Part shown: piece by piece, positions 1 to 64,000 of the stretch | How positions within the stretch are numbered: position 1 is the first letter of the stretch | Layout: each line of letters begins with the position of its first letter | NCBI RefSeq assembly: GCF_005938655.1 | Contig: NZ_VCQT01000046.1 | Coordinates: 248,001 to 312,000 of the forward strand | Direction of reading: 5' to 3' | From: Alloalcanivorax gelatiniphagus | GTDB taxonomy: Bacteria; Pseudomonadota; Gammaproteobacteria; Pseudomonadales; Alcanivoracaceae | Length of the DNA stretch: 64,000 bases | The notes under the pieces: model-generated | What the model was told of the DNA's origin: nothing | The model's database searches: none | Seen by the model: the letters and a program-made list of their open reading frames with translations, nothing else | Translations under genes and position numbers: made by a program

Positions 1-1051
1 ACGGCCCCACCGACCACACCCGCACCGGCGCGTTGACCAGGTCCGAGAAACGGTCCGCCTCCACGCCGTAGGAGGCGGTCAGGGTCAGGTCCGGCAGCCA
101 GGCCGCCCGCGCCACGCCGATGCCGGCGTTGGCGCTGGCCACCTGGCGCTCCGCCGCCACCACATCCGGGCGGCGGCTGATCAGCACCGCCGGCAGGGTG
201 GCCGGTAGCACCGGTAATTCAGGCAACCGGTCCACCGGGGCCAGGCCGAAGTCCGAGGGAGCCCGGCCGATCAGCACCGCGATGGCGTTCTCCTCGGCGG
301 CCCGCTGGTTGCGCAGATCGGACAGCTCGGTGCGCAGGGACTGGGCCTGGGTGCGCGCCTGGATCACATCGGAGCGGGCCACGATGCCGGCGTTGTATTG
401 ATTGCGGGTCAGCTCCAGGGAGCGGTCGTAGGTCTCCATGGTCTCGCCCAGCAGCGCCATCTGCCGGTCCAGGGCGCGCAGCCGCACATAGCTTTGCGCC
501 AGTGACACCCGCATGCTCAACCGCACCGCCGCCAGATCCGCGGCGCTGGCCTGCAGGCCGGCGCGCTCCGCCTCCACCTGCCGGCGCACCCGCCCCCACA
601 GATCCGGCATCCAGTTGAGATTGAGGCCGGCGCCGTAGGACTCGGTGATGCGACCGCTGCGCACGGTGCTTCCGGTGACCACGCTGCGTGACTGGTCACT
701 GCCACGGCGCTGGCCTTCCACGGAAGCACTGAGCACCGGGCTGTAGCCGGCGCGGGCATCGGCCCAGCGCGCCTCGGCGGCCCGGAAGCGGGCCTCGGCC
801 TGGGCCAGGGTCTGGTTGGCGGCGGCGGCCTGGTCGAGCAGACCGGTCAGCACCGGGTCGTCGAACGCCAGCCACCACTCGCCGCTGGCCTCCCAGCTTC
901 GCGGCGGCACCGTGCGCCAGCCCTGCTCATGTTTGAAAGCGGCGGGCAGGGGCGCCTCGGGACGCTGGTAATCGGGCCCCAGGGTACAGGCGGCCAGCAG
1001 CAGGCCGGCGGCGAGAAGCGGAACGAGGTGCAAGGATCGGTGCGGGCTCAT
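1..1051 (-). CDS. RND efflux outer-membrane factor (NodT/OprM family), C-terminus cut by window edge
   Basis: The visible 350 residues start with a lipoprotein signal ending in LLLAAC (Cys22), followed by TLGPDYQRP, the usual start of mature NodT/OprM-type outer-membrane efflux lipoproteins. The long alpha-helical repeat follows (QYNAGIVARSDVIQARTQ; ISRRPDVVAAERQVASANA), diagnostic of the TolC/OEP fold. It should form the trimeric outer-membrane channel of the pump encoded just upstream. Its ATG overlaps the stop of the mdtC-like gene in an ATGA arrangement, so translation is probably coupled and the four genes form one operon. The stop codon lies left of position 1. In Pseudomonas the corresponding protein is OpmB, but orthology was not tested. 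Confidence 0.93.
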   Translation of the reverse strand, partial: MSPHRSLHLVPLLAAGLLLAACTLGPDYQRPEAPLPAAFKHEQGWRTVPPRSWEASGEWWLAFDDPVLTGLLDQAAAANQTLAQAEARFRAAEARWADARAGYSPVLSASVEGQRRGSDQSRSVVTGSTVRSGRITESYGAGLNLNWMPDLWGRVRRQVEAERAGLQASAADLAAVRLSMRVSLAQSYVRLRALDRQMALLGETMETYDRSLELTRNQYNAGIVARSDVIQARTQAQSLRTELSDLRNQRAAEENAIAVLIGRAPSDFGLAPVDRLPELPVLPATLPAVLISRRPDVVAAERQVASANAGIGVARAAWLPDLTLTASYGVEADRFSDLVNAPVRVWSVGP

Positions 1052-4000
1052 GGGGCGGACTTCACGGTGTCGGAGGAACCGGCGCGGCGCAGCGACCACT
1101 GCCGCAGCCGTTCCAGGTACAAATAAACCACCGGCGTGGTGTACAGCGTCAACAGCTGGCTGAACGCCAGCCCGCCGATGATGGTGATGCCCAGCGGGCG
1201 GCGCAACTCCGACCCTTCCGACAGGCCCAGCACCAACGGCACGGCGCCGAGCAGGCCGGCCAGATTGGTCATCAGGATCGGCCGCAGGCGCAACAGCGCC
1301 GCCTGGCGGATCGCCGCCGCCGGGGCCAGCCCCTGGCGGCGCTGGGCGGCCAGGGCGAAATCGATCATCAGGATGGCGTTTTTCATGACGATGCCGATCA
1401 GCAGAAACAGACCGAGCAGCGCGATCAGGCTGAACGGCGTGCCGCTGAAGCGCAGCGCCAGCAGCGCGCCGACCCCGGCCGGCGGCAGGGTGGAAAGAAT
1501 GGTCAGCGGATGCAGGGTGCTTTCGTACAGCACCCCCAGCACCAGGTACACCGCCACCAGCACCGCCAGGATCAGCATCGGCTGGCTCAGTTCACCGGTC
1601 AGGTTGGGGCCGCTGCTTTCCGGCGCCACATGCACCTCGGTGGGCAGCATCAGCCGGTTGAGCATGGCGTCGATGGCGGCCTGGGCTTCGGACAGCACCA
1701 CCCCCGGCGCCAGGGCATAGCCCACCCCCATGGAGGCGAACTGGCCCTCGTGGCGCACCCGGTCCGGCGCCATGCCGTAATGCCAGGTGGCGAAGGTGGA
1801 CAACGGCACCCGCTGGCCGTCGGCGGTGAGCACCTGCAGCTGGCCCAGCACCGAGGGGTCGGCGGTGTAGCGCGGGTCCAGCTCCATCACCACCCGGTAC
1901 TGGTTCAGCTCGTCATAGAGGGTGGCCACCTGGCGCTGGGAAAAGGAGTTGTTGAGCACCGTGGCCACGGTGCGCATATCCACCCCGTAGCGGCGCGCCG
2001 CTTCCCGGTCGATGTCCAGGGTGATCTGGCGGGTCTCCTCGTTGCCAGCATCATCCACGTCGGTAAGCTCCGGCAGCTGCTGCATGGCATTGGCCACCTT
2101 GCGGCCCCAGATATCCAGCGCTTCCAGGGAATCGGAGCGCAGAATCAGTTCGTGCTCGCTGCGGCTGAACGGGCTGCTGAGCATGATGTCCTGGTCCACC
2201 ATCAGAAACAGAAAACCACCGGCCACCGGCGGCGCCGCCGCCCGCAGCCGGTTCACCACCTGCTGGGCGGACACGCCGCGCTCGGCGCGCGGCTTGAGGC
2301 GGATGGTGAGCTGGGCGTTGGTCAGGCCCCGGTCGCCGCCGGAAGTGCCGGTGACATCGGCCACCGCCGGGTCGTCCAGAATCAGTTGCCGGAACGCTTC
2401 CACCTTGGGCTGCATCACCTGGAACGAGAAGCCGTCGTCGCCGCGCACGAAGCCGCGAATCTGTCCGGTGTCCTGCTGGGGCAGCGTGGTCTTGGGGATC
2501 GCCACGTACAGATAGAGATTGCCGCCGATCACCGCCGCCAGCACCAGTAGGGTCACCACATGGTGGCGCAGGGCCCAATCCAGGCTGCTGGCGTAGCCCT
2601 GGCGCAGGTCCTCAAACAGGGCGGCGCTGCGGCGCGCCAGCCGCCCGGGCACCTTGTGGCTTTCATCCTTGAGCCAGCGCGCGCACAGACTGGGCGTCAA
2701 GGTCAGCGACAGGGCCAGGGAAATCAGCATGGCCGCCGCCAGGGTCAGGGAAAATTCCCGGAACAGCTTTTCCACCACCCCGCCCATGAACAGAATGGAG
2801 ACGAACACCACCACCAGCGCCAGGTTCATGGCCAGCAGCGTGAAGCCCACTTCGCGGGCGCCGGTGACCGCCGCCTGCACCGGTGGCAGCCCCGCCTCCC
2901 GGTGGCGCTGCACGTTCTCCAGCACCACGATGGCGTCGTCCACCACCAGGCCGGCGGCCACGATCAGCGCCATCAGCGACAGGTTGTTCAGCGAAAAACC
3001 GTAAAAGTACATCACCGCGAAACTGCCGATCAGCGACACCGGAATCGCCACCGACGGAATCAGCGCGGTGCGCACGCTGCCCAGAAACAGCCACACCACC
3101 AGCACCACCAGCAGCACGGCGATCAGCAGCGTGGTTTGCGCCTCGCTCAGGGAGGCGCGGATGCCCGGCGAGCGGTCCATCACCACCGACAGCTGAGTGT
3201 CCGCCGGCATCAAGGCGCGCAGCGCCGGCAACTCCTCCCGGATGGCGTCGATGGTGCTGACGATATTGGCGCCGGGCTGACGGCTGATCTCCACGATCAC
3301 CGCCGGCCGCTGATTGTGGAAACCGCTGGTGTAACGGTTCTCCACCGAATCGGTGACGGTGGCCACGTCGTCCAGCCGGGTCACCGCGCCGTCGCCGGCC
3401 CGCACCACCAGGGGCCGGTATTCGGCGGCCCGGTCCAGGGCCTTGCTGAGGGTGATGCCCCAGCGTTGCCCGCCCTCCTCCACCACGCCCAGGGGCTGCA
3501 GAGCATTGGCGGCGCTGATCGCCGCGCCCACCTGGTCCAGGGCGATACCCCGGGACACCAGCGCGCCCGGGTTGAGCTGCACGCGCACCGCCGGCAGCGA
3601 GGCGCCGTCCACCCGCACCTCGCCGACGCCGCCAATCTGCGCGATCTTCTGGGCCAGTACCGTGGAGGCGGCGTCATAGAGCTGCGCCGGCGACAGGTTC
3701 GGCGAACTCAGCGCCAGCCCCATGATCGGCGCCTGGGACGGATTGATCTTGCGGTACTGCGGGTTGCCGGGCATGCCGGCGGGCAACTGGCCGCGCACCG
3801 CATTGATGGCCGCCTGCACTTCGCGGGCGGCCTCGTTCAGATCCCGGTCCAGCTCGAAGATCAGGACGATGTCGGTGGAGCCCTGGCCGCTGCGCGAGGA
3901 AATCGAGGTGACCCCGGAGATGCCGCCCAGGGAACGTTCCAGGGGGGTGGCCACATTGGCGGCCATGTTCTCCGGGCTGGCGCCGGGCAGGTTGGCGCTC

Positions 4001-4140
4001 ACCGTGATCACCGGCAGGTCCACCTGGGGCAAAGGCGCCACCGGCAACAGCCGCCAGGCCAGCAGGCCACCGAGCACCACCGCCAGGGCGATCAGCACGC
4101 TGGCGATGGGCCGCGCGATGAACAGCGCCGCCGGATTCAC
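1048..4140 (-). CDS. mdtC: RND multidrug efflux permease, MdtC/MuxC type
   Basis: A 1030-residue inner-membrane RND permease of normal family length. It begins [19 protein letters not shown], the typical first transmembrane helix, and has the proton-relay aspartate pair in TM4 ([14 protein letters not shown]). The second half repeats the fold ([28 protein letters not shown]). It follows a second RND permease with a 4-bp ATGA overlap. Two adjacent, non-identical RND permeases behind one membrane-fusion gene are characteristic of MdtABC/MuxABC pumps, which work as B2C1 heterotrimers and export bile salts, novobiocin, aromatic compounds or siderophores in different species. The substrate here is unknown. 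The gene symbol rests on position and on the two-permease layout. Confidence 0.9.
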
Positions 4141-7100
4141 CGGGCCGCCTCCCCCCGGCGCCGGGACAGCCGGTCAAAGAACAGGTACACCACCGGGGTG
4201 GTGAACAGGGTCAGCACCTGGCTGACCAGCAGCCCGCCCACCATCACCAGGCCCAGCGGCTGACGCAACTCCGCGCCGGACCCGCCGGCCAGCATCAGCG
4301 GAATGGCGCCGAACAGGGCCGCCAGGGTGGTCATCAGAATCGGCCGGAAGCGCAGCAGCGCCGCCCGGTGGATCGCCTGGCGCGGATCGAGCCCTTCGTG
4401 GCGCTGGGCGTCCAGGGCGAAGTCCACCATCATGATGCCGTTCTTCTTGACCAGCCCGATCAGCAGCACCACGCCGACCACCGCGATCAGATCCAGCGGC
4501 CGGCCGGTGAGCAGCAGCGCCAGCAACGCCCCCACCGCCGCCGACGGCAGGGTGGACAGAATGGTGAGCGGGTGGATAAAGCTCTCGTAGAGCACCCCGA
4601 GCACGATATACATCACCACCACCGCCGCCAGAATCAGCCACAGGGTGTTGGCCAGGGACGCCCGGAACGCCTCGGCGGCGCCCTGGAAGCGACTCTCCAC
4701 CTGACCGGGCAGGCCGATCTCCCCCTGCACCTGCTGGATGGCGTCCACCGCTTCGCCCAGGGACGCGCCCGGGGCCAGGTTGAACGACAGGGTGGCGGAC
4801 GGGAATTGCCCCTGGTGGTTGATCTGCAGGGCGCCGCTGCGTTGGGTGACCCGGGCCAGGGTCGCCAACGGCACCGGCTGGCCGTCGCCGTTGCTTACAT
4901 AGGTGCGCTCCAGGGCCGGCAGCCCCTGGGCGAAACGGGGGTCCGCCTCCAGGATCACCCGGTACTGGTTGGACTGGGTGAACAGGGTCGCCACCTGGCG
5001 CTGCCCGTAGGCGTCGCGCAGGGCATCGGCGATGTCCGCCACGCGGATGCCCAGCCGCGCGGCCATGTCCCGGTCGATATCGATGTAGGCCTGGGGGGCG
5101 CGCTGCTGCAGGTCGCTGGCGACGTCACGCAGTTCCGGACGTTCCGCCAGCGCCGCCACCAGCAACGGCACCCATTCCGACAGCACGTCGCTGTCAGGAG
5201 TGGTCAGGGAAAACTGGTACTGGGTGCGGCTGACCCGGTCCTCGATGCTCAGCTCCTGCACCGGCTGGAACCAGGCTCGAATACCGTCCACCTTGGCGGC
5301 CCGTTCCGACAGGCGGTCCATCACCGTCCGCACCGATTCGTCCCGGTCGCCGTGGGCGGGCAGATTGATCAGCATGCGACCGCTGTTCAGCGCCGTGTTG
5401 GTACCGTCCACGCCGATGAACGAGGACAGGCTGGCGATGCCGTCATCTTCCAGCAGCGCCGCCGCCAGCGCCTGCTGGCGCTCACCCATGGCCTGGAACG
5501 AAATACTCTGGGGCGCCTCGGTGATCACCTGGATCACGCCGCTGTCCTGCACCGGGAAGAAGTCCTTCTTCACCGCCAGATAAAGCAGGCCGGTGAGCGC
5601 GATGGTGGCCACCATCACCAGCAGCGTCAGGGTCTGCCGCGCCAGCACCCAGGTCAGAGCGCGGTCATAGCCCGCCAGCACCCGGTTCATCAGCGACGGG
5701 GCCCGCGGGTCCTGGTCCGGCGGCCGGCGCAGCATGCGCGCGCTCATCATCGGCGTCAGCGTCAGCGAGATCAGCAACGACAGGCCGATGGCCACCGCCA
5801 GGGTCACCGCGAACTCATGGAACAGCCGCCCCACCACGTCGCCCATGAACAGCAGCGGAATCAGCACCGCGATCAACGACACCGTCAACGACACCAGGGT
5901 GAACCCGATCTCCGCCGCGCCACGCAGGGCGGCGTCCAGCGGCGACGCGCCCCGCTCCCGGTGGCGGGCGATGTTCTCCAGCATGACGATGGCGTCGTCG
6001 ATCACGAAGCCGGTGGCGATGGTCAGCGCCATCAGCGTCAGGTTGTTGATCGAGTAGCCGGCCATGTACATGAACACGAAGGTGCCCACCAGCGACAGCG
6101 GCACCGCCACACTGGGAATGATGGTGGCCGGCACACTGCGCAGAAACGCGAAGGTGACCAGCACCACCAGGCCGATGGCGAACAGCAGTTCGGTCTGGGT
6201 GGCGCGCACCGAGGCGCGGATGCTCTCGGTGCGGTCGGTGAGCACCGCCACGTCCACCGACGCCGGCAGGGTGGCGGTGAGTTGCGGCAACAGGTCGCGG
6301 ACACTGTCCGCCACCTCGATCACATTGGCGCCGGGCTGGCGCTGGATGTTCACCAGCACCGCCGGCTGGCGATCCGCCCAGGCCGCCAGGAAGCGGTTCT
6401 CGGCGCCATCGACGATGGTGGCCACGTCGCCCAGCCGCAGCGCCACGCCGTCCCGCCAGGCAATGATCAGGTCGCGGTATTCCGCCACCGAGCGGATCTG
6501 ATCGTTGGCCTCCAGCATGGTGCTGCGGAACGGCCCGTCGAAACTGCCCTTGGGCTGGTTCACGTTGGTGGCGGCGATGGCGGCGCGCACCTCCTCCAGG
6601 CTGACGCCGTAGGCGGCCAGCGCCATGGGGTTGGTCTGTACCCGCAGGGCCGGCCGCTGGCCGCCGGCCAGACTCACCAGGCCGACCCCGGACAGCTGCG
6701 CCAGCTTCTGGGCGATGCGGGTGTCCACCAGGTCGTGCACCTCGGGCAACGGCAGGGTGGCGGAACTGATCGCCAGGGTCAGGATCGGCGCGTCCGCCGG
6801 GTTCACCTTGCGATAAATGGGCGGCGTGGGCAGGTCGCCGGGCAGCAGGTTGTTGGCGGTATTCATGGCCGCCTGCACCTCCTGCTCGGCCACGCCCAGA
6901 TCCATGGCCAGGTCGAACTGCAGGGTGATCACCGAGGCGCCGGCGGCGCTGGTGGACGACATCTGCTTGAGGCCGGGGATGCGCCCGAGCTGGCGCTCCA
7001 GGGGCGCGGTGATGGTGCGGGCGGTGACCTCCGGGCCGGCGCCGGGCTGGAAGGTGAACACCTGGATCACCGGATAATCCACCTGCGGCAGCGCCGCCAC

Positions 7101-7199
7101 CGGCAGCAGCCGCCAGGCCAGCAGGCCGGCCATCAGCAACGCCGCCATCAGCAGCGAGGTGGCCACCGGGCGCAGGATGAACGGGCGCGACATGCTCAT
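4137..7199 (-). CDS. mdtB: RND multidrug efflux permease, MdtB/MuxB type
   Basis: A roughly 1020-residue RND permease starting [18 protein letters not shown], which matches the N-terminus of MuxB-type proteins. I therefore prefer the ATG at 7199 to the in-frame ATG at 7217, which adds six residues and lies at the edge of a duplicated segment. TM4 carries the proton-relay pair ([15 protein letters not shown]). The C-terminal half repeats the fold ([26 protein letters not shown]). It forms the first of two permeases in the operon and overlaps the next by 4 bp. The upstream intergenic region is unusual because it contains a copy of the end of mdtA. Confidence 0.9.
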
Positions 7200-7210
7200 G
7201 GGCGCCGCCC

Positions 7211-7460
7211 CCGCCATCGGGCTCGCCGCCGACCCGCGGCGTGCCGGGCAATCACGGACTCGGGCTCGCTTCGGTGATCACCTCACGGCCCTCGCGCAGC
7301 CGGTCCAGCCCTTCCAGCACCACCTGCTCGCCACCGCCATCGGGCTCGCCGCCGACCCGCGGCGTGCCGGGCAATCACGGACTCGGGCTCGCTTCGGTGA
7401 TCACCTCACGGCCCTCGCGCAGCCGGTCCAGCCCTTCCAGCACCACCTGCTCGCCACCGC
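7211..7460. repeat. 123-bp tandem duplication of the mdtA 3' end and mdtA/mdtB junction
   Basis: Positions 7211-7333 are repeated at 7334-7456, and identity continues four more bases to 7460. The unit contains the last codons and stop of mdtA plus the spacer before mdtB. The copy nearer mdtA carries its functional end (stop at 7375-7377). The other copy is an untranslated remnant with its own stop at 7252-7254. The likely ancestral spacer was about 50 bp; now about 175 bp separate the mdtA stop from the mdtB start. I found no mismatch between copies, so the event looks recent, or it may be an assembly artefact. Confidence 0.95.
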
Positions 7461-8547
7461 TCAGCCCCTCTTCCACCGCCACCCGGTCGCCCTCGGTGGG
7501 GCCCAGGGTGATGCGGCGCAGGGTCGCCTTGCCGTCTTCCACCAGATACACATAGGTGCCCTGGGAACCGTACTGCACCGCGTCGCTGGGAATCACCACC
7601 GCCTCGTCCAGGGCGCGCAGTTTCAGGCGCACATTGACGAACTGATTGGGGAACAGCAGCCCCTCGGCGTTCTCGAAGCGGGCTTTCAGGCGCAGGGTGC
7701 CGGTGGCGGTGTCGATGCGGTTGTCCACCGTGGTCAGCTGGCCGCTGGCCAGCACCCGGCTTTCGTCCCGGTCGAGCGCGTCCACGGTCAGCGGCCGGTC
7801 GTCGCCGCGGGCTTCCAGCAGTTCCTGCAAACGGGTTTCCGGAATGGTGAATTCCACCGCGATGGGCGCCATCTGGGTGATCGTCACCAGGCCGTCGGTG
7901 TCACCGCTGCTGACCAGGTTGCCGGCGTCCACGGCGCGCAGCCCCAGGCGTCCGGAGATCGGCGCCTCGATGCGGGTCCAGGACAGTTTCAATTCGGCGT
8001 CGGCCACCGCCGCCCGGTCCGTGGCCACGGTGCCTTCCAGTTGTTTCACCCGGGCCTTTTGCTGATTGAGCTGCTGGCCGGCGATGGAGTCCTGGCGGTC
8101 CAGCAACTGGTACAGCTCCAGGTCTTCCCGGGCGCCCTGCAACTCCGCCAGATCCCTCTGGTATTGCCCCCGGGCCTGATCCAGCGCCACCTGATAGGGG
8201 CGCGGGTCGATGCGCGCCAGCAGGTCGCCTTTCTCCACCCGGGCGCCTTCCTCGAAGCCCACTTCCACAAGCTGACCGTCCACCCGGCTGCGCACCACCA
8301 CCGTATTCAGGGAGGTGACGGTGCCGATGGCGCGTACCTCCACAGTGAGCTGCCCGGTGGTGGCGGTCACCGTGCTGACCGCCACCGGGCCGTCCCAGGC
8401 GGCACCCCGGTGACCACCGGCCATACCACCATCCGGGGAGCGGCCCAGCAACCACCAGAGTGCCAGCAACAGCACCACCACAACGAGCGCGAGCACCCAG
8501 CGACGCCGGCGGGGCCCCGGCCGGGAAGAAAGAGAGGATTCGGACAT
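7375..8547 (-). CDS. mdtA: RND efflux periplasmic adaptor (membrane fusion protein), MdtA/MuxA type
   Basis: A 390-residue HlyD/AcrA-type adaptor. I chose the ATG at 8547 (MSESSLSS) because a basic stretch and a single membrane anchor (WVLALVVVVLLLALWWLL) follow at once; an upstream in-frame extension has no family resemblance. The lipoyl/barrel-sandwich halves show as VVVRSRVDGQLVEVGFEEGA and WTRIEAPISGRLGLRAVDAG, separated by a coiled-coil hairpin. The C-terminus has the usual membrane-proximal domain. It is the first gene of the efflux operon, linking the two permeases to the outer-membrane factor. A Fur-box candidate lies about 90 bp upstream. Confidence 0.92.
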   Translation of the reverse strand: MSESSLSSRPGPRRRRWVLALVVVVLLLALWWLLGRSPDGGMAGGHRGAAWDGPVAVSTVTATTGQLTVEVRAIGTVTSLNTVVVRSRVDGQLVEVGFEEGARVEKGDLLARIDPRPYQVALDQARGQYQRDLAELQGAREDLELYQLLDRQDSIAGQQLNQQKARVKQLEGTVATDRAAVADAELKLSWTRIEAPISGRLGLRAVDAGNLVSSGDTDGLVTITQMAPIAVEFTIPETRLQELLEARGDDRPLTVDALDRDESRVLASGQLTTVDNRIDTATGTLRLKARFENAEGLLFPNQFVNVRLKLRALDEAVVIPSDAVQYGSQGTYVYLVEDGKATLRRITLGPTEGDRVAVEEGLSGGEQVVLEGLDRLREGREVITEASPSP

Positions 8548-8638
8548 GGAATCAGACCAGCATGGGCGCGGGTCGGCCCATGGCCGCCCCACCCTTGAAC
8601 GTATTAGTGACGCACGGACCGCCGGCGCCCCGAAAAAT

Positions 8639-8657
8639 GATAATGAGTTGCATTCTA
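8639..8657 (-). promoter_or_regulatory. Candidate Fur box upstream of the mdtABC operon
   Basis: GATAATGAGTTGCATTCTA matches the 19-bp Fur consensus (GATAATGATAATCATTATC) at about 13 of 19 positions, with both half-sites recognisable (GATAATGA and CATT). On the operon strand it reads AGAATGCAACTCATTATC, a form common in iron-regulated promoters. It lies 92 bp upstream of the mdtA start. The other neighbour, the CynX-type carrier, ends rather than begins here, so the site can only serve mdtABC. Iron control would fit a pump that exports a siderophore, but that is inference. Confidence 0.55.
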
Positions 8658-8730
8658 AGAACGCCCGGCGCCCTCGGCAACCATGCATTCTCCGGACGCT
8701 CTATTTACGATCACCGAAACCTTTTCCGGT

Positions 8731-9957
8731 TCAACCCGGTGGCGTGGCAGCCACCCCGTCCGGCTGGATCGGCGGCCCTTCGGCCACGCGGATGCCGGCC
8801 ACCGCCTGGGCCACGGTCACCCCCATCAGCAGCCACATGGGCAGCATCCAGTTACCGGACAGGTCATAGAGCGCCCCCAGGGTCACCGGCCCGGTGGCCG
8901 CCAGCAGATAGCCCAGGGACTGGCACATGCCGGACAGACCCGCCGCCACCCGGGCGTCGGCGCCGCGCACGCCCATCAGGGTCAGCCCCAGGGCGATCAT
9001 GCAGCCCTGCCCGAAGCCGAGCAGCACCACCCACACCACCGGGGCGCTGAGCGGTGCCGCCAGCAGCCCGGCCATGCCGATCAGCGGCGGCAGCTGCAGC
9101 AGCCCCACCGCCAGCCGGCGGCGCCGGCGCAGCAGGGCGAACAGCAGCGGCGCCAGAAAGTTGGCGGGCATGCCGGTAATGGTGAACAGGGTCAGCAGCC
9201 GCCCGGCTTCCGCCTCGCCGAGCCCGGCGTCCACATAGAATTTGGCCAGCCAGGCGGTGAGCGTATAGAACAGCAGGCTCTGGGAACCGAAGAACAGGCT
9301 CAGAATCCAGGCATCGCGCTGCCGCCACAGGGACGGGCGAGGGCCGGCCACGGTGCCGCGCAGCGGCTTGACGCGCAGCATCGGCAGCCAGGCCAGGGCC
9401 CCCACCAGGGCCACCGCGCCGCTGGCCGCCAGCGGCCAGCGCCAGTCGCCCTGGAACAGATCGCGCACCGGCACCGCCAGCGCCGCCGCCGCCGAGGCCC
9501 CGCAGGACATGGTCACCGAATAGAGGGCGGTGACCGCCGCCACCCGGTGGGGGAAGCGCTGGCGCACCAGCCCCGGAGTGAGCACGTTCATCACCGCGAT
9601 GGCGGCGCCCATCACCAGGGTGCCCCCCACCATCAGCCAGTAGAACCCGAAGGCCCGGGCCATCAACCCGGCCAGCAGCAGCCACAGCACCATCAGCAGC
9701 GCCCGCTCCAGGCCCAACCGGTCGCCCAGGCGCGGGGCGAACAGCGACAGCACCGCGAAGCACAGCAACGGCAGAGTGGTCAGCAGCCCCAGGGAGGCGG
9801 CATCCAGATTCAGGTCCTCGCCAATGCCGTCGGCGAGCGGCCCCAGCACCACGATACCGGTGCGCATATTGGCCGCCAGCAGCATCAGCGCGACCAGAAA
9901 ACCCAATAAAGGCCCGCTACGGCGCAGGGCGCCGGGGGTCCGGGAGGATGGAGACAT
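8731..9957 (-). CDS. MFS transporter, CynX/NimT family
   Basis: A 408-residue major facilitator protein with about 12 hydrophobic segments. The opening (FLVALMLLAANMRTGIVVLGPLADGIGEDL) and the ALYSVTMSCGASAAAALAVP segment are typical of the CynX/NimT/YeaN branch, which moves cyanate, nitroimidazoles or other small anions. I chose the ATG at 9957 (MSPSSRTPG) because GAGG lies just upstream; an in-frame ATG at 9975 is possible. The gene follows the MmyB-type regulator on the same strand with a gap of about 90 bp and may be co-transcribed or separately promoted. The substrate cannot be told from the sequence. Confidence 0.85.
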   Translation of the reverse strand: MSPSSRTPGALRRSGPLLGFLVALMLLAANMRTGIVVLGPLADGIGEDLNLDAASLGLLTTLPLLCFAVLSLFAPRLGDRLGLERALLMVLWLLLAGLMARAFGFYWLMVGGTLVMGAAIAVMNVLTPGLVRQRFPHRVAAVTALYSVTMSCGASAAAALAVPVRDLFQGDWRWPLAASGAVALVGALAWLPMLRVKPLRGTVAGPRPSLWRQRDAWILSLFFGSQSLLFYTLTAWLAKFYVDAGLGEAEAGRLLTLFTITGMPANFLAPLLFALLRRRRRLAVGLLQLPPLIGMAGLLAAPLSAPVVWVVLLGFGQGCMIALGLTLMGVRGADARVAAGLSGMCQSLGYLLAATGPVTLGALYDLSGNWMLPMWLLMGVTVAQAVAGIRVAEGPPIQPDGVAATPPG

Positions 9958-10046
9958 GAACGGCCTCGAAAACAATGAAGTAAATACTTAAAAGCGCAGC
10001 ACACAAGGATAACGCAAAATCGTTGACCTTTGCGCCCCGAAACGGG

Positions 10047-10844
10047 TTATTGCCGCGGGTCCTCGGCGTACACCACCAGCCGCAGGTGGCGATCCTCGTC
10101 CACGATCAGGGTGCTGTGCTGGTAGACCCGCGGGCCGTCTTCCCCAAGCAGCCGGCGCGCGCCGCTGCACGGCGCCACCACGTCCTGGCTGCGCCACCCT
10201 TCCAGAAATTCCGGCGACACCCGCTGCAGGGTTTCCACCAGCCCGGTCATGGCCGGGTCGCTGGCGGCGCGCACGAAATCCCGCCGGAAACTGGCCAGCA
10301 TGCGCGGCGCATCATCGTGCCAATCCACGAAGCGCCGGCGCAGGCCGTCGTCGGTGAACAGCAACCACAGCAAATTGCGCTGCTCCGCCGGCCATTGCTG
10401 GAAGCCGAACAGCGCCTCGGCGGCCCGGTTCCAGGCCAGCACGTCCCAGCGCAGGTTCAGCACATAGGCGGGGTGATCCGGCCAGTCGTCCATCAACCGG
10501 CGCACCAGCGGCGGCACCGTGCACCAGGTGCGGCCGGGCTCCACCGGCGGCCGGTTCTGGGCCAGCAGAAACAGATGCCGGCGCTGGGTGCCGTCCAGTT
10601 TCAGGACCCGGGCGATGCGTTCCAGCACCGGCGAGGAGACGCCGATGTCACGGCCCTGCTCCAGCCAGGTGTACCAGGTCACCCCCACCCCGGCCAGGGT
10701 CGCCACCTCCTCCCGGCGCAGGCCGGGGGTGCGGCGGCGGCCGGACTCCGCCAGCCCCACCTGCGCCGGGGTAATCGCCTCCCGGCGGGCGCGCAGAAAA
10801 GCGGCCAGTTCATGGCGGGTTCGTTGCAGGCGCGGCACGGTCAT
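10047..10844 (-). CDS. Helix-turn-helix regulator with MmyB-like ligand-binding domain
   Basis: About 265 residues. The N-terminal XRE-type HTH spans residues 5-75 and contains RRTPGLRREEVATLAGVGVT and YTWLEQGRDIGVS, a signature of the MmyB-like family (HTH_31 plus MLTR_LBD). The C-terminal half is the PAS-like MmyB domain, with the family hallmark AYVLNLRWDVLAWNRAAEALFG; related proteins bind fatty acids. The start at 10844 (MTVPRLQR) sits next to the HTH; upstream ATG at 10865 is less likely. The regulator is divergent from the DHA2 exporter, and a direct repeat lies between them. Regulation of that exporter, the CynX carrier, or both is the natural guess. Confidence 0.88.
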   Translation of the reverse strand: MTVPRLQRTRHELAAFLRARREAITPAQVGLAESGRRRTPGLRREEVATLAGVGVTWYTWLEQGRDIGVSSPVLERIARVLKLDGTQRRHLFLLAQNRPPVEPGRTWCTVPPLVRRLMDDWPDHPAYVLNLRWDVLAWNRAAEALFGFQQWPAEQRNLLWLLFTDDGLRRRFVDWHDDAPRMLASFRRDFVRAASDPAMTGLVETLQRVSPEFLEGWRSQDVVAPCSGARRLLGEDGPRVYQHSTLIVDEDRHLRLVVYAEDPRQ

Positions 10845-10879
10845 GGGGCCCTCCTCGGGGCGCATTGGGGCTTACCGGG

Positions 10880-10915
10880 TGTAATAGCATAAACAGCTAA
10901 ATTGTAATGCGATAA
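10880..10915. promoter_or_regulatory. Candidate operator: two direct repeats between HTH regulator and DHA2 exporter
   Basis: TGTAATAGCATAA (10880-10892) and TGTAATGCGATAA (10903-10915) match at 10 of 13 positions and are offset by 23 bp, roughly two helical turns. They form an AT-rich island in the 115-bp divergent intergenic region. The position suggests binding sites for the MmyB-like regulator with overlapping divergent promoters. No experimental motif for this regulator is known to me. Confidence 0.35.
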
Positions 10916-10959
10916 CCAGAGCACAGAATAGCGCCTCCCAACTCTTTGTGGAGCATTCC

Positions 10960-12378
10960 ATGGCGTCCCCCCCTCGCGCCGGCGTACCCGGCCTGCCGGT
11001 GTTGCTGCTCGGCGGCTTCGTCACCATCTTCGATCTGTTCGTGGTCAATGTGGCCATTCCCAGCCTGCAGCGGGATCTGGACGCCAGCTTCGCCCAGATC
11101 GGTTTCGTGCTGGCCGGCTACGAGCTGGCCTTCGGCGCTCTCCTGATCACCGGCGGCCGGCTCGGCGACCGCTTCGGCCGGCGCCGGCTTTATCTGCTCG
11201 GCATGGCGCTGTTCACCCTGGCTTCCCTGTGGTGTGGCCTGGCCGGTTCCGCCACCGGGCTGATCGTGGCGCGTTTCTTCCAGGGCGCCGCCGCCGCCCT
11301 GCTGTTTCCACAGATTTATGCCTGCCTGCGGGTGCTGTACGCGCCGGAGGCCCAGCGTCGGGCGTTCGCCTGGCTGGGCATGACCCTCGGGCTGGCGGCC
11401 ATCGCCGGCCAGGTGGTGGGCGGCGCCCTGGTGCATCTGGATGTGGCCGGGCTGGGCTGGCGCACCGTGTTCCTGGTGAATCTGCCCATCGGCCTGGTGA
11501 CGCTGCTGCTGGGCGGGCGCATCGCGGAAACCCGGCTGGCGGACAAGCCGTCCCTGGACGGCGCCGGTCTGCTGTTGGCCGCCACCGGCCTGACCCTGTT
11601 ACTGGTGGCGCTGCTGGAAGGGCCGTCCCATCATTGGCCGGCCTGGTCCTGGGCGTTGCTGCTGGCGGCCGGCCTGTTGTTGGCGGCCTTCGTGCGCCAG
11701 CAGGCCGGGCGCGGCCGCCAGGGCCGGATGCCGCTGGTGGACATGGCGCTGATGCGCCAGCCTGCCTTCGCCCTGGGCTGCCTGTTGGTGATGCTGGTCT
11801 ATTCCACCTCCAGTTCCTTTTTCCTGAGCTTCGCGCTGCTGGTGCAAACCGGACTGGGCCTGGACCCGCTCCAGGCCGGCCTGCTGTTCGCGCCGGCCAG
11901 CGCCGCCTTCATGGCCTCCTCGCTGCTGGCGGCGCGCTGGGTGGCGCGGGCCGGCACACGGGTGCTGGTGGCCGGCGCCGCTTTCTATGCCCTGGCGCTG
12001 GCGGCCATGGTGGCGCAGATCGGGCTGAGCGGGGCCGGCGGCCCGTCAGCCTGGTGGGTGCCGGTGCTGATGCTGGTGGGGTTCGGTCAGGGGCTGGTGA
12101 TGACGCCGCTGCTCAATCAGGTGCTGGGAGTGGTGGCGCCGGATCGGGCCGGCATGGCCTCCGGCGTGGTGGCCACCCTGCAACAGGTGGGCGCGGCCCT
12201 GGGGGTGTGCGTGATGGGCATCCTGTTCATGGGCGGCCTGCGCGACGCCGGCGGGCTGGATCCGGCGACCGCCCATGTGCGGGCGTTCGTGGCGGCCATG
12301 CTCTATAACGTGGTGGCGGCGGCGTTGTGTTGCGCGCTGCTGTGGGTGCTGCGCCGGTGGCAGCAGCCGGCCCGGTGA
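10960..12378 (+). CDS. MFS exporter, DHA2 (14-TM) family
   Basis: A 472-residue drug:H+ antiporter-2 type carrier. TM1 carries FVTIFDLFVVNVAIPSLQRD, the family motif D1 (D/NxxIVNVALP type). The conserved MFS loop motif follows (GGRLGDRFGRRRLYLLGM), and motif C-like glycine/proline residues are present near AIAGQVVGGALVHL. The ATG at 10960 is preceded by GTGGAG at a good ribosome-binding distance; a GTG at 10948 is in frame but less well placed. It is divergent from the MmyB-like regulator. The substrate is not evident. Its stop faces that of the MORN/C13 gene with a 4-bp gap, and I see no intervening terminator. Confidence 0.9.
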   Translation: MASPPRAGVPGLPVLLLGGFVTIFDLFVVNVAIPSLQRDLDASFAQIGFVLAGYELAFGALLITGGRLGDRFGRRRLYLLGMALFTLASLWCGLAGSATGLIVARFFQGAAAALLFPQIYACLRVLYAPEAQRRAFAWLGMTLGLAAIAGQVVGGALVHLDVAGLGWRTVFLVNLPIGLVTLLLGGRIAETRLADKPSLDGAGLLLAATGLTLLLVALLEGPSHHWPAWSWALLLAAGLLLAAFVRQQAGRGRQGRMPLVDMALMRQPAFALGCLLVMLVYSTSSSFFLSFALLVQTGLGLDPLQAGLLFAPASAAFMASSLLAARWVARAGTRVLVAGAAFYALALAAMVAQIGLSGAGGPSAWWVPVLMLVGFGQGLVMTPLLNQVLGVVAPDRAGMASGVVATLQQVGAALGVCVMGILFMGGLRDAGGLDPATAHVRAFVAAMLYNVVAAALCCALLWVLRRWQQPAR

Positions 12379-12382
12379 ACCG

Positions 12383-13867
12383 CTACCACCAGTCCAGGAA
12401 CGCCGGCCCCAGGGACATGCGGGGCCGCGAGCGTTGCCCGTCCTCGATGCCCTGCTCCGTCTCCATGGCCTCCACCCGGGCGCGGGCCGCTTCGAACAGT
12501 GCCGCCGGATCGTCCAGGCCCTGACTGTCCAGGGCCTCGCCATAGAGCGCCTCGCTGAACCAGGTGCGTTCCGAGTCGTCACCGCAGCCGAAGGAGGTGC
12601 GGTCGCCGGCGGCGGCGGTGAAGATCAGCCGGCGACGGTCCGCCAGGGGTTCGATCCACTGGCCGGAGTAGCAGGCCGACACCACCAGCCACAGATAACG
12701 GGGACGCATGGCGTCGAGCCAGCCGTGCAGGTCCGCCGGGGTCAGGTCATTGAGGCGCAGGCCCGGCTGGTTGAGCACCAGCTCGCCATCGCGGCCACCG
12801 TGGCTGACCAGATGCACGAAGATCAGATCCTCGCGGGGATCGGCGATGCTATCCAGCGCGGTCAGCGCCTCGTGCACACTGGTGCGGGTGGCCAGCGGCA
12901 AACCACCGTGGTCACCGTTGGCCAGGGTCAGCAGGTGGCCCCGTGGGTCCCAGTGGGCGCCCAGGCGTTCCGCCACCCATTGCACTTCGCGGGTGAACAC
13001 CGTCTGGCGGCCGTCGCCGCCCACCAGCAGCACATAGATATCCCGCTGGCCACGCTTTTGCGGCAATAACGCCGTCAGCGCCCGCTGCAGCCGTCGTTCC
13101 TCGGAATAGAGCCGCTGCTCCACGTGCTCGGCGCGCTGCCGGCGGCGTTGCTGGTAGCCGTCCGGTTCGGAGAAAAATTCGCCGTGGGAGAAAAATCCCT
13201 GTTCGGTGGTTTCCTTGCCGTCCGCATTGACGGTAATGCGCCGGCCCGGGCCATCCAGAACGCCCTGCTGGAAATGGCCCCGGCGGCGTTCGCCGTCGGC
13301 CAGGAACAATTCCCCCTCGCCCTGGAAAAAGCCGTCCTGGAAGCCACCGTGGTAAACCCGCTCGCCGTCGTACAGATAGTCGCCCTGGACGATTTCACCG
13401 TCGGCGAAGGTGCCCCGGTAAACGCCGCCCTCGGCGCCGGTCCAGGTGCCTTCACCGTGGGGTTGCCAGTGGCGCAGCGCGCCCTGGTAAATGTCGCCCT
13501 GGTCGTACTCCACCCGGCCCTGTACCGGTTCGCCGCCGGCGAAGGTGCCCTGGTAAACCATGCCCTGGCAGACATAGCGGCCCTCGCCCTCCGGCAGGCC
13601 GGCGACGAACTGGCCTTCATAGACGCAGCCGTCCGGGTCCTTGAGGCGGCCGTCGCCCTGCATCAGGCCATCCACGAACTGGCCTTGGTAGCGCCGGCCG
13701 TTGGGCCAGGTCAGCGTGCCCTGGCCGTGGAAAAGCTGATCGCGGCGTTCACCGTCGTAAACGGCGCCGTCGGGCAACCGGTAGTCGCCGGGCAGTTGCT
13801 CCGGCCCGCAGGCGGCCAGCAGCACGGCACCGTAGCACAGCAGAGCGGCAAGCAAAGGGCGTGGCAT
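12383..13867 (-). CDS. Lipoprotein with MORN repeats fused to a peptidase C13 (legumain/caspase-like) domain
   Basis: A 494-residue two-part protein. A lipoprotein signal ends in VLLAAC (Cys20). Residues 35-210 hold about seven or eight MORN-type repeats (NGRRYQGQFVDGLMQGDGRL; CVYEGQFVAGLPEGEGRY). A charged helical linker follows near 240-265. Residues 275-494 resemble clan CD cysteine peptidases of family C13: beta-strand plus catalytic His in LIFVHLVSHGGRDGELVL (His356) and catalytic Cys in YLWLVVSACYSGQW (Cys399). Eukaryotic C13 members are legumain and GPI transamidase; bacterial relatives are poorly characterised. It ends an apparent operon yhdP-nitrilase-tldD-CNBD-this gene, with only 9 bp after the CNBD gene. 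The periplasmic or outer-membrane substrate is unknown. Confidence 0.82.
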   Translation of the reverse strand: MPRPLLAALLCYGAVLLAACGPEQLPGDYRLPDGAVYDGERRDQLFHGQGTLTWPNGRRYQGQFVDGLMQGDGRLKDPDGCVYEGQFVAGLPEGEGRYVCQGMVYQGTFAGGEPVQGRVEYDQGDIYQGALRHWQPHGEGTWTGAEGGVYRGTFADGEIVQGDYLYDGERVYHGGFQDGFFQGEGELFLADGERRRGHFQQGVLDGPGRRITVNADGKETTEQGFFSHGEFFSEPDGYQQRRRQRAEHVEQRLYSEERRLQRALTALLPQKRGQRDIYVLLVGGDGRQTVFTREVQWVAERLGAHWDPRGHLLTLANGDHGGLPLATRTSVHEALTALDSIADPREDLIFVHLVSHGGRDGELVLNQPGLRLNDLTPADLHGWLDAMRPRYLWLVVSACYSGQWIEPLADRRRLIFTAAAGDRTSFGCGDDSERTWFSEALYGEALDSQGLDDPAALFEAARARVEAMETEQGIEDGQRSRPRMSLGPAFLDWW

Positions 13868-13876
13868 GGAAGTCCT

Positions 13877-14338
13877 CTAGGGCAACATGAAGCGGGCCAG
13901 CCGCGAGGAAGTCTGGCGCAGGTTCTCGCACAGCAGGCGGGCGATGTTTTCCATCATCAGCGCGGCGGCATGGGGCTGCCGCCGGCGCAATTGTTCGAAG
14001 CCCTTACGGGTCAGCACCACCAGGGTGGTGTCCTCGGCGGCCCGTACCGTGGCCGAGCGCGGCTGGTGGTCCACCAGCGCCATTTCGCCGAGGGAGTCGC
14101 CGGGGGTCAGGTGGGCGATCACCGCCGCGCCGCCGTCCTCGCCCTGGGCCTTGAGAATATCCAGGCGGCCGCGCACCACGAAACAGACAAAATCGCTGCG
14201 GTCGCCTTCCCGGCACACCGTGTCGCCGGCCGCCACCCGGTTGACGAACACCAGCTTCTCGGCGTCCGCCAGCTGTTCCGCGTCCAGGCCGTTGAACAGG
14301 CGCATGCGCGCCAGCACTTCGGCCACCGCCACGCTCAT
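13877..14338 (-). CDS. Small stand-alone cyclic nucleotide-binding domain protein
   Basis: A 153-residue protein that is almost entirely one Crp/PKA-type CNBD. The phosphate-binding cassette is intact: GDSLGEMALVDHQPRSATVR, with Gly84-Glu85 and Arg94. No HTH, kinase or channel domain is attached, so it probably acts as an adaptor or sensor. The start ATG at 14338 overlaps the tldD stop (TGATG), showing tight coupling. The next gene, 9 bp on, is the MORN/C13 lipoprotein. Whether it binds cAMP or cGMP cannot be decided here. Confidence 0.85.
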   Translation of the reverse strand: MSVAVAEVLARMRLFNGLDAEQLADAEKLVFVNRVAAGDTVCREGDRSDFVCFVVRGRLDILKAQGEDGGAAVIAHLTPGDSLGEMALVDHQPRSATVRAAEDTTLVVLTRKGFEQLRRRQPHAAALMMENIARLLCENLRQTSSRLARFMLP

Positions 14339-15822
14339 CAGGCGGTGCCGCCCACCGTCAGCGCGTTGACCCGCAGGGTGGGCTGGCCCACCCCCACCGG
14401 CACCGACTGTCCGTCCTTGCCGCACACGCCGATGCCGGTGTCCAGGGCCAGGTCGTTGCCGACCATGGAGATGTTGTTCATCACTTCCACGCCGCTGCCG
14501 ATCAGGGTGGCGCCCTTCACCGGGCAGACGATTTTGCCCTTCTCCACCAGGTAGGCCTCGCTGGTGGAAAACACGAAGCGCCCGGAGGTGATGTCCACCT
14601 GGCCACCGCCGAAGTTCACCGCGTAGATGCCCCGGTCCAGGCTGGCCAGGATTTCCTCGGGCTCGGATTCGCCGGGCAGCATGTAGGTGTTGGTCATGCG
14701 CGGCATGGGCAGGTGCGCGTAGGATTCCCGGCGGCCGTTGCCGGTGGGCGCCACGCCCATCAGCCGGGCATTGGTCTTGTCCTGCATGTGTCCCACCAGG
14801 CGGCCCTTTTCGATCAGCACGTTGTAGCCGCTGGGGGTGCCCTCGTCGTCCACGTTCAGGGAACCGCGCCGGTCCGGCAGGGTGCCGTCGTCGACCACGG
14901 TGCACAGGTCCGAGGCCACCGGCTGGCCCATCTTCTTGCTGAACATGGAAGTGCCCTTGCGGTTGAAGTCCCCTTCCAGGCCATGGCCCACCGCCTCATG
15001 GAGCAGCACGCCGGGCCAGCCGGGGCCGAGCACCACCGGCATGGTGCCCGCCGGCGCCGGCTGGGCTTCCAGGTTCAGCAGCGCCTGACGCACCGCGTCC
15101 CGGGTCCAGCTCTCCAGGCGGCCGTCCTGGCGCAGCCAGTCGTAGGCCACCCGGCCACCACCGCCGGCGCTGCCGCGCTCGCGGCGGCCGTCGCGCTCGG
15201 CGATCACGGAAATACTGAAGCGGATCAGCGGGCGCACGTCGGCGGCCAGGGTGCCGTCGGTGGCGGCCACCAGCACCACATCCTGCTCGCCGCTGAGGCT
15301 GACGGTGACTTCCTTCACCGCCGGGTCCAGGGAGCGCGCCAGGCGGTCCATCTCGCACAGCAGCGCCACTTTCATTTCGCTGCTCCAGCCGGGCAGCGGG
15401 TCCAGGGCCTCATAGCGCCGGGGCACCGAGCGCGCCGGTTCGATGCGCACCGGCTTGTCACCGCCCTGGCGGCCGATGGCGGCGGCGGCGTTGCCGGCCT
15501 GCCGCAGGGTGTCCAGGGAGATGTCGTCGCTGTACGCGAAGCCGGTCTTGTCGCCACTGACGATGCGCACGCCGGCGCCCCGCTCCAGGTTGAAGCTGGC
15601 GTCGCGCACCAGGCCGTCCTCAAGCACCCAGGCTTCATGGCGGCTGTGCTGAAAATAGACGTCGGCGTAGTCGGCGCTGCCCGCCAGCTTGCCGCCCAGC
15701 AGCGTTTGCAACTGGTCGGTGCCCAGGTCGGCGGGCGCCAGCAGAATGTCGGACGCCAGGGAAAGGCGTTCGCTGTCAGAGAGCCGTTCTTGGTCAGAGA
15801 TCCGTTCTTTGTCAAAGCTCAT
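14338..15822 (-). CDS. tldD: Metalloprotease TldD
   Basis: A 494-residue TldD/PmbA family protein. The zinc motif [11 protein letters not shown] begins at His275 (HExxxH 275-280), with the third-ligand region further on ([17 protein letters not shown]). TldD and TldE (PmbA) form a heterodimeric protease that trims unfolded peptides, including microcin B17 and CcdA. No pmbA lies in this window. The N-terminus is unusual: three imperfect copies of a seven-residue unit (FDKERIS, SDQERLS, SDSERLS) precede the domain. The start overlaps the nitrilase-family gene by 11 bp. The order yhdP-nitrilase-tldD is as in Pseudomonas aeruginosa. Confidence 0.95.
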
Positions 15823-16666
15823 AGGGACCGCTCACTTGGAATCGTTGATGGGTATGCACCGGCAAGCCGGAGCGTACGGTTTCGAGCACCGCCGGGTCCA
15901 CCAGCCCCAGCACCACGCCGGGTTCGTCGCCGCCCTCGGCCACCACCCGGCCCCAGGGGTCGATCAGCTGCGAGTGCCCGTAACTGGCGCGCCGGTCGCT
16001 GTGCCGGCCGCATTGGTTGGCGCCGAGCACGTAGCAGCCGCTGTGGATGGCGGCGGCGCGCAGCAGCACCTGCCAGTGGGCGGCGCCGGTGGTGGCGGTG
16101 AAGGCGCTGGGATAAACGATCAGGTCGGCGCCGCCGTCGGCCAGGGCCCGGGTCAGCAGCGGGAAGCGCAGGTCGTAGCAAATCGCCAGGCCCACCCGCA
16201 GGCCGGCCACGTCCGCCAGCACCACCTGGTCGCCGGCCTCGAACACGTCGGACTCCCGGTAACGGCCCTGGGCGTCGGCCACGTCGGCGTCGAACAGGTG
16301 CAGCTTGTCGTAGCGGGCCTGGATGCGGCCATCCGGGCCGGCCAGCACCGCCCGGGTGCGCACCCGGGGCGCCGGCACGGCGCTGCCGTCCGGCCGGGTC
16401 AGGGCCGGCAGGCTGCCGCCCAGTATCCACAGGCCCAGATCCCGGCCCCGTTCGCCCAGCCATTGGCACAGGGCCTCGTGGCGCTCGCCCAAGGCCCGGT
16501 AGTCGACCCCGTAACCGGCGAAGTTTTCCGGCAGCACCACCAGCCGGGCGCCGTCCTCGGCGGCCCGGATCAGGGCGCCGTCGGCGGCGGCCAGGTTGGC
16601 GTCGGTGTCGGTGCCGCTGGTCATCTGCACCGCGGCCACCCGCGTGGCGTTGCTCGCTTTACTCAA
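15812..16666 (-). CDS. Nitrilase-superfamily carbon-nitrogen hydrolase (Nit/YbeM-type amidase)
   Basis: A 284-residue enzyme with the complete catalytic triad of the superfamily: Glu47 ([10 protein letters not shown]), Lys121 (RYDKLHLFD) and Cys163 ([11 protein letters not shown]). The DLRFP context and the short length fit the Nit1/Nit2 branch, which includes omega-amidase and deaminated-glutathione amidase; the latter metabolite-repair role is the most likely for a housekeeping copy. It overlaps tldD by 11 bp and yhdP by 8 bp. The same nitrilase lies between yhdP and tldD in Pseudomonas. Confidence 0.9.
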
Positions 16667-19600
16667 GAAAACCCTCCGTTTCCTTGACCTTGGGCTCGCC
16701 CCAGGGCCCGGAAACCTGATATTTCATGGTGGTGGTCTTGTCCAGCTTATCACCCCAAAGGCGCTCCACCACAAAGATGCCGGCGCATACCGCCGGGCCC
16801 GCCAGGCAACCGGCGTAGAGGTTGCTGGAAAGCGGCAGGGTCATGCCCACTTCCAGGTCCAGGGTGCGCTTGTCGAGCTGCGCTTCGCCGCTCACCTCGA
16901 AGGCCGCCGACGGCGAGGCGATGGCCAGCTTGCGGGTGGTCAGCAGCGGCCCCTGGAAGCGGAAATCGCCGTCGATGCCGTCACAGGACAGGCCTTCCCG
17001 GTACAGGTCCGAGAAGTCCAGCCGCAGACGGCGCTGCAGGTTGGCCAGGTTGACGATACCCAGCACTTTCAGCAACGAGGTGCGGCCTTCCGGGTCCGGC
17101 AACTGGCATTCGCCGATATCCAGGGTGGCGGTGCCGTTCAGGTCCAGGTAGTCCGGCCGCAGGGGCCAGTCGTTCCAGGCCAGGTCCACGTTGGCCCGGG
17201 CGTCGTCGGTGACCACCAGCGCCGGCATGCCCAGCGCCTGCAAGGCGGCCTTCAGATCGTCGGAGGCGATGCTGCCCTGGTAGCGGCTGCGCTGGCCCTG
17301 GCCAGCCTCGGTCCAGGTCAGTTGGCCGTCCAGATTCAGGTGGTTCCACTGGCCACGCAGGCCGTCCACGCGCACGCCCCCGTCGATGGGTCGCAGGCGC
17401 CCGGACCAAGCGCCCAGGGCCTGGCCGCCCAGGCGCAGGTCGTGCAGGTCCACGTCCATGATCGGCACCCGGGAGGGCTGGATCGGCGGCGCCGGGCGGC
17501 CTTCACCGCCATCGCCAGCGGCCTTGTCCTCGCCGCTCAACGGATTGGCCGGCAGTCTCAGCCGATTCACGGTCAGCGCCAGGGGCGTATCACCCCGGGG
17601 CCGGTAGTTCTCCGGCAGCCGCACGGTGCCGGCCACCGCCGGGCTGGCCAGCCCCAGTTCCCAATCGCGGCCCCGGGGCGCGGCGCTGAAGCGGGCGCTG
17701 GCCAGTTCGCTGCCGAACAGGTCGAGCCGGTCGATGGACAACGTCACCCGGTTGATCAGGTCGCTGGCGCCGTTGCCGCCTTTTTTGCTGCCCGGCCGGC
17801 CCGGGTCGCCCGCCGGCGTCAGATTACCGATGAAATCGAGCCAGTCCGCCGCCGACGCCCGCGCCACCCGGCCCTCGATGTTCAAGCCCCGGGCCGGCAT
17901 CGTTGGCAAATCGCCGCCGCCCAGGCGCAGCGCGCCGGCCAGGCTGTTGTCGCCGAGCACGAAGCGGCCTTCGCCCAGGTCGCCGTAGAACACCGTCAGT
18001 TGCTTGGCGCGGCCCTGCTGGCGCCATACCAGGCGGCTGCCGCGGGCCTGATTGGCGGGTTTGCCCAGGGGCGCGGGGGCGTCCACCTTGACCCCTTCCA
18101 GGGTGGACCGGCCCTCCAGGCGGAACGGGCGGCCCTGCCAGGGCATGGCCAGTTCCAGTTCCAGCGGCAGGGTGCCCGAGGCCGGCGCCAGCCAGTCCGC
18201 GTCCAGCCAGTCGCGCAGCCGCTTCACGTCCACCTTGCCGGTGAGCTGCATCTGGCTGTCCGGGCCCCGGGTCAGCCAGCTGCCCTGGAAACGGGCGCCC
18301 AGGGCACGGCCCTCCAGGGTACGCAGAGTGATGCCGCGCTTGAGATGGAAATACACCGGCGCGGTGACCTCGGTGAGGGTCAGATTGAGCGGGTCGTTGC
18401 GCAGGGTGATGCCCTCGCCGCCACCGTCCACGATCACCATGGGGGCCGGGCCCGGCCGGGCCAGGGGCAGATCCAGCAACAGGTGGCCGTTGACCCGGCC
18501 ATCGCGGAACCGCCAGTCCAGCAGGCCGTCGGGCAGTTGCTTGCTCAGGGGGCTGTCGTGGAACAGCCGGTCGAGATCGGCGGCGGGCCCGTTGGCAAGG
18601 CCCTGGATCACGATATGACGCTGCTCCGGCGCCGACACCTCCGGCAGATCGATGCTGACGTCGGTCACGTCGCTATTGAGCAACCGCCCGCGATCGGCGT
18701 GCCCGGTGACGCGGCGGCCGTCGATCAGCACCTGGGCGTCCACGCCGGTGGCCGCCGGCCAGTCCGGCAGGAACGACAGGGTCACGTCACGGGCCTGGAA
18801 CAGCATCTGGAAGGTGCGATCCTGCTGGCGCTCCGGTTCGATCTTCACCGGCCCCTGGTAGAGGAACCGGCCCCGCTCCAGCTTGCCGCCCTGGAACGCC
18901 TGGGCCAGCCAGTCGCCCAGCGAATCCTTGAGCTTCTCCAGGGGAATATAGTGACTGGCGCGGGCGCCGTTGCCGTCGATCACATCGGCGAGCAGGCGCA
19001 GTTCCGGCACCGGCAGGCTTTCGCCGCCGTCCACCCGCAGCATGGCGACGCCCCGGGCGTCGGCGTTGGCGGCGCGCAGTACGCCGCTCTCCAGCCGCCA
19101 CCGGTCGTCACCGATGTACCAGCGCAGCGGCCCGTTGAAGGCGGCACTGAGCGGGTGATCGTAGAGTCGCGGCACGGTCAGTTGCAGGGGCTCGCCGTTG
19201 ACCCGGGCCACCCCATGGGTGGCGGTGCCGGCCAGCCAGCCGGTCAGCCCGGCCACCCCCGGCACCCGGTCCAGGGCATCGCTGGCGAGGCCGGCGAAAC
19301 GGGCCTGCAGGGCATCCACCCGGCCTTCCTCGCCCTGCATATAGACCGCCTCCAACACGCCACGGGGCTCGTGTTCACGGAGCCAGTCGCGCACTTTGTC
19401 CAGCCCTTCGGGCAGCACGAACGGCCATTGGGCGAGCTGCCGGGTCAGGGCGTGGATGGCCAGATCGCGGCCCTCTAAATGCCAGCGACGGCGTTCCCCG
19501 TCGGTGCGCCAACGCAGCGCCACCGGGCCCGGCGCCACCGCCCCCGCCGGTGTTTCGCCGGTGAGCGATGTCACCGACAGCTGGCTTTCACCGTCGCTGC

Positions 19601-20516
19601 CATGGCGCCACAGGGCGTCCAGGTTCAGGTCGCTGAGCGGCCATTGGTGGGTGCCGTCGGTGAGGGTGGCGTGCGACCTGGTCAGCCGTACCTGGCCGTC
19701 GCTCAGTTGGCCGTCACGCACCCGGCCCCAGGCGCGCACCTGGCCGTTCAGGGTAGCCAGATCCAGGGGCCAGTCGCGGCTCTCCGGCAGCCACTCCTGC
19801 AACCGCTCGCCCTGCACGTCCAGGTAGCCCCGGCCGTTGACCTGCTCCAGCGACAGGGGCGCGCCGTCCAGGCTGAGCCGGGCGTCCACCGAGAACGGCC
19901 GGTCGCGGGCGGTGACCCGCACCGAAATATCATGCTGGTCGCCATCGTTGACCATGGCCAGGGTCAGGGACGAGGCCGCCAGCGGCGGCAAACCGGGCCA
20001 ATCCAGGGAAAAACGGGCGTCCTCGATCTGGATACGGTCCTGGCGATAAAGGGTGCGCAGGGCGTCCTTGGGGTCGCCGCCTTCCCGGCGCAGGGCGTCC
20101 AGGCCGCGCAGGCGGATGCCGCCGTCGGCGTCACGGACCAGATGCAGGTCGACGCCGCGCACGCTCAGTTCGCGCAGATAGGGTTGGCGGTGCCACAGGG
20201 TGGGCAGCACCCGCACGCTGACCGCGACCTGATCCAGGCGCAGGGAGGGTTCGCCGTCGGCGTCCGGCAGGGTCAGACCGCGCACCTGGAAACGGGGCGA
20301 CAGACCGTCCATCTCGCCGCTCAGGTCCTCGATCTCGATGGGGAAGCCCAGGCGCTGCTCCAGCAGCGTCTCCAGGTCGTGCCGGTAATCCGGCACCAAC
20401 AACATCAACTGTCGGGCCACCACCACATAGCCGGCAAGCAGCAATACCGGCACCGCCACCAGCCACCAGAGCTGGCGGCGCAGGGTGTTACGCCAGCGCG
20501 CGCTGCGGTTCGTCAC
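16659..20516 (-). CDS. yhdP: AsmA-like inner-membrane protein YhdP (DUF3971), lipid transport
   Basis: About 1285 residues, the normal size for YhdP. One N-terminal membrane helix (LWWLVAVPVLLLAGYVVVA) is followed by a long periplasmic beta-rich repeat region typical of the AsmA/VPS13-like bridge family. In E. coli, YhdP works with TamB and YdbH to carry phospholipids to the outer membrane. The stop codon of maf overlaps a GTG at 20516 (GTGA), which I prefer as start; an ATG at 20540 would add eight residues and overlap maf further. The C-terminal segment (GCLAGPAVCAGIFVVERLWG) matches the family's conserved end. Confidence 0.93.
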   Translation of the reverse strand: MTNRSARWRNTLRRQLWWLVAVPVLLLAGYVVVARQLMLLVPDYRHDLETLLEQRLGFPIEIEDLSGEMDGLSPRFQVRGLTLPDADGEPSLRLDQVAVSVRVLPTLWHRQPYLRELSVRGVDLHLVRDADGGIRLRGLDALRREGGDPKDALRTLYRQDRIQIEDARFSLDWPGLPPLAASSLTLAMVNDGDQHDISVRVTARDRPFSVDARLSLDGAPLSLEQVNGRGYLDVQGERLQEWLPESRDWPLDLATLNGQVRAWGRVRDGQLSDGQVRLTRSHATLTDGTHQWPLSDLNLDALWRHGSDGESQLSVTSLTGETPAGAVAPGPVALRWRTDGERRRWHLEGRDLAIHALTRQLAQWPFVLPEGLDKVRDWLREHEPRGVLEAVYMQGEEGRVDALQARFAGLASDALDRVPGVAGLTGWLAGTATHGVARVNGEPLQLTVPRLYDHPLSAAFNGPLRWYIGDDRWRLESGVLRAANADARGVAMLRVDGGESLPVPELRLLADVIDGNGARASHYIPLEKLKDSLGDWLAQAFQGGKLERGRFLYQGPVKIEPERQQDRTFQMLFQARDVTLSFLPDWPAATGVDAQVLIDGRRVTGHADRGRLLNSDVTDVSIDLPEVSAPEQRHIVIQGLANGPAADLDRLFHDSPLSKQLPDGLLDWRFRDGRVNGHLLLDLPLARPGPAPMVIVDGGGEGITLRNDPLNLTLTEVTAPVYFHLKRGITLRTLEGRALGARFQGSWLTRGPDSQMQLTGKVDVKRLRDWLDADWLAPASGTLPLELELAMPWQGRPFRLEGRSTLEGVKVDAPAPLGKPANQARGSRLVWRQQGRAKQLTVFYGDLGEGRFVLGDNSLAGALRLGGGDLPTMPARGLNIEGRVARASAADWLDFIGNLTPAGDPGRPGSKKGGNGASDLINRVTLSIDRLDLFGSELASARFSAAPRGRDWELGLASPAVAGTVRLPENYRPRGDTPLALTVNRLRLPANPLSGEDKAAGDGGEGRPAPPIQPSRVPIMDVDLHDLRLGGQALGAWSGRLRPIDGGVRVDGLRGQWNHLNLDGQLTWTEAGQGQRSRYQGSIASDDLKAALQALGMPALVVTDDARANVDLAWNDWPLRPDYLDLNGTATLDIGECQLPDPEGRTSLLKVLGIVNLANLQRRLRLDFSDLYREGLSCDGIDGDFRFQGPLLTTRKLAIASPSAAFEVSGEAQLDKRTLDLEVGMTLPLSSNLYAGCLAGPAVCAGIFVVERLWGDKLDKTTTMKYQVSGPWGEPKVKETEGFLE

Positions 20517-21106
20517 TGCCAATAGGGAACTCCGGCCCATTCCAGGAGCGATACGGTCTCCGCCAGGGGCAGACCGACCACTCCACTGTAACTGCCCGTT
20601 ATGGAGGCCACCAGTGCCGCGCCCCGGCCCTGGATGCCGTAGGCGCCGGCCTTGTCCAGGCCCTCGCCGGTGGCGGCGTAGGCGGCCAGGGTGGCGCGGT
20701 CCAGCTGGCGCAGACGTACCCGGGTTTCCGACACCGCCAGGCGGTGGTTGTCGGCGAGCCTCACACAGACCGCCGAGATCACCCGGTGTTCCCGGCCGTT
20801 GAGCGTTTCCAGGGTGGCCAGGGCGTGGTCGGCGTCGTCGGGCTTGCCGAGAATCCGGTCGCCCAGCACCACCGCGGTGTCGGCGCCCAGTACCGGGCCA
20901 CCCGCCGGCGCGCCGCTGGCGCCGGCCGCCGCTTTCTCCCGGGCCATGCGCTCCACATAGGCGCGGGGCGACTCACCGGGGGCCGGGGTTTCGTCGATAC
21001 CGGGGGCGCGCAGCACGGTGAAGGGCACGCCGATCTGGGCCAGCAGCTCGGCCCGCCTCGGCGAACCGGAGGCCAGATAAAGCAGGGAGCGGGTGGCGCT
21101 GGCCAT
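20513..21106 (-). CDS. maf: Maf family nucleotide pyrophosphatase (YhdE-type)
   Basis: A 197-residue Maf/Ham1-fold protein. It starts with the signature LYLASGSPRRAELLAQIG and has the conserved VLGADTAVVLGDRILGKP and DKAGAYGIQG segments. Members hydrolyse dTTP, UTP and modified nucleotides and have been linked to septum inhibition. The start overlaps the mreD stop (TGATG) and its stop overlaps the yhdP GTG start. In most relatives rng (ribonuclease G) follows maf; it is absent here. Confidence 0.95.
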   Translation of the reverse strand: MASATRSLLYLASGSPRRAELLAQIGVPFTVLRAPGIDETPAPGESPRAYVERMAREKAAAGASGAPAGGPVLGADTAVVLGDRILGKPDDADHALATLETLNGREHRVISAVCVRLADNHRLAVSETRVRLRQLDRATLAAYAATGEGLDKAGAYGIQGRGAALVASITGSYSGVVGLPLAETVSLLEWAGVPYWQ

Positions 21107-21603
21107 CAGCGCACCAGGAAACGCAGCTGTACCCAGCGCAGCAGCCCGCACATGGGGCGCCAGATCACGGCGCTGGCAGCGGCGGAATAGAGAATCGTAT
21201 AGGGCGGGTAGAAGGTGCGGCCCACGGACTCCTGGATCAGGTAGGCGAGCAGTTGCGCCGACCCCACCAGCAGGAACACCACCGCGCTCTGCTGCAACAG
21301 GGGAAACACCCGCATGCGCTTGTAGGCGGCCAGCATGAAGTAGGCCCCCAGGGCATAGGCCAGGGCCCACTGGCCCAGGGTGGTGCCCACCAGCACGTCC
21401 TGGTAGAGGCCCACCATGAAGCCCCACAGCACGCCGATACGGTGCGGCAGGGACAGCACCCAATACAGCAGCACCAGCAGCATCCATTCCGGACGCACCC
21501 AGTTGAGGGTGTCGTTGAGGGGCACCACTTCCAGCAGCGCCGCCAACAGGAAGGTCACCAGGATCACCCCGGTGCCGGCGGGACGCTCGCTATTGATTCG
21601 CAT
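21106..21603 (-). CDS. mreD: Rod shape-determining protein MreD
   Basis: A 165-residue integral membrane protein with about five hydrophobic segments, as expected for MreD. The ATG at 21603 (MRINSERPAG) lies inside the last codons of mreC (14-bp overlap); the upstream ATG at 21645 would extend far into mreC and is unlikely. WVRPEWMLLVLLYWVLSLPH is typical of MreD. It belongs to the elongasome with MreB, MreC, RodA and PBP2. Confidence 0.93.
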   Translation of the reverse strand: MRINSERPAGTGVILVTFLLAALLEVVPLNDTLNWVRPEWMLLVLLYWVLSLPHRIGVLWGFMVGLYQDVLVGTTLGQWALAYALGAYFMLAAYKRMRVFPLLQQSAVVFLLVGSAQLLAYLIQESVGRTFYPPYTILYSAAASAVIWRPMCGLLRWVQLRFLVR

Positions 21604-22471
21604 CGGCTCCCTCCGTCGCGCTGGCCTCGGCGCCGCCGTCGGCATTCATATCCGGGGCGCTGACCGGCTCCATGGACTGCACCAGCAGCACATGGCTGAC
21701 CCGGTCCAGATGGGCGGTGGGCTGTGCCTCGATGTCCGAGAACGAGGCGCCGGATTGGTGGTTCACGCTGACCACCCGGGCCACCGGGTAGCCACGCGGA
21801 TAGAGCTTGCCCAGGCCGGTGCTGACCAGCAGATCGCCTTCGCGGATGTCGGCGGTGTCCGGCACGTACAGCAGCCGCAGGCGGCTGCCCTGGCCGGTGC
21901 CGGCGAGAATGGCGCGCACCCCGTTGCGGTTCACCTGCACGCTCATGGCGTGGCTGGCGTCGGTGATCAGCAGCACCCGGGCGGACAACGGCCCGGTTTC
22001 CACCACCTGGCCAATCAGCCCCTCGGAATCCAGCACCGCCTGCCCCTGGGTCACCTCGTCGCGGGCGCCCTTGTTGATCACCAGTTCCTGGCGGTTGGGG
22101 TCCGGATCGACGCCGATGATCTCCGCCACCAGCACCGAGGCGTCCAGATTCGCGGACGAGTTGAGCAGCTCGCGCAGGCGGGTGTTTTCCGCCTGCAGCA
22201 CCGCCAGCCGCTGCACCTTCTGCTCCAGGATCAGTACCTGGCGCTCCAGGCGCTCACGGGATTCCATCAGGCGGGTGCGGGTTTCGGTCAGGCGCATGAA
22301 GCTGTTGCCGGCGTCCACGGGCAGGTGCGCCAGATATTGCACCGGCGCGGTGATGTAGCCGAGCACGTACCGCAACGGGTCCACCCAGCGGCTGCGCTGA
22401 TCCAGGCCGATCAGCACAACCGCCAGGACCAGGGCGATCAGCAGGCGATAGGTGGGGTTGGCGGAGGACAT
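21590..22471 (-). CDS. mreC: Rod shape-determining protein MreC
   Basis: A 293-residue bitopic protein: a short cytoplasmic N-terminus, one membrane helix (LLIALVLAVVLIGLD), a periplasmic coiled coil (TRTRLMESRERLERQVLILE) and the two beta-barrel domains of MreC, including the conserved VVETGPLSARVLLITDASHA. The C-terminal tail is acidic and alanine-rich. It organises PBP2 and MreB in cell elongation. It is separated from mreB by an unusual 132-bp spacer. Confidence 0.95.
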   Translation of the reverse strand: MSSANPTYRLLIALVLAVVLIGLDQRSRWVDPLRYVLGYITAPVQYLAHLPVDAGNSFMRLTETRTRLMESRERLERQVLILEQKVQRLAVLQAENTRLRELLNSSANLDASVLVAEIIGVDPDPNRQELVINKGARDEVTQGQAVLDSEGLIGQVVETGPLSARVLLITDASHAMSVQVNRNGVRAILAGTGQGSRLRLLYVPDTADIREGDLLVSTGLGKLYPRGYPVARVVSVNHQSGASFSDIEAQPTAHLDRVSHVLLVQSMEPVSAPDMNADGGAEASATEGADANQ

Positions 22472-22603
22472 GGGGCTAGGGCCTGTTCACACTACTTGCA
22501 TCACGCCTGCTGGATATCATTTTGGTCTCCAGCCAGGCGGAGGGAGCGCCGTTTGGTCCTTCCAAATAAGCGACCGACAACGACGCCGGAGGCCAAAAGG
22601 GCG
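22472..22603. other. 132-bp mreB-mreC spacer with inverted repeats
   Basis: I see no gene here. The spacer holds GCTGGA...TCCAGC arms (about 22509-22533), TTTGG...CCAAA arms near 22553-22567, and GGGCTAG at 22473 facing CTAGCCC at 22604. Such a palindrome-rich element inside the mre operon might be a dispersed intergenic repeat or an attenuation/processing site. No second copy was seen in this window. Confidence 0.4.
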
Positions 22604-23731
<1,128 letters not shown>

Positions 23732-23862
23732 CTAGCAACGGCGGGGGGAATCGGCAAGGAGAGCCGCCCGGTTGCGCGCCCGGCGTCACCACTTTCGTAT
23801 CCACAACGGCCCCCTGGATGTGGTATTTTCCCGCCTTTCCCCCGAGATTTGCGGAGAACCCC

Positions 23863-24150
23863 ATGGCGATTGACTCCCAGGTGGTGGCGCGTGTGGCCCA
23901 TCTGGCCCGTTTGCAGGTGGACGAAGGCGAGCGCGAGGCGCTGTCCGAGCGGCTCAACGAGATCCTCGGCATGGTCGACCAGTTGCAGCAGGCGGACGTG
24001 GGCCAGGTGGAACCCCTGGCCCATCCCCTGGAGCTGAGCCAGCCCCTGCGGGACGACCGGGTCGACGAACCGGACGTGCGCGACAAGGTGCTACCCATCG
24101 CGCCGGCCAGCGAGGACGGCTGTTTCCTGGTACCGCGGGTGATCGAGTAA
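23863..24150 (+). CDS. gatC: Asp-tRNA(Asn)/Glu-tRNA(Gln) amidotransferase subunit C
   Basis: A 95-residue GatC. It starts [20 protein letters not shown], the usual helical opening, and ends with the conserved [20 protein letters not shown] belt region. I chose the ATG at 23863 because GGAGAA lies just upstream and the family starts there. GatC holds GatA and GatB together. It opens the gatCAB operon, divergent from mreB as in Pseudomonas. Confidence 0.95.
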
Positions 24151-24154
24151 GCCA

Positions 24155-25609
24155 ATGCATAACAAGACACTGACCGAACTGAAAGCCGGCCTGCAGGCGA
24201 AGGATTTTTCCGCCCGCGAGCTGACCGAGCATTTCCTGGACCGTATCCAGGCCCGCGACGGCGAGCTGAACAGCTTTATCACCGTTACCCGCGAGCAGGC
24301 CCTGCAACAGGCGGATGCCGCCGATCAGGCCATCGCCGCCGGTGACCACCGGCTGCTCACCGGCCTGCCCATCGCCCACAAGGACATCTTCTGCACCGAG
24401 GGCGTGCGCACCAGCTGCGGCTCGCGGATGCTGGATAACTTCATCGCGCCCTATACCGCCACGGTGGTGGAGAAGATGGCCGGCGAAGGCGCCATCATGC
24501 TGGGCAAGACCAATATGGATGAGTTCGCCATGGGCTCCTCCAACGAAACCAGCTTCTATGGGCCGGTGCGTAACCCCTGGGACACCGAGCGGGTGCCCGG
24601 CGGCTCCTCCGGCGGCGCCGCCGCCAGCCTGGCGGCACGGCTCGCCCCCGGCGCCACCGGCACCGACACCGGCGGCTCGATCCGCCAGCCGGCGGCCCTG
24701 AACGGCGTCACCGGCCTCAAGCCCACCTATGGCCGGGTGTCCCGCTGGGGCATGATCGCCTTCGCCTCCAGCCTGGACCAGGCTGGCCCCCTGGGCCTCA
24801 GTGCCGCCGACTGCGCCCTGATGCTGCAAGCCATGGCAGGCCACGACGACAAGGACTCCACCTGCCTCAACGAGCCGGTGGACGATTACCTGGGCGGCCT
24901 GGATCAAAACCTGGACGGCCTGCGCATCGGCGTGCCGGAAGAGTTCTTCCCGGACAACCTGGACGGCGCCATCGCCGACAACGCCCGCGCCGCCATGGGC
25001 GAGCTGGAAAAACAGGGCGCCAAACTGGTCAAGGTGTCGCTGCCCAGCATCAAACTTTCGGTGCCGGCCTACTACGTGATCGCCCCGGCGGAAGCCAGCT
25101 CCAACCTGTCCCGTTTCGATGGCGTGCGCTTCGGCTACCGCTGCGAAGATCCGAAGGATCTGGAAGACCTGTACAAGCGCTCCCGTTCCGAGGGCTTCGG
25201 CGCGGAAGTAAAACGCCGCATTCTGGTGGGCACCTACGCCCTCTCCGCCGGCTACTACGACGCCTACTACAAACGCGCCCAGCAGGTTCGCCGGCTGATC
25301 CGCGACGACTTCGCCCGCGCCTTCAAGGAAGTGGACGTGCTGATGGGCCCCACCAGCCCGGAAACCGCCTTCAAACTGGGCGCCAAGGCCGACGACCCGG
25401 TCAACATGTACATGGCCGACGTGTTCACCATCGCCGTGAACCTGGCCGGCCTGCCGGCGCTGTCCATGCCCAGCGGCTTTATCGATGGCCTGCCCGCCGG
25501 CACCCAGGTGATCGGCAATTACTTCCAGGAAGGCCGCATCCTGAACGTGGCGCACCGCTATCAGCTGGCCACCGACTGGCACCAACGGATCCCGGGAGCG
25601 TTTCAATGA
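24155..25609 (+). CDS. gatA: Asp-tRNA(Asn)/Glu-tRNA(Gln) amidotransferase subunit A
   Basis: A 484-residue amidase-signature protein of normal GatA length. The Ser-cisSer-Lys triad regions are present: PIAHKDIFC (Lys), [13 protein letters not shown] (cis-Ser) and [13 protein letters not shown] (nucleophilic Ser). It releases ammonia from glutamine for transamidation of misacylated tRNA. It lies 4 bp after gatC and overlaps gatB by 4 bp (ATGA), so the subunits are coupled. Confidence 0.97.
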
Positions 25610-27060
25610 GTTCCTCTCTTTTCAATGGCTGGGAAGTGGTGATCGGGCTGGAAGTGCACGTGCAGCTGGCCACCCGCTCGAAAATCTTTTCCGGCGCCAG
25701 CACCGCCACCGGTGACGAACCGAACCGCCACGCCAGCCTGATCGATCTGGGCATGCCCGGCACCCTGCCAGTGGTCAACAAGGAAGCGATCCGCAACGCG
25801 GTGCGTTTCGGCCTGGCGATCAACGCCGAGATCGGCCGTCGCTCGGTGTTCGAACGGAAGAATTATTTTTATCCGGACCTGCCCAAAGGCTACCAGACCA
25901 CCCAGTTGGCGGAGCCCATCGTCGGCCCCGGCGAGGTGGTGATCCAGCTCGACGACGGCAGCGAAAAAACCGTGCGTATTCATCACGCGCACCTGGAAGA
26001 AGACGCCGGCAAGTCGCTCCATGAAGACTTTCATGGCATGACCGGCATCGACCTGAACCGGGCCGGCACGCCGCTGATCGAGATCGTTTCCGAACCGGAT
26101 ATGGGCAACGCCGAGGAAGCGGTGGCCTTCGCCCGCAAGCTGCACGCCATCGTTACCTCGATCGGCGTGTGCGACGGCGACATGTCCCAGGGCAACATGC
26201 GCTTCGACGTGAACATTTCCGTGCGCCGCCCCGGCGAGCCCCTGGGCACCCGCACCGAAACCAAGAACCTGAACTCTTTCCGCTTCATGGAAAAAGCCAT
26301 CAAGCTGGAAGTGGAACGCCAGATCGACGTGCTTGAGGACGGCGGCAAGATCGTTCAGGAAACCCGGCTCTATAACGGCGACACCAACACCGCGCGCTCC
26401 ATGCGCACCAAGGAAGACGCCAACGATTACCGCTACTTCCCCTGCCCGGACCTGCTGCCGGTACTGGTCAGCGAGGAAGACATCGAGGCCCTGCGCGCCG
26501 AGATGCCGGAACTGCCGGACGCCCGCAAGGCGCGCTTTATGGACGCCTATCAACTGTCCGACTACGACGCCGCCCTGCTGGCCTCTTCCATGGCCACCGC
26601 CCGCTACTTCGAAACCGCCGCCGACCATGGCGGCGACGCCAAGCTGGCCGCCAACTGGGTAATGGGCGACCTGGCCGCCAAGCTCAACGCCGAGGACTTG
26701 GACATCGCCCACTGCCCGGTGTCCGCCGAGCACCTGGGGCAACTGATCCAGCGCATCAAGGACGGCACCATCAGCTCGAAGATCGCCAAGCAGGTGTTCG
26801 AAGCCTGCTGGGCCGGCGACGGCAGCCCGGACCAGATCATCGAGTCCCAGGGCCTCAAGCAGATGAGCGACAGCGGTGAACTGGAAAAAATCATCGACCA
26901 GATCATCGCCGACAGCCCCGCCCAGGTGGAGGACTACCGCAACGCCGACGACGCCAAACGCAAAAAGAAAATCGGCTACTTCGTCGGCCAGGTCATGAAA
27001 GCCACCCAGGGCAAAGCCAACCCGCAGCAGGTCAACGAGCTGCTTCAAGAGAAGCTCTGA
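25606..27060 (+). CDS. gatB: Asp-tRNA(Asn)/Glu-tRNA(Gln) amidotransferase subunit B
   Basis: A 484-residue GatB. Its N-terminal catalytic cradle begins [20 protein letters not shown] and continues with [13 protein letters not shown] and [11 protein letters not shown]; a C-terminal YqeY-like helical domain binds tRNA. It phosphorylates Glu-tRNA(Gln) or Asp-tRNA(Asn) before amidation. The last base of its TGA stop is the first base of a REP element, so the repeat abuts the coding region. Confidence 0.97.
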
Positions 27061-27152
27061 TCGCGACTGAAGTCGCTCCTACAAGGGCTCCGGGGATGAT
27101 CGCGGCTGAAGTCGCTCCCGAGCCTCTCGTAGGAGCGGCTTCAGCCGCGATA
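27060..27152. repeat. Cluster of three REP-type elements after gatB
   Basis: Three copies of the REP family: 27060-27082 and 27098-27119 (ATCGCGRCTGAAGTCGCTCC orientation) and 27129-27152 (GTAGGAGCGGCTTCAGCCGC orientation). Each can fold on itself. They fill the gatB-crotonase spacer and may act as a transcript end or mRNA-stabilising structure. The family resembles the widespread Pseudomonas REP sequences. Confidence 0.85.
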
Positions 27153-27222
27153 CGGGTTGTATCCTTCATTCTGAATCCTGTATCGCGGGCACGGCCCGCC
27201 TGCCTGCCCGAAAGGACTCCCC

Positions 27223-28029
27223 ATGAACGAACCCCGCGTCACCCTTTCCATCGACGAAAACATCGCCACCGTCACCCTGAACCGGCCGGATAAATACAAC
27301 GGTCTGGATCTGCAAACCCTGGAGGCGTTGGTGAAAACCGCTCGCGTTATCAGGAAAAACCGGGACGTGCGGGTGGTGATTTTGCGTGGCGCGGGCAAGG
27401 CATTTTGCGCCGGGTTGGATTTCCCCACGGTGACCAAAACGCCGATGAAAATGCTGCTGGCGTTCACCAAATTCGGGGTCAAGAAAACCAATCTTTTTCA
27501 GAAAGCTTGCTGGGCCTGGCGGGAGCTGCCGGTGCCGGTGATCGCCGAGTTGCACGGCTATTGCTACGGCGGCGGCTTGCAGCTGGCGCTGGCGGCGGAC
27601 TTCCGGGTGGCGGCGCCGGACTGCGAACTGTCGGTGATGGAAATCAAATGGGGCCTGATCCCGGATATGACCGGCACCGTCACCCTGCGCGAACTGGTGC
27701 CCCTGGACGTGGCCAAGGAACTGGCCATGACCGGCCGCCGTTTCGACGCGGTGGAAGCCAAACAGCTCAACCTGGTGACCCGGGTCGCCGAGGACCCGCG
27801 CGCCGAGAGCCTGGCCCTGGCCCGGGCCCTGCTGGAACGCTCCCCGGACGCGGTGAGCGCCACCAAGGCCCTGTTCCAGCGCACCTGGAACCAGACCGAG
27901 GACCAGGCCTTCCACGAGGAATCCCGGCTGCAGTTCAAGCTGCTGCGCGGCAAGAACCAGGGCGAAGCCATGGCCGCCAACTTCAAGAAGCGGGCTCCCG
28001 ACTTCCGCAACCGGCAACGGGATTACTAG
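27223..28029 (+). CDS. Crotonase/enoyl-CoA hydratase family protein
   Basis: A 268-residue crotonase-fold protein. The CoA-binding and oxyanion-hole segments are clear (FCAGLDFPTV; HGYCYGGGLQLALAADFRVA). The second catalytic glutamate is retained in SVMEIKWGLIPDM, but the first glutamate of classical enoyl-CoA hydratases is glutamine here (GGGLQ instead of GGGCE). The EIKWGLIPDM form defines a common but uncharacterised crotonase branch. It therefore may be an isomerase, or use another acyl-CoA, rather than being a standard beta-oxidation hydratase. It stands alone after the REP cluster; its stop abuts that of the methyltransferase gene on the other strand. Confidence 0.88.
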   Translation: MNEPRVTLSIDENIATVTLNRPDKYNGLDLQTLEALVKTARVIRKNRDVRVVILRGAGKAFCAGLDFPTVTKTPMKMLLAFTKFGVKKTNLFQKACWAWRELPVPVIAELHGYCYGGGLQLALAADFRVAAPDCELSVMEIKWGLIPDMTGTVTLRELVPLDVAKELAMTGRRFDAVEAKQLNLVTRVAEDPRAESLALARALLERSPDAVSATKALFQRTWNQTEDQAFHEESRLQFKLLRGKNQGEAMAANFKKRAPDFRNRQRDY

Positions 28030-29028
28030 CTAACCCGCCTTGGTGGCCAGCCACACCGCCGCCGGAGCCATGGGGAAATCCCGTTCGCCGCGCCGCTCCA
28101 CCGTGTCGAAGCCGGCACGTTTCAGCAACATTCCGATCTCCCCCGGGCCCGGCACGAAGTGGCCTGCCAGCATCATCGGCAGGTAAAACGGCAATACCCG
28201 GGCGCTGGCCGGCGCCGTGGCGCCGCGCTCGCCGTGGGCGCAGATCAACACCCCGCCCGGGGCCAACGCCTGGTAAACGCGGCGCAGAACCGCCTCCGGC
28301 TCGGCCACGAAATGCAACACCGAGGAACACCAGATCACGTCGTAACCCTGGCCCGGGTCGCACACCGTGATGTCGCCGCCCAGGGCCACCACGCGGTCCG
28401 CCAGGCCCGCCTCGGCGATATGCTCCCGGGCTACTTCGGCGGTGGCCGGCCAGTCCAGCACGGTGGCACGCAGGTCCGGGAAGGTCTGGGCCAGGGTCAG
28501 CGCCACCCGGCCCGGGCCGCCGCCGAGATCCAGCAAATGGCGCCGCCCGGCCAGCTCCGGCCACTCCCGAAACAACGCCACCGCCTCCGGCGCGGTCACC
28601 GCCCGCTGCTCCTGGTCGATCTGCCGGCGGGCGCCTTCCGCCCAGGCTTCGCCGGGCGGCGGTGTCGGCGTGGCGCCATGGCGCAGCAACGGCTCCAACT
28701 GCGCGGCCGCGCCCTGCAAGCGCGCCAGCCGGTTGCTCCAGGCCCGCCGGCAGTCGCCCTCACCAGGGCGCCAATACCAGGCCGACACCGGGCTCACCCG
28801 ATAACGGGGCGCCGCGCCTTCGCTGACGCGCTCCAGGCAACCCAGGCTCCACAACATCTCCAACCAGGCCCCGGTGGCCCAGGCATCGAGGCCCAGGTCC
28901 CGGGCCACGGCATTGGCGTCCGCCGCCGTCTCCAGGCCGGTGAACAGGTCCAGTTCCAGGGCCAGACGCAGCGCCTCGGCACCTACCGCCGCGCCGGCCA
29001 GATTCCAGTAAGGTTGCAATGCATGCAT
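28030..29028 (-). CDS. SAM-dependent O-methyltransferase (acetylserotonin OMT-like fold)
   Basis: A 332-residue class I methyltransferase. An N-terminal winged-helix dimerisation domain (residues 1-100) is followed by the SAM-binding domain with HLLDLGGGPGRVALTLAQTF and acidic TVLDWPAT. The layout is that of small-molecule O-methyltransferases acting on phenolic or polyketide substrates. It is transcribed divergently from a PchR-like AraC regulator 137 bp away, so that regulator may control it. The substrate is unknown. The stop directly abuts the crotonase stop. Confidence 0.8.
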   Translation of the reverse strand: MHALQPYWNLAGAAVGAEALRLALELDLFTGLETAADANAVARDLGLDAWATGAWLEMLWSLGCLERVSEGAAPRYRVSPVSAWYWRPGEGDCRRAWSNRLARLQGAAAQLEPLLRHGATPTPPPGEAWAEGARRQIDQEQRAVTAPEAVALFREWPELAGRRHLLDLGGGPGRVALTLAQTFPDLRATVLDWPATAEVAREHIAEAGLADRVVALGGDITVCDPGQGYDVIWCSSVLHFVAEPEAVLRRVYQALAPGGVLICAHGERGATAPASARVLPFYLPMMLAGHFVPGPGEIGMLLKRAGFDTVERRGERDFPMAPAAVWLATKAG

Positions 29029-29130
29029 GGGAAAGACCTCGTCATTACAGCGTCACGATGAACGGCGGGCCCCTGGTGACAGGGCACCCGCCAGGGCATG
29101 GACAAAGCATAGAGGCGGGGTTAATTTTAT

Positions 29131-29150
29131 TGATTCTTATTCTTATCTGA
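29131..29150. promoter_or_regulatory. Possible Fur-like site in the methyltransferase/AraC divergent region
   Basis: TGATTCTTATTCTTATCTGA reads TCAGATAAGAATAAGAATCA on the other strand, which fits a run of degenerate Fur hexamers (GATAAG, AATAAG, AATCAA). It is an AT-rich island ending 15 bp before the AraC start codon. The match is weaker than the mdtABC site and the spacing makes an AraC-type operator equally possible. Confidence 0.3.
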
Positions 29151-29165
29151 TTCGGACTTTCTGCT

Positions 29166-30074
29166 ATGCGATCCGGTCCTGTCCCCGCACCCGAGCCTTC
29201 ACCGGGCTGGCAACACCAAGGCCACGCCGACGCCAGCGGCGAGACCCGGATTGCTCGCTACACCGTGGAGCCCGGTTTCACCCTGGTGCGCTCCCAGGTG
29301 CGCGGCCACCGGACCCGCCGGGAAAGCAGCCAGCGGCCACCGGGCGAGCGGCTGCTGATCATCACCTACGGCCTGAGCGGCACCTCCTCGTTCCACGAAC
29401 GCCGGGGCCACCGGCCCCGCTTCCAGGCCGGTTTCACCACCGTCACCGGCTTCGACGACGTGGACGGCGAACGCGTCTTCCCGCCCCAGCAGGAAATCGG
29501 CCAGCTGCGCCTGATCCTCACCGAGCAGGCCCTGGCCGGCTATGTGGGCCGCCGCCAGACGGCCACCCTGCTGCAGGCCGGCGCCCCACCCCGCACCCTG
29601 GACTTCAGCGCCACCGACCGCGCCAGCCAGGGCCATGTGGCCGCGCTCTACCGGGCCCCGGAGCGACCGCCGCCACATGCGCTGGCGCTCAAGACCACCG
29701 CGCTCACCCTGCTTGGCGAACCGCTGCAACGCCTGCTGGAGCGGCACGGTGACACCCAGCCCCATGCCCTGGAAAAGGTGGAACGGGCCGATGCCCTGTT
29801 GCGTGATGCTCTGGACCAGCCGCTGTGCCTGACCACCCTGGCGGCCCGGGTCGGGCTCGGCGAGCGCCAGCTCAGGCGAGGTTTTCAACGGGTGTTCGGC
29901 GTCAGCCCCCGGCAACGCTTTCAGCGTCTGCGCCTGGAATACGCCCGGCAACTGCTGGCAGGGGGCGCGCCGGTGTCCGGGGTGGCCTACCGGCTTGGCT
30001 ATGCCCACCCGGCCAATTTCACCGCCGCCTACCGGCGCCATTTCGGCCAGCCCCCCAAATACAGCCGCCGCTGA
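29166..30074 (+). CDS. AraC-family regulator, PchR-like
   Basis: A 302-residue regulator with a C-terminal double HTH (residues 200-300: LCLTTLAARVGLGERQLRRG; VSGVAYRLGYAHPANFTAAY). The N-terminal sensor domain resembles PchR, the siderophore-responsive activator of pyochelin genes (ERLLIITYGLSGTSSFHERR; FQAGFTTVTGFDDVDGERVF). It is divergent from an O-methyltransferase gene, the most likely target. A weak Fur-like site lies between them. No siderophore receptor or synthase is adjacent, so the ligand is open. Confidence 0.85.
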   Translation: MRSGPVPAPEPSPGWQHQGHADASGETRIARYTVEPGFTLVRSQVRGHRTRRESSQRPPGERLLIITYGLSGTSSFHERRGHRPRFQAGFTTVTGFDDVDGERVFPPQQEIGQLRLILTEQALAGYVGRRQTATLLQAGAPPRTLDFSATDRASQGHVAALYRAPERPPPHALALKTTALTLLGEPLQRLLERHGDTQPHALEKVERADALLRDALDQPLCLTTLAARVGLGERQLRRGFQRVFGVSPRQRFQRLRLEYARQLLAGGAPVSGVAYRLGYAHPANFTAAYRRHFGQPPKYSRR

Positions 30075-30076
30075 AG

Positions 30077-30184
30077 TGGCCGTATTAACGTCCGGGCGTA
30101 GCGAATACGGCCAAAAGTGGCCGTATCAAGTTGCTTTCTGGCCGTATCCCCATTAATTTTGGCCGTATATTCCTTTATACGGCC
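30077..30184. promoter_or_regulatory. Six-copy GGCCGTAT operator-like array upstream of the Fic-fold gene
   Basis: Forward copies of GGCCGTAT start at 30078, 30119, 30140 and 30161; reverse copies (ATACGGCC) start at 30105 and 30177. Copies at 30119, 30140 and 30161 are exactly 21 bp apart. Three perfect inverted pairs result: TGGCCGTATT/AATACGGCCA (10-bp arms), ATACGGCCA/TGGCCGTAT (9-bp arms, 4-bp loop) and GGCCGTATA/TATACGGCC (9-bp arms, 6-bp loop), the last ending 7 bp before the start codon. This density argues for cooperative binding, probably by the HTH of the Fic-fold protein itself. Confidence 0.7.
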
Positions 30185-30191
30185 AACTTCC

Positions 30192-31565
30192 ATGTCCAGG
30201 GACGACAACAAGGAACGCATTCTGACCGCCCTCCAGGAGCTGGGAGGCCCCGCCAGCCTGCCGGAAATTCTTGAGCGCCTGCCCGCTGACTTCGCCGAGC
30301 GTTCCGTACGGCGCTGGCTGGTCCAACTGGTCGAGCAGGGCCGGGTCCGGAAAAGCGGCCGCAAGCGCGGCACCCGCTACCAACTGGCCGAGGCCGGCGC
30401 GCCCCTGGCGGTGCGCGAACCGGTGGAGCCGGCCCTGTTTCATTTCAGCGAGGCCGCCCGGCACGCCCTGAATCGGGTCCGCCAGCCCCTGCTGAACCGG
30501 GCGCCGGTGAGCTACAACGGCCAGTGGCTGGAGCAATACCGGCCCAACCGCGACCGTTACTTCAGCCAGGCGGACATCGATCTGCTGAGCGACAAGGGTC
30601 GCCGCACCGACCACCCGGAACCCGCCGGCACCTATGCGCGGCGCATCTACAACCGCCTGCTCATCGATCTCTCCTACCACTCCTCACGGCTGGAGGGGAA
30701 CACCTACTCGTTGATCGAAACCCAACGTCTGCTGCTGGAAGGCACCGGCGCCACCGGCAAGCTCGACGAGGAAGCGGTGATGATCCTCAACCACAAGGAG
30801 GCGATCCGCTACCTGGTGGAACGGGCCGGCCATCTGGAACCCAGCTACGAGGAAATCTGCACCCTGCACTACCTGCTTTCCGACGGCCTGGTACCGCCCG
30901 ACGGCTCCGGCAAGGTGCGCGACCACGGCGTGCGCGTGGGGGCCTCCAGTTATATTCCCCTGGACCGGCCCTCCGAGCTGGAACGGCGGCTGCGGCAAAT
31001 CGCCGACAAGGCCATGGCGATCAACGAACCCTACGAGCAAAGCCTGTTTCTGCTGGTGCACGTGGCCTACCTGCAGGCGTTCACCGACGTGAACAAACGC
31101 ACCTCGCGGCTGGCCGCCAACATTCCCCTGGTGACGCGCAACCGGGTACCGCTGTCGTTCAACGCCATCGAGAAGGACGACTACGCCTCGGCCATGCTGG
31201 CGGTGTACGAACTCAACGACCCGGGCCCGCTCATGGAACTGTACCGGGCCTCCTACCTGCGCGGCTGCCAGGAATACGATGCCACCGCCGAAGCCCTGGG
31301 CGTGGACGCGGTACGGGTACGCTACCGCGCGCAGCGGCGTGAGGTGCTACGCGGCGTCATTCAGGAACGTCTGGCCGGCCGGGCCCTGGAGGCACGGCTG
31401 CGGGAAGCGGCCGAGGCCATCCCCGGCGCCGACCGGGCCGCCTACCTGGAAGATCTGGAAGAAGACGTGCGCGAACTGTCTCCGCAGCGTCTGGCCGGGC
31501 TGGGCGTGACCCGGGAGGAATATCAAAGCTGGCGGGATTGCCAGCCGCAATCGCCCAGCCGCTGA
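30192..31565 (+). CDS. Fic-fold protein with N-terminal winged helix and degenerate active site
   Basis: A 457-residue protein. Residues 1-68 look like a winged-helix domain (LPEILERLPADFAERSVRRW; GTRYQLAEAG). Residues 100-390 are a Fic domain: the inhibitory-helix motif SSRLEGN (164-170) is present, and the Fic motif reads QAFTDVNKRTSR (295-306). Canonical enzymes have HPFxDGNGRxxR, so the catalytic histidine is glutamine and the glycine before asparagine is valine; AMP transfer is therefore doubtful. A helical C-terminal extension follows. The start at 30192 leaves the last inverted repeat immediately upstream; starts further up would lie inside the operator array. An autoregulated transcription factor derived from Fic is my preferred reading. 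Confidence 0.85.
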   Translation: MSRDDNKERILTALQELGGPASLPEILERLPADFAERSVRRWLVQLVEQGRVRKSGRKRGTRYQLAEAGAPLAVREPVEPALFHFSEAARHALNRVRQPLLNRAPVSYNGQWLEQYRPNRDRYFSQADIDLLSDKGRRTDHPEPAGTYARRIYNRLLIDLSYHSSRLEGNTYSLIETQRLLLEGTGATGKLDEEAVMILNHKEAIRYLVERAGHLEPSYEEICTLHYLLSDGLVPPDGSGKVRDHGVRVGASSYIPLDRPSELERRLRQIADKAMAINEPYEQSLFLLVHVAYLQAFTDVNKRTSRLAANIPLVTRNRVPLSFNAIEKDDYASAMLAVYELNDPGPLMELYRASYLRGCQEYDATAEALGVDAVRVRYRAQRREVLRGVIQERLAGRALEARLREAAEAIPGADRAAYLEDLEEDVRELSPQRLAGLGVTREEYQSWRDCQPQSPSR

Positions 31566-31605
31566 AGCCGTGCCACCGGCAACGGGAGCAACAGCGGCAC
31601 GGACA

Positions 31606-32943
31606 TCAATCGCGCATTTTGCGCAGCAGCCCCAGGGCCATGACCACCACCAGGCCGGCGCCGAGCAGCAGGATGCCCCACAGCACGATGCGCCGGGTGG
31701 GCAGCGGCTCCGGTGCCGGACGCAGCGCCGCTTCGCCACCCAGCTCCCGCACCGGCAGCGCCTCCGCCGGCGCCGCCGGCTCCAGCCGCGCGCAATCGAT
31801 CACCTGGGCCGGCGGCGCCGTGCCACTGCCATAGGCCAGCAGGAACGGCCCCTCGCCCTGGGCCAGGAACGCCAACTCCAGGGGCGCGTAGCCCAGCTCC
31901 AGGCGCACCGGCGCCGAGCCCAGGGATTCGGCGCCGGACAAAATGCGCAACCGCCACAACCGGTCCGGCGGCGTGGCACTGGAGCCGGTGGATTGAGCGC
32001 CGGTCAGCGACTGATCCGGGCCGGATGCCACGGTGCCCTGGAAGCGGGTGCGCCACGGCCCGTCGGGGTCGGCCCGGGAACTCAGCGCCACCCGCAATAC
32101 CCGGTTGGGGCCGGGCAAATCCAGGCGCCACTGCCGCGCCGCCAGCGGCCGTTCCGACCGGAACCGGAGCGCGCCATCGGCATCCGCCGCGCCGGTTTGC
32201 GCGGCGGCCACCCAGTTCAGCGCCGGGCCGTCGCCGGCGTCCGGAAGCGGCAACGCGGAAGCGCCCCGCAGCCAGTCCCGGGCGCGCTCATCCAGGGGAA
32301 TCAGGCGCAGGAAACGATAGCGCCGTTGCGGCAGGGTCACGGTGGCCACCTCCAGGGTGTCGTCCTCCACCCGCAACAGGGTGCTGCGCGGCACCACCGT
32401 ACGCCACTGGTCCAGGTCTTCGCTGGCCTCCACCCGGATCGGCAATTCCGCGCGGCCTTCCGGCGAGCGCCAGCGCCAGTCCAGGCGCACGCCGGTAAGC
32501 TGCGCATCCAGGTCGCGGGCATCGAGAATATATTCGAACGCGCCGGAGGCCGGCACCGGCCCCTGGGAGGGCGCCTCCCGCCAGCGCATGCGCAGGCCGT
32601 CGGCGGTCTCGATGGACAGGCCGGCGCCCGCCGCCTGATCGCCGCGCCCCGCCGGCAACCCATGCACCGGCAGCGGCCGGGCGGTGTCCACCGACGGCGC
32701 CGGCGGCGAGCAAAGGGCATGCTGCACCACCTGGCCGGCCCGATTGAACACACGCAGGTCGCCAAGATCGTCCCGCGTGCTCAGGGCGTACACCGCGTCC
32801 GGCAACGGCAGCCGGTAGGCGCTGGCCGGGGCCGACGCCTGTAACGGGATGCCCTCGGCGAAATCCTCCGGCGCCGGCGCCGCCGCCACGGCCCGCGCCA
32901 GCCCCACCGCCATGATTACCACCCATGCCAGACGACCAACCAT
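31606..32943 (-). CDS. DUF3999 family membrane-anchored periplasmic protein
   Basis: A 445-residue protein with an N-terminal signal (LAWVVIMAVGLARAVAAAPA), a beta-rich exported region, and a C-terminal membrane helix (IVLWGILLLGAGLVVVMALG) before a short basic tail. The layout and FRFLRLIPLD-type segments match DUF3999. Its ATG at 32943 overlaps the stop of the DUF2339 gene (TGATG), and the two families are regularly found as such a pair. The function is unknown; a joint envelope role with DUF2339 is likely. Confidence 0.82.
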   Translation of the reverse strand: MVGRLAWVVIMAVGLARAVAAAPAPEDFAEGIPLQASAPASAYRLPLPDAVYALSTRDDLGDLRVFNRAGQVVQHALCSPPAPSVDTARPLPVHGLPAGRGDQAAGAGLSIETADGLRMRWREAPSQGPVPASGAFEYILDARDLDAQLTGVRLDWRWRSPEGRAELPIRVEASEDLDQWRTVVPRSTLLRVEDDTLEVATVTLPQRRYRFLRLIPLDERARDWLRGASALPLPDAGDGPALNWVAAAQTGAADADGALRFRSERPLAARQWRLDLPGPNRVLRVALSSRADPDGPWRTRFQGTVASGPDQSLTGAQSTGSSATPPDRLWRLRILSGAESLGSAPVRLELGYAPLELAFLAQGEGPFLLAYGSGTAPPAQVIDCARLEPAAPAEALPVRELGGEAALRPAPEPLPTRRIVLWGILLLGAGLVVVMALGLLRKMRD

Positions 32944-35777
32944 CAAGACGACTCCTTTGCTCGCGGCGGCATCGGCGAGAAGTACCCCACCACCAGCAGC
33001 ACCAGACCCACGCCCAGGAACGAAACGGTACGCGCCAGCGTCTCCGTGCCGGCCAGGTCCACCAGAAACAGTTTCACCACCACCACGCCCAGCAAACCCA
33101 TGCCGGCCATCCACACCCGGCGCCAGCCCTGGCGCGTGGCGGTGATCATGGCCACCAGCCCGAGCAGAGCCCAGAACAGCGACAGGGCCATTTGCACGGT
33201 CACCGAACGCATCATGCCGTCAAGGTACAGCGGCGTGCCCACGCCATAGTGCAGCGCCCGCACCAGGGCGGCGCTGAGCCACACAAACACCAGCGCCGCA
33301 GCCACCGTGACGCCGGTGCTCCAGCGTGCGGGCCAGGCGGCGCGCCACCAGCCCAGGCTGGCCAGCAGGACCAGGGCCATGCTGATATCGAGTGGATTAA
33401 GCAGCGGCACATAGGGCAACGGCGCCGGGTTACCGGGGCTGCCCAGATTCACCACGGCCACCCAGATGGCCAGCCACAACGCCAGCGGCGCCGCCGCCAG
33501 AGTGAGGTAAGCGCGGCGGTGATCACGCCATGGCCACAGCGCCGGCGGGCGGGTGCACACCACCAGCAGCAGAGCGGGAATCAGCCCCCAGCCGAGAGCC
33601 GGCCAGACACCGGCCAGCGACTGGCCGATCCACCAGGGCAGTTCCCCCAGGGCCACCCAGGCCAGGCTCCATACGCCCAGGGCCATGAGACCCGGCGTGA
33701 TGCCCGGCAGCCAGGCGCCGGCATCCCGGTCCCGGCGCCACAGCGCGCCATGGTAAACCAGCCACAGCAGCGGCCAGCCCAGCCAGGCGCCGCGCATTAG
33801 CGGGTGCTCAAGCACGGTCAGCGCCAAGGTCGCCAACGCCAGGAAAGTGGCGCCCAGCAACGGCGCCACACGCTCACTGGCGGGCCAGGCCAGCCAGCGG
33901 CCGAGCAACGCCAACAGGGCCGTGACCAGCGCCGGCACCGCCAGCAACCCGCCGGCTTCGCCGCCCAGGGAAACGAACGCATCCACCTCCCGCACGCCGG
34001 CGAGCAACGCCCACGGGATCGACCAGCCCAGCAGCAGCGCCGGCAGGGGCCGCTCGTAGGCGGCGCGCGCATCCCCCAGGCGGAACAGGAACAGCCCGCT
34101 CAGGTAACCGGCGATGGCCAGGCCCGCCAACGCCATGAAGGTGCCGTTGAACACCGGCAGGCTGGCCGGCGCGCCGCCGTCATGGGCCCAGGACAACGCC
34201 GCCAGCACCTGCAACAGCAGGCCGAAGACCCGCGTCAGCCGGCGCCCCTGGCGGCCGCCCAGCCACACCAGCCCGGCGCCTTCCAGGGCCCAGCTCACGG
34301 CGGTGGCTTCACCGGACAGCACCAGCGGCACGGTGAGCGTGGCGAAGATCACGCCGAGGGCGGCGAACGCTTCCGCCATCAAACGCCAGGCGGCACCCCG
34401 CCCACGCCACAGCACCGCCGCCAGCACCAGGTAGAACACCGCCAGTGTCAAGGCGCTCCAGGCCAGGGCGTGCTCGATGTGGCCGACCAGGGAGGCGTGC
34501 AGGGTGAAGGCGGCCACCGGCAGGCCGAACACCAGGCTGCCGGAGATATAGTCGACTCGGGCGGCGGTGCGCTGGCGGGCGAACAGCAGCGACACCGCCA
34601 CGTACATCAGGAAGAACAGAACCAGGAAGGCATCGGTGCTGAACAGATGCTCGGCGCCGTAGCCGGTACCACGCCACAGCGCACTGACGCCGAAGGTGAA
34701 CAGAAAGCCGACCAGGTTCAGCGAACGCCAGGCCCGGAACCAGGCCACCGCGAACACGCCCAGGTTGAGTACCGCGTAATAGCTGAACAGGGTGATGTGG
34801 CTGCCGCCGCCCTCGGAGGTCAGCAGCGGCGCCAGGAAGCCACCGGAGAAACCGATCACCGCCAGGGCCAGGGCGTTTTGCGCCACCGCCAGCACCGCCG
34901 CCGCCAGCGCCACCACCACCATCAGCGCGAACGCCAGCCCCGCCGGCAGCACGCCGAACAGGCGGAACCCCACATACAAAGTCAGGTACAACAGGGCCAC
35001 GCCACCGCCTTGCAGAATCAGCGCATAGCCCTGATGCCGCAGGCGCAGCCGCCAGCCCAGGCCGAGCAGGCCCATGCCCAGCAGCGCCACCGCCGCCAGC
35101 CGGGCTTCCAGCGGAAACCAGCCGCTCTCGGCGGCGTATTTGGCCAGCAGGGCGGCGCCCACGAACAGCACCACGATGCCCACCCGGGCGATGCTATTGC
35201 CGTTGCGGAACCAATCCACCGCGCGCCGCCAGGCGCTGGCCAGGCCGGACGGCGGCGCCTTGGCGGGGGCGGAGCGGGCAACGGCGGGCTGGGCGGGCAT
35301 AGGCGCCGGCTCGGGCGCGGCGGGAGCCGGCGGCGGTTCCACCGGAGCGGTGTTTTGCGCCGGCTCCGGCGGCGCCGCGGGGGGCGGCTCCGCCGCCTCT
35401 GGAGCGGCACTGTCCGTGGAGGTGCTCTTCTTGGTGGTGCTCTCCTTGGTGGTGCTCTCCTTGGTGGTGCTCTCTCGGGCCCCGCCCTCCTCCAGGGCCT
35501 GGATCAGGCTCAGCAGACGGTGCTCCGTGGCCCGCACCCGCTCACCGATCAGCGCCACCAGCACCAGGGCGAACCCGACCAGGGCGCCGACACCGGCGAA
35601 CACCGAGGCGGACACCATGGCCACGGTCCAGGAGCCGGCCCAGCCGCCCAGCAACAGCCCGGGCAGCGCGAACAGCAGCGCGCCGCCAATGGCGCCCACC
35701 AGCGACAAAAGTACCGTGGAGAATAGTGGCCAGGCCGCCGGTTGCTGGGCCCTCATGGTCTGCTCCCTGCCCGTCAT
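32943..35777 (-). CDS. DUF2339 family polytopic membrane protein
   Basis: A 944-residue protein with two N-terminal membrane helices, a Pro/Ala/Glu-rich linker (residues about 95-170), and more than 20 predicted hydrophobic segments filling the rest, as expected for DUF2339. The linker includes tandem ESTTK pentapeptides. Start choice is uncertain: ATG 35777 has AGAGGGA upstream, and ATG 35756 (MRAQQPAAW) also has a fair ribosome-binding site. It precedes and overlaps the DUF3999 gene. The biochemical function is unknown. Confidence 0.85.
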   Translation of the reverse strand: MTGREQTMRAQQPAAWPLFSTVLLSLVGAIGGALLFALPGLLLGGWAGSWTVAMVSASVFAGVGALVGFALVLVALIGERVRATEHRLLSLIQALEEGGARESTTKESTTKESTTKKSTSTDSAAPEAAEPPPAAPPEPAQNTAPVEPPPAPAAPEPAPMPAQPAVARSAPAKAPPSGLASAWRRAVDWFRNGNSIARVGIVVLFVGAALLAKYAAESGWFPLEARLAAVALLGMGLLGLGWRLRLRHQGYALILQGGGVALLYLTLYVGFRLFGVLPAGLAFALMVVVALAAAVLAVAQNALALAVIGFSGGFLAPLLTSEGGGSHITLFSYYAVLNLGVFAVAWFRAWRSLNLVGFLFTFGVSALWRGTGYGAEHLFSTDAFLVLFFLMYVAVSLLFARQRTAARVDYISGSLVFGLPVAAFTLHASLVGHIEHALAWSALTLAVFYLVLAAVLWRGRGAAWRLMAEAFAALGVIFATLTVPLVLSGEATAVSWALEGAGLVWLGGRQGRRLTRVFGLLLQVLAALSWAHDGGAPASLPVFNGTFMALAGLAIAGYLSGLFLFRLGDARAAYERPLPALLLGWSIPWALLAGVREVDAFVSLGGEAGGLLAVPALVTALLALLGRWLAWPASERVAPLLGATFLALATLALTVLEHPLMRGAWLGWPLLWLVYHGALWRRDRDAGAWLPGITPGLMALGVWSLAWVALGELPWWIGQSLAGVWPALGWGLIPALLLVVCTRPPALWPWRDHRRAYLTLAAAPLALWLAIWVAVVNLGSPGNPAPLPYVPLLNPLDISMALVLLASLGWWRAAWPARWSTGVTVAAALVFVWLSAALVRALHYGVGTPLYLDGMMRSVTVQMALSLFWALLGLVAMITATRQGWRRVWMAGMGLLGVVVVKLFLVDLAGTETLARTVSFLGVGLVLLVVGYFSPMPPRAKESS
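35421..35474 (-). repeat. 15-bp coding tandem repeat in the DUF2339 gene
   Basis: Three near-identical 15-bp units (TTGGTGGTGCTCTCC on the plus strand), plus a diverged fourth, encode ESTTK-ESTTK-ESTTK-KSTST in the exposed linker. Because the period is a multiple of three, unit gain or loss would keep the frame, so length variation between strains is likely. Confidence 0.85.
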
Positions 35778-35810
35778 TGCGATCCCTCTGATTGAATAGA
35801 TTGCGGCGGC

Positions 35811-36575
35811 TTATGTCCGGGACCGAGCGCACACCGGGCAGTGCGGGTCCTTGCGAAATGCCATCTCGCGCCAGGCCAGCGTGCGACCATCGAACAACCG
35901 CAGACGTGGCGCCACCGGTTTACCGGTAAGCAGATGCAGGGCGAGCAGCGCCTGCAGGGTGCCGATGGTGCCCACCACCGGGCCAAGAATACCGGCCTCG
36001 CTGCAGGCCAGGTCGCCATCGGTACCGTCCCCGTAAACGCACGCATAGCAGGCGCTGTCCGGGTCACGCAGATCGAAGGCGGCAAGCTGGCCGTCCAGGC
36101 GGATGGCGGCGCCGCTCACCAGCGGTTTGCGGTGGCGTACGCAGGCGGCGTTGATGGCCTGGCGGGTGGCGAAGTTGTCACAGCAGTCCAGCACCAGATC
36201 CACGGCGGGCAAGTGTTGGTCGAGCCAGTCATCGCCGGCCATGGCGGCGTGGGGTTCCACCTTAACGTCCGGGTTCAGGGCGTTGAGCTGGGCGGCGAGA
36301 GCAGCGGCCTTGCCCTGCCCCACCTGGTCGCCCCGGAAGGCGATCTGGCGGTGCAGGTTGCTGGTGTCCACGGTGTCGTCGTCCACCAGCACCAGCCGCC
36401 CCACCCCGGCGCCGGCCAGGTACAGGGCGGCGGGATTGGCCAGCCCACCGCAGCCCACCAGCAGCACGGTGGCGCCGGCGATGGCCTCCTGGCCGTCCAG
36501 GTCGAAGTCCGCCACCAGCAGTTGCCGGCTGTAGCGTTGCAGTTGCTCGTCGCTGAGCAGGTTCTGGTTAGACAT
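35811..36575 (-). CDS. moeB: Molybdopterin-synthase adenylyltransferase MoeB (HesA/MoeB/ThiF family)
   Basis: A 254-residue E1-like enzyme. The nucleotide loop VGCGGLANPAALYLAGAGVG, the TSNLHRQ motif, and the two zinc-binding CxxC pairs (CYAC and CPVC) are all present. It activates the MoaD C-terminus by adenylation for molybdopterin synthesis; a ThiF role cannot be excluded. Its start lies inside the end of prmC (8-bp overlap), and the order hemA-prfA-prmC-moeB is as in Pseudomonas aeruginosa, which supports MoeB. Confidence 0.9.
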   Translation of the reverse strand: MSNQNLLSDEQLQRYSRQLLVADFDLDGQEAIAGATVLLVGCGGLANPAALYLAGAGVGRLVLVDDDTVDTSNLHRQIAFRGDQVGQGKAAALAAQLNALNPDVKVEPHAAMAGDDWLDQHLPAVDLVLDCCDNFATRQAINAACVRHRKPLVSGAAIRLDGQLAAFDLRDPDSACYACVYGDGTDGDLACSEAGILGPVVGTIGTLQALLALHLLTGKPVAPRLRLFDGRTLAWREMAFRKDPHCPVCARSRT

Positions 36576-37389
36576 GTCCCAAGGTTACCCTGTCGTTGCC
36601 GCCCAGGTCGCCACGGGTGGTGACGTCCTGGAAGCCGTGTTCGGCAAGCAGGCGGCGCACCACGCCGCCCTGGTCGTGGCCATGTTCCAGCATCAACCAG
36701 CCGCCGTCGGTGAGCCGCTCGCGGGCCTGGGCGGCGATCACGCGCAGGTCCGCCAGGCCCCGGTCGTGGGCGGCCAGGGCCGAGCGTGGTTCGAAACGCA
36801 CATCGCCCTGCTCCAGATGGTGGTCGTCCGGGTCCACGTAGGGCGGGTTGCTGACGATCAGATCGAAGGGTCCGGCCAGGGCCTTGAGCCAGTCGCCGCG
36901 CACCAGGGTCACGGCGGCGCCCAGCGCCTCCGCATTGTCCCGGGCCACCGCCAGGGCGGCGGCGCTGGCATCGGTGAGGGTCACCCGCCAGTCGCGCCGC
37001 TCCAGGGCCAGGCTGATGCCCACGGCGCCGGTGCCGGTGCCCAGGTCCACCACCCGGGCCGGGCCATCCGGCAGGGTTTCCAGCGCCGCCTCCACCAGGG
37101 TCTCGGTGTCCGGGCGCGGAATCAGGGTGGCGGCGGTGACCACGAAGCGGCGGCCATAGAATTCCCGTTCGCCGGTGAGGTGGGCCACCGGTTCGCCGGC
37201 GGCGCGGCGTTTCACCAGCAGATCGAACAGCCGCTGCTGGTCGCCGTTAAGGGGCTTTTCCGGCCAGGCGTAGAAGTAGCTCCGGTCCCGGCCGAGTACC
37301 CGGCTGAGCAGCAATTCCGCGTCCAGGCGGGCGGTCGGTGATGCCGCCAGCGCATCCCGGGCCGCGCGCAGCGCCTCGTCGATGCGCAT
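36568..37389 (-). CDS. prmC: Peptide chain release factor N5-glutamine methyltransferase PrmC
   Basis: A 273-residue methyltransferase with an N-terminal helical substrate domain, the SAM loop [20 protein letters not shown], and the catalytic motif [14 protein letters not shown]. It methylates the glutamine of the GGQ motif in RF1 and RF2. It lies 4 bp after prfA, whose product it modifies. Confidence 0.96.
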
Positions 37390-37393
37390 GGCG

Positions 37394-38485
37394 TCAGCCC
37401 TGGCCCTCGGCCAGCGCCGCCAGTTGCTCCGCCTGGTGCTCGGCGAGCAACGCGCCCACCACCTCGTCCAGGTCGCCGGCGACGATTTCGTTGAGGCGGT
37501 ACAGGGTCAGGTTGATGCGGTGGTCGGTGAGCCGGCCCTGGGGAAAATTGTAGGTGCGGATGCGCTCGGAGCGATCGCCGGAACCAACCAGGGATTTGCG
37601 CTCCGCCGCCTGTTCGGCGTGGGCGGCGCTTTCGCGGGCGTCCAGCAGGCGCGCCTTGAGCAGCGACATGGCCTTGGCCTTGTTCTTGTGCTGGCTGCGC
37701 TCGTCCTGGCATTCCACCACCACGCCGGTGGGCAGGTGGGTGATGCGCACCGCCGAGTCGGTGGTGTTAACGTGCTGGCCGCCGGCGCCGGAGGAGCGGT
37801 AAGTATCGATGCGCAGATCCTCGTTGCGGATCTCCAGGTCGCCGGCTTCCTCGGCCTCGGCGAGGATCGCCACGGTGCAGGCGGAGGTGTGAATGCGGCC
37901 CTGGGACTCGGTGGCCGGTACCCGCTGCACCCGGTGGGCGCCGGATTCGAATTTCAGGCGCGAGTAAACGCCGTCGCCGGCGATGCGCGCGATCACTTCT
38001 TTATAGCCGCCGTGCTCGCCTTCGCTGGCGCTGATCAGTTCCACCTTCCAGCCCATCTGGTCGGCATAGCGGGAATACATACGGAACAGATCGCCGGCGA
38101 ACAGGGCCGCCTCGTCACCCCCGGTGCCGGCGCGGATTTCCAGGTAGACGCTGGCGCGGTCGCGGGGGTCCCGGGGCAGCATCAGGCGCTGCAGTTCGTC
38201 TTCCAGGTCCTGGGCGCGCTGTTCCCCTTCGCGCACTTCCTCGGCGCCCATCTCGCGCATTTCCGGATCGCTGTCGTCGAGCATGGCCCGGGCGGCGTTC
38301 AGGTTTTCCAGGGTGGCGCGGTAGGCGCGGTAGGCGCCGACCACGTCTTCCAGTTCCGCGTATTCCTTGGACAGGGCACGGAAGCGGTTCTGCTCGCCGA
38401 TCACCTCCGGGTCCGCCAGCAGGCCACTGATTTCCTCGAACCGCTCCATCAGCCGGTTCAGTTTGCCCTCTAACGACGCCTTCAT
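37394..38485 (-). CDS. prfA: Peptide chain release factor 1
   Basis: A 363-residue class I release factor. The peptidyl-hydrolysis motif lies in [17 protein letters not shown] and the stop-codon recognition segment in [10 protein letters not shown], whose PAT form is typical of RF1 (UAA/UAG) rather than RF2. Its ATG overlaps the hemA stop (ATGA). Confidence 0.97.
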
Positions 38486-39759
38486 GATTCCTCGCTGGAC
38501 GCTTCGCCGTCCTGATCAAGCAGAATTTCCCGGGCCATCAGCAATGCTTCGGCACGATCCTCGGCGGCCAGCCGGCGCAGGGTGACACTGGGCCGGTGCA
38601 GCCATTTGTTCACCAGATTGTGCTTGAAGCGGCGCAGCACCTGCTCCGGGTCACCGCCCTGCTGCAACTGCGACAGCGCCCGCTCCAGCTCCTGATCGGC
38701 CAGTTCGGTGCGCTGGCGCCGGTAATCGCGCAGCACGCCCACGGCGCGTTTTTCCCGCCGCGAACGGTGGTGCTGGGTGACCGCCTCGGCGATCAGGCCG
38801 GCGGCCTCCTCGGCGGCCTGCTCGCGGGCGCGCACGTTCTCCTGGATCGCCTCTTGCAGGTGGTCGACGGTATAAAGATAGACGTCGTCCATCTCGCCCA
38901 CCTCCGGCTCGATGTCCCGGGGCACGGCGATGTCGACCATGAACATCGGCTTGTGGCGGCGCCGCTTGAGGGCCCGCTCCACGATGCCCTTGCCCAGGAT
39001 CGGGATCGGCGCGGCGGTGCAGGCAATCAGAATATCCGCGTGTTCCAGGGCCACCGGCAACTCATCCAGGGCGATGCCCCGGCCGCCCACCTGATCGGCC
39101 AGGGCCCGGGCGCGCTCGGCGGTGCGGTTGGCGATAACGATTTCACGGACCTGCTGCTCTTCCAGATGGCGGGCCACCAGCTCGATCATCTCGCCGGCGC
39201 CGATCAGCAATGCCCGGCTTTTTTTCAGGTCGGCGAAAATATGCCGCGCGAACGACACCGCCGCATAGGCCACCGACACCGGGTTGGCGCCGATGCCGGT
39301 TTCCGTGCGGATGCGTTTGGCCACCGAGAACACGTCCTGGAACACCCGCCCCAGGTCGCCATTGATCAGGCCGGCCTCATGGGCACGGGCGTAGGCTTCC
39401 CGCATTTGCCCGAGAATCTGCGGCTCGCCCAGCACCAGGGAATCCAGGCCGCCGGCCACGCGCATCATATGTTCCAGGGCGCGGTCACCGTGGTGCTGAT
39501 AGAGGGCCTGGCGCAGGGACGCCGACGGCATGCGCCGCTCGGCGGCCAGCCAGTCGCCGAAGTCCGGCGCCTCGCCTTCCACCAGGCAATACAGCTCGGT
39601 GCGGTTGCAGGTCGACAGCAGGGCCGCCTCGCGGACCCCGGGCAGTTGCTCACGCAGCCGCTCCAGCGCCCGGTCGGCCTGGTCCGCGGAAAACGCCAGT
39701 TGCTCACGCAACTCCACGGCCGCGGTGGTGTGATTAACGCCAACTGCGATGAGATTCAT
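38482..39759 (-). CDS. hemA: Glutamyl-tRNA reductase
   Basis: A 425-residue GluTR, the first committed enzyme of C5-pathway tetrapyrrole synthesis. The catalytic cysteine lies in [16 protein letters not shown] (Cys51), the NADPH domain has [16 protein letters not shown], and the C-terminal helical dimerisation domain is complete. I chose ATG 39759 ([16 protein letters not shown]), the family N-terminus. The gene is divergent from the TPR lipoprotein gene and leads the hemA-prfA-prmC-moeB operon. Confidence 0.96.
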
Positions 39760-39811
39760 AGGAAAATGACGACGACCCGATGGGATGCCCAGACACGCGC
39801 AAGGGTGACGC

Positions 39812-39840
39812 ATTTTGCGCGAATTGGCCCTTTAAAACAA
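39812..39840 (-). promoter_or_regulatory. Candidate sigma-70 promoter for hemA
   Basis: On the minus strand TTGTTT (39840-39835) and CAAAAT (39817-39812) are separated by 17 bp and lie about 55 bp upstream of the hemA start. It is the best -35/-10 pair I see in the hemA/TPR divergent region. Confidence 0.4.
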
Positions 39841-39942
39841 TGTGGTAGCCCGGAAGGGGGGCACCGTGAACGCCGCGACGATCCTTGGGTGCGACCGGCG
39901 GGTGTGCAATGATAGCGGCTCGAAACGAGGACCGTATCGCCG

Positions 39943-41643
39943 ATGAATGCACGCCCATCGCTTGTTGTCGCCGCCCTCCTGACCTTGGCGGGCTGCGCCC
40001 AGACCCCGCCCGCGCCGGCTCCCACGCCGGCCCCGGAACCCCGTGACCTGCCTCCGATTCAGTACGATGGCGAAACCCTCGGCGATCTGCTGGTGGCGGA
40101 AAGCGCCGCCCAGCGGCAAAGCCTGACGGTGACCCTGGACTACTATGACCGGGCCGCGCGTACCACCAACGACCCGGTGGTGATCGCCCAGGCCACCAAG
40201 CTGGCCACCTACCTGGAACAATCCCGGCGTGCCCGGGAACTGGCCGACCTGTGGCTGAACCTGGAACCGAACAACGCCGACGCCCTGCGGCTGGCCGCCC
40301 TGGCGGCCATCCGCGAAGGGGACAGCGACGGCGCCGCCACGCTGATCGACCGGCTGCTGGCCGGCCACGGCAGTGATGCGCTGCTGCCGCTGGTGGCCGA
40401 AGCCAGCAATATGAACGACGCGGACAACCAGGAATTGCTGGAAGCGCTGTCGAAACTGGCCGACCGTTATCCCCACCAGGCGCCGCTGTGGTACGCCCGG
40501 GCCCTGGAGCGGCGTCAACAGCAGGACCTGCCCGGCGCCCTGGACGCGGTGAAACGGGCGCTCAAGGAAGACCCGGATCACCTGGAAGCGGGCCTGCTGC
40601 AGGGGCAACTGCTGTTCGAAGCCGGCCAACCGGAAAAAGCCCTCAAGCGGGTGGCGCGGCAGGTGGCGGACCACCCGGACAGCCGCCGCGCGCGCATCGC
40701 CTATGTGCGGCTGCTGCTGGCCGCCGGTGACTACGACGGCGCCCGCGAACAGCTGGACGTACTGGCCGAGCAGAATCCCCAGGACCTGGACCTGCAGTAT
40801 TCCCTGGCCCTGCTGGCCCTGGAGGCCGGCGCCGAACCGGCCGCCGAGGAAATTCTGCAGCGGCTGCTGCGCCAGGGTTACCGCCCCGACGAAATGCGCC
40901 TGCACCTGGGGCAGGCGGCGGAGGCCCGCGGCGCCGTGGACGAGGCCATCGACGACTATCTCCAGGTCAAGGGGCCCGACGCCCTGCAGGCCCGGGTGCA
41001 GGCCGCCCGTCTGCTCTATGCCAGCGAGCGCGGTGAGCGCGGGCACGCGCTGATCAACGATCTGATCAACCAGTTCCCCGGCCGCACCATCGTGCTGCGC
41101 ATCAGCGAGGCGGAAATGCTGGTCGATGCCGGCGACCCGGAAAGCGCCCTGGCGCTGCTCGACAAGGCCCTGGAAGCCACCCCGGACAGCACCAATCTGC
41201 TCTATGCCCGGGCCATGACCGCCGGCCAGGCCGGCCGCCCGGAGCAAATGGAAGCCGACCTGCGCCGGGTACTGGAACTGACCCCGGACGACGCCGCCAC
41301 CCTCAATGCCCTGGGTTACACCTGGGCGGACCGGGGCATCCACCTGGAGCAGGCCCACGACATGATCCGCCGCGCCCTGGATATGCACCCCGAGGACCCG
41401 GCGATCCTGGATTCCATGGGTTGGGTGCTGTACCGGCTGGGCCGCCCGGCGGAGGCGCTGCCTTACCTGCGCCGCGCCTACCAGCAACAGCCCGACGCGG
41501 AAGTCAGTGCTCACTATGGCGAAGTGCTCTGGGTCCTGGATCAGCGCGACGCGGCGCTGCGGGTGTGGCGCGCGGCCCTGGCCAACGACCCGGATTCCAC
41601 CCTGCTGCTCGACACCCTGCAACGCCTGGAGGTGACCCCGTGA
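39943..41643 (+). CDS. Tetratricopeptide-repeat lipoprotein
   Basis: A 566-residue exported protein. The signal ends in LTLAGC (Cys18), followed by a Pro/Ala linker and then TPR-like helical repeats through the rest (NPQDLDLQYSLALLALEAGA; DDAATLNALGYTWADRGIHL; ILDSMGWVLYRLGRPAEALP). It is the counterpart of Pseudomonas PA4667, always beside lolB and divergent from hemA. The conserved position suggests a role in outer-membrane lipoprotein or envelope biogenesis. Its stop overlaps the lolB GTG start. Confidence 0.93.
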   Translation: MNARPSLVVAALLTLAGCAQTPPAPAPTPAPEPRDLPPIQYDGETLGDLLVAESAAQRQSLTVTLDYYDRAARTTNDPVVIAQATKLATYLEQSRRARELADLWLNLEPNNADALRLAALAAIREGDSDGAATLIDRLLAGHGSDALLPLVAEASNMNDADNQELLEALSKLADRYPHQAPLWYARALERRQQQDLPGALDAVKRALKEDPDHLEAGLLQGQLLFEAGQPEKALKRVARQVADHPDSRRARIAYVRLLLAAGDYDGAREQLDVLAEQNPQDLDLQYSLALLALEAGAEPAAEEILQRLLRQGYRPDEMRLHLGQAAEARGAVDEAIDDYLQVKGPDALQARVQAARLLYASERGERGHALINDLINQFPGRTIVLRISEAEMLVDAGDPESALALLDKALEATPDSTNLLYARAMTAGQAGRPEQMEADLRRVLELTPDDAATLNALGYTWADRGIHLEQAHDMIRRALDMHPEDPAILDSMGWVLYRLGRPAEALPYLRRAYQQQPDAEVSAHYGEVLWVLDQRDAALRVWRAALANDPDSTLLLDTLQRLEVTP

Positions 41644-42206
41644 CCCGGCTTTGGTGGCTGCCGCTGCTGGCGTTACTGCTCAGCGCCTGCCAGACCCGGC
41701 CGGTGACGACCACGGACTTCACCCGCCCGGAGCAGATCCAGCGCTGGGAAATGAACGGCAAGCTCGGCTACCGCACCCCGCAAGACGGCGGCTCCGCCAC
41801 CTTCGACTGGGATCAGACCCCGCGCCACGGCGCCATTCATTTTTCCGGCCCGCTGGGCTTCGGCAGCGCCGAACTGACCTGGCGGCCGGGCAGTGCCCGG
41901 CTGGAAACCGGCAAGGGAGAATGGCGGGCCCGTTCACCGGGCGAGCTGGCCTGGCACCTGACCGGGTTCTGGCTGCCGGTATCGGCGCTGGAATACTGGA
42001 GCCGGGGCCTGGTCTGGCCCGGCGCCCCGGCGCAGGCCGAGGAAGACGACAGCGGCCGGCTGGTGCGCCTGCGGCAATTGGGCTGGAATCTGGAATTCGA
42101 CCGCTATCAGGCGGTCGGCCAGGTGACCCTGCCCCACCGCATCAAAGCCAGGCAGGACGATAATCACTTCACCCTGCTGATCCGGGAGTGGCGACCGCTG
42201 CCATGA
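41640..42206 (+). CDS. lolB: Outer-membrane lipoprotein receptor LolB
   Basis: A 188-residue lipoprotein starting at GTG 41640, which overlaps the preceding stop (GTGA). The signal ends LLALLLSAC (Cys17). WEMNGKLGYRTPQDG and the IHFSGPLGFGSAELTW strand fit the LolA/LolB half-barrel. LolB accepts lipoproteins from LolA and inserts them into the outer membrane. It overlaps ispE by 4 bp. Confidence 0.94.
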   Translation: MTRLWWLPLLALLLSACQTRPVTTTDFTRPEQIQRWEMNGKLGYRTPQDGGSATFDWDQTPRHGAIHFSGPLGFGSAELTWRPGSARLETGKGEWRARSPGELAWHLTGFWLPVSALEYWSRGLVWPGAPAQAEEDDSGRLVRLRQLGWNLEFDRYQAVGQVTLPHRIKARQDDNHFTLLIREWRPLP

Positions 42207-43147
42207 CCGATACCACCGTTCACCGGCCCGCCACCGGGGCCGGCTTTGCGCTGCCGGCGCCGGCCAAGTTGAATCTGCTTCTTCATATCACCGGCCGGCG
42301 CGCCGACGGCTATCACGACCTGCAAACCCTGTTCGTGCTGCTCGACCACGGCGACACCCTGCACTTCCAGGCCGACCCGGCGCTGACCCTGACCTGCGAC
42401 CATCCGCACCTGCCGGTGGACGATGACAACCTGGTGCTGCGCGCCGCCCGTCTGCTGCGCGACGCCACCGGCTGCCAGCGGGGCGCGCGCATGCATCTGC
42501 AAAAGCGTCTGCCCGCCGGCGGCGGCGTCGGCGGCGGCTCCTCGGACGCGGCCACCGCCCTGCTCGGCCTCAACCATCTGTGGCAACTGAATCTGGGGCT
42601 GGATCAGTTGGCGACGCTGGGTCTGCGGCTGGGCGCCGACGTGCCGGTATTCGTGCGTGGCCGCAACGCCTGGGCGGAGGGCGTGGGCGAACGTCTGCAA
42701 GCCGTTGATCTGCCGCCACTCTGGTTTCTGGTGGTGGATCCGGGCGTAGCCGTTTCAACCGCTCGAATTTTCGGCGACGGGGAATTGACAAGGCACACCC
42801 CCGCCATTACATTACCGGCCTCGCTTGGGGCGGCCACTTTCGAGGCCCTTCTCAACAACGGGCACAACGACTGCGAAGCCGTGGCCCGGCGCCTTTTTCC
42901 CCCTGTGGATCAAGCGCTTGAGTGGCTCCAACGCGAAGCGGGCAACGCCCGCATGACCGGCACCGGCGCCTGCTGTTTCGCACGCCTTGCCGGGGCGCAA
43001 GCGGCCCGCGATCTGAAGCGGCGCTTGCCAGAAAACTGGACAGCTTTTGTGGCTCGAAGCACTGAACTCTCACCTCTCCACGAGGCACTGGCGACGCTTC
43101 GAGCCAAACAACATCCAGGTCCGGCGTTCAACGACAACGCCACCTGA
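42203..43147 (+). CDS. ispE: 4-diphosphocytidyl-2-C-methyl-D-erythritol kinase
   Basis: A 314-residue GHMP kinase. The substrate loop PAPAKLNLLLHITGRRADGY and the ATP loop LPAGGGVGGGSSDAATALLG are both present. It catalyses the fourth step of the MEP isoprenoid pathway. The ATG at 42203 sits in an ATGA overlap with lolB; an upstream in-frame ATG at 42188 is less likely. Confidence 0.96.
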   Translation: MTDTTVHRPATGAGFALPAPAKLNLLLHITGRRADGYHDLQTLFVLLDHGDTLHFQADPALTLTCDHPHLPVDDDNLVLRAARLLRDATGCQRGARMHLQKRLPAGGGVGGGSSDAATALLGLNHLWQLNLGLDQLATLGLRLGADVPVFVRGRNAWAEGVGERLQAVDLPPLWFLVVDPGVAVSTARIFGDGELTRHTPAITLPASLGAATFEALLNNGHNDCEAVARRLFPPVDQALEWLQREAGNARMTGTGACCFARLAGAQAARDLKRRLPENWTAFVARSTELSPLHEALATLRAKQHPGPAFNDNAT

Positions 43148-43158
43148 CCGGTTAGTGT

Positions 43159-43234
43159 TGGGGTATAGCCAAGTTGGTAAGGCAGCGGGTTTTGATCCCG
43201 TCATTCCCAGGTTCGAGTCCTGGTACCCCAGCCA
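43159..43234 (+). tRNA. tRNA-Gln (anticodon TTG)
   Basis: The sequence folds as a cloverleaf: 7-bp acceptor stem (TGGGGTA with TACCCCA), D arm with AAGTTGGTAAGGC, anticodon loop TTTTGAT at 43190-43196 giving TTG at 43192-43194, T arm GGTTCGAGTCC, discriminator G and genome-encoded CCA. It lies between ispE and prs as in Pseudomonas. No integrase or duplicated 3' end is nearby, so it is not evidently an integration site. Confidence 0.97.
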
Positions 43235-43308
43235 TCTTCTTTATACGTTCTTCTATATAAGGGAACGTGAGTTCCTGAAACCCACTTCCTGATAGTCAGG
43301 GGACGCCA

Positions 43309-44268
43309 GTGTCCAAACTCGTGGTTTTTTCCGGTAGCGCCAACCCCGACCTGGCCAAGGCCATGGTCAAGCAGCTCAATATTCCGCTTGGCGATGCCGA
43401 CGTGGGCATTTTCAGCGACGGCGAAGTGTCCGTGGACATTCAGGAAAACGTGCGTGGCAAGGACGTGTTCATCGTCCAGTCCACCTGCAACCCCACCAAC
43501 GATCACCTGATGGAACTGCTGGTCATGGCGGACGCCCTGCGCCGCTCCTCCGCCGGCCGCATCACCGCCGTGATGCCCTACTTCGGCTACGCCCGTCAGG
43601 ACCGCCGGGTACGTTCCGCGCGGGTACCGATCACCGCCAAGGTGGTGGCCGACATGATCACCGCCGTGGGCATCGACCGGGTGGTGACCGTGGACCTGCA
43701 CGCCGACCAGATCCAGGGCTTCTTCGATATTCCGGTGGACAACGTCTACGGCACGCCCCTGTTCGTGGCCGATATCGAGCGCCAGAAACACGACGACCTG
43801 ATGGTGGTGAGCCCGGACGTGGGCGGCGTGGTGCGCGCCCGCGCCCTGGCCAAGCAGCTCAACGACGCGGACCTGGCGATCATCGACAAACGCCGGCCCA
43901 AGGCCAACGAATCCCAGGTGATGCACATCATCGGTGAAGTGGAAGGCCGCACCTGCGTGCTGGTGGACGACATCGTCGACACCGCCGGCACCCTGTGCAA
44001 AGCCGCCCAGGCCCTCAAGGACCACGGCGCCGCCAAGGTCTACGCCTACTGCACCCACCCGGTGCTGTCCGGCCCGGCCATCGACAACATCAGCAACAGC
44101 GCCATGGACCAGCTGGTGGTCACCGACACCATCCCGCTGTCAGAGCAGGGCCGCCAGTGCGACAAGATCCGCGTACTGCGCCTGGCTCCGATGCTCGCCG
44201 AGACCGTGCGCCGGGTGAACAACGAGGAATCGTTGTCCGCCATGTTTGATCGCCTGGAACTGGTCTGA
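43309..44268 (+). CDS. prs: Ribose-phosphate pyrophosphokinase (PRPP synthetase)
   Basis: A 319-residue PRPP synthetase of class I. The ATP loop ([12 protein letters not shown]), the metal-binding [14 protein letters not shown] and the PRPP loop [13 protein letters not shown] are complete. It supplies PRPP to nucleotide, His and Trp synthesis. Translation starts at GTG 43309. An AT-rich stretch (TATATAAGG near 43254) may hold its promoter. Confidence 0.97.
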
Positions 44269-44284
44269 CCCCTCCTTCACCGCT

Positions 44285-44353
44285 GTAGGAGCGGCTTTAG
44301 CCGCGATCCGGAGCCTGATTCCGGCGCCCATCCCGGCTCAAGCCACTCCTACA
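44285..44353. repeat. REP-type inverted pair between prs and rplY
   Basis: A forward REP (GTAGGAGCGGCTTTAGCCGC) starts at 44285 and a diverged reverse partner (CCGGCTCAAGCCACTCCTAC) ends at 44353. The pair sits in the 194-bp prs-rplY spacer and could form a large hairpin at the end of the prs transcript. Confidence 0.8.
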
Positions 44354-44462
44354 TCAACTTCTGGCCTGCCGGCCAGATTTCGGGCATAATCCGGCCCCCT
44401 TTATCAACCCTTCCCATCGCACCTGGTCGCGGGGCGGCGGGGAGCTTTACGGAGACATCACC

Positions 44463-45119
44463 ATGTCCAACGAATTCGAACTGACCGCGGAAAGCCGCAG
44501 CGACGCGGGGAAAGGTGCGAGCCGCCGCCTGCGTCGTCTGCAAGGTCGGGTTCCGGGCATCATCTACGGTGGCGAAGGCGAGCCGCAGATGATTTCCCTG
44601 GAAGCCCGCGAGCTGAAGAAAGCCCTGGAAACCGAGGCCTTCTACAGCCACATCCTGAAGATCAAACTGGACGGCAAGACCCAGCAGGCGGTACTGCGCG
44701 ATCTGCAGCGCGACCCGGCCCGCGGCTTCCCGATCCACGCCGACTTCATGCGCGTTGACGCCTCCCACAAGATCACCATGGTGGTACCGCTGCACTTCAC
44801 CAACGAAGAAGCCTGCATCGGCGTCAAGAAGCAAGGCGGCGAGATCCACCGCAACATTTCCGAAGTGGAAGTGAGCTGTCTGCCCAAGGATCTGCCGGAA
44901 TATCTGGAAGTGAACATGCTCGCCGTGGAGCTGGATCAGGTGATTCACCTGTCCGAGATCAAGCTGCCCGGCGGCGTGGAAATCGTCGAGCTGACCCATG
45001 GCGAAGACCATGACCAGCCGGTGGTTGCCGTGCACAAACCGAAGGTCCGCGCCGAGGAAGAAGACGGCGAGGAAGGCGGTGAGGAAAGCACCGGCGACGA
45101 CAAGGCCGACCAGGAATAA
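44463..45119 (+). CDS. rplY: 50S ribosomal protein L25, Ctc form
   Basis: A 218-residue bL25 of the long Ctc type: the N-terminal 5S-rRNA-binding domain (RLRRLQGRVPGIIYGGEGEP) is followed by the beta-rich C-terminal TL5 domain and a very acidic tail (EEEDGEEGGEESTGDD). E. coli L25 has only the first domain. It is followed after 8 bp by pth. Confidence 0.95.
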   Translation: MSNEFELTAESRSDAGKGASRRLRRLQGRVPGIIYGGEGEPQMISLEARELKKALETEAFYSHILKIKLDGKTQQAVLRDLQRDPARGFPIHADFMRVDASHKITMVVPLHFTNEEACIGVKKQGGEIHRNISEVEVSCLPKDLPEYLEVNMLAVELDQVIHLSEIKLPGGVEIVELTHGEDHDQPVVAVHKPKVRAEEEDGEEGGEESTGDDKADQE

Positions 45120-45127
45120 TTCTGGCC

Positions 45128-45715
45128 GTGGCGGATCCGGTACGACTGATCGTGGGCCTGGGCAATCCGGGCCCCGAATACGACGCTACCCGCCACAACG
45201 CCGGTGTCTGGTACATCGATGCCCTGGCCCGTGCCCAGGGCATTTTCCTTTCCGAGGAAAAGAAATACTTCGGCCTCACCGGCACCTTCCAGTTCGAGGG
45301 CGAGACCGTGCGTCTTTTGGTGCCCTCCACCTATATGAACCGCAGCGGCCAGGCCACCTCGGCGCTGGCGAACTTCTTCAAGATTCCCGTCACGCAAATG
45401 CTGGTGGCCCATGACGAGCTGGACCTGCCCCCGGGCGTGGCCCGCTTCAAGCAGGGCGGCGGCCACGGCGGCCATAACGGTCTGCGCGACATCATTGCCC
45501 GCCACGGCAACAGCAGGGATTTTCACCGCCTGCGTATCGGCATCGGCCATCCCGGCAGCGCCGACCTGGTCACCCCCCATGTGTTGAGCAAGCCCCCCGC
45601 CCGGGACCGCGATCTGATCGAGCGGGCCATCGACGAGGCGGTGCGCTTCACGCCGGATCTGCTGCGTGGCGAGCTGAATAGCGCCATGAACGGGCTGAAC
45701 GGCTTCCGCGCCTGA
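45128..45715 (+). CDS. pth: Peptidyl-tRNA hydrolase
   Basis: A 195-residue Pth. The catalytic histidine lies in DATRHNAGVWYID and the partner aspartate in VAHDELDLPPGVARFK; GGGHGGHNGLRD is the conserved glycine loop. It recycles peptidyl-tRNAs. Translation starts at GTG 45128. It follows rplY in the conserved order prs-rplY-pth-ychF. Confidence 0.96.
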   Translation: MADPVRLIVGLGNPGPEYDATRHNAGVWYIDALARAQGIFLSEEKKYFGLTGTFQFEGETVRLLVPSTYMNRSGQATSALANFFKIPVTQMLVAHDELDLPPGVARFKQGGGHGGHNGLRDIIARHGNSRDFHRLRIGIGHPGSADLVTPHVLSKPPARDRDLIERAIDEAVRFTPDLLRGELNSAMNGLNGFRA

Positions 45716-45729
45716 TTTAAAGCGCCGGT

Positions 45730-45824
45730 ATCGCGGCTAAAGCTGCTCCTACAACGCGGCGCTGTGCGAACTCCCGCGATACCGGCGCCCGTTGTAAGTT
45801 GTAGGAGCGGCTTCAGCCGCGATC
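45730..45824. repeat. REP-type inverted pair after pth
   Basis: A reverse copy (45730-45752, ATCGCGGCTAAAGCTGCTCC) and a forward copy (45801-45824, GTAGGAGCGGCTTCAGCCGC) flank about 48 bp. They fill the convergent spacer between pth and the glutathione S-transferase gene, where a bidirectional terminator would be expected. Confidence 0.85.
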
Positions 45825-45834
45825 CCCAAACACC

Positions 45835-46569
45835 TCAACGATCGCTGCGATAACGCTCCAGAATCCACTGTCCCGCCGGCCGTTCCCGCATGTCCTTGAG
45901 CTTCTTTTGCAACGCCGGCGACAGGGTGCTCTCGTCGAACACATCCCAGGGCGTGCCCGGCGGGCTGACCAGCGGCGCCAGCAAACTGGCGGCGCTGATG
46001 TCCGCCAGGGTCAGCCGGTCGTCCACCAGGTAATCGCCGCCGCCCTTGGCCAGCGCCTCTTCCACCAGGGCCAGGCCCTCCTCCACGCGCTGCTCTGAAT
46101 ACACCACCGCCTTGGGCTTGATGGCGTACAGCCGCCGCACCCCTTCCCGGGTGAGCGGCACCAGGGCGCGCTTCAGCGGCCCGGGCAGATGGTAGGGGTC
46201 GAGCATGGCATCCATGATTTCCGGCCGGTTCAGCAACTGCCCGTAGAGCCAGCGGCGCACGTGCACGCCGATGCGGTCGAAATGCTGCTCCAGCTCGATC
46301 ATGCGCCCCCGGCTGTCCGGGTCCTGGGGCACCAGCGGCCGCTCCGGATAATACTTCTCCAGGTAGTAGGCGATCTTGGTGGAATCCCCCACGTTACGGT
46401 CGCCGTCGCGCAGGATCGGCAGGGTGTTGATGCGCGCCAGCCACTGGGTGCGCAACCGGTGGGGGCCGGGCAGCAGATTGCGCGGCCGGTAGTCGAGGCC
46501 CTTGTAATCCAACTGCCAGCGGGTCTTCTCGCAATAGTGGGAGATGGGGAACTGATACAGAATTCGCAT
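45835..46569 (-). CDS. Glutathione S-transferase family protein
   Basis: A 244-residue protein with a thioredoxin-like N-terminal domain (FPISHYCEKTRWQLDYKGLD, candidate catalytic Cys13; TKIAYYLEKYYPERPLV contains the glutathione gamma-glutamyl contact) and an all-helical C-terminal domain (YLVDDRLTLADISAASLLAP). It interrupts the conserved pth-ychF order on the opposite strand. The substrate is unknown. Confidence 0.87.
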   Translation of the reverse strand: MRILYQFPISHYCEKTRWQLDYKGLDYRPRNLLPGPHRLRTQWLARINTLPILRDGDRNVGDSTKIAYYLEKYYPERPLVPQDPDSRGRMIELEQHFDRIGVHVRRWLYGQLLNRPEIMDAMLDPYHLPGPLKRALVPLTREGVRRLYAIKPKAVVYSEQRVEEGLALVEEALAKGGGDYLVDDRLTLADISAASLLAPLVSPPGTPWDVFDESTLSPALQKKLKDMRERPAGQWILERYRSDR

Positions 46570-46765
46570 GATCGTCGTGCCGCCGGCTTTCGTGACTCCT
46601 CAGTCTAGCCAAACCCGGCGCCCGCGCTCCCGGCATCAGAGCCCCGCCCTGGCGGCTCCCTGGCAATTGGCCCCGGCGCCGGGCAAAGGCGTCGCGGTGC
46701 CGCTTCCGGTCGCATTTTGGGCGCACCTTGAGTAGCATTGCGCCCTCGAAAACGGAGGTGCAGTT

Positions 46766-47857
46766 ATGGGTATTCAGTGCGGTATCGTGGGCCTGCCCAA
46801 TGTGGGCAAATCCACTCTTTTCAACGCCTTGACCAAGGCCGGCATCGATGCCGAGAACTTCCCGTTCTGCACCATCGAACCGAACACCGGGGTGGTACCG
46901 GTGCCGGACCCGCGTCTGGACGCGCTGTCCGCCATCGTCAATCCGGAACGGGTAATGCCGGCGACCATGGAATTCGTCGACATCGCCGGGCTGGTGGCCG
47001 GCGCCTCCAAGGGTGAAGGCCTGGGCAACCAATTCCTGGCCAATATCCGCGACACCGACGCCATCGCCCACGTGGTGCGCTGCTTCGACGACGAGAACGT
47101 GATCCACGTGGCCGGCAAGGTATCGCCCCTGGATGACATCTCGGTGATCAACACCGAGCTGGCCCTGGCCGACCTGGACTCCGTGGAACGTGCCCTGCAA
47201 CGGGCCCAGAAAGCCGCCAAGGGCCAGAACAAGGACGCCCAGGCGATGATCCCGGTGCTGGAAAAGCTGCTGCCCCTGCTCAGCGAAGGCGAACCGGCCC
47301 GCGCCGCCGACCTGAACGCCGATGAGCGCAAGGTCATCCGCAGCCTCAATCTGCTCACCCTCAAACCCACCATGTACATCGCCAACGTGGAAGAGGACGG
47401 CTTCGACAACAACCCGCTGCTGGACATCGTGCACCAGCAGGCGGAGAAGGAAAACGCCTCGGTGGTACCGATCTGCGCCAAGATCGAATCCGAGATCGCC
47501 GAACTGGATGACGAGGAAAAAGCGGACTTCCTGGCCGACCTGGGCATGGAAGAACCGGGCCTCAACCGGGTGATCCGCGCCGGCTACCAACTGCTCGGCC
47601 TGCAAACCTACTTCACCGCCGGCAAGAAGGAAGTGCGCGCCTGGACCATCAAGGTCGGCGCCACCGCCCCCCAGGCCGCCGGTGTGATCCACACCGACTT
47701 CGAGAAGGGCTTTATCCGCGCCCAGACCATCGCCTACGAAGACTTTATCGCCGGCAACGGCGAGCAGGGCGCCAAGGAAGCCGGCAAAATGCGCGCCGAG
47801 GGCAAGGACTACGTGGTCCACGACGGCGACGTACTGAACTTCCTGTTCAACGTCTGA
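46766..47857 (+). CDS. ychF: Redox-responsive ATPase YchF (Obg-like)
   Basis: A 363-residue OLA1/YchF P-loop protein. G1 is [16 protein letters not shown]3 [10 protein letters not shown], and the G4 position reads NVEE rather than NKxD, the change that makes YchF prefer ATP. The C-terminal TGS domain is present ([20 protein letters not shown]). GGAGGTG lies just before the ATG. It binds ribosomes and 70S-associated factors. Confidence 0.96.
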
Positions 47858-47876
47858 TCCCGGAATCGAGGGCGCC

Positions 47877-48713
47877 ATGGCTTCCAATACCGGGAAAGGC
47901 ACCGCCCTCGCGTTGCTGGCCAGCGCGCAATGGGGCGCCACTGGTATTTGGGTGGCGCTGCTGCGCGACCTGCCCACCGGCACCACCCTGGTGTTCCGGT
48001 TTCTTACCGCCACCCTGCTGCTCACCGTGCTGCTGGCCGCCCTGCGCGGTTTCCGCCGCCCCAACCGGGCGGCGCTGGAAGGGGGTGTGCTGCTGGCCGC
48101 TTACTATGTGCTGGCCACGGTGGGCTTTTATCTGAGCGACGTGGTCACGGTGTCGCTGCTGGTGGCCACCTCCCCGTTCTTCGTGATGTTGCTGCGGCTG
48201 CTGCGCCGTGAGGGGCTGCACGGCCGGGAGGTGCTGGGCGGGCTGCTGGCGTTCGCCGGGGTGGCCATGGTGCTGCTGCTGGGTGGCCCGGCCTCCGCTG
48301 AGAGTCATCTGGTCGGCGACCTGTGCGGCCTGGGCGCGGCCCTGGTGATGGCGTTGTATTCCCGGGCCGGCGACCGGCTGCGCGGCCAGGGCTGGAACGT
48401 GGTGTGGATCGCCTGTGCCCTGGGGCTGCTGGTCAGCGTGCCGTTCGCCGACCCCATGGCGTCGGTGCCGGACGGGGGCCAATGGGCCCTGTTCTTGGGC
48501 CTGGCGGCGTTTTCCACCCTGGCGCCGGGCTACCTCTATCCCCTCGCCTGCCAGCACATCAGCGCCACCTCGGCCACGGTGGTGCGGCTGAGCACGCCAT
48601 TTTTCACCGCCCTGTTCGCATTGCTGGTGCTGGGCAGCGCCCTGGGCGTGCAGCACCTGCTGGGCGCGCCGCTGGTCCTGGTCGGCGTTTACCTGACCCT
48701 GCCGAGACGCTAG
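47877..48713 (+). CDS. EamA/DMT-superfamily transporter
   Basis: A 278-residue carrier with ten hydrophobic segments in two EamA repeats (ALLASAQWGATGIWVALLRD; YLYPLACQHISATSATVVRL). Members export amino acids or other metabolites. It follows ychF after 19 bp on the same strand and may be co-transcribed. Its stop overlaps that of the convergent extensin-like gene by 4 bp. Confidence 0.88.
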   Translation: MASNTGKGTALALLASAQWGATGIWVALLRDLPTGTTLVFRFLTATLLLTVLLAALRGFRRPNRAALEGGVLLAAYYVLATVGFYLSDVVTVSLLVATSPFFVMLLRLLRREGLHGREVLGGLLAFAGVAMVLLLGGPASAESHLVGDLCGLGAALVMALYSRAGDRLRGQGWNVVWIACALGLLVSVPFADPMASVPDGGQWALFLGLAAFSTLAPGYLYPLACQHISATSATVVRLSTPFFTALFALLVLGSALGVQHLLGAPLVLVGVYLTLPRR

Positions 48714-49426
48714 CGACAGATTCCGAACCCGCGCAGGCCGAAATGAAAATGGTCCCCGTGGGCGGCGTTGTAATCCGGGCCCAGGGACGTGCCAAAGAAC
48801 CGGCAGGCGCCGTCGAAGGCGTCGTGCAGAAAGGCGCCTTTCTCCCCGTTGTCGTCCCAGTGCCGCTGCACCGAAATACGGGTGCCGTCACGCAATGACA
48901 GCGCCGCCACATCCAGGGCCGAGGCGGTGGCGTGGTCGCTGCGGCGGTCGTCCTTGCGATGGTAGATATTGCGGCAGGCGAAGGTGCCGTAATGCCAGAC
49001 CTCCGCCACCGGCTGACCGAAATGCGCCCTTGCCAGTGGCTGCAGCTGGTTGCGCTCATAAAGGACCCAGGCCGCCACCAGCGGGCAACGGGCCACGAAG
49101 CGGTTGTTGAAGTCCACGCCGGTGGCGCGCACTCGCACCACGTTGGTCAGCGGGCAGCTTTCCACCGGGGTGTAATCCTCCAGGGGCAGATAATCCAGCG
49201 TGCCCTCCGGGGCGGTGCGCAACGCCGCCAGACAGGCCTGGGGATCGTCACCCAACCGCCGCAGCTTCCAGCGTGTCACCGGCGTCACCGGGTCTTCAAG
49301 ATGCAGCGCCATGAACGGGTTCCAGTGGCGCGGCACCGGCCACCACTGTTGTTTGAGGCCGGCGATGAACAGGCCGGTGGCCAGCGCCAGAATCAGAATC
49401 ACCGCGAGAAAACGTCCCATCACCAC
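48710..49426 (-). CDS. Extensin-like (DUF882/M15-fold) membrane-anchored protein
   Basis: A 238-residue protein with an N-terminal membrane anchor (FLAVILILALATGLFIAGL) and an extensin_C domain: CPLTNVVRVRATGVDFNN, then SDHATASALDVAALSL and HGDHFHFGLRG near the end. The His/Asp pattern (HATASALD; HGDHFHF) is that of the M15/VanY D-Ala-D-Ala peptidase fold, so a zinc-dependent cell-wall peptidase role is likely. Start may be ATG 49426 or 49420. Confidence 0.82.
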   Translation of the reverse strand: MVMGRFLAVILILALATGLFIAGLKQQWWPVPRHWNPFMALHLEDPVTPVTRWKLRRLGDDPQACLAALRTAPEGTLDYLPLEDYTPVESCPLTNVVRVRATGVDFNNRFVARCPLVAAWVLYERNQLQPLARAHFGQPVAEVWHYGTFACRNIYHRKDDRRSDHATASALDVAALSLRDGTRISVQRHWDDNGEKGAFLHDAFDGACRFFGTSLGPDYNAAHGDHFHFGLRGFGICR

Positions 49427-49540
49427 AGTGTACCGGGCCGGCTTTCAGATTGAACGCCGGCTTTCAATCTGCATCCATGGAGCCGCCAGCACCAACCCTC
49501 CAACCATTTGATTTTCAAGAAGAAAAAATCACACGCCGAT

Positions 49541-49555
49541 TGGCCCGTATCTTGC
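49541..49555 (+). promoter_or_regulatory. Sigma-54 promoter (-24/-12) of the racemase-like gene
   Basis: TGGCCCGTATCTTGC has GG at 49542-49543, exactly ten bases, then GC at 49554-49555. This is the invariant GG-N10-GC core and close to the TGGCAC-N5-TTGC consensus. It lies 32 bp upstream of the ATG at 49587, which has GGAGG before it. A sigma-54 activator is encoded 2 kb away, so the site is biologically sensible. Confidence 0.75.
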
Positions 49556-49586
49556 CTTCATAGTCATCAACGACGACGGAGGACCT

Positions 49587-50336
49587 ATGAGTAAAAAAAT
49601 CAAAGTCATCATTCCGATCCCCATGGACCAGGCCGGTGTCGACGCCCGCGCCGCCCAGTTGCCCGCCGGCTTTCTGCCGGACGACTACCAGGTCGTGTTC
49701 GAACCGGTGAAGGCGGGAGCGGCCCTCGCGGACAGTTACCACGACACCCTGCTGATGGATGTCAGCGTCACCGAGGCCGGCCTGCGCGCCGAGGAGGAAG
49801 GCTACGACGCCATCTGTATCGATACGGTCAGCGATTCGGCGCTCAATGCCCTGCGCTCCTGCCTGACCATTCCGGTGATCGCGCCGGGCGCGTCCAGCTT
49901 CTATCTGGCCTGCAATCTGGGAAAACGCTTCGGCATCGTCACCATGTGGGACGAATGGTTCCACCTTTATGAAAAGACGCTGACCGAATACCACCTGTGG
50001 GACAGACTGGCGGGGATGCGTTCCATCAATACCCGGCCGGATCTGGCCGAGCTGCTGGCCGGCAAGGAAGAAGTGGTGTTTGGGAAACTGCTGGAAGCGT
50101 GCGAAGCGTTGATCCACGAGGACGGCGCCGACGTGATCATTCTCGGCTCCACCACCATGCACCAATCCCACGGTTTTCTGGCGGAGCGCTTGCCGGTACC
50201 AGTGCTCAATCCCGGCCAGGTGAGCTTCAAGACCTGCCAGATGATGCTGGAACTGCAGCTTACGCACAGCAAGCGCGCCTATCCGGCGCCGGAAGTGCCG
50301 CGCCACGACCTGTTTCATGCTCTGGTAGGGGCCTGA
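49587..50336 (+). CDS. Asp/Glu/hydantoin racemase-superfamily protein lacking both catalytic cysteines
   Basis: A 249-residue protein with the fold signatures of the superfamily (KVIIPIPMDQ; YDAICIDTVSDSALNALRS; IPVIAPGASSFYLACNLGKR; VIILGSTTMHQ). Hydantoin racemase, AspR and maleate isomerase use one cysteine before the DxxL segment and one in a GC-x-x-M motif; here these positions are Thr80 and Ser188. A two-thiol racemase mechanism is thus unlikely and another reaction or binding role must be considered. It lies behind a sigma-54 promoter, is followed by an NTF2-like gene, and neighbours a hydantoinase-type cluster. Confidence 0.78.
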   Translation: MSKKIKVIIPIPMDQAGVDARAAQLPAGFLPDDYQVVFEPVKAGAALADSYHDTLLMDVSVTEAGLRAEEEGYDAICIDTVSDSALNALRSCLTIPVIAPGASSFYLACNLGKRFGIVTMWDEWFHLYEKTLTEYHLWDRLAGMRSINTRPDLAELLAGKEEVVFGKLLEACEALIHEDGADVIILGSTTMHQSHGFLAERLPVPVLNPGQVSFKTCQMMLELQLTHSKRAYPAPEVPRHDLFHALVGA

Positions 50337-50373
50337 CCCCGCCCGTCTTTTCGCCGACCCACAGGAGTCAACA

Positions 50374-50763
50374 ATGAAGAAACTGAATCGACAACAACTG
50401 ATCGACCTGGCGACGCAGAGCTACTTCGCCAATGTGGACAAGAAGGACATGGACGCGGTACTCGCCAACTTCCACGACGACGCGGTGTTCACCATCCCCA
50501 CGGACCCCATTGTCCATGAAGGGAAGCAGGGCATCCGCGCCATGTTTGAGAATCTGTTCGGCGGCTTCGAGGAAGTGTGGCACGGGGATTTCGAGTGCAC
50601 CGCCGACGAAGAAAGCCAGAGCGTGTCCGCGCGTTTCAACGTTTATCTGAAAACCGCCGATGGCACCGAAGTGCGCCTTTCCAACTGCAATTTCTGGTAC
50701 GTGGAAGACGGCAAGTTCTCCCGCGTGTTCGTATTCATGAGCGGCGACAACGTTCTGAAATAG
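50374..50763 (+). CDS. NTF2-like/SnoaL-type protein
   Basis: A 129-residue alpha+beta barrel protein. The opening helix QQLIDLATQSYFANVDKKDM and the strand-rich remainder with NFHDDAVFTIPTDPIVHEGK are typical of the SnoaL/NTF2-like fold, which includes isomerases, cyclases and dehydratases. It lies 37 bp after the racemase-like gene with AGGAGT upstream, so it is in the same operon. The function is unknown; a small-molecule enzyme fits the cluster. Confidence 0.8.
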   Translation: MKKLNRQQLIDLATQSYFANVDKKDMDAVLANFHDDAVFTIPTDPIVHEGKQGIRAMFENLFGGFEEVWHGDFECTADEESQSVSARFNVYLKTADGTEVRLSNCNFWYVEDGKFSRVFVFMSGDNVLK

Positions 50764-50791
50764 GCAACTCCACTTAGATGCCTTTCCATCA

Positions 50792-50817
50792 CGGCGCCTT
50801 CATGGCGCCGCTTTTTT
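50792..50817 (+). terminator. Rho-independent terminator of the racemase-like/NTF2 operon
   Basis: CGGCGCC-TTCAT-GGCGCCG forms a perfect 7-bp GC stem with a 5-nt loop, followed by CTTTTTT. It ends 54 bp after the NTF2-like stop and 29 bp before the REP array. Confidence 0.85.
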
Positions 50818-50845
50818 AACATCGCCGTTCAGCGCCCCCCTTTTT

Positions 50846-51404
50846 GTAGGAGCGACTTCAGTCGCGATAACGACGGCTCCGGGGTTGATCGCGGCTAAAG
50901 CCGCTCCTACGGCAATCCCAAGCCAACACCTCGATAAACCTCCCGCCCCCTCTTTTGTAGGAGCGACTTCAGTCGCGATGACGACGGCACCGGGGTTGAT
51001 CGCGGCTGAAGCCGCTCCTACGGCAATTCCAAGCCGACGCCTCGATACACCTCCCACCCCCTCTTTGTAGGAGCGACTTCAGTCGCGATAACGATGGCAC
51101 CGGGGTTGATCGCGGCTGAAGCCGCTCCTACGGCAATCTCAAGCCGACGTCTCGATACACCTCCCGCCCCTCCTTGTAGGAGCGACTTCAGTCGCGATAA
51201 CGATGGCACCGGGATTGATCGCGGCTGAAGCCGCTCCTACAGGAATCTCAAGCCGGCGCCTCGATAAACCTTCCGCCCCCTCTTTTGTAGGAGCGACTTC
51301 AGTCGCGATAACGATGGCACCGCGTTTGATCGCGGCTGAAGCCGCTCCTACGGCAATTCCAAGCCGGCGCCTCGATACACCTTCCGCCCCTCCTTGGTCG
51401 CGAT
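50846..51404. repeat. Tandem array of five about 110-bp REP-pair units
   Basis: Units start at 50846, 50957, 51067, 51176 and 51287 (periods 111, 110, 109, 111). Each has a forward REP (GTAGGAGCGACTTCAGTCGC), a short spacer, a reverse REP (GATCGCGGCTGAAGCCGCTC) and a conserved tail (CAAGCCGRCGCCTCGATA type). A truncated sixth unit keeps GGTCGCGAT at 51396-51404. The array fills the convergent 665-bp interval between the NTF2-like and PrpR-type genes. Together with the terminator just before it, this accounts for the whole gene-free stretch. The open minus-strand frames inside it are a by-product of the repeat. Confidence 0.95.
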
Positions 51405-51428
51405 AACGCGGCTCGGGGGGAGAGGCTG

Positions 51429-53300
51429 TTAGCCCGACTGCTTTTTCTTGTCCAGTTCCTTGAGGCGGCGCCACAGGGTGGTCTGGCTGATGCCCAGATA
51501 TTCCGCCGCCTGGCCCCGGTTGCCGTTGAACTGCTCCAGCACGCGCAGAATCTCCTCCTGCTCTTTTTGCCGCAGGTGGCCCTGGTCACCGCCACCGGGG
51601 GAGCCGGGCTCGAACAGCTCCGGGGCCAGGTGGCGGATGGCGACGCCGAATTCGTTCAGGTCCTCGTACATGGACGAGGACACCAGCAACCGTTCCAGCA
51701 AATTCTCAAGCTGACGCACGTTACCCGGCCACTGGTAGGGCTTGAACACCGGCAACAGCACCTGGCAGAAGGCGTCTTCCTCGATATCCAGCTGATAACG
51801 GCGGGACAGGCGCTGGATGAAGTAACGGGTCAGCGGCTCGATGTCCTCCGGCCGCTCGCGCAGGGAGGGCAGCTGCACCGTGAACACATTCAGGCGGTAA
51901 TAAAGGTCCTCGCGGAAGCGACCGGCGCGCACTTCTTCGAGCAGATCGTGGTTGCAGGCAGCCACGAACTTGATGTTCAGGGCCACCGACTTGCGTGAGC
52001 CCACCGGGCGCACTTCCCGGTCCTGCAGCACCCGCAGCAGCTTGGCCTGCTGGGGCATGGGCAGGGAGTTGATTTCATCCATGAAGAAGGTGCCGTTGTT
52101 GGCCGCTTCCAGCAGCCCGGACTTGCCGCCACTGCGGGCATGGGTGAAGGCACCGTCGGCGTAACCGAACAGCTCCGCCTCGAACAGTTCACTGGGAATG
52201 GCGGCACAGTTGATGGCCACGAAAGGGCCGTCCCGGTTGACGCTGGCCTGGTGCACTTCCCGGGCGGCCAGTTCCTTGCCGCTGCCGGTTTCCCCACGCA
52301 GCAGCACCGAGCCGGGGGTGGCGCCGTAGACGCTGAGCAGGCGGGTCGCTTCGTGCATGCGCCGCGAGCAGAACACCAGTTCCACCCGGTCGCGCCCCTC
52401 CTCCACCCGGGAAACCGGCGCCGCCTTGATGGAATAGATATGGCCGACCCGTTCCTCGTCCACATCGAAGGCGCGCTTGCTGACCCGGCACAGCCGTTCA
52501 TTGAGCAGAATGCCCTCGGCCACGGTGTCGTCGGTGTCCAGGAAGCGCTTGTCGAGCAACTTGTCGATGCGCCGCCCCCGGTAGAGGTTGCTGAGCAATT
52601 CGCGGGCCTGCTCATTGAAGGCGATTACCCGCTCCTCCCGGTTGGTCACCAGGGTGGCGGTGCCGGTGTTGGCGAGCAGGAAATCGGCGAATGCCTGCTG
52701 CTGGCGTTCCCGCTTGTACTCGCCGGCCAGATTGATGGCGCGCCGCAGCAGCAGCCGGCAGGAGGCCCGCGAGTAGATCATCACATAGGGAATGCCCGCC
52801 TGTTCCGCCAGGTCACAGATGTAGCTGGAGCCGACCACGGCGCCAAAACCCTGCTGGCGAAGGCTGTGGAAGATGTTGTTGGCGTCATCGGCGGTGACAT
52901 AGCTTTTCTGAACAATCTCCACCCCGGGCAGGTAGGAAAGCATCTCCCACTCCACCGCCTGGTCCTCATGGAGCAGGATCAGAATTTTGTGGGAGATGGC
53001 CCGCGCCTTGAGCACCGCGCTGATCAGATCGCTTTGCCGGATTTTCAGCGCCACCACCGGCACCGGCAGGGTGTTCTTCAGGTAGTAGGCATTGGCGCCG
53101 GCGCTGACAAAGATGTCCACGTTGCCGCGCTCCACCAGATCCCGGGCGGACAACAGGGCGTCGCTGAAGATGTTGTCGATAATCGAAATGTCCGCCGCCG
53201 CCTGAAACTCGGGAATCAGCGAATGCACCATCTTGCTGAGCTTGGAATTACCGATCAGGCAGACCCGGGCCCGCGACAATTCGGCGTTCTCGAACTCCAT
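51429..53300 (-). CDS. Sigma-54-dependent regulator with PrpR-type N-terminal sensor domain
   Basis: A 623-residue activator. Residues 10-200 are a PrpR_N domain (VCLIGNSKLSKMVHSLIPEF; FGAVVGSSYICDLAEQAGIP), about 200-310 a PAS-like segment, and 315-560 an AAA+ domain with Walker A GETGSGKE (336-343) and Walker B TFFMDEI. A Fis-type HTH lies at the end (NRGQAAEYLGISQTTLWRRL). The sigma-54 contact loop reads GAFTHA (383-388) instead of GAFTGA. I chose ATG 53300 for its GGAG and domain start. It follows leuD by 16 bp, and probably controls both its own operon and the sigma-54 promoter at 49541, in response to a pathway metabolite. Confidence 0.9.
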   Translation of the reverse strand: MEFENAELSRARVCLIGNSKLSKMVHSLIPEFQAAADISIIDNIFSDALLSARDLVERGNVDIFVSAGANAYYLKNTLPVPVVALKIRQSDLISAVLKARAISHKILILLHEDQAVEWEMLSYLPGVEIVQKSYVTADDANNIFHSLRQQGFGAVVGSSYICDLAEQAGIPYVMIYSRASCRLLLRRAINLAGEYKRERQQQAFADFLLANTGTATLVTNREERVIAFNEQARELLSNLYRGRRIDKLLDKRFLDTDDTVAEGILLNERLCRVSKRAFDVDEERVGHIYSIKAAPVSRVEEGRDRVELVFCSRRMHEATRLLSVYGATPGSVLLRGETGSGKELAAREVHQASVNRDGPFVAINCAAIPSELFEAELFGYADGAFTHARSGGKSGLLEAANNGTFFMDEINSLPMPQQAKLLRVLQDREVRPVGSRKSVALNIKFVAACNHDLLEEVRAGRFREDLYYRLNVFTVQLPSLRERPEDIEPLTRYFIQRLSRRYQLDIEEDAFCQVLLPVFKPYQWPGNVRQLENLLERLLVSSSMYEDLNEFGVAIRHLAPELFEPGSPGGGDQGHLRQKEQEEILRVLEQFNGNRGQAAEYLGISQTTLWRRLKELDKKKQSG

Positions 53301-53316
53301 AGGTTTCTCCCGGCCA

Positions 53317-53964
53317 TTATCGTCCCGCCATATGGAACAGCCAAGGCTCCTCGCGGCGGCGTCTGGCTTCGTATTGTTGTATTTTTTCGGCCCGTTCAAG
53401 GGTGATGCCAATGTCGTCCAGACCGGCCAGCAAGGCTTCCCGGCGGGCCGGGTCGACCTGGAACGACCAGCTCTCATCACCCCAGGATACCTGGTTTTCC
53501 TGGAGGTCCACGCTTATTTGCTGCTCCGGCTGGCGCCCGCAAAGCTCGAACAGTTGCTCGATCTCGGACTCGGGAAGCACAATCGGCAGCACGCCATTAT
53601 TAAAACAATTATTGTGAAATATCTCACCAAAGGACGGCGCGATCACCACCCGGATTCCGAAATCCTGCAACGCCCACACCGCGTGCTCCCGGCTGGAACC
53701 ACACCCGAAATTGGCCTGCGCCAGCAGCACACTGCCCCGCCGATAGGGTTCCTGGTTAAGAATGAAGTCCGGATTGGGCCGGCGCTGATCCAGCGGGGTG
53801 TCCACATCGCCCGGGTCCAGATAGCGTTCGTCGTCGAACAGGTGGGCACCGAAACCTTCCTTGTCGATCTTCTTCAGATACTGTTTTGGCAGAATCGCGT
53901 CGGTGTCCACATTGCGCCGTGGCAGCGGAATCACCACGCCGGCATGTTGCGTGAAGGCCTGCAT
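53317..53964 (-). CDS. LeuD-like 3-isopropylmalate dehydratase small subunit
   Basis: A 215-residue aconitase-swivel domain protein, close to LeuD in length and motifs (NVDTDAILPKQYLKK; ANFGCGSSREHAVWAL; PSFGEIFHNNCFNNG). It pairs with the LeuC-like protein encoded just upstream to hydrate or dehydrate a hydroxy-diacid. Leucine synthesis is the textbook role, but no leuA or leuB is here, and the neighbours are catabolic. Maleate, citraconate or dimethylmaleate hydratases of the same family are alternatives. The symbol is withheld for this reason. Confidence 0.85.
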   Translation of the reverse strand: MQAFTQHAGVVIPLPRRNVDTDAILPKQYLKKIDKEGFGAHLFDDERYLDPGDVDTPLDQRRPNPDFILNQEPYRRGSVLLAQANFGCGSSREHAVWALQDFGIRVVIAPSFGEIFHNNCFNNGVLPIVLPESEIEQLFELCGRQPEQQISVDLQENQVSWGDESWSFQVDPARREALLAGLDDIGITLERAEKIQQYEARRRREEPWLFHMAGR

Positions 53965-53965
53965 A

Positions 53966-55375
53966 TCAAAGTCCCCGGACGTCGGTGATCACGCCGGCAA
54001 GGGCGGCGGCCGCCGCCATCGCCGGACTCATCAAATGGGTACGGCCGCCCTTGCCCTGGCGCCCCTCGAAGTTACGGTTGGAGGTGGAGGCGCAGCGCTC
54101 TCCGGGGGCCAGCCGGTCGTCGTTCATGCCCAGGCACATGGAGCAGCCGGCGGCGCGCCATTCAAAGCCGGCGCATTCGAAAATGTCCGCCAGCCCTTCC
54201 CGCTCCGCCTGCAGCCGCACCAGCCCCGAGCCCGGCACGATGATCGCCTGCTTGATCCGTGGCGACAGCCGATGACCGCGCACCAGGCTGGCCACCTGGC
54301 GCAGGTCCTCGATGCGCGCATTGGTGCAGGAGCCGATAAAAACGCGGTCAATCGGCAGCCCTTCCAGGGGCTGCCCGGGCGTTAGTCCCATGTAGGCCAG
54401 CGCCCGCTCCAGCTCGCCCCGGGCGCCGGCGGGCAGAGTGCGGGGGTCCGGTGTCTGGCCGGTGACCGGCACCACCATTTCCGGTGAGGTGCCCCAGGTC
54501 ACCTGGGGTTCCAGCGCGCCGGCGTCGAACACTTCTTCCCGGTCGAAGCGCGCCCGCGGGTCACTGACCAGCCCGCGCCAGTGGGCGGTGGCCTGGTCCC
54601 ACTCGGCGCCGTCCGGCGCGCCGGGGCGATCGCGGACATAGGCTTCGGTGACCGCGTCGTAGGCCACCAGGCCGGCCCGGGCGCCGGCTTCGATGCTCAT
54701 ATTGCACAGCGTCATGCGGGCTTCCACGGACAGCTGTTCCACCGTCTCGCCGGCGTACTCGATGGCGTAGCCGGTGGCGCCGGCGGTGCCCAGCCGGCCG
54801 ATCATGGCCAGCACCATGTCCTTGGCGGTGACGCCTTCGTCCAGCTCGCCATGGAACAGTACCCGCAGGGTCTTCAGCTTGCGGGTGCGCAGCGTCTGGG
54901 TGGCCAGCACATGCTCCACTTCGCTGGTACCGATGCCCATGGACAGCGTGGCCAGGGCGCCGTGGGTGGAGGTGTGCGAGTCACCGCACACCAGGGTGAT
55001 GCCGGGCAGGGTCAGGCCCTGCTCCGGGCCGACCACGTGCACGATGCCCTGGCGCTGGTCGGTGAGGTTGATCAACGGAATGCGCAGGTCCCGGCAGTTG
55101 TCCTCCAGCCGGCGCACCTGCTGACGGGCCAGGCCGTCACGGATGCCGGGCACGCCCAGTTCCCGGTTGCGGGTGGGCACGGCGTGGTCCGGCACCGCCA
55201 TGTTGGCGTCCGGGCGCCAGGCCGGCCGCTGCTTTTCGCGCAGGGAGGCGAACGCCTGGGGCGATGACACCTCATGGATCAGGTGCCGGTCGATGTACAG
55301 CAGCGCTTCTCCGCCGGGCAGGGTATCCACCACATGGCGGTCCCAAAGTTTTTCGTACAGGGTTTGTTGTGTCAT
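53966..55375 (-). CDS. LeuC-like 3-isopropylmalate dehydratase large subunit
   Basis: A 469-residue aconitase-superfamily protein of LeuC length. The 4Fe-4S ligands lie in [14 protein letters not shown] and [11 protein letters not shown], and the active-site loop in [20 protein letters not shown]. The ATG at 55375 overlaps the stop of the small lipoprotein gene (ATGA). Together with the LeuD-like subunit it forms a heterodimeric hydro-lyase. Its context (HyuAB, an isochorismatase-type amidase and a PrpR-type regulator) points to a catabolic paralogue acting on a substituted malate/maleate, though a true leucine enzyme cannot be ruled out. Confidence 0.85.
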
Positions 55376-55824
55376 GGCGATTCCTCGGTGCGCGCGGCGC
55401 CGCCCGGCGGCGGCCAGGCCACCCAGCGGTACAGGTTCGGCCCGTCCCGGTCCGGCAGGCGAAACCCGCACCAGCTGTCCAGCTTGCCGCCCTGGAGCGG
55501 CTCGATAATGCAGCGCGGCCGGCTGCACTGGTCGGCGTCGAGACCCTGGTCGGCCAACTCCCGGCGCAGGCGTTCCAGCTCCTGGCGGGCGCCAGTCTCG
55601 GCCGCCTCGTCGTGACGGCTGAGCGCCGCCACATGGCGGTGGAAGGCACGCACATAGTGATTGCGATAGGCCTGGCAGGCGGCCGGTTCGGCGGCCAGCC
55701 GGGTGGCCAGCTCCGCCGGTATCCCGCCGTCCGCCGGCGGCCCGTGCCGGCAGCCGGCGAGCAGCGCGACGGCCAGACTAATCCAACAGAGCCAGGGTCT
55801 CGTCCAGCGACAGCACGTCCGCAT
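55372..55824 (-). CDS. Small putative lipoprotein of unknown function
   Basis: A 150-residue protein that I do not recognise. ATG 55824 gives a basic n-region (MRTCCRWTR), a hydrophobic stretch and the lipobox LLAGC (Cys25). The mature part has a charged helix ([16 protein letters not shown]), then [10 protein letters not shown] and [11 protein letters not shown], with several cysteines. The start lies inside the isochorismatase gene (47-bp overlap), and the stop overlaps leuC. Being sandwiched in a catabolic operon suggests an envelope role for the same substrate. Confidence 0.6.
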
Positions 55825-56368
55825 ACTTGATTCCCAAATCCTTGAGGTTGGCCTGGTGGGCGTCCGGGTCCCGGTCGCCCACCGCTTCCCGGGGGACCAC
55901 GGTGCGAAAGTCGTTCTGCAACGCATCCAGGGCGGTGGCGCGCACGCAGCCGCTGGTGGTGAGGCCGGTGACCACCACGCCATCCACATCGGCGGCGCGC
56001 AGGCGCGCCGCCAGATCGGTGGCGAAGAAGCCACTGGCCCAGTGCTTGACCAGCACCGGCTCGCCCTCCCGGGGGGCCACCCGGAGGTCGATGTCCTCCA
56101 GGCCGGAGCCAGCGCGTAGCACCTCCAGGCCGGGCAGCTTGTCGCGGAACACCCGCGCCTGATCGTCCCGGTGATAGGCCACCGTGGTGTAGAACACCGG
56201 CAGCGACCGTTGCCGGAACGCCGCCAGCAGGCGAACGTTGGCGTTGACCACGTCGTCGGCCTGGCTGGCCAGCGGACTGAGCGCCGGGTTGGTGAAACCC
56301 AGGCTCAGATCCACCAGCACCAGGGCGTAGCGGCGGGCGGCGGCGAGGCGCCGTGTTTGCAGCGTCAT
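55778..56368 (-). CDS. Isochorismatase-family amidohydrolase
   Basis: A 196-residue cysteine hydrolase with the full triad: Asp20 (LVLVDLSLGFTNP), Lys108 (VLVKHWASGFFATDL) and Cys141 (VTGLTTSGCVRATALDAL). The TTSGCVRAT context and the GFTNP motif near the N-terminus resemble N-carbamoylsarcosine amidase and maleamate amidohydrolase more than isochorismatase. It lies 9 bp after hyuB and probably hydrolyses the ring-opened amide made by HyuAB. Confidence 0.85.
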   Translation of the reverse strand: MTLQTRRLAAARRYALVLVDLSLGFTNPALSPLASQADDVVNANVRLLAAFRQRSLPVFYTTVAYHRDDQARVFRDKLPGLEVLRAGSGLEDIDLRVAPREGEPVLVKHWASGFFATDLAARLRAADVDGVVVTGLTTSGCVRATALDALQNDFRTVVPREAVGDRDPDAHQANLKDLGIKYADVLSLDETLALLD

Positions 56369-56377
56369 GGCGCCCCC

Positions 56378-58240
56378 TCAGCTTTCCCAGACCGGCGTGC
56401 GAGGCGCCGGCAGGCCGGTTTCCTCCAGACAGCGCGCCTTGATTTCCTCCAGCGTGCCGCCCCGGTTGAACACCTCCTCGATGGGGCCGCGCTGCTCCGC
56501 CATCTCCTTGCGCAGGGTCTCGGTGGCGGCCTGATCCACCCGCCCCCGGCCATCGCAGACCACGCCGTAGCGGCGCGCGCCGCCCACCGTGACCAGGCCG
56601 CGCAGCACATCGGTGCCCACCGCCGCCGGGTCCCGTTCCAGGGGGTCGCCCCAGCCACCGCCGCCCCAGGTGTCGAAAATCACCAGGTCGCCCTTGGCCA
56701 CCTTGATGTTGTCGCACTTGGAAGGCAGCACCTGGCGCTCGCCGTTGGCGCGTACCAGTTCCTTGCGGCTGCGCTGGCCGGGCAGGCCGCCGTTAACGCC
56801 CCAGGGATAGGTGAGCCAGCGGTCGTCGTGGATCGACACCTCGCCGTCCGCCAGCAGTCGATAGCCCACGCGGATGCCGTTACCGCCCCGGTGCTGGCCG
56901 GCGCCGCCGGAGTCGGCGATGGATTCGTAGGTTTCGATGCGCAGCGGGAAGTAGGCCTCCACGAACTCGTTGGGCACGTTGGTGAAGCCCGGCCACAGGC
57001 TGTGGCCGTCCGGACCATCGCCCAGGGGCCGGCCGGGAATGCCGCCGAAGCCGATCTGGAACAGCTGGAACCATTCGCCGTTGTCGTCATAACCGGAGTA
57101 CATGAAGTGCGGCGAGTCGGAGAAACCGGCGCCGCTCATCGCTTCCGGCGTGCCCTGGCCAAGCAGACCGCCCATCACGTCGAAGATGCGGCCCAGCAAG
57201 TGGGTGCGGCAGGACAGCGCCGCCGGGAAGTCCGGCTTGAGAATCGAGCCCTGGGGAATGCGCACTTCCACCAGATCATAGAAGCCGTCGTTGAACAGAA
57301 TGGACGGGTCGAACAGGTTGATGGTGTAGGCGCCGAAGAACATCTTGAACATCTCCTCGTTGAGGTAGAAGTTCACCGAGGACGGCGCCTGGGGATCGGT
57401 GCCCTCGAAGTCGAAGATCGCCTTGTCCCCTTCCCGCCACAGGGTGCAGCGGATGGTGTAGGGGCCGATGCCGGCGCCGTCGTCGCAGATGTAATCCTCG
57501 AAGGATTGGCGGGTTTCCGGCACCACCTTGCGAATGATTTCGCGCATCGCCGTGTAGTTGCGGTCCAGCATCATCTGCAGGGCGCTGACGTAACAGTCGT
57601 CGCCGAAGCGCTCGGCCATGTCCAGGCAGCGGCGGCCGGCGGTGCGGCAGGCGGCGACGATGGCGTTGAAGTCGGAGCGGTTCCAGCTCGGCATGCGCAC
57701 GTTGTGCAGGATCAGATCCAGCACGTCGTTGTTCAGCTCGCCGTTGCGGTAAATCTTCAGCGGCGGAATGCGAATGCCTTCCTCGTAGATGCTCTTGGCG
57801 TCGGTGGGCAGACTGCCGGGCACCTTGCCGCCCACGTCGGACATATGGCCGAACATGGCGGCCCAGTTGATCAGGCGGCCGTCCTTGAAGATCGGCACCA
57901 TCACCAGCCAGTCCGGCAGGTGACTGACGGCGCCGTCGCACATGTAGGGGTCGTTGGTGAGGAACACATCGCCCTCTTCCACGGTGCCCTGGTAGGACTG
58001 CATGAAGCCGTAGATGAAGGAGCCGAACTGGCCCACCACCATCTTGCCGTCCTGGTTGGCGATCATCGGAAAGGCATCACCCTGCTCACGGATACCCGGC
58101 GACATGGCGGTGCGGAACAGTACCGCGTCCATCTCGTTGCGGGCGTTGGCCATGGCGTTCTCGATGATGTCCAGGGTCACCGTGTCCACGTCCTGACGTT
58201 GGAACGGCTGGTTGTTGGTCTGTATCAAAGTGGCAGCCAT
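56378..58240 (-). CDS. hyuB: Hydantoinase B/oxoprolinase-family subunit (HyuB)
   Basis: A 620-residue HyuB-type subunit. Diagnostic segments include NDPYMCDGAVSHLPDWLVMV, AAMFGHMSDVGGKVPGSLPT and a glycine-rich end motif (FDTWGGGGWGDPLERDP). With HyuA it forms ATP-dependent cyclic-amide hydrolases (N-methylhydantoinase, caprolactamase) or carboxylases (acetone, acetophenone). Its length is closer to hydrolase subunits than to AcxB (about 775 residues), and no AcxC-like third subunit is present. It lies 3 bp after hyuA. Confidence 0.9.
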   Translation of the reverse strand: MAATLIQTNNQPFQRQDVDTVTLDIIENAMANARNEMDAVLFRTAMSPGIREQGDAFPMIANQDGKMVVGQFGSFIYGFMQSYQGTVEEGDVFLTNDPYMCDGAVSHLPDWLVMVPIFKDGRLINWAAMFGHMSDVGGKVPGSLPTDAKSIYEEGIRIPPLKIYRNGELNNDVLDLILHNVRMPSWNRSDFNAIVAACRTAGRRCLDMAERFGDDCYVSALQMMLDRNYTAMREIIRKVVPETRQSFEDYICDDGAGIGPYTIRCTLWREGDKAIFDFEGTDPQAPSSVNFYLNEEMFKMFFGAYTINLFDPSILFNDGFYDLVEVRIPQGSILKPDFPAALSCRTHLLGRIFDVMGGLLGQGTPEAMSGAGFSDSPHFMYSGYDDNGEWFQLFQIGFGGIPGRPLGDGPDGHSLWPGFTNVPNEFVEAYFPLRIETYESIADSGGAGQHRGGNGIRVGYRLLADGEVSIHDDRWLTYPWGVNGGLPGQRSRKELVRANGERQVLPSKCDNIKVAKGDLVIFDTWGGGGWGDPLERDPAAVGTDVLRGLVTVGGARRYGVVCDGRGRVDQAATETLRKEMAEQRGPIEEVFNRGGTLEEIKARCLEETGLPAPRTPVWES

Positions 58241-58243
58241 GGT

Positions 58244-60316
58244 TCACTCCTTCTCGTTGTTATCGGCCGGTTCGATCAGCAGGTTGCCGACACCGTCCAC
58301 CCGCGCCCCGTAGCCGGGGAAAATCACCGTGGTGGAGTCCATTTCCATGACGATGGCGGGGCCCGCCAGCTGGTGCCCCGGCCACAACCGGGCGCGGTCG
58401 TACAGCACCGCGTCGTAATCGGCGCCCTGGAAATAAATCTGACTTTCGCCCACCACCGCGTCCTGCAACGGCGCCGCGTCGCCGCCGTAATCGCGCTCGG
58501 CGATGTTGGGGCGCGGCGCCCGGGCAATGGCACGCAGGTTGACCAGCTCGTGCTCCTCGTCCAGGGCGAAGTTGAACAGCTGCTCGTGCTCGCCATCGAA
58601 GGTCTCGCCGATCAGCGCCAACCCCCGTTGCGCCAGCTGTTCCCGATCCAGATCCTGGGTCAGCAACAGGGCCTGGCCCTGATAGCGCACGTCCGCCTGC
58701 CAGGTGATGGTTTGGTCGGCGGTTTCGATGCCCTGGTGGGAGAGCGAGTCGGTGACCTGGCCGGTGAGCTGCTCAAGGATGTGCGTCACTTCCTCGATGG
58801 ACAGCTGGGAGAAGCCTTTCACCAGGGAGCGGGACGCTTCGTCCTTGACCCGGGTGGTGGCGTCGCCGTAGGCGCACAGCACCCCCGGCGACGGCGGCAC
58901 GATCACCGGCCAGGCGTTCATTAGTATGCCCAGGGCGTTGGCGTGCAACGGGCCGGCGCCACCGAACCCGCACAGGGCGAAGTCGCGGGGGTCGTAGCCC
59001 TGTTCCACGGAGATCAGCCGCAGCGCCCCGAACATGTGCTCGTTGGCGATGCGCACCACCCCCTCGGCGGCCTCCTTGAGCGACAGGCCCATGGGTTCGG
59101 CCACCTTGGCCATGGCCTTCTCCGCCAGGTCCCGGCGGATTTCCATGTCGCCGCCCAGCTTCTGGTCGGCGGGCAGGTAACCGAGCACCACGTTGGCGTC
59201 GGTCACCGTGGGCAGCTCGCCACCCTTGTTGTAGGCCGCCGGGCCGGGATCGGCACCGGCGCTGTCCGGCCCCACCCGCAGGGCCTTGGTTAGTTCCGGC
59301 ACGAAGGCGATGGAGCCGCCGCCGGCACCCACGGTGCGCACGTCCACGGAGGGCGCGCGCACCGCCACGTCACCGACCCGGGTTTCCCGGCGCAGGCGGG
59401 CGCTGTTGTTCTCGATCAGCGCCACGTCCGTGGAGGTGCCGCCCACGTCAAAGGTGAGAACCTTGTCGTAGCCACCCCGGGAACAGAACCAGATGGCCCC
59501 GGCCACGCCACCGGCGGGCCCGGAGAGCAGCAGGTTCACCGGGGTGTCGCCGGCCAGATCGCAGGCGGACAGGCCGCCGTCGGAACGCAGGATCGACAGG
59601 GAGACGTCGTCGGCCAGCCGCTTCTCCAACTCGCGGGCCAGGTTGTCCAGGTAACGGGACACCTCCGGCCGCACATAGCTGTTCACCACGGTGGTCTCGG
59701 TGCGCTCGTACTCCTGCATTTCCGGCACCACCCGGGAGGAAATCGACACCGGGATTTCCGGCATGATCTCCCGGGCGATGGCGGCGATGCGTTCCTCGTG
59801 CTCACCATTGGCATAGGCGTTGATCAGGCACACGGTCAACGCTTCGATGCCGTCTTCCTTGAGCGCCTTCAGGTTGTCGCGCAGGCTTGCTTCATCCAGC
59901 GGCGTGACCACGGCGCCGTCGGCGCCGATACGCTCGTCGGCCTCGATGGTGTCTTCCAGGGCCGCCAGCACCGGCTGCTTGTTGAAGATCACCCAGCCGC
60001 CGATACCGCCCGGCACATAGGAGCGGGCGATATGCAGCACCTGTTTGTAGCCACGGGTGGTGACCAGGCCGACGCGGGCGCCGCGCCGGGTCAGGATGGC
60101 GTTGGTGGCCACCGTGGTGCCGTGCATCACCTTGTCGATGTCACGGGGGTTCACGCCGGAGGTACGGCAAATCTTGTCGATGCCGTTGAGCACACCGATC
60201 GACGAGTCGCTCGGCGTGGACGGTACCTTGGCGGTATAGGTGGCGCCGGTGTCATCGTTGATCAACAGCAGGTCGGTGAAGGTGCCACCCACATCAACAC
60301 CCAATCGATAACTCAT
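58244..60316 (-). CDS. hyuA: Hydantoinase A/oxoprolinase-family subunit (HyuA)
   Basis: A 690-residue ATP-binding subunit. The actin-like phosphate loops appear in YRLGVDVGGTFTDLLLIND and VLTFDVGGTSTDVALIEN, with the conserved HGTTVATNAILTRRGARVGL and LCGFGGAGPLHANALG. It activates the substrate by phosphorylation, and HyuB completes ring opening. The ATG at 60316 follows GGAGACG. Only 45 bp separate it from the DUF1329 gene, so it is likely in the same transcript as the transport genes. Confidence 0.93.
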   Translation of the reverse strand: MSYRLGVDVGGTFTDLLLINDDTGATYTAKVPSTPSDSSIGVLNGIDKICRTSGVNPRDIDKVMHGTTVATNAILTRRGARVGLVTTRGYKQVLHIARSYVPGGIGGWVIFNKQPVLAALEDTIEADERIGADGAVVTPLDEASLRDNLKALKEDGIEALTVCLINAYANGEHEERIAAIAREIMPEIPVSISSRVVPEMQEYERTETTVVNSYVRPEVSRYLDNLARELEKRLADDVSLSILRSDGGLSACDLAGDTPVNLLLSGPAGGVAGAIWFCSRGGYDKVLTFDVGGTSTDVALIENNSARLRRETRVGDVAVRAPSVDVRTVGAGGGSIAFVPELTKALRVGPDSAGADPGPAAYNKGGELPTVTDANVVLGYLPADQKLGGDMEIRRDLAEKAMAKVAEPMGLSLKEAAEGVVRIANEHMFGALRLISVEQGYDPRDFALCGFGGAGPLHANALGILMNAWPVIVPPSPGVLCAYGDATTRVKDEASRSLVKGFSQLSIEEVTHILEQLTGQVTDSLSHQGIETADQTITWQADVRYQGQALLLTQDLDREQLAQRGLALIGETFDGEHEQLFNFALDEEHELVNLRAIARAPRPNIAERDYGGDAAPLQDAVVGESQIYFQGADYDAVLYDRARLWPGHQLAGPAIVMEMDSTTVIFPGYGARVDGVGNLLIEPADNNEKE

Positions 60317-60361
60317 TCTTCGTCTCCGTTACTTATTCTTACGAGGCTTTGTTAACCGGCC

Positions 60362-61624
60362 TCAGCGCACCGCCGCCTGTTCCAGTTCACGCAGGCTGAT
60401 ATCGCCGGGATCGACCCCGGGGGTATTCAGCCGTGCATCCGGGCTGAGAATGAAAATGGTGGCGTGGCGGCGTTGGTAGTCGATGGTGAAACCGGCGGAG
60501 GACACGATGCCGGTGTCACCGTCCTCGGTCTGGATGGTCTTGAGGTGGTAGTCAAACCACTTCCAGAACTCCCCCTTCTTGTCGTAGACGTCGGCCATGT
60601 AGAAGCGCGGGAACTGGGTGTCCATGTACATGATTTTCTTGCTGTACGGATGCTCCGGCGGCGCGATGGCCTCGATTACCCATACCTCACGGGGTTCCCA
60701 CTTGTCGAGGGGATTCCAGTGCGGCGCGTTGGCCAGATCCACCACCGGGAACTCGGCGTCACCCTTGGCACCTTGGTCCCAGGCTTTCACGGAGCTGTGC
60801 GCCACCGCCAGCACGGTGCGCTTGCCGAGCAGCTTGTACTCCGGGTACCAGGTGGGGTGGGCGTTGAAGATCTCGATATCGTCGTTGAGCTGGTCGGTAC
60901 CGCCAATGGGGTCCATCCAGGTGCCACCGGACAGGCGGCGCGTACGACGCACGGACTTCAGATAGGCCCAGCTGTCATCCAGCTGCGGGCCGTCGTAACG
61001 CACGGTGTACAGGCCCAGGCCACGGATGTCGTTGGGGTAGGTGGCGTACAGAAGCTGCTTGAACAGGGTTTTGCCGTCACCGACCTCGGTGCTCTCTTCA
61101 CCCAGGCGCCCCTTGGTATAGAAGCGCTTGAACACCCACTCCTGACGACGTTCCAGGCCACGGCTGTCGTCCACGAACAGATAGGCGAACTTCGGATAGT
61201 CCTGGAAGTTCTTGGTGGGCTGGGCCACGTGGTGGTTCCAGATCAGCTTCTCGGCGGCGTAGGGGGTGTCCTCGGTAATGTTCGGGAACGGCATGCCCGC
61301 CTTCCAGCCTTTCATCAGCCGGGTGTCCGGGTCGTAGGTCACGGCGCCGGAATATTTTTTGGTGGCGGCCAGGTAGTCCTTGCCCAGCTTCACCGGTTCG
61401 GAGTGCTTGAGGGTAATCACCAGACCCTCGTCACGGATCAGACGCTTCTGCACATCGGTTAGAAGGCTGTCGATGCTGTGACCTTCGAAGGTGTCCTGCA
61501 GGCGGCCGTCCAGGTTGCCCGCGTTCAGGGTATCGCCGGCGGACAGCTCGGCGGCCAGGGCCGGCGTGGCGGCGAACGCAGCCAGCGACAGCAGCGCCAC
61601 GGAAAGATGCTTGATTATTGTCAT
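60362..61624 (-). CDS. DUF1329 outer-membrane lipoprotein-sorting-like protein
   Basis: A 420-residue exported protein with a Sec signal (LSVALLSLAAFAATPALA). The body fits DUF1329, a LolA/LolB-like fold (YLKSVRRTRRLSGGTWMDPI; YMDTQFPRFYMADVYDKKGE). DUF1329 genes are almost always beside DUF1302 and an MMPL-type RND gene, as here. The set is thought to move hydrophobic molecules across the envelope. It precedes hyuA on the same strand. Confidence 0.9.
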   Translation of the reverse strand: MTIIKHLSVALLSLAAFAATPALAAELSAGDTLNAGNLDGRLQDTFEGHSIDSLLTDVQKRLIRDEGLVITLKHSEPVKLGKDYLAATKKYSGAVTYDPDTRLMKGWKAGMPFPNITEDTPYAAEKLIWNHHVAQPTKNFQDYPKFAYLFVDDSRGLERRQEWVFKRFYTKGRLGEESTEVGDGKTLFKQLLYATYPNDIRGLGLYTVRYDGPQLDDSWAYLKSVRRTRRLSGGTWMDPIGGTDQLNDDIEIFNAHPTWYPEYKLLGKRTVLAVAHSSVKAWDQGAKGDAEFPVVDLANAPHWNPLDKWEPREVWVIEAIAPPEHPYSKKIMYMDTQFPRFYMADVYDKKGEFWKWFDYHLKTIQTEDGDTGIVSSAGFTIDYQRRHATIFILSPDARLNTPGVDPGDISLRELEQAAVR

Positions 61625-61634
61625 GATGATCTCC

Positions 61635-63299
61635 TCAGAACTGATAGGTGAGCCGGGCCACGAGCTGGTCGTTACCCGCGAAATAACCGAACAGATTGGT
61701 GTCGTTGAAATCCTGCAGCGGACGGTCCTGGTCCTGGCGGTCGAAGAAGATGTCCGCCTCCAGACGCACGCGGATGTGGTCGCCGTAGACGAATTCCACG
61801 GACGGAATCACGAAGCCGCCGCCATAGGTCAGGTCGCTGCCCACCGCCAGGGTCGGGTTGATCTGATCGTTGGCGTAGTTGGTGGCCAGGACGGCGGTGA
61901 CGATGCTGCTGAATTCCTTGGTGTCGCCGCTGAAGCCGGCGGTGTTGACCAGTTGCTCATCCTTTTCGAAATCGGCGATCCAGTTGTTGAACACCTGCAC
62001 CGACAGGAACGAGGGACGGCTGGTACCGAGCACGCCGGTCAGGTCCACCTGCTTGTCCAGGCGGAACATGGAGCGGAACAGGTTCTTCTCCTCGATGCCG
62101 CAGAAGCCCGGGAAAAAACCGCAACCGCGGCCCTGGCTGTTGCTCATGATGCCGGCGTTGTAGGGCGCGTTGGGGATATAGGCCAGCTCGGTGCTGAACA
62201 CCACGTCCAGGGACTGGAAGTAGTTATTGGCGGACACCCCGAACACATCGATATACGGATAGATGAACTCACCCGCTTCGCCCGGCCCACCTTCATAGGT
62301 GCCCTCGTAGGGGCCCCGGAAAAGCTCCGGAGCGGCGTTGTTGGTGGCCGGGTTGGGGTTGGCCACCGGGTTCGGGTTGGGGCCGTGGAACCAGGCCAGG
62401 GAGTAACCCCAGTCACCGGCCAGGCCGTTCCAGCGCAGACCGTAGGAGTCGTCGTCCATGTCCGCGTCCGGGTGGTGATAGTTGTAGCGCACGTTGGCGC
62501 CGAACGGCGCGGTGGCGAACGGTACGCCCCGGTTGGGTTGGTTGGCCCAGCGGCCACCTTCCACATCGTAGCTGTTGCCCCGGTCTTCCTCGTCGTTGAG
62601 CCGGCCGGGAATGTAGATCAGCTGCAGGCTGCCACCGGCGTCGTCGAAGCGCTGGGTCAGATTGACCATATTGAGCGGCTTGCGCAGTTCTTCGTTCTCC
62701 GGCTCCAGGAACGAGCGCCAGCGGAAATCGTAACCGTGGATCACGTCCATCAGCTGGAAGAAGTCGGTCTCGCCCCAGACCACCTGCTGGCGGCCGATCT
62801 TCAGGTTGAGGCTGTCGGTGAGATCCCCTTGCAGCCAGAACTCACGCAGTTGCTCGTCGTCGTAGCTGTCGTCGATCAGGTCCACGGAGGATTCCGATAC
62901 ACCGCCGGTGCGTGCCCAGGCGTCGGCCACGTCCTGCACATCGTCCAGGTAGCTGGTGGACGCTTCCCGGGACACCCGGCCGGTGGCTTTGAAACGCACC
63001 GCGCCGAAGTCGCGGAAAATATTGAGTTTGCCCACCGTGCGCACCATCGACAGGTCGCCCCGGTAATCGCCTTCCTGACGACCATCCAGACCATTGGGTC
63101 CGGGCCCGATCAGCGTCGGGTTCTCCAGGTTCCAGGACAGGTACTGGCGGGCGTAGCCGCTGATTTCCCAGTCCTTGGTGAGCCAGTTATCGTCGTCGGC
63201 ATGGACCGTGGAGGTCGCCGCCAAAGCGGCGACCAGAGCCAACCGGCCCGGCAGGCGCCGCTCCGGTCTATACGATTTCTTATTGTTGAATCCATACAT
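61635..63299 (-). CDS. DUF1302 outer-membrane protein
   Basis: A 554-residue exported protein: a signal peptide (LPGRLALVAALAATSTVHAD) and a long beta-rich body typical of an outer-membrane barrel, ending in an aromatic residue (LVARLTYQF), the usual barrel-assembly signal. Segments such as LNLKIGRQQVVWGETDFFQL and NMVNLTQRFD fit DUF1302. It is probably the outer-membrane pore of the DUF1302/DUF1329/RND set. It lies 10 bp before DUF1329. Confidence 0.9.
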   Translation of the reverse strand: MYGFNNKKSYRPERRLPGRLALVAALAATSTVHADDDNWLTKDWEISGYARQYLSWNLENPTLIGPGPNGLDGRQEGDYRGDLSMVRTVGKLNIFRDFGAVRFKATGRVSREASTSYLDDVQDVADAWARTGGVSESSVDLIDDSYDDEQLREFWLQGDLTDSLNLKIGRQQVVWGETDFFQLMDVIHGYDFRWRSFLEPENEELRKPLNMVNLTQRFDDAGGSLQLIYIPGRLNDEEDRGNSYDVEGGRWANQPNRGVPFATAPFGANVRYNYHHPDADMDDDSYGLRWNGLAGDWGYSLAWFHGPNPNPVANPNPATNNAAPELFRGPYEGTYEGGPGEAGEFIYPYIDVFGVSANNYFQSLDVVFSTELAYIPNAPYNAGIMSNSQGRGCGFFPGFCGIEEKNLFRSMFRLDKQVDLTGVLGTSRPSFLSVQVFNNWIADFEKDEQLVNTAGFSGDTKEFSSIVTAVLATNYANDQINPTLAVGSDLTYGGGFVIPSVEFVYGDHIRVRLEADIFFDRQDQDRPLQDFNDTNLFGYFAGNDQLVARLTYQF

Positions 63300-63332
63300 G
63301 GCAATTACCCCGTGTTGTTGCTCGATGGCGTT

Positions 63333-64000
63333 TTATTTACTCGTTGACAAAGAAGCCGATTCCACCGATGTCTTGGACTCGGCGTTTTGTTTCGGCGGAT
63401 CGAAAATGAAAGCGGGCTTGAGAATGCGCACCAGCGACGGCATCACCAGCAGCGACGTGAACGCCGACACCAGCAGCCAGAGGCCGATCAGCATCCCCAT
63501 CTCGGCCTGGAAGCGCAGCGAGGAAGCGGCCCACAGCAGCACCCCGGCGGCCAGCGTCACCGAGGTGAGCAGCACGCCCCGGCCGGCGGAAAACAGCGCC
63601 TGGCGGATGGCATCGCGGGGGTCCGCGTCCGGGTACTTCTCCAGGTATTCCTTGATCGAATCGACGATATAGAAGGCGTAGTCCACCCCCAGGCCGATCC
63701 CCAGGGCCACCACCGGCAGGGTGCTGATGCTCATGCCGATGCCCTGCCAGGCCATGAACGCGAAGGTCACCACGTTGGAGATCAGCACCGGCACGATGAA
63801 GAACACACCGCTGGCGGAGGAGCGATAAACCAGCAGGCAGGACACGATCACCACCAGCAGCGCCAGGGCGATGGCCTCGATCTGGTCGGACAGCAGCACC
63901 TCGTTGATGGCGGCGGTGATGCCCATCGAACCGCCGGCCATGCGGATCTTGAAACCGTCCAGCGGGTTCTCGTCGATAAAGTGCTTAATCTGATAGATCG
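63333..64000 (-). CDS. MMPL/RND-superfamily transporter, N-terminal part cut by window edge
   Basis: The visible C-terminal part (about 220 residues) has five membrane segments and the RND proton-relay-like motif LPVVALGIGLGVDYAFYIVDS, then VLLTSVTLAAGVLLWAASSL. It fits the MMPL/hopanoid-type RND exporter family that accompanies DUF1302 and DUF1329. The frame continues without stop to the window edge. It ends 33 bp before DUF1302 and probably opens or continues the operon whose promoter lies beyond 64000. Confidence 0.88.
   Translation of the reverse strand, partial: IYQIKHFIDENPLDGFKIRMAGGSMGITAAINEVLLSDQIEAIALALLVVIVSCLLVYRSSASGVFFIVPVLISNVVTFAFMAWQGIGMSISTLPVVALGIGLGVDYAFYIVDSIKEYLEKYPDADPRDAIRQALFSAGRGVLLTSVTLAAGVLLWAASSLRFQAEMGMLIGLWLLVSAFTSLLVMPSLVRILKPAFIFDPPKQNAESKTSVESASLSTSK

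What the first reader, a model, noticed from the sequence alone, without database searches (positions are those of the whole stretch)
12383..13867. MORN repeats fused to a C13 caspase-like peptidase in a lipoprotein
The His356/Cys399 dyad in a caspase-like strand context is clear, as is the MORN region. A bacterial, membrane-anchored C13 enzyme in an operon with TldD (another protease) and a cyclic-nucleotide-binding protein hints at an envelope proteolysis or signalling module that I have not seen described.
Basis: partly seen in the sequence, partly recalled or inferred. Interest (0 to 1): 0.6.

Follow-up and report, generated by a model that had tools for sequence, protein, structure and literature searches.

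The report
Membrane-anchored caspase-like protease with MORN arm
The gene encodes a real bacterial protein that joins a legumain-like (caspase-fold) protease to a repeat arm and a predicted lipid anchor; relatives are common in Pseudomonas and kin, but its substrate and job are unknown and its neighbouring genes do not explain it.

Summary
ORF 12383-13867 (-) encodes a 494-aa predicted lipoprotein: lipobox LAAC20, about eight MORN repeats, a helix, and a C13 (legumain) peptidase domain with His356 and Cys399. The AlphaFold model is confident; the peptidase half matches human legumain (Z 22) and the repeat half MORN1 structures. The dyad is kept in the 30 best homologues and in 16 Pfam-selected relatives. 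Selection is purifying. The proposed module with TldD and the cyclic-nucleotide-binding protein is not supported: that linkage is in 9 of 80 related loci, all Alcanivorax or Alloalcanivorax, and of 16 family genomes with the CNBD-tldD pair, 9 have C13 behind it, 6 do not and 1 is unreadable. In Pseudomonas the gene sits elsewhere. Asn/Asp specificity cannot be assumed: the place of legumain's S1 Asp231 is Arg or Lys in 43 of 80 relatives. Best reading: a membrane-tethered periplasmic cysteine peptidase for envelope upkeep. A MORN-less Acinetobacter relative, probably Abrp, is reported to affect membrane permeability. Activity and substrate are untested.

The parts
12383..13867 (-). MORN-C13 lipoprotein gene, 494 aa
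13873..13876 (-). AGGA, ribosome-binding-site-like motif 5 nt before the ATG
   Evidence: read from sequence
13808..13867 (-). residues 1-20: signal peptide ending in lipobox LAA-Cys20
   Evidence: sequence; Cys20 column is C in 68 of 80 rows of A4
13172..13768 (-). residues 34-232: MORN array, about 8 repeats spaced 22-23 aa
   Evidence: Pfam MORN; beta hairpins in model; motif register
13073..13159 (-). residues 237-265: helix joining MORN array to peptidase
   Evidence: AlphaFold model
12386..13063 (-). residues 269-494: C13 caspase-like peptidase domain
   Evidence: Pfam C13 341-475; aligned to legumain over 269-494, Z 22
12800..12802 (-). codon of catalytic-type His356
12671..12673 (-). 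codon of catalytic-type Cys399 (SACYSG)
13877..14338 (-). neighbour: cyclic-nucleotide-binding-domain protein; not part of a conserved module with C13
   Evidence: Pfam PF00027 1.9e-22
14338..15822 (-). neighbour: TldD
   Evidence: NCBIfam NF008006 4.2e-221

Best explanation
It is a membrane-tethered, periplasm-facing cysteine endopeptidase of the legumain (C13) fold. The lipobox cysteine (or, in some relatives, transmembrane segments) anchors it; the MORN array is a rigid arm or docking surface; the C-terminal domain cuts protein substrates in the envelope with the His356/Cys399 dyad and so helps to maintain the envelope. Shown here: gene, domains, predicted fold, conserved dyad, anchor signal, selection, distribution. 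Inferred: that it is catalytically active, that the domain lies in the periplasm, the role of MORN, and the envelope-maintenance role.
For: C13 and MORN matches. Confident models: pLDDT 92.0 full length, 93.6 and pTM 0.92 for the peptidase domain. Legumain Z 22.0, 199 residues, 2.3 A; plant metacaspases, plant peptide ligases and GPI transamidase about 19-21; caspase-7 about 18. Dyad invariant in 30 of 30 and 16 of 16. dN/dS 0.21 and 0.33. Anchoring kept by different means: lipobox pattern in 67 of 80; TM-like or polytopic N-termini in several relatives without MORN (by eye). A. baumannii has a 483-aa C13 protein with four strongly hydrophobic stretches and no MORN match; three chromosome-sized A. 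baumannii records hold one such place each. Reviews report that loss of the A. baumannii C13 gene abrp goes with raised membrane permeability (passages). PA4016 of P. aeruginosa, which I equate with this family by gene order, is listed in an envelope proteome table.
Against: No activity, localisation or substrate data for any MORN-C13 protein were found. That Abrp is the polytopic protein is inferred, and it lacks MORN, so its phenotype may not carry over; reviews disagree on the direction of its effect on drug susceptibility (against 68; see full report). Gene context differs by lineage and names no partner. A second PA4016 insertion allele did not show the C. elegans attenuation of the first. 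The relative position of the two domains is not firmly predicted (pTM 0.64).
Confidence: 0.55

Rival explanations
1. It is the protease of an Alcanivoracaceae signalling/proteolysis operon with TldD and the CNBD protein; the CNBD protein senses a nucleotide and controls envelope proteolysis.
For: Compact same-strand order yhdP-nit-tldD-CNBD-C13 with overlapping or touching genes; CNBD, TldD and YhdP matches on the same strand before C13 in all 9 named Alcanivorax/Alloalcanivorax loci.
Against: Of 16 genomes with the CNBD-tldD pair 6 lack C13 behind it and 1 is unreadable; 71 of 80 C13 loci show neither CNBD nor TldD in the DNA held. TldD and the CNBD protein show no signal sequence by eye, so they would be cytoplasmic (inference).
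Confidence: 0.08
2. It is a transpeptidase or ligase (like GPI transamidase or plant asparaginyl ligases) that joins peptides or attaches proteins in the envelope rather than cutting them.
For: Structural neighbours include plant peptide ligases and GPI transamidase at Z about 19-21; the position of legumain's Glu190 'brake' is Tyr or Phe in 80 of 80 rows of A4 (brake from PMC9604545 passages).
Against: The same fold serves plain proteases with equal or higher Z; no companion subunit was noticed among the neighbours (not searched for as such).
Confidence: 0.1
3. It is a lysis or cell-death factor, as the caspase fold and the CidA/LrgA-LrgB neighbours in Pseudomonas might suggest.
For: CidA/LrgA-type genes in 29 and LrgB-type genes in 27 of 80 loci, all from Pseudomonas or Stutzerimonas; annotated order in a P. 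aeruginosa record.
Against: These genes are on the other strand, were not clustered in any non-Pseudomonas locus, and are missing from some Pseudomonas loci (for example L086, L098, L106-L109). No hit of the protein to PADLOC defence models.
Confidence: 0.07
4. It is a pseudoenzyme or scaffold; the caspase domain only binds.
For: The legumain S1 Asp231 position is not kept.
Against: His and Cys are invariant across relatives down to about 25-40% identity.
Confidence: 0.1

Closest known systems
Legumain / asparaginyl endopeptidase (MEROPS C13)
   Same: Fold (Z 22), His/Cys dyad, Ser425 at the place of Ser216
   Different: Predicted bacterial lipoprotein with MORN array; ends with the peptidase domain, so no LSAM-type C-terminal prodomain; S1 Asp231 position not conserved; Glu190 position Tyr/Phe
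Abrp, C13 family protein of Acinetobacter baumannii
   Same: Same domain family: the A. baumannii C13 protein is 31.5% identical over 93% of the window's domain
   Different: No MORN match and four hydrophobic stretches before the C13 domain; that this protein is Abrp is inferred
Pseudomonas 'peptidase C13' beside ubiX-mpl (probably PA4016)
   Same: Lipobox + MORN + C13: in the P. aeruginosa record C13 E 1.2e-39, MORN E 1.1e-35
   Different: Longer (579 aa there; mostly 552-588 aa); different gene surroundings
MORN1 proteins of protists
   Same: MORN array fold, Z about 20
   Different: The solved chains are MORN repeats without a peptidase; binding to lipid vesicles could not be shown for T. 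brucei MORN1 (PMC7725318, abstract start and passages)

Membership tests
Peptidase C13 / legumain | Pfam PF01650 above curated cut-off | tested here: met
   59.9 bits vs 22.8
Peptidase C13 / legumain | Caspase-like fold closest to legumain | tested here: met
   Legumains lead both lists (best Z 22.0 and 21.8); plant metacaspases follow within about 1-2 Z
Peptidase C13 / legumain | His-Gly and Ala-Cys dyad | tested here: met
Peptidase C13 / legumain | Legumain S1 pocket (Arg44, His45, Ser216, Asp231 per PMC4357240 passages) | tested here: inconclusive
   Ser216 kept 80/80; Asp231 position D or E in 28/80, R or K in 43/80, other 9/80; Arg44/His45 not aligned residue by residue
Peptidase C13 / legumain | Asn/Asp-specific peptidase activity | not testable with these tools
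   needs enzyme assay
MORN repeat protein | Several PF02493 repeats | tested here: met
   54.4 bits vs 22.5; MORN1 Z about 20
Bacterial lipoprotein | Signal peptide with lipobox Cys | tested here: met
   LAAC at 17-20; no signal-peptide program was run
Bacterial lipoprotein | Lipid modification and membrane location | not testable with these tools
   needs experiment
TldD-CNBD-C13 module | Genes kept together across lineages | tested here: not met
   9 of 80 named loci; 9 of 16 genomes with the pair, 6 without, 1 unreadable
Known anti-phage defence protein | Match to PADLOC models | tested here: not met
   0 families at E 0.1 for P0001; the neighbouring CNBD protein matches 5 models (Pycsar-type, best 2e-15), which I take as its shared nucleotide-binding domain

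The most novel reading that the evidence does not exclude
A widespread, undescribed class of lipid-anchored envelope caspases: the MORN arm senses an envelope state (lipid, peptidoglycan or a partner) and releases the C13 domain to cut a specific periplasmic protein, with P1 preference retuned between lineages (Asp versus Arg/Lys at the legumain Asp231 position), and in Pseudomonas it acts with the nearby CidA/LrgB holin-like pair in controlled lysis.
Probability: 0.07. Interest if true: 0.8.

Novelty: new variant of a known kind. Interest (0 to 1): 0.42.

Why it matters
Caspase-fold proteases of bacteria are mostly known as toxin parts, gingipains, clostripains or defence effectors (recalled). 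Here is a conserved chromosomal, probably membrane-tethered one in common Gram-negatives including Pseudomonas; the P. aeruginosa papers seen here call the probable member hypothetical or uncharacterised. If active it would be an envelope protease with unknown substrates, and the reported link between an Acinetobacter C13 gene and membrane permeability makes its role directly testable in harmless laboratory strains.

Tried and rejected
Gene context: the tldD/CNBD linkage was tested and rejected as a general module. A first gene call weighted by ORF length picked shadow ORFs in high-GC DNA and was replaced by a GC3-based call; cluster numbers were dropped. The first extraction of homologues mis-handled strand and was redone. 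L117 (runs off its contig) was left out of A4, which holds the window protein and 79 of the 80 loci. A5 holds 16 of the 29 further loci; the 13 Pseudomonas-type ones (L032-L044) were dropped. A3 holds 27 of the 30 proteins (the window's own as P0001; L028, L029 and L031 left out), A2 15. The tree holds 58 domains that I chose. Defence role: no PADLOC hit for P0001. Phage origin: the only two hits in the phage collection are Acinetobacter records at the same identity as A. baumannii, which I take for host DNA. Literature on a MORN-C13 protein: searches found 0 papers; others (4 listed; 10 listed of 2,755; 16 listed) showed none by title; (15 listed of 1,491) listed none holding the word MORN. 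These are open-access PMC texts only and the listed papers were mostly not opened. Arg44/His45 equivalence was not resolved: the printed profile alignment to legumain covers only profile positions 106-209. Gingipain does not appear among the 50 rows shown; that is no evidence that the folds differ.

Full report
What is there. The minus-strand ORF 12383-13867 encodes 494 aa. It starts with ATG 5 nt after AGGA, directly behind the stop of the upstream gene, and has coding-like GC by codon position. Pfam finds Peptidase_C13 (3.5e-16, best stretch 341-475) and MORN (6.7e-15); NCBIfam gives only a match far below cut-off to an EACC1-associated caspase model (20.2 bits, cut-off 140). The N-terminus reads as a lipoprotein signal peptide ending LAAC20; no signal-peptide program was available. 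MORN motifs recur at residues 60, 83, 105, 127, 150 and 172, with hairpins before and after, about eight repeats. dN/dS is 0.21 and 0.33 against two congeneric orthologues.

Structure. The full-length model (27 sequences) has mean pLDDT 92.0 and pTM 0.64, so the domains are well predicted and their relative position less so. The peptidase domain alone (15 sequences) has pLDDT 93.6 and pTM 0.92. Foldseek's first 28 rows are MORN-repeat structures, protist MORN1 leading; human legumain follows at rank 29 (E 3e-9). VIA-align gives legumain Z 22.0 over 199 residues at 2.3 A, spanning residues 269-494, and P. falciparum MORN1 Z 20.6 over residues 34-235. With the domain alone, legumains again lead (Z 21.8), plant metacaspases, peptide ligases and GPI transamidase follow at 19-21, caspase-7 at 18.

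Conservation. In the 30 best-scoring loci (window included) of a search of 390 genomes of the order, His356, Gly357, Ser397, Ala398, Cys399, Ser401 and Gly402 are invariant. In A5, 16 proteins picked by the Pfam model from a sample of the phylum, the His and Cys are in all 16; these are 16 of 29 further loci, and its lower-scoring C13 matches were not examined. In A4 (window protein plus 79 of 80 named loci) both are 80 of 80, but those loci were fetched with patterns that include SACYSG or the FGC motif, so the Cys count there is partly built in.

Specificity. PMC4357240 (passages) lists Arg44, His45, Ser216 and Asp231 as legumain S1 residues. In the printed profile alignment to legumain Ser216 falls on Ser425, 80 of 80 Ser, and Asp231 falls on position 439, which is Arg 28, Asp 24, Lys 15, Ala 6, Glu 4, Ser 2, Gln 1; in A5 it is Arg 9, Asp 3, Asn 2, His 1, Lys 1. 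I worked out the legumain residue numbers by counting along that alignment, and did not check them on superposed structures. The Glu190 'brake' (PMC9604545 passages) falls on Tyr 75 or Phe 5. I infer that legumain-type Asn specificity cannot be carried over.

Distribution. A C13 match occurs in 61 of 398 genomes sampled from the phylum (58 over the cut-off) and in 1 of 14 named control genomes, Caulobacter vibrioides. P0001 matches 136 of 390 genomes of the order; this counts MORN-only matches and is an upper bound for C13. The named scan found at least 560 relatives and kept the best 80, 43 of them from Pseudomonas or Stutzerimonas by record title. All 80 members of A4 match C13 and 77 match MORN; in A5 4 of 16 match MORN. 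Relatives without MORN carry a TM-like segment, a polytopic N-terminus or only a signal-like start (read by eye); the A. baumannii protein has four stretches of high hydropathy. In a quick tree of 58 chosen domains the MORN label needs 4 changes against 15.6 in shuffles, so the fusion looks old with few gains or losses; labels came from my own motif counts and one row (L133) is borderline. Of 7 sampled genomes in the window's genus, 3 have the gene.

Neighbours. The genes upstream are CNBD (PF00027), TldD, a nitrilase-like protein and YhdP (the last two labels recalled). CNBD and TldD lie by C13 in 9 of 80 named loci, which are the only 9 titled Alcanivorax or Alloalcanivorax; the other 71 show neither at E 1e-8 in the DNA held, some with short flanks. 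In 18 Alcanivoracaceae genomes TldD is in 18 and a CNBD homologue in 17; it lies next to tldD in 16 (in one it is a 37% match elsewhere). Of these 16, C13 follows in 9; in 6 it does not, and in 5 of those 6 a YjgA-like gene is seen on that side; in 1 (G109) the contig ends there. Four of the 6 have no match to P0001 anywhere in the genome, a fifth (G336) likewise, and G370 has a more distant MORN-C13 gene elsewhere. So C13 is an insertion into, or loss from, a block that exists without it. In Pseudomonas the gene lies elsewhere. Clusters of neighbour genes, named by the annotated order, occur among the 80 loci as: oxidoreductase 41, UbiX 35, Mpl 33, CidA/LrgA 29, LrgB 27. That P. aeruginosa record annotates DedA, LON-domain, LrgB, CidA/LrgA, MaoC, peptidase C13, oxidoreductase, YceK, ubiX, mpl, and its C13 protein has both MORN and C13. 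Microbulbifer, Marinobacter and betaproteobacterial loci fall into other neighbour clusters.

Literature. By recalled locus tags around mpl I take PAO1 PA4016 to be the P. aeruginosa member. PMC3406104 (passages) calls PA4016 hypothetical and most likely a single-gene unit; an insertion in a delta-exoU background attenuated nematode killing and a second allele in the wild type did not. PMC7835679 (one table row) lists PA4016 in a section on envelope proteomics with values 0.19 and <0.05, whose column headings I did not see. For Acinetobacter, four reviews (passages) describe abrp, a C13 family gene, after Li et al. 2016, which I have not seen. All four tie loss of the gene to higher, or its presence to lower, membrane permeability; three (63, 68, 69) tie its presence to faster or its loss to slower growth. 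They do not agree on drugs: say that deletion reduces susceptibility, that the wild type is the less susceptible, and links the gene with decreased susceptibility. Three chromosome-sized A. baumannii records hold one C13 place each and the protein read has C13 and no MORN, which is why I equate it with Abrp. MORN repeats should not be assumed to bind membranes (PMC7725318 passages).

Verdict. A real, conserved, probably active, probably membrane-anchored C13 peptidase with a MORN arm; the operon story is a local matter of gene order. The combination is visible to Pfam and annotated 'peptidase C13' in a P. aeruginosa record, but no paper on it was found. On re-checking, I corrected the genome count beside tldD (one contig end) and the account of the Abrp reviews; neither changes my odds.

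Noticed in passing
L182 (CP109682.1, P. aeruginosa record labelled plasmid, 425 kb): The stretch carries a chromosomal-type block (mpl, ubiX, CidA/LrgB, C13), so the 'plasmid' may hold or be chromosomal DNA.
   Followed up: no
CAKLQH020000046.1 and CAKLQF020000034.1 (Acinetobacter phage MD-2021a): Both hold a C13 gene at the same identity to the query as A. baumannii records (31.5%); likely host DNA in phage records.
   Followed up: no
L085 (Pedobacter MAG): Its C13 domain falls among betaproteobacterial ones in the quick tree (open fork); transfer or binning error.
   Followed up: no
window 10948-12378 (+): An MFS-type transporter gene (label recalled) lies tail to tail with C13 here, whereas most Alcanivorax relatives have YjgA- and PmbA-like genes on that side; no YjgA match in the window, and its only PmbA match is TldD itself.
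   Followed up: partly
G109 C4 (L022), G370 C1, G136 C8: Some Alcanivoracaceae carry a more distant MORN-C13 gene elsewhere in the genome; G136 has both kinds.
   Followed up: partly
Pseudomonas loci among L084-L140: CidA/LrgA- and LrgB-type genes lie divergently two and three genes from C13, in 29 and 27 of 43 Pseudomonas/Stutzerimonas loci.
   Followed up: partly
window 13877-14338 (-): The small CNBD protein has no output domain and sits beside tldD in 16 of 18 Alcanivoracaceae genomes; a TldD-CNBD link, apart from C13, may deserve its own look. It also matches 5 Pycsar-type PADLOC models.
   Followed up: partly
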